Assembly (NCBI GenBank): GCA_023259135.1
Contig: JAHFQX010000021.1
Coordinates: 1-45,878 of the forward strand
Direction: 5' to 3'
DNA length: 45,878 nt
From: Betaproteobacteria bacterium
GTDB taxonomy: Bacteria; Pseudomonadota; Gammaproteobacteria; Burkholderiales; JAHFQX01
In this document: positions 1 through 45,878 of the stretch, in pieces
How positions within the stretch are numbered: the stretch's first letter is position 1
Layout: every line of letters starts with the position of its first letter
Translations under genes and position numbers: made by a program
Notes under the pieces: generated by a model
Seen by the model: only the letters and a program-made list of their open reading frames with translations
Databases searched by the model: none
Told to the model about the DNA's origin: nothing

Positions 1-183
1 AGCCATGACTGGAACATCAGCCTGTTCCACTACCGCAACCACGGCGCCGACTACGGCCGGGTGCTGGTGGGCATGCAAGTCCCCGCCGAGGACAAAGCCG
101 AGTTTCAAGCCTTCCTAAAACACCTGGACTATCGCTACTGGGACGAGACCCGCAACCCGGCCTACCGGTTGTTTCTGGGTTGA
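1..183 (+). CDS. ilvA: Threonine ammonia-lyase (biosynthetic), C-terminal fragment
   Basis: Only the last 60 residues are present; the gene runs in from the left edge in frame 1 and stops at TGA 181-183. The fragment reads as the end of the ACT-like regulatory domain of biosynthetic threonine dehydratase: an ISLFHYRNHGADYGRVLVG stretch followed by DETRNPAYRLFLG at the terminus, the pattern seen at the end of IlvA. The family makes 2-oxobutanoate from threonine as the first step to isoleucine, and this domain carries the isoleucine/valine allosteric site. ilvD lies about 2.8 kb away, so two branched-chain amino-acid genes are neighbours but not in one operon, because three minus-strand genes intervene. 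The catalytic PLP domain is outside the window, so its integrity cannot be judged. Confidence 0.9.
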   Translation, partial: SHDWNISLFHYRNHGADYGRVLVGMQVPAEDKAEFQAFLKHLDYRYWDETRNPAYRLFLG

Positions 184-217
184 AGGAGGAAGCCGCGCCG
201 CCGCATCGCGGCTCGGG

Positions 218-931
218 CTACCCCAGGGTGCTCCGGAAGAACGCCAGGGTCAGCGCCCACGATTGAGCCGCCGCATCGGGATGATAAACCGGCCGGTCGT
301 CGCAAAAGAAACCGTGGTCGGCGTGGGCGAACTCCACATTGACGAAAGGCTTGCCGGCCTGGGTCAGCGCATCCGCCACGGCGCGATGATGTTCGGGAAG
401 AATGTATTTGTCCAAGCCGCCCCAGTACAGCAGCATCGGGCCGTGCAGCGCTCCGGCCCGGCCCAGCAAGCCGGGAGCGATGCCGCCGCCGTAGTAGGAC
501 ACCGCGGCTTGCAGCGGCAGCGTGGCGTTGGCCAGGAACGCGGCCCGGCCGCCCATGCAATAGCCGATACCGCCGATTTTGCCGGCTTGAACGTCGGGCT
601 GATTTTTCAGCCAATCGTGGGCCGCCTTGAGGTCTTGCTCCATGCCGGTTTCGGTCATGGCCTGCATTTCCGCCAGCGCTTTATCGAGGGCGCCGTAGGG
701 GCACTCGAAGCCCGGCGCGGTGCGGTGGAACATCTCGGGGCTGATGGCCACATAGCCTTGCCGGGCGAAGCGCTCGGTCACGTCGCGGATGTGGGCGTTG
801 ACGCCGAAGGCTTCCTGGATCACCAGCAATCCCGGGCGCTTTTGCCCGCCGCGGGGCCGGGCCACATAGGCAGCCATCGCCGTGCCGTCGGCGACGGAGA
901 GGGTGACTTTCTCGGTGACGATGTCGGTCAT
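218..931 (-). CDS. Dienelactone hydrolase family protein
   Basis: A 237-residue alpha/beta hydrolase. The catalytic Cys-Asp-His triad typical of dienelactone hydrolases can be placed: Cys125 in the nucleophile elbow GIGYCMGG, Asp174 in GGLDKYILPEH, and His206 in HADHGFF. The ATG at 929-931 is chosen because AAGGAGG lies a few bases upstream and family similarity begins there; the open frame continues further upstream inside the next gene but shows no homology. It lies 38 bp downstream of the flavin oxidoreductase gene and is probably cotranscribed with it. Family members hydrolyse dienelactone in chloroaromatic degradation, but many chromosomal copies are general carboxylesterases, and no ring-cleavage genes are nearby. 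The substrate is unknown. Confidence 0.9.
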   Translation of the reverse strand: MTDIVTEKVTLSVADGTAMAAYVARPRGGQKRPGLLVIQEAFGVNAHIRDVTERFARQGYVAISPEMFHRTAPGFECPYGALDKALAEMQAMTETGMEQDLKAAHDWLKNQPDVQAGKIGGIGYCMGGRAAFLANATLPLQAAVSYYGGGIAPGLLGRAGALHGPMLLYWGGLDKYILPEHHRAVADALTQAGKPFVNVEFAHADHGFFCDDRPVYHPDAAAQSWALTLAFFRSTLG

Positions 932-969
932 GGTGTTTCCTCCTTGGGTTGGATTCGACGAGGCCGCGG

Positions 970-2034
970 TTACGGCTTGGCCCGCAGATACTGGGGCGGC
1001 CAGGAAATATCGGCCCCCAGTTCGCGGGCGGCGAAAAGCGGCCAATAGGGATTGCGCAGCAGTTCCCGCCCCAGGAATACCGCGTCCGCCTGGCCGTCGG
1101 CGATGATGCGCTCCGCCTGGGGGGCGGTGGTGATGAGGCCCACCGCGCCGGTGGGCAATTGGGCTTCGCGGCGAATGGTTTGCGCGAAGGGCGCCTGGTA
1201 GCCGGGAGCCACGGGCACCGGGGCCTGGGCCGCCAAACCACCGCTGGAGCAATCGATAAGGTCTACTCCCAGGGCCTTGAGCTTGCGGCATAGGCCTACC
1301 GATTGGGCCAGGTCCCAGCCGCCCTCGACCCAATCGGTGGCGGAGATCCGCACGAACAAGGGCCGGTGCGCGGGCCATTCGGCCCGCACCGCCGCCGCCA
1401 CCGCCAAGGGAAAGCGCATGCGATTGTCTTCCGAGCCGCCGTAGCGATCGGCGCGCCGGTTGCTCAGCGGCGAGAGAAATTCATGGAGCAGGTAGCCGTG
1501 GGCCATGTGGATTTCCAGCACCTCAAAGCCGGCTTTGTCGGCACGCTGGGCGGCTTCGGCAAAGCGGACCCGAATCCGCTCGAGGTCGGCCTCCCCCAAT
1601 TCCGCCGGCACGCTATAGCCGGCATCGAAGGCCAGCGGACTGGGGGCCACCGGAAGCCAGCCGCCGCCATCCGGGGGCAGGGGCTTGCCGCTCCGCCACG
1701 GCAGGTCGGTGGAGGCCTTGCGTCCGGCGTGGGCAATCTGGATGGCCGGCATGGCGCCTTGTTCCCGGATGAAGCGAGCGATCCGGGCCAACGCCTGGCC
1801 CTGCTCGTCGGACCAAATGCCCAGGTCGGCCGGAGAAATCCGCCCTTCGGGGGACACGGCACTGGCTTCCACCATCACCAAGGCCGCGCCCCCCGCCGCC
1901 CGAGCCCCCAGGTGGGCCAGGTGCCAGTCGGTGGCGACCCCTCCCGCAGCCGAGTATTGGCACATGGGAGCCATGAATACCCGGTTCTTGAATAGGGTGT
2001 CCCGTAAAGAGAAGGGGGAGAAAAGTCGGCTCAC
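970..2034 (-). CDS. Old yellow enzyme family NAD(P)H:flavin oxidoreductase (YqjM/NamA-like)
   Basis: A 354-residue FMN-binding TIM-barrel reductase. The N-terminus has the PMCQYSA segment with Cys25, the redox-tuning cysteine of the YqjM/xenobiotic-reductase class. HAGRKAS and EIHMAHGYLLHEFLSPLSN are the substrate- and FMN-site signatures, and the C-terminal half has the phosphate-binding region ending in DAVFLGRELLRNPYWP. The family reduces alpha,beta-unsaturated carbonyls and nitro-compounds with NAD(P)H. The gene starts at ATG 2034 and ends 38 bp before the dienelactone hydrolase, so the two probably form a detoxification-type pair. The physiological substrate cannot be read from sequence. 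Length is normal for the class (about 340-370 residues). Confidence 0.9.
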   Translation of the reverse strand: MSRLFSPFSLRDTLFKNRVFMAPMCQYSAAGGVATDWHLAHLGARAAGGAALVMVEASAVSPEGRISPADLGIWSDEQGQALARIARFIREQGAMPAIQIAHAGRKASTDLPWRSGKPLPPDGGGWLPVAPSPLAFDAGYSVPAELGEADLERIRVRFAEAAQRADKAGFEVLEIHMAHGYLLHEFLSPLSNRRADRYGGSEDNRMRFPLAVAAAVRAEWPAHRPLFVRISATDWVEGGWDLAQSVGLCRKLKALGVDLIDCSSGGLAAQAPVPVAPGYQAPFAQTIRREAQLPTGAVGLITTAPQAERIIADGQADAVFLGRELLRNPYWPLFAARELGADISWPPQYLRAKP

Positions 2035-2075
2035 GGCAGCACCATCGGGTTGAAAACGTTATAAAGATGTCGGAC

Positions 2076-2867
2076 CTATTTCGACCGAGGTTCCCTAGAG
2101 CGATACGCCCAGATTAAAAGCGTAGCGCCCGCCGCCAGCATAGGCAAGCTGAGCCACTGCCCCATGGTCCAGCCCATGACCAGAAAGCCCAGGAAAGCAT
2201 CGGGCTCCCGGGCAAACTCGACGACGAAACGGAAAGTCCCATAGCCCGCCAGGAACATTCCGGAAACCGCGCCCATGGGGCGCGGGCGACGGGAGAACAG
2301 CCACAGCAAGACAAATAGCGCCAACCCTTCCAGAGCGAATTCGTAAAGCTGGGAAGGGTGCCGCGGCAAAGCATCCACTTGGGGGAACACCATGCCCCAC
2401 GGCCCATCGGTGGGACGCCCCCACAACTCGCCGTTGATGAAGTTGCCCAGCCGGCCGGCGGCCAGCCCCAACGGCGTCAACGGCGCCACGAAATCGGCCA
2501 CTTCCAGAAAGGGCCGGGAACGGCGGCGGGCGAACAACAGCATGGCGACGATTACCCCCAGCAGTCCGCCGTGGAAAGACATCCCGCCCTGCCAGACGAA
2601 AAAAATCCGCAACGGATGTTCCAGGTATTCAGCCAACTGGTAAAAAACCCCATATCCCAAACGCCCCCCCAGCACCACCCCCAGCACCCCGAAGAACAAC
2701 AGGTCGTCCAAATCCTTGACGCTCCAGCCGCTGCCCCCGGCGCGGATGCGCCAGCGGCCGAGCCCCAGGAACAAGGCGAAGCCCGCCAAGTACATGAGCC
2801 CATACCAGCGCACGGCCAACGGCCCGAGTTGCAGGGCGACGGGATCGAATTGGGGATGAAGCAGCAT
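2076..2867 (-). CDS. lgt: Phosphatidylglycerol--prolipoprotein diacylglyceryl transferase
   Basis: A 263-residue inner-membrane enzyme that moves diacylglycerol from phosphatidylglycerol to the lipobox cysteine of prolipoproteins, the first step of lipoprotein maturation. Visible hallmarks are several hydrophobic helices, the SFHGGLLG motif with essential His99, and the Lgt signature [13 protein letters not shown] around residues 138-150 with Arg139. ATG 2867 is preferred: [26 protein letters not shown] is the canonical N-terminus, and the longer open frame upstream would overlap the start of ilvD. The ribosome-binding site is weak. It stops 41 bp before the oxidoreductase start and may be the first gene of a three-gene unit. 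A perfect TATAAT lies about 37 bp upstream. Confidence 0.96.
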
Positions 2868-2946
2868 GGCGAGAAACCGTTTTGGCGCTAAAATAGCGAG
2901 CCTATTATACCCATCCCTCTTCAGTCCTCTCGCCAAAGGAGTTCCC
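2868..2946. promoter_or_regulatory. Divergent lgt / ilvD promoter region
   Basis: This 79-bp spacer separates two head-to-head genes. The string TATTATAC at 2903-2910 reads as a perfect TATAAT -10 on the minus strand (2904-2909, toward lgt, with a weak -35) and as TATTAT on the plus strand with TTGGCG at 2882-2887 (spacing 15, toward ilvD). The two polymerases would therefore compete for overlapping sites. An ilvD Shine-Dalgarno (AAAGGAG) lies at about 2935-2941. The elements are seen in the sequence; promoter activity is inferred. Confidence 0.4.
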
Positions 2947-4620
2947 ATGCCGGACAACCGCCGCAGCCAAACCATTACCCAGGGCATTCAGCGCGCCCCC
3001 AACCGGGCCATGCTGCGGGCCGTCGGCTTCCAGGACCGCGACTTCCAGAAACCCATCGTCGGCATCGCCAACGGCTACAGCACCATCACGCCTTGCAACG
3101 TCGGCCTGGGCGACCTCACCCGCCGGGGCGAATTGGCGCTGCGCGAAGCCGGGGCCATGCCCCAGATCTTCGGCACCATCACCATTTCCGACGGCATCTC
3201 CATGGGCACCGAGGGCATGAAATATTCCCTGGTGTCCCGGGAAGTCATCGCCGATTCCATCGAGACCGTGGCCAACGGCCAATGCATGGACGGCGTATTG
3301 GTGATCGGCGGCTGCGACAAGAACATGCCGGGGGGCATGATGGCCATCGCCCGCATGAACATTCCGGCGGTCTATGTCTACGGCGGCACCATCAAACCCG
3401 GCCACTACCACGGTAAGGACCTCACCATCGTCAGCGTGTTCGAGGCGGTGGGAGAGTACACCGCCCATCGCATCGACGAGCAGCAACTGGCCGGCGTGGA
3501 AAAGCACGCCTGTCCCGGCGCCGGCTCGTGCGGCGGCATGTACACCGCCAATACCATGTCGTCGGCCTTCGAGGCGATGGGCATGAGTCTCATGTATTCC
3601 TCCACCATGGCGGCGGAGGACGCCGAAAAAACCGACAGCGCCGCCAAGTCGGCGGAAGTGCTGGTGAACGCCATCCGCAAGCAAATCCTGCCACGCCAGA
3701 TCATCACCCGCCCATCCATCGAGAACGCGCTGTCGGTGGTGATGGCGGTGGGGGGCTCCACCAACGCGGTGCTGCATTTCCTGGCCATCGCCCACGCCGC
3801 CGGGGTGCCGCTGAGCATCGACGATTTCGAGGCCATCCGCGCCAGGGTGCCGGTGTTGTGCGACCTCAAGCCTTCCGGACGCTTCGTCGCCACCGAGCTG
3901 CATCAGGCCGGCGGCATTCCCCAGGTGATGAAAATGCTGCTGGCCCACGGGCTGCTGCACGGCGATTGCCTCACCGTCACCGGCCAGACCGTGACCGAGC
4001 TGCTCAAGGACATCCCCCCGGAGCCGGCCCAAAACCAGGAAGTGATTCGACCGTGGAGCGATCCCATCTACCCCCAGGGGCACTTGGCGGTCCTCAAAGG
4101 CAACCTGGCCCCCGAGGGCGGCGTGGCCAAAATTACCGGCGTCAAAAAGGCCCAGATCACCGGTCCGGCCCGGGTGTTCGATTCCGAGGAGGCTTGCATG
4201 GAGGCCATCCTCGCCCGCCGCATCCAGGCCGGCGACGTGGTGGTGATTCGTTACGAAGGTCCCAAGGGCGGACCGGGGATGCGAGAAATGCTGAGCCCCA
4301 CTTCCGCCCTCATCGGCGAAGGTCTGGGAGACTCGGTGGGCCTCATCACCGACGGCCGCTTTTCCGGCGGCACCTACGGCATGGTGGTGGGCCACGTGGC
4401 TCCCGAAGCGGCCGTTGGCGGGACCATCGCCCTGGTGCAAGAGGGCGACGCCATCACCATCGACGCCGAACGCCGCCTATTGCAATTGAATGTCCCCGAC
4501 CAGGAATTGGCCCGCCGCCGCGCCGCTTGGCAACCCCCCCAGCCGCGTTACACCATGGGAGTGCTGGCTAAGTACGCCAAGCTGGTGTCCAGCGCCGCCA
4601 AGGGGGCGGTGACCGACTGA
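2947..4620 (+). CDS. ilvD: Dihydroxy-acid dehydratase
   Basis: A 557-residue Fe-S enzyme that dehydrates 2,3-dihydroxy-3-methylbutanoate and -pentanoate, the penultimate step of valine and isoleucine synthesis. The three cluster cysteines are at positions 50 (TPCN), 123 ([10 protein letters not shown]) and 195 ([17 protein letters not shown]), and the C-terminal half has [19 protein letters not shown] 2947 is chosen because AAAGGAG sits about 6 bases upstream and the protein then has the normal family length; an upstream in-frame extension to 2866 overlaps lgt and has no homology. It is a single-gene unit, divergent from lgt and closed by the terminator at 4631-4672. Confidence 0.97.
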
Positions 4621-4630
4621 CGCCCTTCAA

Positions 4631-4672
4631 AAAAACAAACAGGGCGGCTTGCCGGCCGCCCTGTTTGTTTTT
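4631..4672. terminator. Bidirectional intrinsic terminator between ilvD and atpC
   Basis: An 18-bp perfect inverted repeat, with arms at 4631-4648 and 4655-4672, encloses a 6-base loop (TTGCCG). Each arm has a GC-rich inner part (CAGGGCGGC/GCCGCCCTG) and an A-run or T-run at the outer end, so both strands give a hairpin followed by uridines. It lies between the convergent ends of ilvD and atpC and can stop both transcripts. Confidence 0.9.
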
Positions 4673-4685
4673 CCCGCGCCGCAAT

Positions 4686-5111
4686 TTAGCCGCGGGGTTT
4701 GCGTAGCCTCTGAATTGCCGCCAACTGGGCCATAGCTTCGGCCAACTCGGCTTGGGCCCGGGCGAAATCGATGGCCGAGGTGCGGTTCTTCATCGCTTCC
4801 TCGGCGTGCTGCTTGGCTTCCTGGGCCTTGGCTTCATCCAGGTCATGGGCCCGCACCGCGGTGTCGGCCAGCACCGTGACCAGCCCCGGCTGGACTTCCA
4901 GCATGCCGCCGTTGACGTAGATCAGTTCCATCTCTTCCTGCAGCGGCAGCTTGAGCCGCACCGTTCCCGGCCTGATGCGGGTAAGCAGCGGCGCGTGGCG
5001 GGGATAAATCCCCAACTCGCCGGCTTCTCCCGGCAGCACCACGAATTCCGCCGGCCCGGAAAACAGTTGCCGTTCGGCGCTGACCACGTCTACATGCACG
5101 GTGACCCCCAT
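4686..5111 (-). CDS. atpC: F1Fo ATP synthase subunit epsilon
   Basis: A 141-residue epsilon subunit of the F1 central stalk, which couples rotation to catalysis and can inhibit ATP hydrolysis. The N-terminal beta-sandwich is recognisable by [36 protein letters not shown], and the C-terminal half forms the two-helix hairpin ([18 protein letters not shown]..., ending IQRLRKPRG). It is the last gene of the atp operon, 18 bp after atpD, and runs into the bidirectional terminator. Length and motifs are normal. Confidence 0.97.
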
Positions 5112-5129
5112 GGAATCCGTCCCTTCGCG

Positions 5130-7480
<2,351 letters not shown>

Positions 7481-7504
7481 GCCCCGTCTCCTGTGCGCTG
7501 GCGG

Positions 7505-9043
7505 CTAAATCCAGGCCGCTTTGAACTCTTCGATAGCCGCCCGAAGCTGCGCCTCGGCATCCTTGTCCAGATCCTTGGTGGTTTCGATCTTGTCCATCAC
7601 GACGGCATGCTTCTGCCTCATGAATTGATGCAGCGCCGCCTCGAAAGCCAGAAGACGCGCCACATCCACGTCGTCCATGAAGCCCTCGTTGGACGCATAG
7701 AGGGAAACCGCCATTTCGGCCACGGACAAAGGGGCGTATTGGGCCTGCTTCATCAATTCGGTGACGCGGCGGCCCCGCTCCAGCTGTTTACGGGTTGCCT
7801 CGTCCAGGTCGGAGGCGAACTGGGCGAATGCCGCCAATTCCCGATACTGAGCCAAGGCCAGACGCACCCCGCCGCCTAGCTTCTTGATGACTTTGGTCTG
7901 GGCCGCGCCCCCCACACGGGATACTGAGATCCCAGCGTTGATGGCGGGGCGAATGCCGGCATTGAACAAATCGGTTTCCAAAAAGATCTGGCCGTCGGTA
8001 ATGGAGATCACGTTGGTCGGCACGAAGGCGGACACGTCGCCGGCTTGGGTTTCAATCACCGGCAGGGCGGTGAGAGAGCCGGTCTTGCCCTTGACCGCGC
8101 CGTTGGTGAAGCGCTCGACGTATTCCTCGTTGACCCGCGCGGCGCGCTCTAGCAATCGGGAGTGCAGATAAAACACGTCGCCGGGATAAGCCTCCCGGCC
8201 GGGAGGCCGGCGCAGCAGCAGGGAAATCTGCCGATAGGCCCACGCTTGCTTGGTCAAATCGTCGTAAATGATCAGGGCATCCTGGCCGCGGTCACGGAAA
8301 TATTCTCCCATGGTGCACCCAGAGTAGGGAGCGATGAACTGCATCGCCGCGGACTCGGAGGCGGAAGCGGCCACCACGATGGTGTATTGCATCGCGCCAT
8401 GCTCCTCCAGCTTGCGCACCACGTTGGCGATGGTGGAAGCCTTCTGGCCGATGGCCACATAGACGCAGAATAGATCCTGGCCCTTCTGATTGATGATGGT
8501 GTCCACCGCCACGGCCGTCTTGCCGGTCTGACGATCGCCGATGATCAGCTCCCGCTGGCCGCGACCGATCGGCACCATGGAGTCGATGGACTTCAGCCCG
8601 GTTTGCACCGGCTGGGACACGGACTTGCGCCAGATCACCCCTGGAGCAATTTTTTCGATGGGGGAGCTTTCCTTCGCCCCGACAGCCCCCTTGCCGTCGA
8701 TAGGCTGGCCCAAGGCATCGACCACCCGGCCAAGCAGCTCCGTGCCCACCGGCACTTCCAAAATGCGCCCGGTGCACTTGACGGTATCCCCCTCGGTAAT
8801 ATGCTCGTAATCCCCTAGCACCACACTGCCCACGGAGTCTTGCTCCAGGTTGAGGGCCAAGCCAAAAGTGTTGCCGGGAAATTCCAGCATTTCTCCTTGC
8901 ATGACGTCGGCCAAGCCGTGAACACGGCAAATCCCGTCCGTGACCGAGACGATCGTTCCTTGGGTGCGCAATTCCGCCCCTGTTTGCAGGTTCTGGATTT
9001 TGTTCTTGATAAGCTCGCTGATTTCCGACGGATTCAACCGCAT
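7505..9043 (-). CDS. atpA: F1Fo ATP synthase subunit alpha
   Basis: The 512-residue alpha subunit with regulatory, non-catalytic nucleotide sites. The P-loop GDRQTGKT is at residues 169-176; [25 protein letters not shown] and the [34 protein letters not shown] signature follow. The N-terminus ([16 protein letters not shown]) is the segment that contacts the delta subunit on the peripheral stalk. It starts 9 bp after the atpH stop and is followed by atpG. Confidence 0.98.
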
Positions 9044-9052
9044 GAGTTTCTC

Positions 9053-9589
9053 CTAATTCTTGAGGGCCACAGCCATGGCTTCCAGCCGGCCGCGCACCGA
9101 GGCATCCAGGACTTTGTCGCCGACCGTCACGCGCACCCCGCCGATCAGCTCGGGATCTACCACCAGGCGGGGCTCCAGCCGGGTTCCGAAACGGCTCGAC
9201 AACCGCTCGAGCAAAGCCCGAAGCTGGTCGTCGCTCATGGGGAAAGCGCTGGCGATCTGGGCGGGCCGCACTCCTTCCTCGGCGTGTTTCATTTCTTCGT
9301 AAAGTTCGCGGATCTGGGGCAGCGAGCCGAGTCGCTCGTTGCGGGCCAAGGTAACGATCAGGTTGGCCTGTTCCGAGCCGCCTTGCGCCCGGCAGGCCCC
9401 GATCACCACGTCGGCCAAGCCATCCGGCAGCACCCGAGGGTCGCCGAGCAGGGCCCGCACCTCGGGGAGGTCGATCACCGCGCTCATGTCGGCTAGGCGC
9501 TCACTCCATTGGGTCAGCGCCCCTTGCTCCTTGGCCAAGCGAAACACCGCTTCGGCATAGGGTCGGGCAATGGTGACCGCTTCCGCCAT
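9053..9589 (-). CDS. atpH: F1Fo ATP synthase subunit delta
   Basis: The 178-residue delta subunit, which joins the peripheral stalk to the top of F1. The N-terminal helical domain begins with the family-typical TIARPYAEAVFRLAKEQGAL. The C-terminal part includes SSRFGTRLEPRLVVDPELIGGVRVTVGDKVLDASVRGRLEAM, matching the delta/OSCP signature. It lies between atpF (5 bp upstream) and atpA (9 bp downstream). Confidence 0.97.
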   Translation of the reverse strand: MAEAVTIARPYAEAVFRLAKEQGALTQWSERLADMSAVIDLPEVRALLGDPRVLPDGLADVVIGACRAQGGSEQANLIVTLARNERLGSLPQIRELYEEMKHAEEGVRPAQIASAFPMSDDQLRALLERLSSRFGTRLEPRLVVDPELIGGVRVTVGDKVLDASVRGRLEAMAVALKN

Positions 9590-9594
9590 GGCGC

Positions 9595-10065
9595 TCAGAG
9601 CTCCCTCCCGATGTCGGCAAGCAGGCTGGCGTGGGCCTTGGCATCCACTTCCCGGCGCAGAATCTTTTCGGCGCCGGCCACCGCCAGATCAGCCACGCGC
9701 TGTCGCAGCGCCTCCCGCACCTTCACGGCCTCTTGCTCAATCTCCGCCTTGGCGGCGACCAGTTGCCGCTCTCCCTCGGCCTGGGCCGCTTGCTTGGCCT
9801 CTTCCACCAGTTGCTGCCCGCGCTTCTCGGCCTGGGCCACGATATCGGCGGCTTTCTCCTTGGCCTCGCGAATCGCATCGGCCGCGCGCTTGGCGGCCAA
9901 TTCCAGATCGTGTTTGCCACGATCGGCGGAGGCCAGCCCGTCGGCGATGGTTTGGCGGCGTTCTTCAATCGCCGCCAACAACGGGGGCCAGACAAACTTT
10001 ACCGTGAACCAGATCAGCACGGCGAAAGTGATGGCTTGGCCCAATAGGGTCGCGTTGATATTCAT
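9595..10065 (-). CDS. atpF: F1Fo ATP synthase subunit b
   Basis: The 156-residue b subunit of the peripheral stalk. One N-terminal transmembrane helix (about residues 5-26, [20 protein letters not shown]) precedes a long, highly charged, alanine-rich helix that would dimerise as a coiled coil, ending in the delta-binding tail. The length equals that of E. coli b (156). Only one b gene is present, as expected for a non-photosynthetic proteobacterium. It lies 24 bp after atpE and 5 bp before atpH. Confidence 0.97.
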
Positions 10066-10089
10066 TGCGTTAACCCATCCGGGTGGCGA

Positions 10090-10380
<291 letters not shown>

Positions 10381-10416
10381 TTAATGGGGAGGAAAACTTA
10401 AGTCGGTGCGCGGCGA

Positions 10417-11223
<807 letters not shown>

Positions 11224-11233
11224 TTATTCGTGA

Positions 11234-11623
11234 TCAATTCCGCCCCAGCAGGGCAAACCAACTCGACAACACCCCCAGCCCCAGACCCGTCATCAGCGCC
11301 ACGACGGAAGAGACCTCCAGTCCCACAAACACCCCATACAGCGCGGCGACGAAGGTCAACACTTTAGCCAGCTCCGCCAACGCCAGGGCAAACAACACCC
11401 GCTTGGGTCGACCCGAACAAATCAGGGCCGACACCCCCAGGTGGACAACGGAACTCAGGAATACTACTGCGGAGCCCGCCAGAGAAGAGAACGCGGCGGC
11501 CCCTCCTCCCATCGCGCCCCCCAGCACCGCGGCCAGCGTCGCTGCTGCTGCCTGGGCCCGGAAAATCCGGCCGGCCGCCCAAGTTAGCGGCGCCAACCGG
11601 GCAGCAAAGCGCATAAACCGCAA
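11234..11623 (-). CDS. atpI: ATP synthase subunit I (AtpI-type assembly protein)
   Basis: About 129 residues with four hydrophobic segments, in the position of atpI at the head of the atp operon. Family members are poorly conserved; this one is assigned by size, by topology, by a SGRPKRVLFALALAELAKVLTFV segment resembling AtpI, and by context. They are reported to help c-ring assembly or magnesium uptake. The start is uncertain: TTG 11623 has AAGG upstream, while an in-frame ATG is at 11614. It follows parB by 48 bp. I see no obvious strong promoter in that gap, so the atp genes may be partly read from upstream. Confidence 0.85.
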   Translation of the reverse strand: MRFMRFAARLAPLTWAAGRIFRAQAAAATLAAVLGGAMGGGAAAFSSLAGSAVVFLSSVVHLGVSALICSGRPKRVLFALALAELAKVLTFVAALYGVFVGLEVSSVVALMTGLGLGVLSSWFALLGRN

Positions 11624-11671
11624 AAGTATCCCATACCTTGAGCGTTTCGGTCAACGAAGCCTTTAGAACGC

Positions 11672-12508
11672 TTACAGTCGCTTGAGCAAGCTATCCAAGT
11701 GGTCCAGGTTGGTAAACCGGATCAGGATACGGCCCCCGCCCTTCTTGCCTGCCTCGATACGCACCGACGCCCCCAATCGTTGCGATATTTCTTCTTGCAA
11801 GCGAGCCACATCGGGATCCTTGCGGCGCGGCGCGGTCTTGGCTTTCGCCAGCCCGGCCGGATACGCGGCCCGTTGCTCGGCTTCCCGCACCGACCAACCG
11901 TGGGCAACGATTTGTTCCGCCAGGGCGATTTGCTGCGGCTCTTTTAAGCTCAACAACGCCCGCCCATGACCCATATCCAGGTGGCCCTGGGCCAGCAAAT
12001 CGCGAACCGGGGCGGCTAGTTGCAATAACCGCAGCAAATTGGTCACCGCGCTGCGCGAGCGGCCAACGGCTTGTGCGGCCTGCGCATGGGTCAGACCGAA
12101 TTCTTCGATAAGTCGCTGCAATCCGGCGGCCTCTTCCAGCGGCCCCAGATTTTCTCGCTGGATATTCTCGATGAGGGCCATGGCCAGCGCCGCCTCGTCG
12201 GACACCTCCCGAACCAAGGCGGGAATTTCCTTCAGTCCCGCCGCCTGGGCGGCTCGCCAACGGCGTTCGCCGGCGATGATTTCATGGCGCCCGCCGGCCA
12301 CGGGCCGCACCAAAACCGGCTGCATGACCCCTTGAGTGCGAATCGATTCGGCCAGCGCCGCGAGCCCGGCCTCGTCGAACCGTGTGCGCGGCTGGTAGCG
12401 CCCCGGTTTCAAGGCCACGACGGGGAGATTCTTGAGGACTTCTCTAGGGGCATCATCCCCTGACAGCAGGGCGTCCAGGCCCCGTCCCAGGCCTTTGAGT
12501 CTAGCCAA
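11672..12508 (-). CDS. parB: Chromosome-partitioning protein ParB
   Basis: A 278-residue ParB/Spo0J CTPase-clamp protein that loads on parS sites and spreads around the origin. It shows the short N-terminal ParA-stimulating peptide (LKGLGRGLDALLS), the nuclease-like N domain with GRYQPRTRFD, the CTP-binding box GERRWR (80-85), ENIQREN (114-120), and the HTH at about 138-161 (THAQAAQAVGRSRSAVTNLLRLL), then a C-terminal dimerisation domain. The start is set at TTG 12508, with GGGAG about ten bases upstream; it overlaps the parA stop by 8 bp, which implies translational coupling. The longer upstream open frame lies inside parA and is rejected. Candidate parS sites are at 15896 and 22522. Confidence 0.95.
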   Translation of the reverse strand: MARLKGLGRGLDALLSGDDAPREVLKNLPVVALKPGRYQPRTRFDEAGLAALAESIRTQGVMQPVLVRPVAGGRHEIIAGERRWRAAQAAGLKEIPALVREVSDEAALAMALIENIQRENLGPLEEAAGLQRLIEEFGLTHAQAAQAVGRSRSAVTNLLRLLQLAAPVRDLLAQGHLDMGHGRALLSLKEPQQIALAEQIVAHGWSVREAEQRAAYPAGLAKAKTAPRRKDPDVARLQEEISQRLGASVRIEAGKKGGGRILIRFTNLDHLDSLLKRL

Positions 12509-13283
12509 TGGTCGTCTCCCGAACCGGTCTATTGAGCATCTCCCCGGCCAATGCCAGGTAGGCCTTGGCTCCCTTGGACTGGCGGTCCAGTTGCAGCGCC
12601 GGCAAGCCATGACTGGGCGCTTCCGCCAAGCGGATATTCCTGGGAATGACGGTGCGGTATACCTTGTCGCCGAAATGCTGCACCAACTGGGCGGAAACCT
12701 GTTGGGCCAGGATGCTACGGGGATCGTACATGGTGCGCAACAAACCTTCGATTTCCAGTTCCGAGTTGAGGTGCTCCCGCACCTTGCGGACCGTTTGCAC
12801 CAGATCGCTCAGCCCCTCCAGGGCATAATATTCGCATTGCATCGGGATCAGCACCGCCTGGGCGGCGCACAGGCCGTTTACCGTAAGCAGGTTCAACGCC
12901 GGCGGACAGTCTATGAGCACATAGTCATATTGTTCCAGGATCGGCGCTAACGCATCCTTAAGCCGCGTCTCGCGGTGCGGCAGGTCCACCAGTTCCACCT
13001 CGGCACCCGCCAATTCACGATTCGACGGCAGCACGTCGTAATGTCCCGCAGCCGAAGTCTGACGGGCCTCGACCAGGGGGCATGCGCCCAGCAGTACATG
13101 ATAGACGCTGCGCTCCAAGGAGCGCTTTTCGATGCCGCTGCCCATGGTGGCATTGCCCTGAGGGTCCAGATCGACCAATAGAACCCGACGCCGGGTGGCG
13201 GTCAGGCTTGCCGCCAAATTAACCGCGGTGGTCGTCTTGCCCACCCCTCCTTTCTGATTGGCCATGGCCAGCACTCGGGTCAT
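12501..13283 (-). CDS. parA: Chromosome-partitioning ATPase ParA (Soj)
   Basis: A 260-residue deviant Walker ATPase. The signature KGGVGKTT is at residues 11-18, followed by VLLVDLDPQGNATMGSG and YVLIDCPPALNLLTVNGL, diagnostic of chromosomal ParA/Soj. It works with ParB on parS to move newly replicated origins and to influence DnaA. The ATG overlaps the rsmG stop by 4 bp, and its end overlaps parB, so rsmG-parA-parB are translationally linked. Confidence 0.96.
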   Translation of the reverse strand: MTRVLAMANQKGGVGKTTTAVNLAASLTATRRRVLLVDLDPQGNATMGSGIEKRSLERSVYHVLLGACPLVEARQTSAAGHYDVLPSNRELAGAEVELVDLPHRETRLKDALAPILEQYDYVLIDCPPALNLLTVNGLCAAQAVLIPMQCEYYALEGLSDLVQTVRKVREHLNSELEIEGLLRTMYDPRSILAQQVSAQLVQHFGDKVYRTVIPRNIRLAEAPSHGLPALQLDRQSKGAKAYLALAGEMLNRPVRETTIG

Positions 13284-13921
13284 GGGCGGCTTCTTGGTTG
13301 GCCTAGGCGCTTAAGCTTCACCAAATGCCGTTCAGCTTGAAGCCCCGGCACCCTTAGCGGAATCACCTCGACCTCGTAACCTTGGGGGATTTTCTCTAGT
13401 TCTTGTTGCGGGTGGGTTCCTTTCATGGCCAGCCATGTCCCGCCGGGGACCACTCGGGTCTCGGTCAGCCGCAGGAATTCCCCCAGCGGGGAAAATGCCC
13501 GAGAAATCACCGCATCGCGGATCTCGGCCGAATCCCAATCTTCCACTCGTCCGTCATAGACGGTCACGTTGCCCAATCCCAGTTCCGCCACCGTCTGCCG
13601 CAAAAAAGCCACTTTCTTTTGATTGGTTTCCACCAAGGTTATCCGGCTTTCCGGCCGCGCCACCGCCAAAGGGATTCCCGGCAACCCCGCTCCGCTGCCC
13701 ACATCCGCCAGGGTACCGGGCGGCAGATGGGGAACGACCGCGAGACAATCCAGCAAATGCGCCGTCACCATCCGTTCCGGATCTCTCACCGCGGTAAGGT
13801 TGAACACGCGGTTCCAGCGCTCCAACAATTCCAAATAGCACAGCAAGCGCCCCTGGGCGTCTGCCGGCAAAGGCAGGTCCAAGGCTGCCGCGCCTTGCGT
13901 CAATAAATTCCTTCGCTTCAC
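13280..13921 (-). CDS. rsmG: 16S rRNA (guanine527-N7)-methyltransferase RsmG
   Basis: A 213-residue SAM-dependent methyltransferase (GidB family) that methylates G527 of 16S rRNA; loss of the family confers low-level streptomycin resistance. The N-terminal region has [29 protein letters not shown], and the SAM-binding motif I is [15 protein letters not shown] around residues 72-86. Its start overlaps the mnmG stop by 4 bp and its end overlaps parA by 4 bp, so translation is coupled on both sides. Confidence 0.96.
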
Positions 13922-15813
13922 GCACGCCGCCGGCGCCGGACCGGGATCCCCCGTTTCAGATGAACCAGCAGCAGTGAAATAGCCGCCGGCGTTACTCCGG
14001 AAATGCGGGCCGCCTGGCCGAGCGTCTCGGGACGATGCTGACTCAGCTTCTGCCGGACTTCCACCGACAGCCCCCGTACGGCGGAATAGTCCATGTCGGA
14101 TGGCAAGGTCAGGGTTTCTTGGCCCAGATGGCGGGCCACCTCTTCCTGCTGGCGGCGGATATACCCGCTGTACTTGGTCTGAATCTCCACCTGTTCCGCC
14201 ACCGCCGGGTCTTCCACCGGGATTCCGGCGCCGGGCAGCATCATCAAGGCTCGATAATTCACTTCCGGGCGGCGCAACAACTCCGCCAGGGTGTATTCGC
14301 GCTCTATGGGTTGCCCCAGCACCGGGAGCGCTTGCTCCGGGCTGACCCGGGAAGGATTGATCCAGGTCTGCTGGAGTCGTTCCAACTCCCCATGGATCGC
14401 CCTCCGCTTACGGCAGAAGGCCTCCCAACGCACATCGTCCACCACCCCCAACTCACGGCCAACCTCGGTCAGCCGTAAATCGGCATTGTCCTCCCGCAGG
14501 CTCAGGCGGTATTCGGCGCGACTGGTAAACATGCGGTAGGGCTCCGACACCCCCCGGGTAATGAGGTCGTCCACCAGCACCCCCAAATAGGCTTGGTCAC
14601 GACGCGGGCACCAGGAAGGCCGGCCGTGAGCCAGCCGAGCTGCGTTGACCCCCGCCAAAAGCCCTTGGGCGGCAGCCTCTTCGTAGCCCGTCGTGCCGTT
14701 GATCTGGCCGGCAAAGAACAACCCGGCGATTAACTTGGTCTCCAAAGAGCGTCTCAACCCCCGCGGGTCGAAATAGTCATATTCGATGGCATACCCAGGC
14801 CGAGTGATATGGGCATTTTCCAGGCCGGGGATGGAGCGCACCAACTCCAACTGGACATCGAAAGGCAAGCTGGTCGAAATCCCGTTGGGATACACCTCGG
14901 TCGCCGTCAACCCTTCGGGCTCAAGGAATATTTGGTGACTATCCTTGTCCGCGAAGCGCATCACTTTGTCTTCTATGGATGGGCAGTAGCGTGGACCCAC
15001 TCCCTCGATAACCCCGGTATACATGGGGGAGCGATCCAGACCCCCGCGAATAATCTCGTGCGTCCGCGAGTTGGTATGGGTGATCCAGCAGGGGATTTGC
15101 CGGGGACGCGATCCGGGCGGCCCCCAATAGGAAAACCACGGGGTCGGCTCGTCTCCCGGCTGGGGTATCAGCCGAGAATAGTCGATGGTGCGGCCATCGA
15201 TGCGGGGCGGGGTCCCCGTTTTAAGGCGGCCCACCGGCAACTTAAGTTCCCGCAGCCGATGGGCCAAGGCGTTGGCGGGGAGGTCGCCGGCGCGCCCGGC
15301 CTGGAAATGCCTCAAGCCGACATGCACCACCCCGCCGAGAAACGTCCCTGCGGTCAAAATCACGGTCTTGGCCGAAAACTGCAGCCCCAATTGCGTGACC
15401 ACCCCCTCGACGCGGTCGCCTTTCACCAACACATCGTCCACGGCCTGCTGAAATAACCACAGGCTCGGCTGCGTCTCCAGCCGGCGGCGAATCGCCTGCC
15501 GGTAAAGCACTCGGTCGGCCTGGGCGCGGGTGGCCCGGACCGCTGGACCCTTGCTGGCGTTAAGGATGCGAAACTGTATCCCGGACTCATCGGCGGCGAC
15601 GGCCATGGCCCCCCCCAGGGCGTCGATCTCCTTCACCAAGTGGCCCTTGCCGATCCCGCCGATGGACGGATTGCAGGACATCTGGCCCAGGGTTTCGATG
15701 TTATGGGTCAGCAACAGCGTGGTGGCCCCGGCTCGCGCAGCGGCCAGGGCCGCCTCGGTTCCGGCGTGGCCGCCACCGACCACAATAACGTCGAACGATT
15801 CGGGGAATTTCAT
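13918..15813 (-). CDS. mnmG: tRNA uridine-5-carboxymethylaminomethyl modification enzyme MnmG
   Basis: A 631-residue FAD protein (GidA) which, with MnmE, adds the aminomethyl or carboxymethylaminomethyl group to the wobble uridine of several tRNAs. The FAD Rossmann motif [19 protein letters not shown] starts at residue 11. Family blocks [43 protein letters not shown] and [15 protein letters not shown] are intact, and the C-terminal helical domain binds MnmE and tRNA. It lies 111 bp downstream of mnmE, with a parS-like site in the spacer, and is translationally coupled to rsmG. Confidence 0.98.
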
Positions 15814-15895
15814 GGGGAACGATCAACTCAAGAAAAAACAATATTCTATTTCAAAAACACGGGAGAAACTCCTTTGGCCACCCCCGGACGGCTAA

Positions 15896-15911
15896 TGTTT
15901 CACGTGAAACC
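15896..15911. promoter_or_regulatory. Candidate parS site (mnmE-mnmG spacer)
   Basis: TGTTTCACGTGAAACC matches the conserved bacterial parS palindrome (TGTTTCACGTGAAACA) at 15 of 16 positions. It lies in the 111-bp gap between mnmE and mnmG, about 3.4 kb from parB and 5 kb from the proposed oriC, where parS sites usually cluster. The match is seen in the sequence; ParB binding is inferred. Confidence 0.88.
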
Positions 15912-15924
15912 CTCCGAAATCCCT

Positions 15925-17259
15925 TTATTTGCCTATGCAAAAATGGGAAAAAATCTCGCCCAACAGGGCGTCTGAGGTAAATTCGCCAACGATCCGCCCC
16001 AAGGCACGATGGGCCGAGCTCAACTCCTCGGCAACCAGTTCAAGTCGGCCCCACTGGCCGGCCGCTGCTTCCAGGCTCTCGGCGGCTTGCCGCAACGCCG
16101 CCAAATGCCGGGCCCGGGCCATGAACAAGCCCTCTCCGGCAGCTTGCCAGCCCACCGCCTGCAGAATCGCTGTCTTGAGCAGATTCAGGCCGGCTCCGGT
16201 CTTCGCCGACAACCGCACCACCGGCAAGCCCTCTCGAATCATGGCGACGGGGTTTTCCCCCAATAAATCCAGCTTGTTTTCCACCCGAATGCGGGGCAAT
16301 CCGGCGGGAAGATCTTCCCCAGCGTCCCTGTCGACGGACGCGGCGCTTGCATCCACCACTTGCAGCACCAGGTCAGCCGTAGCGATGGCAGCTCGAGCCC
16401 GGTCGATGCCCGCCTGTTCTACCGGATCCCGGGTCATTCGCAAGCCGGCGGTATCCACGACGTGGAGGGGAATCCCGTTTATCTGCAAATGCTGCCGGAT
16501 TAGGTCTCGGGTCGTGCCGGGGATTTCCGTAACTATAGCCACCTCTTCTTCAGCCAGTCGATTGAGCAGGCTAGATTTGCCCACATTGGGCCGACCCGCC
16601 AAAACCACGCGAACACCCTCCCGCAACATCGCCCCTTGACGAGCGGAGTCATGCAGGCGATTCAGCCTGTGCCGCAAGTTTCCTAGCCGCTCCTCGGCTC
16701 GGGCCGCCCCCATAAAATCGATGCCCTCTTCGGGAAAATCCATGCTGCCTTCCACCAAGACCCGAAACTCCACCAATTCCTGCGCCAACGCTTTAACCGT
16801 CTGAGAGAAGTCACCCCGTAGCGAACGCAAGGCCCAACGAGCGGCCTCGGCCGAGGTGGCCTCTATAAGGTCGGCAACGCTTTCGGCTTGGGCCAGATCC
16901 ATCTTGCCGTTGAGAAAAGCGCGTTGCGTGAACTCACCGGGAGTTGCCGGGCGAGCCCCCAGCTCAACACAGCGGGCCAATAATCGGTTCGCTACCGCCA
17001 CGCCGCCATGGCCCTGGAGTTCGAGCATTTCTTCGCCGGTATAAGAACGAGGGGCCGGGAAGTAAAGGGCGAGGCCCTGATCAATGGCCTCTCCGTCGGC
17101 CGCCAGGAAGTCAGCCAAGACGGCGGTTCGCGAGGGAAGGGTCCGGCCCAGCAAGCCCGCCATCAAAACCGACACATCGGGGCCGGAGGCTCGGACCACC
17201 GCGATGGCGCCGCGCCCCGGGGGCGTGGCGAGAGCAACGATCAGCTCATCGCTTGCCAT
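15925..17259 (-). CDS. mnmE: tRNA modification GTPase MnmE
   Basis: A 444-residue GTPase (TrmE) that partners MnmG in wobble-uridine modification. The N-terminal folate-binding domain (TPPGRGAIAVVRASGP, and RSYTGEEMLELQGHGG) is followed by a helical domain with an inserted G domain: G1 GRPNVGKSS at 222-230, then GTTRD and DTAGLR. The protein ends with the invariant CIGK tail whose cysteine is needed for modification. The ATG lies inside the end of yidC (14-bp overlap). Confidence 0.97.
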   Translation of the reverse strand: MASDELIVALATPPGRGAIAVVRASGPDVSVLMAGLLGRTLPSRTAVLADFLAADGEAIDQGLALYFPAPRSYTGEEMLELQGHGGVAVANRLLARCVELGARPATPGEFTQRAFLNGKMDLAQAESVADLIEATSAEAARWALRSLRGDFSQTVKALAQELVEFRVLVEGSMDFPEEGIDFMGAARAEERLGNLRHRLNRLHDSARQGAMLREGVRVVLAGRPNVGKSSLLNRLAEEEVAIVTEIPGTTRDLIRQHLQINGIPLHVVDTAGLRMTRDPVEQAGIDRARAAIATADLVLQVVDASAASVDRDAGEDLPAGLPRIRVENKLDLLGENPVAMIREGLPVVRLSAKTGAGLNLLKTAILQAVGWQAAGEGLFMARARHLAALRQAAESLEAAAGQWGRLELVAEELSSAHRALGRIVGEFTSDALLGEIFSHFCIGK

Positions 17260-18874
17260 GGGCCGAAGCGGCGTGCTCCGTGGTGCGGTTGATCTGCCAC
17301 TGCTGCAGGATGGACAGGATGTTGTTGACCAGCCAGTAAAGCACCAATCCTGCCGGGAAGAAGAAGAAGAAGATGCTGAAAGCCACCGGCATGATCCGCA
17401 TGACCTTCGCCTGGATAGGGTCCGGCGGCGCCGGGCTCATCCAGGTTTGCAGAAACATGGTCGCCCCCATCAACACTGGTAACACATAGTAGGGATCTTG
17501 CGCGGAGAGATCTTGGATCCACAACGCGAAAGGGGCGTGGCGCAACTCAACGCTCGCTAACAGCACCCAGTAAAGCGCGATAAATACGGGGATTTGCACC
17601 ACGATGGGCAAACATCCTCCGAGCGGATTGATTTTTTCGGTCTTGTAAAGCTCCATCATGGCTTGATTGAGCTTCTGCCGGTCATCCCCGTGTAATTCTT
17701 TCAACCGTTGCAACTTGGGCGCCACGACCCGCATCTTGGCCATGGAACGGTAACTGGCGGCGGACAGCGGAAAGAATATCAGCTTGATAATCACGGTCAG
17801 GATGATGATGGACGTGCCCCAGTTGCCGCTGATTTTGTTGATGGCGGACAAAGCCCAAAAAAGCGGTGACGCTACGATCGTAAGCCAGCCGTAATCCACC
17901 GTCAGATTCAGGCCCGGAGCCAACTGCGCCAATTTATCCTGCTGTTGGGGGCCCCCATATAGAGAGGCCCTGATCTCCCGGCTTTCTCCCGGCGCCAGGT
18001 TGGGGCCCGACAGAATGGCTCCGACGGCATAGAGATTTTCGCCCGCTTGCTTCGCATAGTATTCCCGGCGGACTTTCTCCGGAAAGAGCCAAGCGCCCAG
18101 AAAATAATGCTGAATCATGGCCACCCAGCCGTCCTCGGCCTGGCCTAAAACCTCGTTTTTTTGCTTATCGATATCCTTGAATGAAACCTTGCGGAATTTT
18201 TCCTTTTCGGTATAAAAAGCCCCTCCGGTATAGGTCGGGGCCAAAGAAGACACCCCCGCCGCGTCGTTTCCGTGCCGCAGCAACTGGTAATAGATGTCGG
18301 TTTGAACCGGCCGGTCCGTTTCGTTGCGCAACGTATAGCGAACGCCGATCTCATAGGCGCCCCGGTGAAACTCATAATGTTTCGCTACCCCGAGCCCCCC
18401 CCCTACCGGGGCCACGAAATCCACTATGATTTTGTCTTGTCCTTGAGTGAGTCGGAAATCTTTTCCGGAAGCCGCATAAGGAGTCTGGTGATTGGGGCGC
18501 CCTTCCCCCAGCAAGCCCGATTGCGCAAGATAGGTTTTTCCCGTTTCGTTTTCAAACAATACGAAATTCTTGGATTTGTCTTCTGCGGACCGATGCTGCT
18601 TGAGTTCCAGTCGGCGCAATGTGGCTCCGACCGTATCGATCTCCGCAATCAGCGTATCTGTTTCCACGCGCACAACTTCCCCCTTGACCGGTCCAGCCCC
18701 GAGGGAGGGGGCAGAAGATGTTGCCGGCAGGGAAGTCGAGGCGGTTGAGGGCACCACAACGCTTGTCCGGGCCGCGGGTTGTTGCTGGGGAGCGGGCCCC
18801 TTCATCCACGCCTCCACCAACAGCAACATGGAAAAGGAAAAAACCAGAAAAAGAATCAAACGCTGGGTATCCAT
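17246..18874 (-). CDS. yidC: Membrane protein insertase YidC
   Basis: A 542-residue inner-membrane insertase/chaperone, working alone or with SecYEG. Topology is Gram-negative: an N-terminal transmembrane helix (LILFLVFSFSMLLLVEAW), a large periplasmic domain (roughly residues 60-330), then the conserved five-helix insertase core containing YRSMAKMRVVAPKLQRLKE, NPLGGCLPIVVQIPVFIALYWVL and LVLYWLVNNILSILQQW. The true start is ATG 18874; a TTG one codon earlier is ignored. It lies in the rpmH-rnpA-yidD-yidC-mnmE order usual for proteobacteria. Confidence 0.97.
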   Translation of the reverse strand: MDTQRLILFLVFSFSMLLLVEAWMKGPAPQQQPAARTSVVVPSTASTSLPATSSAPSLGAGPVKGEVVRVETDTLIAEIDTVGATLRRLELKQHRSAEDKSKNFVLFENETGKTYLAQSGLLGEGRPNHQTPYAASGKDFRLTQGQDKIIVDFVAPVGGGLGVAKHYEFHRGAYEIGVRYTLRNETDRPVQTDIYYQLLRHGNDAAGVSSLAPTYTGGAFYTEKEKFRKVSFKDIDKQKNEVLGQAEDGWVAMIQHYFLGAWLFPEKVRREYYAKQAGENLYAVGAILSGPNLAPGESREIRASLYGGPQQQDKLAQLAPGLNLTVDYGWLTIVASPLFWALSAINKISGNWGTSIIILTVIIKLIFFPLSAASYRSMAKMRVVAPKLQRLKELHGDDRQKLNQAMMELYKTEKINPLGGCLPIVVQIPVFIALYWVLLASVELRHAPFALWIQDLSAQDPYYVLPVLMGATMFLQTWMSPAPPDPIQAKVMRIMPVAFSIFFFFFPAGLVLYWLVNNILSILQQWQINRTTEHAASAHGKR

Positions 18875-18937
18875 CAAAAGCCCACCAGAATCAGAAATTC
18901 AGAAATAGAGAGGAATTCCGCAAGCCATTTGGTTGCT

Positions 18938-18970
18938 CCGGCCAGCCCCTACGCGGGGGGCCGGTTTTTT
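18938..18970 (+). terminator. GC-rich hairpin with T-run between yidC and yidD
   Basis: An imperfect stem (CCGGCC..CCCC against GGGG..CCGG) followed by TTTTTT at 18965-18970 has the form of an intrinsic terminator for plus-strand transcription. All neighbouring genes are on the minus strand, where the run becomes a leading A-tract. It could block antisense transcription, or be an intercistronic RNA hairpin in the yidD-yidC message. Confidence 0.4.
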
Positions 18971-18978
18971 CCACGCCG

Positions 18979-19188
18979 TTAGGGTGCGGGGTCGTGTCCC
19001 CCGGGGTTCCAGGGATGGCAACGCAATAGCCGACGCAGTGCCAGGCCAGTTCCCCGGAAAAAACCATAGCGGCTAATCACTTCCCGCGCATAGTCAGAAC
19101 AAGAAGGGGAAAACCGGCAGCTTCTCGGGAATAGCGGGGATACAAACCACTGATAGGCTCGGATTATGAGAAGCGCGAATTTTGCCAT
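18979..19188 (-). CDS. yidD: Membrane protein insertion efficiency factor YidD
   Basis: A 69-residue small protein of the YidD (DUF37/haemolytic) family that assists YidC-dependent insertion. Its three conserved cysteines appear in SCRFSPSCSDYA and LLRCHPWNPGGHDP, the family signature; an N-terminal amphipathic/hydrophobic segment precedes them. The start could be ATG 19188 or GTG 19194. Either one overlaps the end of rnpA by 25-31 bp, as in many proteobacteria, so the two are probably translationally coupled. Confidence 0.93.
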   Translation of the reverse strand: MAKFALLIIRAYQWFVSPLFPRSCRFSPSCSDYAREVISRYGFFRGTGLALRRLLRCHPWNPGGHDPAP

Positions 19189-19547
19189 TGACACGCTTCG
19201 AAAATAGCTGCAACGACTTCTCGCACAAACTCTTTTTTCTGCTCCGCGCCCACTTCTCCAATTGCCCGCACAACAACATCGTTTCCGCCCAGAAGATCTT
19301 GTTGCATCCGGAAGACCTCTCGAATTCGGCGCTTCATGAACGAGCGGGTTACGGAAAGCGGGACCGCTCGCTTTCCAATTACCAAACCTAACCGCGGCGA
19401 ACCTCGCCCATTAGGCAACGCGTACGCAATAACGTAGCGGCCTCGTACAAAGCGGCCTCGCCGAAGCGTTGCCGCATAATCAGCGGGTTCCGATAGCCGC
19501 TGCCCGAACCCGAATTCTTGGCCGATCACGAACCTCTTAACCCGCAA
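19164..19547 (-). CDS. rnpA: Ribonuclease P protein component
   Basis: About 127 residues, the basic protein subunit that helps the RNase P RNA process tRNA 5' ends. Recognisable blocks are [20 protein letters not shown] at the N-terminus, [30 protein letters not shown] (the RNR-type RNA-binding motif) and NDVVVRA. The start is ambiguous: TTG 19547 overlaps the rpmH stop by 11 bp, and an in-frame GTG at 19529 would give a 121-residue protein. Neither has an ideal ribosome-binding site, consistent with coupling to rpmH translation. Confidence 0.93.
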
Positions 19548-19671
19548 GCCTTTTGCGCCCCTTTGCCCGCCTGGCGCGAATAACCGCCGCGCCGGAACGG
19601 GTCCGCATTCTCACGAGGAACCCATGGGTTCGTTTGCGCCGGACCCCCGACGGCTGATAAGTCCGCTTCAT
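19537..19671 (-). CDS. rpmH: 50S ribosomal protein L34
   Basis: A 44-residue, arginine/lysine-rich protein reading [18 protein letters not shown] from the start, the canonical L34 sequence, and ending AKGRKRLAG. The ATG at 19671 has GTGAGGCG upstream. An in-frame open region extends back to 19740 but covers the promoter and is non-coding. It is the first gene of the long minus-strand run that leads through yidC and parAB to the atp operon. Confidence 0.98.
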
Positions 19672-19710
19672 GTTCGCCTCACGCCTTCTATCTAAATTAG
19701 AAAACCCGCC

Positions 19711-19740
19711 ATTACACGCTGTTTCAGTAGAGAATGTCAA
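19711..19740 (-). promoter_or_regulatory. Sigma70-type promoter for rpmH
   Basis: On the minus strand a perfect -35 TTGACA (19735-19740) is followed after 18 bases by TGTAAT (19711-19716), 5 of 6 to the -10 consensus. Transcription would begin near 19704, about 33 bases before the rpmH ATG. It is the best promoter match I saw in the window and suits a ribosomal-protein gene. Confidence 0.75.
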
Positions 19741-19844
19741 TAACGCCTAAGCAAACTCAATGCATTTCCGCGATAGCCTGCCAGTCATTTCACGATTACA
19801 ATGTCCCTAGACTTCACCCTGGAAAATCTCACAAAGTTCTTTGC

Positions 19845-21164
19845 ATGGACAATTTCTGGAACAACTGCATCGAGCAATTTCGTGGTGAGATCACGCCGCA
19901 ACAATACGAAACATGGGTCAAACCGTTGCTTTGTACTGTGGGAGACGAGGGTGTCATTTTAACTGCCCCCAACCGATTTGCCGCCCAGTGGATCAAGGAT
20001 AAACTATTGCCCCATATTCAAGCGGCCGTTCACCGCTATTTTGGTAAGCCCCTGGTTGTCCATCTTAAAACAGCGACAAAACCCTCAACGGCACTTCGCC
20101 ATTCTCAAGAGAAAATCATAACAGCCCATCGGGCTCCCATCGAGTCGGCACGACTCAATCCTGCTTTTACTTTTGACTCTTATGTCCCTGGCAAGGCAAA
20201 TCAACTTGCCCGTGCGGCCGCTTTACAAATTGCCGAGCATCCTGGAACAGCCTACAACCCCCTGTTTGTTTATGGCGGCGTCGGCTTGGGCAAAACCCAC
20301 TTGGTACAGGCTATTGGGAATTTTGTGTTAAGGCAAAACTCAGGGGCAAAGGTTCGCTATGTTCACTCCGCTCAATATGTTTCCGACGTAGTGAAAGCTT
20401 ACCAGCACAAATCTTTTGACGACTTCAAGCGTTACTACCATTCGCTGGACATGCTGTTAGTCGACGATATCCAGTTCTTCATTGGAAAAACTCGAACCCA
20501 AGAAGAGTTTTTTCATGCATTCAACGCCCTCGTCGAAGCCCACAAGCAAGTCATTATCACCTGCGACACTTACCCGAAAGACATTGCCGGGATAGAAAAT
20601 CGCCTCATTTCCCGATTTGGCTGGGGCCTAACAGTAGCTATCGAACCCCCAGAGTTGGAAATGCGGGTAGCCATTCTACTCAAAAAGGCCGAAGCGGAAG
20701 GAACTCCCATAGACGAAAACGTGGCTTTTTTCATTGCCCGCTTAATACAATCCAACGTCCGAGAATTGGAAGGCGCGCTGAAGCGGGTCTCCGCCTACGC
20801 ACGTTTTTCAGAGCGTCCCATCGATACCGCTCTAGCTAAGGAAGCTCTGCGTGACGTACTCGCATTGCAAGCCAGGCAAATCTCAATTGAAAATATCCAA
20901 AAGACCGTAGCGGATTATTATAAAATCAAAGTTTCCGAAATGTATTCCAAGAAGCGTTCTCGGGCTATTGTCCGCCCTCGGCAGGTTGCTATGGCGCTAG
21001 CCAAGGAACTCACCCAACTTAGCTTGCCCGATATCGGGGATGCTTTTGGTGGAAAAGATCACACCACGATACTACATGCCTGCCGAAAAGTTGCCGATCT
21101 TAAGGAAACGCATCCAGAAATTTCTAAAGATTACTTAGCCTTACTCCAAATTCTTCGAGGATAA
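19845..21164 (+). CDS. dnaA: Chromosomal replication initiator protein DnaA
   Basis: A 439-residue AAA+ initiator that binds DnaA boxes and melts oriC. Domain I begins MDNFWNNCIEQFRGEITPQQYETWVKPL and a short linker follows. Domain III has Walker A GGVGLGKTH and Walker B LLVDDIQF; domain IV has the DnaA signature with RPRQVAMALAKELT and GGKDHTTILHACRKV. ATG 19845 gives the normal N-terminus; upstream in-frame sequence lacks homology. No clear Shine-Dalgarno precedes it, and the only upstream promoter-like element is TACAAT at 19797-19802, without a good -35. Codon third positions are visibly more AT-rich than in flanking genes. Confidence 0.98.
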   Translation: MDNFWNNCIEQFRGEITPQQYETWVKPLLCTVGDEGVILTAPNRFAAQWIKDKLLPHIQAAVHRYFGKPLVVHLKTATKPSTALRHSQEKIITAHRAPIESARLNPAFTFDSYVPGKANQLARAAALQIAEHPGTAYNPLFVYGGVGLGKTHLVQAIGNFVLRQNSGAKVRYVHSAQYVSDVVKAYQHKSFDDFKRYYHSLDMLLVDDIQFFIGKTRTQEEFFHAFNALVEAHKQVIITCDTYPKDIAGIENRLISRFGWGLTVAIEPPELEMRVAILLKKAEAEGTPIDENVAFFIARLIQSNVRELEGALKRVSAYARFSERPIDTALAKEALRDVLALQARQISIENIQKTVADYYKIKVSEMYSKKRSRAIVRPRQVAMALAKELTQLSLPDIGDAFGGKDHTTILHACRKVADLKETHPEISKDYLALLQILRG

Positions 21165-21172
21165 GGATAGTA

Positions 21173-21181
21173 TGTGGATAA
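21173..21181 (-). promoter_or_regulatory. DnaA box 1
   Basis: TGTGGATAA, the reverse complement of the consensus TTATCCACA with no mismatch, begins 8 bp after the dnaA stop codon. Confidence 0.85.
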
Positions 21182-21218
21182 CTTGTGCATTACTAGAACT
21201 AAGAGGATTCAAAATAAC

Positions 21219-21227
21219 TTATCCACA
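21219..21227 (+). promoter_or_regulatory. DnaA box 2
   Basis: A perfect TTATCCACA, inverted relative to box 1 and separated from it by 37 bp. AT-rich DNA begins immediately downstream. Confidence 0.85.
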
Positions 21228-21370
21228 ATTCATCTTTACAAAAATTTAGCTTTGTCAACAGGCTTCATTCTCGTCTTTTGCCTTGAAATAAATCAATAAT
21301 TTAGACTTGTCCCTAGTTCTTGTAGATACTCATAAAAGGTTTTATCTTTGAATAAAAATATTGGATAACC

Positions 21371-24929
<3,559 letters not shown>

Positions 24930-24945
24930 CTCGCCCAGGGGGGGC

Positions 24946-27471
24946 TCATTTGGCGGGGGCTTTCTTGCTTTCAGGCGCGCGGCTTTTGGGCTTTGATGCC
25001 GCGCGTTTCGGCGTCGCGGAGGCCCGTTTCCCCTTGGGGGCAACGGTTTTCTTGACATCGGCTTTTGCGGCCAGCAGATCTAGGGCCTGCTGCAAACTGA
25101 GGGTGGCCGGATCCTGATCCTTGGGGAGGGAAGCGAAGACGGTGCCGTGGCGGACATAGGGACCATAGCGGCCGGTTTGCACTGTGATCGGCTTGCCATC
25201 GGCGGGATGCATTCCCAGGACGGTTGCCGGGCTGCCGGCCGGAGTTTTCTTGGTCTTGAGGAGGGTGACGGCCTCGTCCAGGGCAAGGGCGAGAAAATCC
25301 TGGGCCTTGGGAACCGAGACGAACATGCCGTTATGCCGCACATAGGGTCCAAAGCGGCCGACCCCGACGTCCACCGACAAGCCGGTTTCTGGATGCAATC
25401 CCAGGGAGGCAGGCATGGCCAAGAGCTTCAGGGCTCTTTCCAGATCGGCTTGTTCCCGGGGGAGGGCCTTGGGCCAACTGGCCCGCTTGGGCTTGGGGCC
25501 CCCCTCGGTTTGTTGGCCCAATTGCACATAATGGCCATAGGGGCCTTGTAGCAGGCGCACTTCCTGGCCGGTAGCGGGATCGATGCCCAAGGTTCGTGCC
25601 GGTTCTCGGGCCTGATCTTCCCAAGGGCGAGTGTAGTTGCACTCGGGGTAGCCGGAACAGCCGACGAACAGCCCCCGACGGCTGCTGCGCAGGAATAAAT
25701 CCTTGCCGCATTCGGGGCAGGCTTCGTTGAGTGATTGGCCGGGGGCGACCTGTTGCTTTTCCTGAATAAGGAGATGGAAGCCGTTCCAGAACTCCTTCAG
25801 CACGGGTAGCCAAGTCCGGCGACCGGTGGAAATTTTATCCAGGTCGTCTTCCATCTGGGCGGTGAACCCGTAATCCACGTAGCGGTTGAAGTGCTCGGTG
25901 AGAAAGTGGTTCACCATTCGCCCCAAGGACGCGGGGACAAAGCGCTTTTTGTCCAGCACCACGTATTCGCGATCCAACAAGGTGGAAATGATGCTGGCGT
26001 AAGTGGACGGCCGGCCGATACCGTATTCCTCCAGGGTTTTCACTAGGCTGGCTTCGCTGAAGCGAGGCGGCGGCTGGGTGAAGTGCTGGTCGCCGTAGAG
26101 CTTGTCCACCGGGAGGGTTTCCCCTTCTTGCAAAATCGGCAGTTGGGTGTCTTCCTCCTCAGCGCTATCGTCGGCATCTTCTTGATAGACCTCCATGAAC
26201 CCCGCGAACACCAGAGTCTGCCCCGTGGCCCGGAACAAGGAGCCGGCGGCGTCAGGGGCGAGATCCACGACCGTGGCGTCGAACTTGGCGGGGCTCATTT
26301 GACTGGCTACGGCCCGCTTCCATATGATTTCGTAAAGCTTAGCCTGCTCGGCGGAAAGATAGGGCTGCACGGCCTCTGGAGTGCGAAGCACCGAGGTGGG
26401 CCGGATAGCCTCGTGAGCTTCTTGGGCGTTCTTGGTTTTGTTCTTGTGGGTCACCGGGGTCTTGGGCAGGTGCTCCGGAGAAAAAGTCTTGGCGACGAAG
26501 CGACGGATTTCCTCCACGGCCTCGTTGGCCAGACTTACCGAATCGGTTCGCATATAGGTGATGAGCCCCACTGCGCCTTCCCCCACGTCTATTCCCTCGT
26601 AAAGCTGCTGGGCGATGCGCATGGCGAGCTTGGTGGAAAACCCCAGCTTGCGCACGGCTTCCTGCTGCAGGGTGGAGGTGGTGAAAGGGGGCGCGGCGTT
26701 GCGCAGTCGCTGCTTTTTTTCCACCCGAGCGACGCGCACGGCTTGAAGTTGGTCGCCGCCCAATTCCGCCAGCGTTTGGGCGTAGGTTTCGGCGCTGCCG
26801 ATGCTGAGCTGCTCCAGCTTTTTGCCCCGGTGCTGGATGAGTCGGGCACTGAAGCTTTGATGCCCTTTGTGGCTGTCCAGGTGAAGGGTCCAGTACTCGA
26901 CTGGACGAAAGGCTTCGATTTCTTGTTCGCGCTCGACGATTAAGCGCAGTGCCGGGCTTTGTACCCGCCCCGCGGACAGGCCGGGGCTGATCTTGCGCCA
27001 CAGTAGCGGAGAAAGATTGAACCCCACCAGGTAATCCAGCGCCCGCCGAGCTTGCTGGGCGTTGACCAGCTCCATGGAAATGTCCCGGGGATGGGCCATC
27101 GCATTGCGGATGGCGTCCTGGGTAATCTCGTGGAACACAACGCGCCGGACCGTTTTGTTCCGCAGGTTTTTCTTGCTCCGCAGAATTTCCGATACATGCC
27201 AGGCGATGGCCTCGCCCTCTCGATCCGGGTCGGTGGCCAGCAAGATTTCATCCGCCGCCGCCGCCGCCTTGGTGATGGCGTCCACGTACTTGGCATTGCG
27301 GGGGATAAGCTGATACTTCATGGCGAAGTCGTGGTCTGGGTCCACGGCCCCTTGCTTGGGAACCAGATCCCGGACATGCCCGGAGGACGCCAGGACGTCA
27401 TAGCCTTTCCCCAAGTATTTCTTCAGGGTCTTGGCCTTGGAAGGGGATTCGACAACGACCAGTCGGGACAT
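24946..27471 (-). CDS. topA: DNA topoisomerase I (type IA)
   Basis: An 841-residue type IA topoisomerase that relaxes negative supercoils. The TOPRIM domain (residues 1-125) includes VVESPSKAKTLKKYLG and ATDPDREGEAIAWH; the active-site Tyr306 is in GLITYMRTDS; LSAGRVQSPALRLIVERE is intact. The C-terminus has one C4 zinc ribbon (CPECGKDLF...CSGYPEC, about residues 600-630), then three topoisomerase C-terminal repeats with G-x-GPYV cores, and a Lys/Ala/Pro-rich tail. This differs from the multi-zinc-ribbon tail of E. coli TopA. It ends 16 bp from the gyrB stop, tail to tail, and lies downstream of dprA. Confidence 0.97.
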   Translation of the reverse strand: MSRLVVVESPSKAKTLKKYLGKGYDVLASSGHVRDLVPKQGAVDPDHDFAMKYQLIPRNAKYVDAITKAAAAADEILLATDPDREGEAIAWHVSEILRSKKNLRNKTVRRVVFHEITQDAIRNAMAHPRDISMELVNAQQARRALDYLVGFNLSPLLWRKISPGLSAGRVQSPALRLIVEREQEIEAFRPVEYWTLHLDSHKGHQSFSARLIQHRGKKLEQLSIGSAETYAQTLAELGGDQLQAVRVARVEKKQRLRNAAPPFTTSTLQQEAVRKLGFSTKLAMRIAQQLYEGIDVGEGAVGLITYMRTDSVSLANEAVEEIRRFVAKTFSPEHLPKTPVTHKNKTKNAQEAHEAIRPTSVLRTPEAVQPYLSAEQAKLYEIIWKRAVASQMSPAKFDATVVDLAPDAAGSLFRATGQTLVFAGFMEVYQEDADDSAEEEDTQLPILQEGETLPVDKLYGDQHFTQPPPRFSEASLVKTLEEYGIGRPSTYASIISTLLDREYVVLDKKRFVPASLGRMVNHFLTEHFNRYVDYGFTAQMEDDLDKISTGRRTWLPVLKEFWNGFHLLIQEKQQVAPGQSLNEACPECGKDLFLRSSRRGLFVGCSGYPECNYTRPWEDQAREPARTLGIDPATGQEVRLLQGPYGHYVQLGQQTEGGPKPKRASWPKALPREQADLERALKLLAMPASLGLHPETGLSVDVGVGRFGPYVRHNGMFVSVPKAQDFLALALDEAVTLLKTKKTPAGSPATVLGMHPADGKPITVQTGRYGPYVRHGTVFASLPKDQDPATLSLQQALDLLAAKADVKKTVAPKGKRASATPKRAASKPKSRAPESKKAPAK

Positions 27472-27555
27472 GAGAAAGCCAGTTAGCAGGTAAAGCGCGT
27501 GATGATAAGAACGAACCGCTTCCTCGGCAAGCCAGGGCAGCCCGTTCGGGCCGTC

Positions 27556-28647
27556 CTAGTTTTCCAAGCGCTGATAAAGTCCGCCCGGCAAGACCGCCAC
27601 CCGGCCGGCCAGCTCCAGTTCCAACAAGCCCGCCACGACTTGCTCGGCGGGCCATCCGGTGGCGCCGCACAGCGCCTCGACGGAGCGGATTTCATGGCCC
27701 AGAGCTTCCAGAAGCTGGGCCGGCTGCGCAGCCCGACCGGGATCATCCGGGGGGGCGGCTTGGGCCGCCCCCCGGCGCCAGCGCAACTCTTCCAGGATGT
27801 CGTCCACCGACTCTACCAGCTTGGCCCCCTGCTTGATCAGGGCATGGCACCCTTTGGCGACGGGGTTATGGATGGATCCGGGGATGGCGAACACCTCCCG
27901 GCCCTGCTCCGCTGCCAGCCGGGCGGTAATGAGCGAGCCGCTTTCCACGCCGGCCTCCACCACCAGGCAGCCCAAGGCCAGCCCGCTGATGATGCGGTTG
28001 CGCCGCGGAAAATGATTGCCCCGAGGCGGGGTGCCCAAAGGGAATTCCGAGATCAATGCCCCTTCTCGCGCCAGCCGGTGGGCTAAATCCCGATTGCGCG
28101 ACGGATACACCCGGTCCAGTCCGGTGCCCACCACGGCGATGCTGCTACTGGGCCCGTCCAGAGCGCCTTGGTGGGCGGCGGCATCGATTCCCAGGGCTAA
28201 GCCGCTGACCACGCATAATCCGGCATCACCCAGATGGCTGGCGAACTGGGTTGCGGTGGCCTGCCCCTGGGGAGTGGCGTTGCGGCTGCCGACCACGGCG
28301 AGGCTCGGTTGCTCCAGCAGCCGCGGATTTCCGGCGACGTAAAGCAGTGGCGGCGGGTCGTGAATCTCCAGAAGCTGCGTGGGATAAGCCGGATCCATGA
28401 AGGGAAGCAGGTAATGATCCGGCGCCGTCAGCCATTCCAGCGCGGCGGCGGTGTGGGCAAAACCGACGCGAGTGCGGACGCCGTGCTCGGCTTCGGCGGA
28501 TAACAAGGTTTTGAGAAAGCCCGGCCCGCTGGCGAACGCTTGCGCCGGCCCGCCCACGGCGCTTACCAAGCGGCGCAGCGTCTCGTCCCCCAGCCCGGGA
28601 GTCAGGCTAAGCGCAAGCCATTCCTCGGCCTCGGCGATCAGGGGCAC
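27556..28647 (-). CDS. dprA: DNA-processing protein DprA
   Basis: A 363-residue protein that loads RecA on incoming single-stranded DNA during natural transformation. An N-terminal helical domain (LALSLTPGLGDETLRRLV) leads to the Rossmann-like core with AVVGSRNATPQGQ, VSGLALGIDAAAHQGAL, AVVGTGLDRVYPSRN and GNHFPRRNRIISGLALGCLVVEAG, the DprA/Smf signature. A C-terminal winged-helix domain (about residues 300-363) is present, as in many proteobacteria. It follows the LysM gene by only 9 bp. The smg gene, often found between dprA and topA in gammaproteobacteria, is missing. Confidence 0.96.
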   Translation of the reverse strand: MPLIAEAEEWLALSLTPGLGDETLRRLVSAVGGPAQAFASGPGFLKTLLSAEAEHGVRTRVGFAHTAAALEWLTAPDHYLLPFMDPAYPTQLLEIHDPPPLLYVAGNPRLLEQPSLAVVGSRNATPQGQATATQFASHLGDAGLCVVSGLALGIDAAAHQGALDGPSSSIAVVGTGLDRVYPSRNRDLAHRLAREGALISEFPLGTPPRGNHFPRRNRIISGLALGCLVVEAGVESGSLITARLAAEQGREVFAIPGSIHNPVAKGCHALIKQGAKLVESVDDILEELRWRRGAAQAAPPDDPGRAAQPAQLLEALGHEIRSVEALCGATGWPAEQVVAGLLELELAGRVAVLPGGLYQRLEN

Positions 28648-28656
28648 GGCGGCAGG

Positions 28657-29724
28657 TCAGGGAGTTTGCGCCCAGTCCGACAGATTGACCGGAAGAGAGG
28701 CTTGCATTACCAAAGCGTAGGATACTCGGTCGAAGGTCCGGAAGACCATCACCAGCCCGTAGCGCTCCACCGGAAGCGCCTCGACGGGAGTCGCTCCGCG
28801 CCGGACCACGTCCCGGTTCATGGCAGGGTCCCGCAACAGGGCCAGCACATGACCCGCTTCCAGGCCGTCCCGAGAGCCTTTGTTAAGCGCGACGATGTCG
28901 TTTTTTCCGACTTCCCCCACCCGGCCATAAGTCGAGATGAGGCGGCCCTTCACGGGACGTTCCGGCGCATGGGGAACGTAAGTGGGAAAAAGGGTTCTGG
29001 GCAACGGCAGCAACCGGTCGCCGACGCGGATTTCCTGGGTGGATTTCAGGATCTCTGCGGTGCTGGGATCGCCGAATTGGGTCACCCGGGCTTCTCCCAG
29101 GAAGAAACCCTCGTAACCCAGAACTTCTCCGTTGTCCGGATCTGTCAAGGGTTTCGCCGAGGGCCGGAAGACTTGCCACGCTGTCCCTTGGGCGGAAGAC
29201 AGGCCTTTGACGTAAACCTTGTTGCCGGCGCCGGCGATCACCCGGTTTTCCTCGGTGGCGACGATGATCGGAGCCCGCTCGAATTGGGCCGCTTCGGCAG
29301 CCAGCGGCCGGCTGAGGAAGGGTTCGATGGCGGAAGGGGGGATGGTGGGAATCGCCTCGGCCTCCCGGGACTCGACCCGAGCCTGGGGGACGAGTTTCAC
29401 CGACTCCAGCTTAACTAGCTGAACCGACGGCCGCGGGGTTCGGCTCAGAACCAGCACATCCCCCGGGCGCAACAAATGAGGGTTGGCGATTTGCTCTCGA
29501 TTCATCCGCCACAATTCCGGCCAGCGCCAGGGGTCTTTCAGAAAGCGCGAGGCCAGGCTCCACAAAGTGTCGCCGGGCACCACCACGTGGCGTTCCGGGG
29601 CGTCCGCCCGGAGTTCCGGGGCCGCCGCGACGCCGCCGGCGCCCGTCATGGCCCCGAAAAACAGGGCTATAATGAGCGCTCGCGTCCAAGATTGTCGGTA
29701 TGGCTGTCGCATCGTATTGACCAT
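28657..29724 (-). CDS. LysM-domain secreted protein
   Basis: About 355 residues. A basic N-terminus followed by a hydrophobic stretch (ALIIALFFGAMTGAGGVAAA) looks like a Sec signal peptide, so the protein is probably periplasmic or peptidoglycan-bound. One LysM domain follows (about residues 45-95: HVVVPGDTLWSLASRFLKDP...NPHLLRPGDVLVL). The remaining 250 residues include repeated beta-rich segments such as VIAGAGNKVYVKGL and EVLGYEGFFLGEARV, and have no catalytic motif I recognise. ATG 29724 is chosen because AGAGGG lies about 9 bases upstream; in-frame ATGs at 29712 and 29766 are alternatives. This gene commonly precedes dprA in gammaproteobacteria; its exact role is unknown. Confidence 0.9.
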   Translation of the reverse strand: MVNTMRQPYRQSWTRALIIALFFGAMTGAGGVAAAPELRADAPERHVVVPGDTLWSLASRFLKDPWRWPELWRMNREQIANPHLLRPGDVLVLSRTPRPSVQLVKLESVKLVPQARVESREAEAIPTIPPSAIEPFLSRPLAAEAAQFERAPIIVATEENRVIAGAGNKVYVKGLSSAQGTAWQVFRPSAKPLTDPDNGEVLGYEGFFLGEARVTQFGDPSTAEILKSTQEIRVGDRLLPLPRTLFPTYVPHAPERPVKGRLISTYGRVGEVGKNDIVALNKGSRDGLEAGHVLALLRDPAMNRDVVRRGATPVEALPVERYGLVMVFRTFDRVSYALVMQASLPVNLSDWAQTP

Positions 29725-29791
29725 TGCTGCCGCCCTCTGGTTAAGGCAACGGTTGAGATTCTGCATCTAATTTATTCTGTTAGCAAGGAAT

Positions 29792-30295
29792 ATGGCTGTT
29801 CTACCTATTCTCCGTTACCCCGACGAACGGCTTCACCGTCTGGCCCGGCCGGTGGTTGTGGTCGATGAAAGCGTCCGCGCCTTGGTCCGCGACATGGCCG
29901 AAACCATGTATGCCGCGCCGGGCATAGGCTTGGCCGCCGTGCAGGTGGGCGATCCGCGGCAGGTGGTGGTGATCGACATTTCCGAGGCCCGGGATGAGTT
30001 GCGCACCTTTATCAATCCGGTGATCGTCGAAGCCGCCGGAACTTGTGAATTTGAAGAAGGATGTCTGTCGGTGCCCGGCATTTATGAAACAGTGCGGCGC
30101 GCCGCGCGGGTGAAAACGCAGTCCTTGGATGAACGGGGCCGTCCCTTCGAGCTGGTGGCCGAAGGTTTGCTGGCGGTTTGCATCCAGCACGAAATCGATC
30201 ATCTCCACGGCCGCGTGTTTGTGGAGCACCTCTCCCGCCTGAAGCAAAGCCGCATTCTTGCCAAGCTCAAAAAACAGCAGCGCCTAACCATGTAG
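29792..30295 (+). CDS. def: Peptide deformylase
   Basis: A 167-residue metalloenzyme that removes the formyl group from nascent N-terminal methionine. The three family motifs are intact: GIGLAAVQ (44-51), EGCLS with metal ligand Cys91, and QHEIDH with His133, Glu134 and His137. It starts 67 bp from the divergent LysM gene, so its promoter must lie in 29725-29791, where I see only weak candidates. It forms the classic def-fmt pair, with fmt starting 6 bp after its stop. Confidence 0.98.
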
Positions 30296-30301
30296 GGGCG
30301 C

Positions 30302-31246
30302 ATGGTGCGCATCGTCTTTGCCGGCACACCCGAATTCGCCGCGGTTTCCTTGCGAGCCGTGGCGGGGGCAGGTCACTCGATTCCCCTGGTGTTGACGCAA
30401 CCGGATCGGCCCCGAGGCCGAGGGCTGAAACCGGCGCCTTCGCCGGTCAAGACGCTGGCCCGGGAATGGGGCTTGCCGGTGGCGCAGCCGGATAGCTTGC
30501 GGGATTCCGCCATCCTCGAGCAGCTCTCGACGCTGGCTCCCGATGCGCTGGTCGTGGTGGCCTACGGGCTGATGCTGCCCAAGGCCGTGCTGGCGCTTCC
30601 CTCCAAGGGTTGCCTGAATGTGCATGCCTCGCTGCTGCCGCGCTGGCGCGGCGCGGCCCCCATCGCGCGGGCGCTGTTGGCGGGAGACGCGGCAACCGGC
30701 GTCACCATCATGAAAATGGACGAAGGCCTGGATACCGGCCCCATGCTGCTGCAGCGCCGGCTGTCCGTGGCTCCCCGGGAAACGGCCGGAACCTTGCACG
30801 ACAAGCTGGCTAGCCTCGGAGCGGAGGCGCTGCTGGAGGCGTTGCAAGGGATCGAAGGGGGCCGGCTGGCCCCCGAACCCCAGCCGCAAACGGGGGTCTG
30901 CTATGCCGCCAAAATCCGCACCGAGGAAGCGCGGGTTGCCTGGGAGCGTTCGGCGGAGGAAGTGGATCGGCTGATTCGGGCCTTCGATCCGGCCCCCGGC
31001 GCCCGCACCTTGTTTCAGGGAGAGATGCTGAAGCTATGGGCCGCGACCCCGATGCGGCCCCCCTTGATTCCGCAAGAGGCCCTCCCGGGCCAGATTTTGG
31101 CGGCCGGAGCGGCGGGGATTCAGGTGGCCTGCGGCCAAGGCGTGTTGCGCATCGACGCCTTGCAGCGCGCCGGGGGCCGGCGAATGTCGGCGGAGGCTTT
31201 CCTGAAAGGTTTCGATCTGCGACCCGGAGACCGGCTGGGGCGTTGA
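30302..31246 (+). CDS. fmt: Methionyl-tRNA formyltransferase
   Basis: A 314-residue enzyme that formylates initiator Met-tRNA with 10-formyl-tetrahydrofolate. The catalytic residues Asn107, His109 and Asp145 are in NVHASLLPRWRGAAPI and EGLDTGPML; the N-terminal FAGTPEFAAVSL and QPDRPRGRGLK loops are typical. A C-terminal beta-barrel tRNA-binding domain is present (about residues 205-314). It follows def by 6 bp and is followed after 70 bp by htpX, in place of the usual direct fmt-rsmB junction. Confidence 0.97.
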   Translation: MVRIVFAGTPEFAAVSLRAVAGAGHSIPLVLTQPDRPRGRGLKPAPSPVKTLAREWGLPVAQPDSLRDSAILEQLSTLAPDALVVVAYGLMLPKAVLALPSKGCLNVHASLLPRWRGAAPIARALLAGDAATGVTIMKMDEGLDTGPMLLQRRLSVAPRETAGTLHDKLASLGAEALLEALQGIEGGRLAPEPQPQTGVCYAAKIRTEEARVAWERSAEEVDRLIRAFDPAPGARTLFQGEMLKLWAATPMRPPLIPQEALPGQILAAGAAGIQVACGQGVLRIDALQRAGGRRMSAEAFLKGFDLRPGDRLGR

Positions 31247-31316
31247 ATTATTCGGTTCCGCCGCCCTCTAATGCGGCGACAATGTTGCTTTCTCGCAGAT
31301 CTTTAAGGAACGTCGA

Positions 31317-32162
31317 ATGTTCGGAAATTGGTTGAAGACTTCTTTGCTAATGGCGGCCATCGTAGCCTTGTTCGGTGCCGTCGGCATGCTCATCGGCGGG
31401 GGCGCCGGAATGGTGGTGGCGCTGTTGTTGGGGGGCGCTGTGAACCTCTGGGCCTACTGGTTCTCCGATGCGATGGTGCTGCGGATGTACAACGCCCGGG
31501 AAGTGGACGAGACCAGCGCCCCCGGCTTCTACCAGATGATTCAGGAGTTGGCCCGAGTGGCGGGCCTTCCTATGCCCCGCGTGTTCCTGATCGACGAGGC
31601 CCAGCCCAACGCCTTTGCCACCGGCCGGGATCCTGAGCACGCGGCGGTGGCGGCCACCACCGGGATTCTGCAAGGGCTTTCGGAGCGCGAGCTACGCGGC
31701 GTGATGGCCCATGAGCTGGCCCATGTGAAGCACCGAGACACCTTGATCTCTACCCTTTCCGCCACGATAGCCGGCGCCATTTCTTCCCTGGCGCAATTCG
31801 GCCTATTTTTCGGCGGCGGTCACCACGGCGAGCGCAGCGTTCCGCCGGCGGTGGCGCTGCTGTTGTTGATCATCGCGCCCATCGCCGCCATGCTTATCCA
31901 GTTCGCCATCTCCCGCTCTCGGGAGTTCGGCGCCGATCGGGGTGGGGCTGAATTAAGCGGCGACCCTCGAGCTCTGGCCGCCGCCTTGGAGAAAATCGAT
32001 CGCTATGCCAAAGGTGTCCCGTTGCAAACCGCGGAGCTTCATCCCGAAACCGCCCAGATGATGATCATCAACCCTTTGTCGGGAGGCGGCGTCGCCCATC
32101 TGTTCAGCACCCATCCCGCCACCGAGGAGCGCATCGCCCGGCTGCTGGCGATGGCCGGGTAA
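31317..32162 (+). CDS. htpX: Membrane protease HtpX
   Basis: A 281-residue inner-membrane zinc metalloprotease (M48B) that degrades misfolded membrane proteins. The zinc motif HELAH is at residues 132-136, and the third ligand is probably the glutamate in [17 protein letters not shown]. Two N-terminal transmembrane helices and two more after the active site match HtpX topology. AAGGAA lies 7 bases before the ATG. It is inserted between fmt and rsmB and its stop abuts the rsmB start, so it appears to be part of the translation/quality-control operon. Confidence 0.96.
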
Positions 32163-33428
32163 TTGCTGCAAATCCAAACCTTGGCGAGCACCGCCGTGCA
32201 GGCGGTGCTCGCCGGCCGCCCGCTGCCCGAAGCCCTGGCTCGGGTTTGGCAAGGCCATCCCCACCTGACGCCCCAGCAGCGGGGCGCCATCCAGGACATC
32301 AGCTATGGCACTTTGCGTTGTTTGGGAACCCTTGACGCAACGTTAGGGTTGCTAACGGGACCCCGCGCCCTGGATGCTGCCTTGCGCTGCTTGCTGCTGT
32401 GCGCCCTGTACCAGCTCCGGCATACCCTGGCGAAGCCCTATGCCGTGGTGAACCATGCCGTGGAGGCGGCGGACCGCATCAGCCAGCCCCGCGCCAAGGG
32501 GCTGGTGAACGCGGTATTGCGAAAATTTTCGGAGGAGCCGGACGCCTGGCTGGAACGGGCCGCCCAAGACCCGGTGGGACGCTATTCCCACCCCCTGTGG
32601 TGGATCGACAAGCTCAAAACCCAGTTACCCGAGCATTTCGAAGCCGTATTGGCGGCGGGCAACCGCCACCCCCCGATGAGCCTGCGGGTGAACCCGCGGC
32701 GGGACTCGCCGCCAGATTACCTGGAAGCTTTGTCGCAGGCCGGCATCCCGGCCGCGCCGGCCGGCGGTGCGGCGGTGCTGCTGGAGCGGCCGGTGGCGGT
32801 GAGCGAGCTGCCCGGTTTCTGGGCGGGGCGGGTTTCGGTGCAGGATTGGGGCGCCCAGCAGGCGGCGCTCTTGCTGGACGTGGCGGAGGGCATGGAGGTT
32901 CTGGATGCCTGCGCGGCTCCCGGCGGCAAGACGGGACACATTCTAGAGCTGGCGGACTGCCGGCTGGTGGCGCTGGATGCCGACGCCGGCCGGTTGCGCA
33001 AAGTGGACGAGAACCTGCGCCGGCTGGGATTGCGGGCCAGGCTGGTGGCGGGGGATGCCGCCCATCCGGAAACCTGGTGGGATGGCCGCCCCTTCCAGCG
33101 CATTCTGGCCGATGTGCCGTGCAGCGCTTCCGGAGTGGCGGGGCGACATCCCGATATCAAGTGGCTGCGCCGGGAATCGGACATTCCCGCCTATACCGAA
33201 CGGCAAGCCGCCATCCTGGACGGGCTGTGGCGCCTGTTGGACAGAGGTGGTAAATTGCTCTACGCCACCTGCTCGGTTTTTCGGGAGGAAGACCACCAAC
33301 AGGCGGCAATGTTCCTAGACCGGCATCCCGACGCCAGCCCCCTGGAGGCGGCCTCCGGGGAAGCGGGGCTGCTGTTGCCCGACCGACGACATGACGGGTT
33401 TTTCTACGCCCTTTTTCAAAAGCGCTAG
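32163..33428 (+). CDS. rsmB: 16S rRNA (cytosine967-C5)-methyltransferase RsmB
   Basis: A 421-residue protein with an N-terminal NusB-like RNA-binding domain (about residues 1-140) and a C-terminal Nol1/Nop2/Sun methyltransferase domain. The latter shows SAM motif DACAAPGGKTGHILEL, DVPCSASG with the structural cysteine, and ATCSVFREED with the catalytic cysteine. TTG 32163 immediately after the htpX stop is used as start; no ATG lies near, and homology begins here. Reinitiation after htpX translation is likely. The last 38 bp overlap the DUF4390 gene. Confidence 0.94.
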   Translation: MLQIQTLASTAVQAVLAGRPLPEALARVWQGHPHLTPQQRGAIQDISYGTLRCLGTLDATLGLLTGPRALDAALRCLLLCALYQLRHTLAKPYAVVNHAVEAADRISQPRAKGLVNAVLRKFSEEPDAWLERAAQDPVGRYSHPLWWIDKLKTQLPEHFEAVLAAGNRHPPMSLRVNPRRDSPPDYLEALSQAGIPAAPAGGAAVLLERPVAVSELPGFWAGRVSVQDWGAQQAALLLDVAEGMEVLDACAAPGGKTGHILELADCRLVALDADAGRLRKVDENLRRLGLRARLVAGDAAHPETWWDGRPFQRILADVPCSASGVAGRHPDIKWLRRESDIPAYTERQAAILDGLWRLLDRGGKLLYATCSVFREEDHQQAAMFLDRHPDASPLEAASGEAGLLLPDRRHDGFFYALFQKR

Positions 33429-33969
33429 TCTTCGTTCCGCCCTGGCAACCCTGCTTCTCGGCTTGTGGGCGTGGACCGCTCTGGCCGACGGCATCCAGGC
33501 GGTATCGGGCGCGCTGACCGAGGGAGAGGAGGCCTATGTCCTCAATGCCGAGTTCGACATCGCCGTGAATCCGACCCTCGAGGAAGCGCTGGCCAAGGGC
33601 TTGCCGCTTTACTTCGTCACGGAACTGGAGGTGGTCCGGCCCCGCTGGTATTGGCTGGACGAGAAAGTGCTGAGTTATCAGCAGACTTCCCGGCTGAGCT
33701 ACAACGCCCTGACCCGCCAGTATCGCCTCAGCACCGGAGCCTTCCACCAAAACTTTCCTGCCCTGTCCGACGCCCTAAACGTGCTGCAGCGCGTGCGCAA
33801 CAAGCCGGTGCTGGAAAAAGGCGCGCTGCGCAAGGATGCCAGTTATGCCGCCGCGCTGCGGCTGCGGCTGGACGTGTCCCAGTTACCCAAGCCGTTCCAA
33901 TTGAACGCCCTGGCTTCCAAGGAATGGTCGCTGGCATCGGAATGGCTTCGCTGGACGGTGACGCCATGA
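33391..33969 (+). CDS. DUF4390 domain protein
   Basis: A 192-residue protein with a signal-like N-terminus (LATLLLGLWAWTALA, cleavage likely near residue 32), so it is probably periplasmic. The mature part matches what I know of DUF4390: NAEFDIAVNPTLEEALAKGLPLYFVTELEV, RPRWYW, and a LSYNALTRQYRLSTGAFHQNF block. Its function is unknown. Its start lies inside rsmB and its stop overlaps the ntrY start (ATGA), a compact arrangement that ties it to the sensor kinase; a role in signalling to NtrY is a guess based on context. Confidence 0.9.
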   Translation: MTGFSTPFFKSASLRSALATLLLGLWAWTALADGIQAVSGALTEGEEAYVLNAEFDIAVNPTLEEALAKGLPLYFVTELEVVRPRWYWLDEKVLSYQQTSRLSYNALTRQYRLSTGAFHQNFPALSDALNVLQRVRNKPVLEKGALRKDASYAAALRLRLDVSQLPKPFQLNALASKEWSLASEWLRWTVTP

Positions 33970-36161
33970 CGGCGCCCCGCCCCGCCGCGACCCCGCTCCT
34001 GGCGGGACGCAGCACCAAGCTGCTGCTGTTCCTGATGGCGCTGGCCGGGGCGGTGCTGGTCTATCTGCTGTCCACCGCCAGCGCCAATACGGCCCTGTTT
34101 GCCCAGGAATACCCTTTGCTGCTGGGGCTCAACGGACTATTGGCCACGGCGCTGCTGGCGCTGCTGGGATATCAACTGTGGCGGCTCGGGCGCCGGCTGC
34201 GGGCCAAGGTATTCGGCTCCCGGCTGACCTTGCGGCTGTTGCTGCTGTTCGCGGTGATGGCGCTGCTGCCGGGGTTGGTGGTGTACGGCGCCTCGGTGCA
34301 ATTTTTGTCCCGGAGCATCGAATCCTGGTTCGACGTGCGGGTGGAGAGGGCGCTGGAAGAAGCGCTTTCTTTGGGGCGTTCGGTGTTGGACAACATGCTG
34401 CGAGACCTGAACAAAAAGGCTGACGTCATGGCCTTGACTCTGGCGGAGCGGCCCGCCGCCGAGCATCTGACGCTGCTCAACAGCCTGCGGGAGCAGGCGA
34501 CGGTCCAGGAAGCCACGCTGTTTACCCAGCGCGGCACGGTCGTCGCATTCTCCAGCGGCGAGCGGGCCGGCCTGATTCCCGATCTACCGGGGCCCGTGGC
34601 GTTGCGCCAATTGCGGCTGCAACAACCCTACCGGGGGGTGGAGTCGGTTCCCGACAAGGGGCTTTACCTGCGGGTGCTGGTGCCGGTTTCTTCCCTGTCG
34701 CTGGGCGAAGAGCCGAAGATCCTGCAATTGCTGCACCCCGTTCCGGCCGCTTTGGCGAAAGAGGCGGAGACGGTGCAAAGCGGTTACGAGGATTACCAAA
34801 AGCTGTCCTTGTCGCGGGTCGGCCTAAAACGGCTTTATGGATTCACGCTGACGCTGACCTTGGTGCTGGCGTTGCTCATTGCGTTGCTGCTGGCGCTGTT
34901 TTTGAGCGAGAGATTCAGCGCCCCGCTGTCGGCTTTGGCCGAGGGCACCCGGGCGGTGGCTCAGGGCGATTACAGCTTGAGGCATCCGGTATATAGCAAC
35001 GATGAACTGGGCGTGTTAACCCAATCCTTCAACGCCATGACCGATCAACTGCGGGACGCCCGGCTCGGCACCCAGCGGCACCAAGCCCAGGTGGAGGCGG
35101 CCAGGGCGTATCTGGAGAGCATCTTGGCGCACCTGTCCTCCGGCGTATTGTCCTTCGACCGGCAATTCCGTCTGCGCTCCTTCAATCCGGCGGCGGTGGC
35201 GGCGCTGGGAGAGCGCTTCGGCGAGGTGCGGCGCCACCCGTTGCTCCAGTGGCCCGAGCGCTGTCCCGAATTGGCGCCGTTTTGCCGGGCGGTGACGGAA
35301 GGCTTCGGCAAGGAAGGTTCCGGCCCGTGGGAGCGGGAAGTGAATTACGAGGATGTCTCCGCCGCCAAGATGCTGCTGGTGCGCGGCAAGCCGCTGCCGG
35401 CCGGCGGCGAAGCTGGTTATGTGGTGGTGTTCGACGACGTGACTCGGCTCATCCAAGCGCAACGGGACGCCGCCTGGGGCGAGGTGGCGCGGCGTCTGGC
35501 CCACGAAATCAAGAACCCGCTGACCCCCATCCAGCTTTCCGCGGAACGCTTGCAGCACAAATTGGCGGACCGGCTCGCCGGCAAGGATGCGGAGATGCTG
35601 GCCCGCGCCACGGCCACCATCGTCTCCCAGGTCACCGCGCTGAAGGCCATGGTGGATGCCTTCAGCCAATACGCCCGCACCCCGGAGCTTCGGTTGCGGC
35701 GCCTGGATCTCAATCGCCTGGTGCGGGATGTCCTGGCCCTTTACGAATCCGGCCCGACCCCGATCCGGGTGGAGTTGGCCGAGCCGCCGCCAGCGGTGCA
35801 GGGGGATCCGACGCTGCTGCGCCAGGTGATTCACAACCTGCTGCGCAATGCCCAGGATGCCTTGGAGGAAACCGCCGAGCCGCGCTTGGAGGTGCGCACC
35901 GAATCGGCCTCCGGCGCCGTCCGCCTGGTGATTCAAGATAACGGCCCGGGGTTCCCCGAGCCCTGGCTGCGGCGGGCCTTCGAGCCCTACGTGACCACCA
36001 AGCCCAAAGGCACGGGACTGGGGCTGCCGATCGTCAAGAAGATCGTCGAGGAGCACGGCGCCTCGGTGCAGATCGAAAACATGAAACCCTGTGGCGCCCG
36101 GGTCACCGTGGCGTTCCCCGTGACCGAGGCGCTGCGCGAGCCCTCCCCGCAAACGGCGTAA
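33966..36161 (+). CDS. ntrY: NtrY-like sensor histidine kinase
   Basis: A 731-residue membrane kinase. Predicted transmembrane helices lie at about 18-40, 53-72, 88-108 and 290-313, with an extracytoplasmic region of roughly 180 residues between the third and fourth. Then come a HAMP domain (about 314-367), a PAS-like domain (about 375-495), a HisKA domain with phospho-acceptor His513 in RRLAHEIKNPLTPIQLS, and a HATPase domain with N box HNLLRNAQDALEE and G boxes DNGPGFPE and GTGLGLPI. ATG 33966 is chosen by its 4-bp overlap with the DUF4390 stop and by the normal N-terminus. The family is linked to nitrogen or redox signalling; the stimulus here is unknown. Confidence 0.95.
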   Translation: MTAPRPAATPLLAGRSTKLLLFLMALAGAVLVYLLSTASANTALFAQEYPLLLGLNGLLATALLALLGYQLWRLGRRLRAKVFGSRLTLRLLLLFAVMALLPGLVVYGASVQFLSRSIESWFDVRVERALEEALSLGRSVLDNMLRDLNKKADVMALTLAERPAAEHLTLLNSLREQATVQEATLFTQRGTVVAFSSGERAGLIPDLPGPVALRQLRLQQPYRGVESVPDKGLYLRVLVPVSSLSLGEEPKILQLLHPVPAALAKEAETVQSGYEDYQKLSLSRVGLKRLYGFTLTLTLVLALLIALLLALFLSERFSAPLSALAEGTRAVAQGDYSLRHPVYSNDELGVLTQSFNAMTDQLRDARLGTQRHQAQVEAARAYLESILAHLSSGVLSFDRQFRLRSFNPAAVAALGERFGEVRRHPLLQWPERCPELAPFCRAVTEGFGKEGSGPWEREVNYEDVSAAKMLLVRGKPLPAGGEAGYVVVFDDVTRLIQAQRDAAWGEVARRLAHEIKNPLTPIQLSAERLQHKLADRLAGKDAEMLARATATIVSQVTALKAMVDAFSQYARTPELRLRRLDLNRLVRDVLALYESGPTPIRVELAEPPPAVQGDPTLLRQVIHNLLRNAQDALEETAEPRLEVRTESASGAVRLVIQDNGPGFPEPWLRRAFEPYVTTKPKGTGLGLPIVKKIVEEHGASVQIENMKPCGARVTVAFPVTEALREPSPQTA

Positions 36162-36166
36162 GGCCT

Positions 36167-37417
36167 ATGAACGAAATTTTGATCGTGGACGATGAAGTGG
36201 GAATCCGGGAGCTGCTCTCGGAAATTCTCCGGGACGAAGGCCATGCCGTGGCGGTGGCGGAAAATGCCGCCCAAGCCAGGGAGTACCGGCAGCGCGCCCG
36301 CCCGGCTTTGGTGTTGTTGGATATCTGGATGCCGGATACCGACGGCCTGACCTTGCTCAAGGAATGGGCCAGCTCGGGCCAGCTTACCATGCCGGTGGTC
36401 ATGATGTCGGGGCACGGCACGATTGACTCGGCGGTGGAGGCGACCCGCATCGGCGCGGTGGATTTTCTGGAAAAACCGCTAGCCCTGCAAAAGCTGCTGG
36501 CGGTCGTCAAGCGCGCCTTGCGCAGCGCCGCCATTCCGATCACGGGAGCCCCCCTGGCCCGCCTGGGAACCTCGGAGCCCATCGCCCGCTTGCGGCGGGA
36601 GTTGGAGCGGGCGGCCGATTTTAAGGGCCCGCTGCTGCTGGTGGCGGAGCCGGGAGCCGGCGCCGAATTTTGCGCCAAGGCGCTGCAATCCTCGCTGGCC
36701 CCGTGGGTACCGGCGGATCTCCCGGCGGTGCTGGCCGAAGCGCCGCTGGAGCTGCTCCGGCAGGCTCGCGGCGGCATTTTGTTCGTCGAAAACATCGTGG
36801 CGCTTAACAAAACGGAACAAAAGGGCTTGCTGGTGCTGATAGGCGGACTGGAGCGCCATCAAGTGCGGCTGGTGGGCCAAGCCCCCCGCTGGGCCCCGGA
36901 CCTGGTGGCCAGCGGAGATCTGGACTCGCGGCTGTTTGAGGTCTTCAACGCGCTGGCGATCCGGGTGCCGCCGCTGCGCGAGCATCCGGAAGACATCCCC
37001 GCGCTGGCCCAGGCCTTTCTGGACGAAGCCGCCGGGGCCGGGCTCATTAAAGCGCGCCGCTTTGCTCTGGCGGCCCTAGAGGCGCTGATCGGTTACCCGT
37101 GGCCGGGGAATCTTCCGCAACTGGAAAGCACGGTTCGGCTGCTGGCGTTTACCTGTCCGAACGAAGAGATCACCCCCACCGATGTCCGCGGGGTCTTGCC
37201 GGCCCAGGCCGATCCAGATTTCGACCCTGCAGCGATGGGCGACCTGCCCCTCAAGGAAGCTCGGGACGCTTTCGAGAAGCGCTACCTGGAGCGGCTTCTT
37301 GCCCAGGAAAGAGGACACATGAGCCGAGTGGCGGAAAAAGCCGGGCTGGAACGCACCCACCTGTACCGAAAATTGAAGCAGTTGGGAATCTCCATCCCGC
37401 GGAAGGGAGAAGAGTAA
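36167..37417 (+). CDS. ntrX: NtrX-like response regulator with degenerate AAA+ domain
   Basis: A 416-residue regulator. The receiver domain (1-120) is complete: acidic pair Asp8/Asp9, phospho-acceptor Asp52 in LDIWMPDTDG, Ser81 and Lys103. The central region (about 135-345) is recognisably sigma54-activator-like but degenerate: the Walker A position reads AEPGAGAE (160-167) without lysine, the Walker B position reads ILFVEN (204-209) instead of LFLDE, the stretch that should hold GAFTGA is deleted, and WPGN is followed by LPQLE instead of VREL. The C-terminal Fis-type HTH is intact (VAEKAGLERTHLYRKLKQLGI). It starts 5 bp after ntrY. ATP-dependent activation of sigma54 seems impossible; it may act as a phosphorylation-controlled DNA-binding protein. 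Confidence 0.9.
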   Translation: MNEILIVDDEVGIRELLSEILRDEGHAVAVAENAAQAREYRQRARPALVLLDIWMPDTDGLTLLKEWASSGQLTMPVVMMSGHGTIDSAVEATRIGAVDFLEKPLALQKLLAVVKRALRSAAIPITGAPLARLGTSEPIARLRRELERAADFKGPLLLVAEPGAGAEFCAKALQSSLAPWVPADLPAVLAEAPLELLRQARGGILFVENIVALNKTEQKGLLVLIGGLERHQVRLVGQAPRWAPDLVASGDLDSRLFEVFNALAIRVPPLREHPEDIPALAQAFLDEAAGAGLIKARRFALAALEALIGYPWPGNLPQLESTVRLLAFTCPNEEITPTDVRGVLPAQADPDFDPAAMGDLPLKEARDAFEKRYLERLLAQERGHMSRVAEKAGLERTHLYRKLKQLGISIPRKGEE

Positions 37418-37444
37418 TCCTTTCGCCCGGGGCCACGCCTCACA

Positions 37445-37473
37445 TTGCCTTGCCTTGCGGCATGGGTAATAAT
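37445..37473 (+). promoter_or_regulatory. Candidate promoter for the tkt-gap-pgk cluster
   Basis: TTGCCT (37445-37450) and TAATAAT (37467-37473) are spaced by 16-17 bases in the 138-bp gap between ntrX and tkt. This would start the central-carbon cluster with a leader of about 75 bases. The remainder of the gap shows no other clear signal. Confidence 0.4.
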
Positions 37474-37555
37474 CATCCCCCTTTTCCCCTCGAAGGGCGG
37501 TAGGACGAGCATCCCGCCGCCAATTTTTTGGGTCTTGAATTTCACGGATAACCCC

Positions 37556-39559
37556 ATGGCCACCCGCAATCAACTGGCTAATGCCCTGAGGGTGTTGGCG
37601 ATGGATGCCGTGCAGCAGGCTAATTCCGGCCATCCCGGGATGCCCATGGGCATGGCGGAAATCGCCGAAGCGCTGTGGAATCGCTGCCTGCGCCATAATC
37701 CCGCCAACCCCCGCTGGCCCGACCGGGACCGTTTCGTGCTGTCCAACGGCCACGGTTCCATGCTGCTCTACGCGCTGCTGCATTTGACCGGCTACGATCT
37801 GCCGATGGAGGAATTGAAGCGTTTCCGCCAGCTTCATTCCAAGACCGCGGGGCATCCGGAGCGCAACCATCCGCCGGGAGTGGAGACCACCACCGGGCCG
37901 CTGGGCCAAGGGCTGGCCAACGCGGTGGGCATGGCCATGGCCGAGCGCATACTGGCCGAAGAGTTCAACCGCGACGGCTTCGACATCGTCAACCACCATA
38001 CCTATGCCTTTGTCGGCGACGGCTGCCTGATGGAGGGCATTTCCCACGAGGCCGGCTCGCTGGCGGGAACCCTGGGGCTCAGCAAGCTCATCGTGTTCTA
38101 CGACGACAACGGCATTTCCATCGACGGTCATGTGGGCGGCTGGTTTAACGACGACACTCCCCGGCGCTTCGCGGCCTATGGCTGGAACGTGATCCCCGGA
38201 GTGGACGGCCACGATTCGGCCGCCCTGGACGCCGCCATTGCCGCGGCCCGCGCCGAGCCGGCCCGGCCCACCCTGATCTGCTGCAAAACCACCATCGGCA
38301 AGGGCGCCCCCAACAAGGCGGGCAGCCACGACAGCCACGGCTCTCCGCTGGGCGCGGCGGAAGTGGCGGCGGCCCGCGCCGCCCTAGGCTGGAACCATCC
38401 AGCCTTTGAGATTCCCGCCGACGTTTATGAAGGCTGGGATGCCCGCGTCAAGGGGCAGGGGCTGGAGACTCTGTGGAACAACAAATTCGCCGTCTATGCA
38501 GCGGCCCATCCGGAATCGGCGCGCGAATTCCGCCGCCGTATGGCGGGAGAGCTGCCTGCGGGCTGGAGCGACCACGCTGCGGGCTTGCTGGCCCAAGTGG
38601 CGGAAAAGAAGGAAAACGCCGCCACCCGCAAAGCCTCCCAGGACGCCATCGCTTTGCTGGCCAAACGACTCCCCGAGTTGGTGGGGGGCTCCGCCGACCT
38701 GGCGGCGTCCAACCTGACGCTGTGGCCCGGCTGCCGCCCCTTCTCCGCCCAGCGCGCCGGTAATTACATCCATTACGGGGTGCGGGAATTCGCCATGGTT
38801 GCCATTCTCAACGGCATGGCCCTGCACGGCGGGGTGCTGCCTTTCGGCGGCACCTTCCTGGTTTTTTCCGACTACGCCCGCAACGGCTTGCGGATGGCGG
38901 CCTTGATGGGGGCGCGGGCGGTTTATGTGCTGACCCACGATTCCATCGGTCTGGGGGAAGACGGTCCCACCCACCAGCCGGTGGAACAGGCCGCCACCCT
39001 GCGGCTCATCCCCGGCATGGACGTGTGGCGCCCCTGCGATACGGTGGAGACGATGGCGGCCTGGCTGGCCGCGGTGGAGCGCGGCGACGGCCCTAGCTGC
39101 CTGTTGTTGAGCCGTCAGGCCACGCCTTTTCAATCCAGGAGCCCGCACCAAATCCCGCAGATTCTGCGGGGCGGCTATGTTCTGGAAGAGGCTGCCGGCG
39201 GGGCGCCCAAAATCGTCCTCATCGCCACCGGCTCGGAACTCGGCTTGGCGGCCCAGGCCCGGCAGGTGCTGGAAAGCCAAGGTATTCCGGCGCGCCTGGT
39301 GTCCATGCCCAGTACCACGGTGTTCGACCGCCAGGACGAAGCCTACAAGCGCCGCGTGCTGCTGCCCGGCGTGCCGCGGGTGGCGGTGGAAGCCGGGGTT
39401 TCGGATTTTTGGCGCAAGTATGTGGGGCTGGAAGGCGGCGTGGTGGGCCTCGATCAATTCGGCGCTTCGGCCCCCGCGACCGATTTATTCCGCCACTTCG
39501 GCTTCACCGTGGAGAACGTGGTAAACACGGCGAAGAGCCTGCTGGTGGATTTTTCCTAA
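37556..39559 (+). CDS. tkt: Transketolase
   Basis: A 667-residue thiamine-diphosphate enzyme that moves two-carbon units between sugar phosphates in the pentose-phosphate, Calvin or ribulose-monophosphate pathways. Visible motifs are [51 protein letters not shown], the ThDP motif [15 protein letters not shown]...DDNG, and in the second half [26 protein letters not shown] 37556 gives the canonical [20 protein letters not shown] start; the ribosome-binding site is weak. It is the first gene of the carbon cluster, 17 bp before gap. Confidence 0.97.
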
Positions 39560-39576
39560 AGAAGAAGGAGCACGAC

Positions 39577-40587
39577 ATGACCATTCGCGTAGCCATCAAC
39601 GGCTACGGCCGCATCGGCCGCAACATCCTCCGGGCGCTGTACGAGTCCGGCAACCGGGACATCCAGATCGTCGCCATCAACGACCTGGGCGATGCCCAGA
39701 CCAACGCCCACCTGACCCGTTTCGATACGGCCCACGGCCGCTTCAAGGGCGAGGTGACGGTGGACGGCGACTCCCTGGTGGTGAACGGCGACCGCATCAA
39801 GGTCTGCGCGGTGCGCAACCCCGCCGACCTGCCCTGGGGCGAGCTCAAGGTGGACGTGGTGCTGGAGTGCACCGGGCTGTTCACCAGCAAGGAAAAGGCC
39901 TCCGCCCACCTCAAGGCCGGAGCCAAGAAAGTGGTGATCTCGGCCCCGGGCGGCAAGGACGTGGACGCCACCATCGTCTACGGGGTCAACCACCAGACGC
40001 TCAAGGCCAGCCACACGGTCATTTCCAACGCCTCCTGCACCACCAACTGCCTGGCTCCCCTGGTGAAGCCGCTGCACGACAAGATCGGCGTGGTGAAGGG
40101 GCTCATGACCACGGTCCATGCCTACACCAACGACCAGGTGCTCACCGACGTCTATCACGAGGATCTGCGCCGGGCCCGCTCCGCCACCATGTCCATGATT
40201 CCCACCAAGACCGGCGCCGCGGCGGCGGTGGGCCTGGTGCTGCCCGAGCTCAACGGCAAGCTGGACGGTTTTTCCATCCGGGTGCCGACCATCAACGTGT
40301 CGGTGGTGGACCTCACCTTCGAAGCGGCCCGCTCCACCACCGTCGAGGAGGTCAACAGGATCATGAAAGAGGCCGCCGAAGGCTCGCTCAAAGGCGTCCT
40401 GAGCTACAGCACCCTGCCCCTGGTCTCGGTGGACTTCAATCACGATCCCTCTTCCAGCGTTTTCGACGCCACCTTGACCAAGGTGGCGGAGGGCACCCTG
40501 GTCAAGGTCTTGTCCTGGTACGATAATGAGTGGGGCTTCAGCAACCGGATGCTGGACACGACCGCGGCTTTGATGCGGGCCAAGTAA
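39577..40587 (+). CDS. gap: Glyceraldehyde-3-phosphate dehydrogenase (type I)
   Basis: A 336-residue enzyme interconverting glyceraldehyde-3-phosphate and 1,3-bisphosphoglycerate. The Rossmann motif [10 protein letters not shown] starts at residue 7, Asp36 in INDLGD lies in the NAD-ribose region (suggesting NAD rather than NADP preference, by family rule), the catalytic Cys154 is in [12 protein letters not shown], and the catalytic His is in [17 protein letters not shown] precedes ATG 39577. An upstream in-frame extension overlaps tkt and is not coding. The [22 protein letters not shown] type resembles GAPDHs of autotrophic and methylotrophic proteobacteria. Confidence 0.97.
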
Positions 40588-40615
40588 ACGGCGGGGACTT
40601 CTAGGAACATCCGTC

Positions 40616-41797
40616 ATGTCCGTGATCAAGATGACCGACCTGGAGCTTTCCGGCAAGCGGCTGTTGCTGCGGGAGGATCTCAATGTTCCCTTGAAGGACG
40701 GCCAAGTGGCGGACGACAGCCGCATCCGCGCCGCCCTGCCCACCTTGAAGCTGGCGCTGCAAGCCGGAGCCCGAGTGCTGCTGGTGTCCCACCTGGGACG
40801 CCCCGAGGAAGGACATTTCGATGAGTCCCTGTCCCTGGCTCCGGTGGCGCGCCGGCTCGGCGAGCTGCTGGGCCGCGAGGTGCTCCTGGCGCGGGACTGG
40901 ATCGACGGCGTGAACGTGGCGCCCGGCACCGCGGTGTTGTGCGAGAACGTCCGATTCCTCAAGGGCGAAAAGCAAAACAGCGACGAGCTGGCGCAACGCA
41001 TGGCGGCCCTGTGCGACATTTACGCCATGGATGCTTTCGCCACCGCCCACCGCGCCGAAGCTTCCACCCACGGCGTGGCCCAATACGCTCCGGTGGCCTG
41101 CGCCGGCCCGCTCCTGGCGGCGGAATTGGAGGCCCTGGGGCGCGCCCTTAAACAGCCCGCCCGGCCGCTGGTGGCCATCGTTGGCGGCGCCAAGGTGTCC
41201 ACCAAGCTGACGGTGCTCAGGACCCTGGCGGAAAAAGTGGACCAGTTGATCGTCGGCGGCGGCATCGCCAACACTTTTATCCAGGCCGCCGGCTATGCCA
41301 TCGGCCAATCCTTGGCGGAACCGGCGTTACTGCAAGAGGCCCGGGAAATCCTGGAAGCCGCCCGCCGGCGCGGCGCCGAGGTGCCGATTCCCGAGGACGT
41401 GGTGGTGGCCAAGGAGTTCTCCGAAAGCGCCGTCCCCGTGCTCAAAAACGTCTCCGAAGTAGCCCCCGACGAAATGATCCTGGACATCGGCCCCAAGACC
41501 TGCGCCCGGTTGGAAGCTCTGCTGGCCGAGGCCGGCACCATCGTCTGGAACGGCCCGGTGGGGGTGTTCGAGCTGGCTCCGTTCAGCGCCGGCACCGAGC
41601 GGCTGGCTCGGGCCGTGGCCGCCTCCCGGGCGTTCTCCATCGCCGGCGGCGGCGACACCCTGGCGGCGGTGGCCAAGTACGGCATCGCCGACCGCTTGTC
41701 CTATATTTCCACCGGCGGCGGCGCCTTCCTGGAGTTTCTGGAAGGCAAGACCCTGCCGGCGGTGGAAATCCTCGAGCAAAGGGCGCGCCGCGCCTAG
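40616..41797 (+). CDS. pgk: Phosphoglycerate kinase
   Basis: A 393-residue two-domain kinase catalysing 1,3-bisphosphoglycerate + ADP to 3-phosphoglycerate + ATP (reversible). The N-domain has [11 protein letters not shown] and [14 protein letters not shown] (basic patch), the middle has [18 protein letters not shown], and the C-domain has WNGPVGVFE and [16 protein letters not shown], the nucleotide site. It starts 28 bp after gap, in one operon, and is separated from pyk by an 89-bp spacer that holds the heptad inverted repeat. Confidence 0.98.
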
Positions 41798-41806
41798 CGC
41801 GGCGGC

Positions 41807-41884
41807 TCTGAATTTCGAGTTCCGAGTTTCGGGTTCCGAGTTTTGAGTTAACCCGGAACTCGGAATTCAGAACTCAGAACTCGC
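41807..41884. repeat. 7-bp-period inverted repeat between pgk and pyk
   Basis: The left arm is a run of degenerate heptamers of the form CGAGTTC / CGAGTTT / CGGGTTC / CGAGTTT / TGAGTTA; the right arm is the complementary run AACTCGG / AATTCAG / AACTCAG / AACTCG. The arms meet at the palindrome GTTAAC (41847-41852). The whole would fold into a long hairpin of roughly 35 bp with a few mismatches. It fills almost the entire pgk-pyk gap, is much less GC-rich than the genes, and I saw no second copy in the window. Confidence 0.85.
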
Positions 41885-41886
41885 TC

Positions 41887-43320
41887 ATGCTTCGCCGCAC
41901 CAAGATCGTCGCCACCCTGGGACCGGCTTCCAGCTCTCCCGCCGTGCTGGAGAGCATGATCGCCGCCGGCGTGGACGTGGTGCGGATGAATTTCTCCCAT
42001 GGCGCGCCCGAGGAGCATCGGGCGCGGGCCGAGCTGGTGCGCTCCATCGCCCGGGCCCGAGGCACCACCGTGGGCGTGCTGGTGGATTTGCAAGGCCCCA
42101 AGATTCGTATCGGCCGCTTTCAGAACGGCAAGATCGCCCTCAAATCCGGAGATAAATTCATTCTGGATGCCCGCTGCAAGCAAGGGAACCAGGAACGGGT
42201 GGGCTTGGATTACAAGAACCTGCCCCAGGACGTCTCGCCGGGGACCACGCTGCTGCTGGACGACGGCCGCATCGTGCTGGGGGTGACGGAAGTCAAAGGC
42301 GCCAAAATCCATTGCGTGGTGGAGCAAGGCGGCGAACTCTCCGACAACAAGGGCATCAACCGCAAGGGCGGCGGCCTGAGCGCCCCGGCGCTGACCGGCA
42401 AGGATATCGAGGACATCAAGACCGCCGCCCTGCTCCGCGCCGACTATCTGGCGGTTTCCTTTCCGCGCAGCGCCGCCGATATGCGTTGGGCCCGGGATCT
42501 CATGGGACAAGCCGGCGGCAAAAGTTTTCTCATGGCCAAGATCGAGCGGGCCGAGGCGATTCCGGCCCTGGAAGAAATTCTCGAGGCTTCCGACGCCATT
42601 ATGGTGGCGCGGGGCGATTTGGCGGTGGAGGTGGGGGACGCGGCGGTGCCGGCGCTGCAAAAGCGCATGATCGCCTTGGCCAGAAGCCACAACAAGCTGG
42701 TGGTGACCGCCACCCAGATGATGGAGTCCATGACGGCCAGTCCCGTCCCCACCCGGGCGGAAGTGTCGGACGTGGCCAACGCCGTGCTGGACGGCACCGA
42801 TGCGGTGATGCTGTCGGCCGAAACCGCCGTCGGCGACTATCCGGTGGAAACGGTGACGGCCATGGCCCGAGTGTGCCTCGAAGCGGAAAAAGAGCAGGAA
42901 TTTTCCCGGGAAGCGCACCGCAATCCGCAGCCGGTCACGGGAGTGGAAGAAGCCATCGCCCGGGCCGCGGTGTTTACCGCCCACAACCTGGGGGTCAAGG
43001 CCATCGCGGCCCTCACCCAAAGCGGCATGACGGCCTTGCTCATGTCTCGCATGACGGCCAGCGTCCCGATCTATGCCTTGAGCCCGGTGGTGGAGACGCG
43101 GCGCCGGGTCACCTTGTTCCGAGGGGTCTATCCGATCCGGTTTGCCGTCACCACCCGGGATTCCGAGCAAACCTTGCACTTGGCCGAGAATGAGCTGCTC
43201 AAGCGGGGCGCGGTGCAGCACGGCGACCTCATCGCCCTGACCATCGGCGAGCCGTTCGGCGAGGCGGGGGGGACCAACACCTTGAAAGTGGTGCGGGTGG
43301 GGGAACATCGCAAGGCATAA
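41887..43320 (+). CDS. pyk: Pyruvate kinase
   Basis: A 477-residue enzyme that makes pyruvate and ATP from phosphoenolpyruvate. N-terminal RRTKIVATLGPASSSP, the substrate region RMNFSHGAPEEH, VDLQGPKIRIGRF, the active-site block FLMAKIERAEAIPALEEI...IMVARGDLAVEVG, and TATQMMESMTASPVPTRAEVSDVANAVLDGTDAVMLSAETA are all present; the C-terminal allosteric domain is complete. The length and motifs resemble the PykA type. It begins directly after the heptad repeat (only 2 bp from it), so the hairpin would sit in its 5' leader or its ribosome-binding region; no good Shine-Dalgarno is visible. Confidence 0.97.
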   Translation: MLRRTKIVATLGPASSSPAVLESMIAAGVDVVRMNFSHGAPEEHRARAELVRSIARARGTTVGVLVDLQGPKIRIGRFQNGKIALKSGDKFILDARCKQGNQERVGLDYKNLPQDVSPGTTLLLDDGRIVLGVTEVKGAKIHCVVEQGGELSDNKGINRKGGGLSAPALTGKDIEDIKTAALLRADYLAVSFPRSAADMRWARDLMGQAGGKSFLMAKIERAEAIPALEEILEASDAIMVARGDLAVEVGDAAVPALQKRMIALARSHNKLVVTATQMMESMTASPVPTRAEVSDVANAVLDGTDAVMLSAETAVGDYPVETVTAMARVCLEAEKEQEFSREAHRNPQPVTGVEEAIARAAVFTAHNLGVKAIAALTQSGMTALLMSRMTASVPIYALSPVVETRRRVTLFRGVYPIRFAVTTRDSEQTLHLAENELLKRGAVQHGDLIALTIGEPFGEAGGTNTLKVVRVGEHRKA

Positions 43321-43347
43321 GGATTTTCGTTCAAGGAGAAGCAAACC

Positions 43348-44412
43348 ATGGCTTTGGTTTCCATGCGGCAGTTGCTGGACCACGCGGCGGAGCACGGCTA
43401 CGGCCTGCCGGCTTTCAACGTCAACAATCTGGAGCAGGTGCAAGCCATCATGCAGGCCGCCGGCGCCTGCGACAGCCCGGTAATCTTGCAAGCCTCGGCG
43501 GGGGCGCGCAAGTACGCCGGCGAAGCTTTTTTGCGGCATCTGATCCTCGCCGCGGTGGAGAGCTACCCAGATATTCCCGTGGTGTTGCACCGGGACCACG
43601 GCGCTTCCCCCGCGGTATGCGTGAGCGCCATCCGCAGCGGCTTTTCCAGCGTCATGATGGACGGCTCGCTGCTGGAAGACGCCAAGACCCCTTCCTCTTA
43701 CGCATATAACGTCGAGGTGACCCGCCAGGTGGCGGACCTGGCCCATGCGGTGGGCGTCACGGTGGAAGGCGAGCTGGGCTGCCTGGGTTCCCTGGAAACC
43801 CTGCAAGGCGACAAGGAAGACGGCCACGGCGCCGAGGGCACCCTGACCCGCGACATGCTGCTCACCGATCCGGAGCAGGCCGCCGACTTCGTTCGGCGGA
43901 CCGGCTGCGACGCCCTGGCCATCGCCATCGGCACTTCCCACGGGGCCTACAAATTCACCCGCAAGCCCACCGGGGATATTCTCGCCATCGACCGCATCAA
44001 GGAAATCCATCGCCGCATCCCCAATACCCATTTGGTGATGCACGGCTCCAGCAGCGTTCCCCAGGAATGGCTCGACGTGATCCGCGAATACGGCGGCCGG
44101 ATGAAGGAAACCTTCGGCGTGCCGGTGGAGCAGATTCAAGAAGGCATCCGCCACGGCGTGCGCAAGGTGAACATCGACACCGACATCCGGCTGGCCATGA
44201 CCGGCGCCATCCGCCGCGCCCTGGCCGAGGATCCGGCCGAATTCGATCCGCGCAAATACCTTAAGGCCGCCACCGAGGCCGCCCGGGAGATTTGCCGCGC
44301 TCGCTTCGAAGCCTTCGGCTGCGCCGGCATGGCCAGCCGCATCCGGCCCCTCCCCCTGGAAAAAATGGCCGAGCGCTACGCCAAAAAAGAGCTGGATCCG
44401 ATCATCCGTTAA
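43348..44412 (+). CDS. fba: Fructose-bisphosphate aldolase, class II (CbbA-like)
   Basis: A 354-residue zinc-dependent aldolase. The HRDHG motif gives His81, catalytic Asp83 and zinc ligand His84. [10 protein letters not shown], the [10 protein letters not shown] loop, [19 protein letters not shown] and [20 protein letters not shown] match the class IIB (CbbA) branch found in autotrophs and methylotrophs, where it may also cleave or form sedoheptulose-1,7-bisphosphate (family knowledge). AAGGAG precedes the ATG, 27 bp after pyk. It is the last gene of the cluster; I see no clear intrinsic terminator in 44413-44491. Confidence 0.97.
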
Positions 44413-44491
44413 AGAGAATCGGCTCCGCGCTTGAGGCCGGCTAAACGCGGCGGTCACACCCCGCCACTATCTTGCCAGGTCCCCGACGGAG

Positions 44492-45151
44492 TCATCCGCC
44501 GTCACGGGGATTTCTGCGGGCGGTGATGAGAAAGATCGGGTAACGGCGCGGCGTGCCCGCCGGGTCACACTTCTCGACCGTGTAGGCGGTGGTCGCCGTC
44601 ACTGCCTGCAGGTCCAGCCCGGTCAGAGTGGCGACCAGTTTGGCGCGGTCGAAACCCTGATGCATGATGCCGGGCACGTCCGGCCCGTGAAAGCTGCCGT
44701 CCTCGCGGTCGAGATCGGCCAGCGCCACCCAGCCGCCCGGCTGCAACAGGTCACGAAAAAGCCCCAGCATCTGCGTCACGTCATCGATGTGATGCAGGGT
44801 CATGCTGGTAAAGATAAGGTCAAAGCGCTCCGCCGGAAGCGGTTCGCAGGTGAGGTCCAGGCGGCGGGTTTCGATCTGGTCGAGACCCGCGGCGCGGCGC
44901 TTGCGTTCTAGCACCCCCAGCATGGCGGGCGCCACGTCCGCCGCCACGATATGGCCCAGCCGGCCGGCCAGCAGCACGCTGACCAGACCGGTGCCGCAGC
45001 CGTACTCGAGGGCGCGCATATCCGCCCGCAGCGGGATCTGCGCGGCGATGGCGGTGGCCACGCCATGGGCAATATCGGCCCGCAGCGGACTGTCATCCCA
45101 GTCCGCGGCCAGGGCGTTGAAGCGATCGAGGTTGGCGAGGGTGGCGGTCAT
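44492..45151 (-). CDS. Class I SAM-dependent methyltransferase
   Basis: A 219-residue methyltransferase. Motif I, ALEYGCGTGLVSVLLA (about 47-62), and VVAADVAPAML give the SAM-binding Rossmann fold; FDLIFTSMTLHHIDD is motif IV and LLQPGGWVALADLD is motif V/VI, in the UbiE/small-molecule (Methyltransf_11/25) style. ATG 45151 is chosen because TTGGAG lies 7 bases upstream; two further in-frame starts upstream (45181, 45205) are possible. It faces fba tail to tail and lies 73 bp downstream of recQ. The substrate is not identifiable. Confidence 0.88.
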   Translation of the reverse strand: MTATLANLDRFNALAADWDDSPLRADIAHGVATAIAAQIPLRADMRALEYGCGTGLVSVLLAGRLGHIVAADVAPAMLGVLERKRRAAGLDQIETRRLDLTCEPLPAERFDLIFTSMTLHHIDDVTQMLGLFRDLLQPGGWVALADLDREDGSFHGPDVPGIMHQGFDRAKLVATLTGLDLQAVTATTAYTVEKCDPAGTPRRYPIFLITARRNPRDGG

Positions 45152-45224
45152 GGTCGGCTCCAAACGATATAGATGCGCCATAGTATCATCGGCCGTGCAG
45201 GGCATTCCGATTTGCCCATGGCCT

Positions 45225-45878
45225 TCAGCCCGGCGCCAGCAGCTCCAGCAGCGCCGCGCCGTAATTCTCCAGCTTGCGGGCGCCGATTCCCGGGATGTGG
45301 CGCAGGGCCGCGAGGCTCCGCGGGCGTTCCCGCACCAGTTCCAGCAGCGTGGCGTCGTGCAGGATGACGTAGGCGGGAACGCCGTGGGCTTTGGCCGTTT
45401 GGGAGCGCCAGGCGCGCAGCCGCTCCCATAAGGCGTGTTGCGGTCCGCCGAGTTCCGCGCCGATTTTTCCGTTGCGGCCGGCGGGTTTCTTCTTCTCCGT
45501 TTCCGCCGCTCGGCGCAATGCCACCGGTTGCCCGCCCGTCAACACCGACCGGCTGGCCTCGGTGAGCAGCAGCCCGCCGTGGGCCGGGTCCGCCGCCAGC
45601 AGGCCCAGCGCCACCATCTGACGGAACACCGCCCGCCATTCTTTTTCAGCCAGTTCGGCGCCGATGCCGAAGGTGGAAAGGGCGTGGTGCCCCCATTGCC
45701 GCACCCGCTCCCCGTCCCGGCCCAGTAGCACATCGATGACGTGGCCGGCGCCGAAGCGCTGGCCGGTGCGATAGACACAGGACAGAGCCTTTTGCACGGC
45801 TTCCGTGGCGTCCCAGGTTCGCGGCGGCTCCAGGCAGTTGTCGCAGTTGCCGCAGGGGGTGCTGGATTCGCCGAAGTA
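45225..45878 (-). CDS. recQ: ATP-dependent DNA helicase RecQ, C-terminal part
   Basis: The last 217 codons of a gene that enters from the right edge. The fragment begins in the RecQ zinc-binding domain (PCGNCDNCLEPP), continues through the winged-helix RQC domain (ALSCVYRTGQRFGAGHVIDVLLG...LSTFGIG), and ends with an HRDC domain (LRAWRSQTAKAHGVPAYVILHDATLLELVRERP...IPGIGARKLENYG). RecQ unwinds recombination intermediates and blocked forks. The helicase core lies outside the window. A KKK-rich linker with KPAGRNGK separates RQC and HRDC. Confidence 0.95.
   Translation of the reverse strand, partial: YFGESSTPCGNCDNCLEPPRTWDATEAVQKALSCVYRTGQRFGAGHVIDVLLGRDGERVRQWGHHALSTFGIGAELAEKEWRAVFRQMVALGLLAADPAHGGLLLTEASRSVLTGGQPVALRRAAETEKKKPAGRNGKIGAELGGPQHALWERLRAWRSQTAKAHGVPAYVILHDATLLELVRERPRSLAALRHIPGIGARKLENYGAALLELLAPG

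Follow-up and report, generated by a model that had tools for sequence, protein, structure and literature searches.

A catalytically degenerate AAA+ domain, under purifying selection and repeatedly deleted, in betaproteobacterial NtrX/PlrR response regulators

The window analyzed here is a 45,878-nt stretch of DNA from a Betaproteobacteria bacterium (contig JAHFQX010000021.1, positions 1-45,878, forward strand). Its + strand carries rsmB (32163-33428; PF01189), the conserved 5′ neighbor, which encodes the 16S rRNA m5C967 methyltransferase; a DUF4390 gene (33391-33969; PF14334, E 6.8e-53) homologous to Bordetella plrP (PMC13001219); a gene for an ntrY/plrS-type histidine kinase of 731 aa (33966-36161; Pfam HAMP, HisKA, HATPase_c, and NtrY_N); and an ntrX/plrR-type response regulator gene (36167-37417) encoding 416 aa. 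The DUF4390 gene and ntrY share 4 bp (ATGA), and in the ORF scan the ATG of ntrX lies 5 nt past the ntrY stop, with the reading frame uninterrupted over all 416 aa. The genes rsmB, DUF4390, and ntrY lie upstream of ntrX in 57/57 named orthologous loci with full flanks. The Bordetella cluster has the same order, rsmB-plrP-plrS-plrR, and PlrP serves there as a periplasmic third component (PMC13001219). The H-box (HEIKNPLTP), N-box, and G-boxes of the NtrY sequence are all intact; the initial annotation had called this kinase apparently functional, and its H-box and ATP-binding boxes are consistent with that description. On the 3′ side of ntrX, positions 37445-43320 hold a transketolase gene (Pfam) and genes resembling gap, pgk, and pyk, all co-directional, an ordinary central-carbon cluster. 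A promoter scan returned one weak sigma70-like match (37445-37473, 3′ of ntrX) that at best equaled those in shuffled sequences, so an autoregulatory or internal promoter could not be named. Operator motifs reported for alphaproteobacterial NtrX are CAAN2-5TTG and GCAN9TGC.

The product of 36167-37417 is an NtrX/PlrR response regulator of an NtrYX-type two-component system. It combines a receiver with a Fis-type HTH, its gene adjoins an NtrY-type kinase, and both the tree of receiver and HTH columns and the conserved rsmB-DUF4390-ntrY-ntrX neighborhood place it with its orthologs from the same order. The receiver (residues 3-120; 36173-36526, + strand) matches PF00072 with E 3.5e-28 (Response_reg, 4-114) and contains the predicted phospho-acceptor D52 (36320-36322). 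Residues D8, D9, D52, S81, and K103 are present and are conserved in all aligned sequences of all groups; the acceptor site is therefore intact. A full-length match to PF14532 (Sigma54_activ_2; positions 1-138 of 138, 107.2 bits against a gathering cut-off of 25, E 1e-30) defines a pseudo-AAA+ core (residues 133-270; 36563-36976), for which the usual Sigma54_activat model is a much poorer fit. The AAA+ lid (residues 271-348; 36977-37210; PF25601, AAA_lid_14) is followed by the Fis-type HTH region (residues 361-410; 37247-37396; PF02954, HTH_8 match 367-406), whose recognition segment GLERTHLYRKLKQLG is near-invariant in alignment A1. Receiver and HTH are thus intact, as had been annotated. The best NCBIfam model for the protein is NF051870, an alphaproteobacterial-type NtrX model; the score of 237.8 bits falls below its curated 600-bit cut-off, and the protein is therefore outside that equivalog.

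Motif positions were read from an alignment to 270 homologs. Walker A is degenerate (AEPGAGAE, residues 160-167; 36644-36667, + strand), its lysine replaced by Ala166, as is Walker B (GGILFVEN; 36770-36793), in which E208-N209 stands in place of DE. The former arginine-finger segment (residues 253-259; 36923-36943) has D253 and V259 where arginines are expected, and the sensor II arginine is Pro317, within the WPGNLPQL motif of the lid. GAFTGA was sought in the alignment and not found in this protein. The positions of the Walker A lysine and the Walker B aspartate are separated by 41 residues, compared with 60-62 in alphaproteobacteria, and a second loop of ~12 residues is deleted past Walker B. 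These readings uphold the initial annotation on the missing Walker A lysine, the deleted GAFTGA segment, and the loss of the sensor II arginine after WPGN. Its figure of about 36 residues between the Walker positions was close, and its description of Walker B as lacking the acidic pair was slightly too strong, since the DE pair is gone but E208 is still acidic; the loss of both arginine fingers and of the post-Walker B loop had been absent from it. Having neither GAFTGA nor the catalytic residues, the protein falls outside the canonical sigma54 activators (bEBPs of the NtrC type). Five other NtrC-type regulators in the same genome retain GAFTGA, several of them with other motifs as well, and rpoN is present; the losses are therefore confined to NtrX in this genome.

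An AlphaFold2 model of the protein from a 51-sequence alignment had a pLDDT of 86.6. Its AAA+ part superposed on bEBP AAA+ domains with Z scores of 21-22 and an rmsd of 2.3-2.6 Å over 214-219 residues. From these single-domain comparisons, the pseudo-AAA+ domain is predicted to adopt an ordinary AAA+ core fold; a full-chain search placed Brucella NtrX among the best matches, with large rmsd values that arise from differing domain orientations. The best sequence match of the core in the PDB is 3co5 (E 3e-17, same span), an entry that carries no more specific name than “putative two-component system transcriptional response regulator” and that we take to be the AAA+ domain of Neisseria gonorrhoeae NtrX. 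It is a degenerate, short AAA+ domain of like kind (GEAGSPFE, GGVLYVGD) and matches over the whole domain with one 2-residue indel. Neisseriaceae NtrX orthologs group among the long betaproteobacterial forms in the tree. A regulon of respiratory enzymes is reported for N. gonorrhoeae NtrX, the subject of 2013 work by Atack.

NtrX orthologs were found in 58/60 and 284/300 same-order genomes in two samples; with the conserved gene cluster, the first count led us to reject horizontal transfer or an odd lineage as the source of the window protein. We compared 230 long sequences (30 alphaproteobacterial, 53 gammaproteobacterial, and 147 long betaproteobacterial), the groups being labeled from kinship to the window genome and from named orthologs. 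The Walker A lysine is kept in 30/30 alpha, 41/53 gamma, and 2/147 beta sequences, the Walker B aspartate in 30/30 alpha and 10/53 gamma, and the sensor II arginine in 30/30 alpha, 39/53 gamma, and 1/147 beta. All six catalytic positions are intact in 30/30 alpha, 1/53 gamma, and 0/147 beta sequences, the alpha set having been drawn from the highest-scoring matches to an alpha-trained model, with a resulting bias toward intact forms. The lysine, the aspartate, the sensor II arginine, and both fingers are all lost in 110 of the 147 long beta sequences, and the Walker-to-Walker span is 41 residues in 127/147 (60-62 in alpha). No GAFT or GSFT motif was found in any of the 230, alpha included. Most P-loop glycines survive, G163 for instance in 145/147 beta sequences, and on that account beta NtrX may still bind nucleotide weakly. 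On the receiver-HTH tree the lysine, aspartate, and arginine states each require 11-12 changes, so the erosion of catalytic residues probably happened repeatedly. Loss of catalytic residues is the rule for NtrX across this betaproteobacterial order, with gammaproteobacteria intermediate. The idea that the window represents a poorly described special lineage did not hold up, for the same losses are order-wide, PDB 3co5 and PF14532 already exist, and the literature goes further. A sequencing or frameshift artifact was rejected on the identical motif losses across the 147 long orthologs.

Several individual sequences depart from this pattern. Two members of family f39 (L269 and L279) are the only long beta NtrX with a Walker A lysine (GEPGAGKR and GEPGVGKS); both have lost the Walker B aspartate and the sensor II arginine, and the lysine is either a retention or a reversion. 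The AAA+ region of L132 and L133 (family f2) is more diverged than that of the window protein (GPPGAAFD, WPGN motif lost), possibly a further step ahead of deletion. A second NtrX-like paralog in a same-order genome (L131, G022:C29:91241-92584) has a fuller AAA+ domain (GESGTGRE, 59 residues between the Walker sites) and a tandemly duplicated C-terminal HTH segment, and it clusters with gammaproteobacterial forms in the tree. MAGs titled Bordetella parapertussis (L040, L042, L079, and L107) carry long NtrX with 49-56% identity to the window protein; these titles are probably misassignments, because Bordetella PlrR is described as AAA-less. Two gammaproteobacterial orthologs (G892:C1:12583-13929 and G781:C16:11670-13019) contain one in-frame TGA each, which may reflect a pseudogene, an error, or recoding.

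In other members of the order, the AAA+ domain is gone altogether. Long and short classes were assigned by E-value in the 284 genomes, ~77 of which fall in the AAA-less class, and a subset of 41 AAA-less sequences was read directly; in these forms a linker of ~30-85 residues joins receiver and HTH. On a careful tree of receiver and HTH columns the long and short states require three changes, and the starred branches force three. A single origin of the AAA-less form appeared in 0% of bootstrap trees, and an AU test against one AAA-less clade gave p 0.023; one single deletion event was rejected on these grounds. The AAA+ domain was lost independently at least three times, once within genus g34, in which one species (L187, G656) has the full-length protein and five congeners the short form, a ready natural experiment. 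Betaproteobacterial NtrX have been described as lacking the AAA+ domain (PMC13001219, citing Bonato 2016). That statement needs qualifying, as about three quarters of the sampled NtrX-bearing genomes keep a degenerate domain. The window protein itself is not of the AAA-less PlrR type: its AAA+ core and lid are present and predicted to be folded.

Selection was estimated from 48 close betaproteobacterial pairs, with dS near saturation for some, which gave dN/dS values of 0.033 for the receiver, 0.109 (0.09-0.13) for the AAA+ core, 0.104 for the lid, and 0.040 for the HTH. The beta core is under purifying selection, at a value comparable to that of the alpha core (0.14). The ratio of core to receiver is 3.3 (2.8-3.8) in beta versus 1.3 (1.1-1.6) in alpha; the dead domain is thus looser than its neighbors, yet far from neutral. 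This relative acceleration, the repeated deletions, and the small number of core positions conserved at ≥90% in beta (only 12) are what one would expect of a nonfunctional relic being lost by plain relaxed decay. We nonetheless regard that account as quite improbable, because the core value is far from neutral, indels are nearly all of one length class (the 41-residue span), most families retain the domain, and the frame is open in all listed long betaproteobacterial orthologs. Pseudogene decay was likewise rejected, on the absence of stops and an omega of about 0.11. The initial annotation had argued against decay, and open frames, the core dN/dS, and the predicted fold agree with it; it had allowed that sister species with intact Walker motifs, together with premature stops here, would point the other way, and the sisters lack the motifs too. 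Its further reading as selected repurposing stands in part: the domain is under constraint, but it has been deleted at least three times, from which it follows that its remaining role is replaceable.

The core also has conserved residues specific to beta (P155, W180, L189, P193, and D253), among which D253, at a former arginine finger, is 84% conserved in the thinned betaproteobacterial set. Together with the purifying selection, and with the sequence and fold matches to the c-di-GMP-binding regulator VpsR, these residues could mark a repurposed pocket serving as a second sensory input that modulates NtrX, its ligand being either a partner protein or a small molecule such as c-di-GMP, which VpsR and FleQ bind. 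Likeness to VpsR and FleQ is common to all bEBP AAA+ domains, however; the pocket has lost the Walker A lysine and both arginine fingers, and at least three lineages have discarded the domain with no evident replacement. We consider such a pocket unlikely.

The gene persists where sigma54 itself appears to be missing. Eleven genomes of ≥98% completeness (G030, G256, G317, G344, G039, G468, G617, G472, G553, G665, and G366; families f4, f8, f15, f31, f40, and f44) retain NtrX with no rpoN detectable by model search of the assemblies, some of which are MAGs, and 4 of the 11 carry the long degenerate form. Sampled genomes of family f41 (G040, G469, G507, G543, G575, G603, G631, and G659) gave no confident NtrX match, and an rpoN search in three of them (G040, G469, and G507) found none; G507 has a weak NtrX match of 193 aa in an open frame. 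With rpoN and five GAFTGA-bearing bEBPs in the window genome, NtrX might still activate sigma54 promoters there, for instance by co-assembling with the intact bEBPs into hetero-oligomers. The lack of GAFTGA and of every catalytic residue, and the persistence of orthologs in the rpoN-less genomes, leave this reading with hardly any likelihood. A non-ATPase, non-sigma54 output beside an intact NtrY, as first annotated, is what the motifs suggest.

We therefore favor, as probable, a phosphorylation-gated, sigma54-independent DNA-binding regulator in which the pseudo-ATPase is a useful but dispensable scaffold. By analogy with Bordetella, the DUF4390/PlrP protein would tune NtrY in the periplasm, and NtrY would phosphorylate D52 of NtrX. 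The phosphorylated receiver would promote dimerization and the Fis-type HTH would engage operator DNA; bound NtrX would then activate or repress promoters of sigma70-type polymerase, with neither ATP hydrolysis nor sigma54. The pseudo-AAA+ domain would no longer hydrolyze ATP, assemble into rings in response to nucleotide, or contact sigma54, and presumably would not bind nucleotide; its fold would be kept as a scaffold or spacer that packs between receiver and HTH and probably helps set dimer geometry. GAFTGA was likely lost first, before NtrX diverged into alpha, beta, and gamma lineages. In gamma- and betaproteobacteria the ATPase residues would then have drifted, and the idle domain would finally have been deleted in several lineages, leaving a flexible linker.

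Known regulators resemble parts of this scheme. Brucella abortus NtrX (PDB 5m7n/5m7o/5m7p), the best full-length match in sequence and fold, has the same receiver-AAA+-Fis layout and likewise lacks GAFTGA. In NtrX of this alphaproteobacterial type, unlike the window protein, Walker A and B, the arginine fingers, and sensor II are intact. The Brucella protein was crystallized with ATP and ADP; it reportedly binds ATP and lacks ATPase activity. Bordetella PlrR and Herbaspirillum NtrX share the cluster, receiver, HTH, and D52 of the window protein, and PlrR works through D52 phosphorylation, but their AAA+ domain is reported absent, whereas the window protein keeps a pseudo-ATPase (PMC13001219). 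Other bEBPs without GAFTGA, namely Rhodobacter and Caulobacter NtrC and Vibrio VpsR, act at sigma70 promoters (PMC10274813), but they are different paralogs; R. capsulatus NtrC reportedly uses ATP binding, and VpsR binds c-di-GMP.

The Pfam family, the PDB entry, and reports of AAA-less proteins were already known; to these we add that the loss is graded across the groups, that deletion recurred, and that the dead ATPase is still under purifying selection, and we qualify the published statement on missing AAA+ domains. It is a rather doubtful proposition that the beta domain, as marked by P155, W180, and D253, has gained a new, selected ligand- or partner-binding input; if it has, NtrX would integrate a second signal besides that from NtrY, and the AAA-less lineages would have given this input up. 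NtrX forms a graded series, from an alpha AAA+ domain without GAFTGA, through partial loss of catalysis in gamma and a pseudo-ATPase in beta, to repeated full deletion, and this series illustrates a route from an ATP-driven sigma54 activator to an ordinary phosphorylation-gated regulator.
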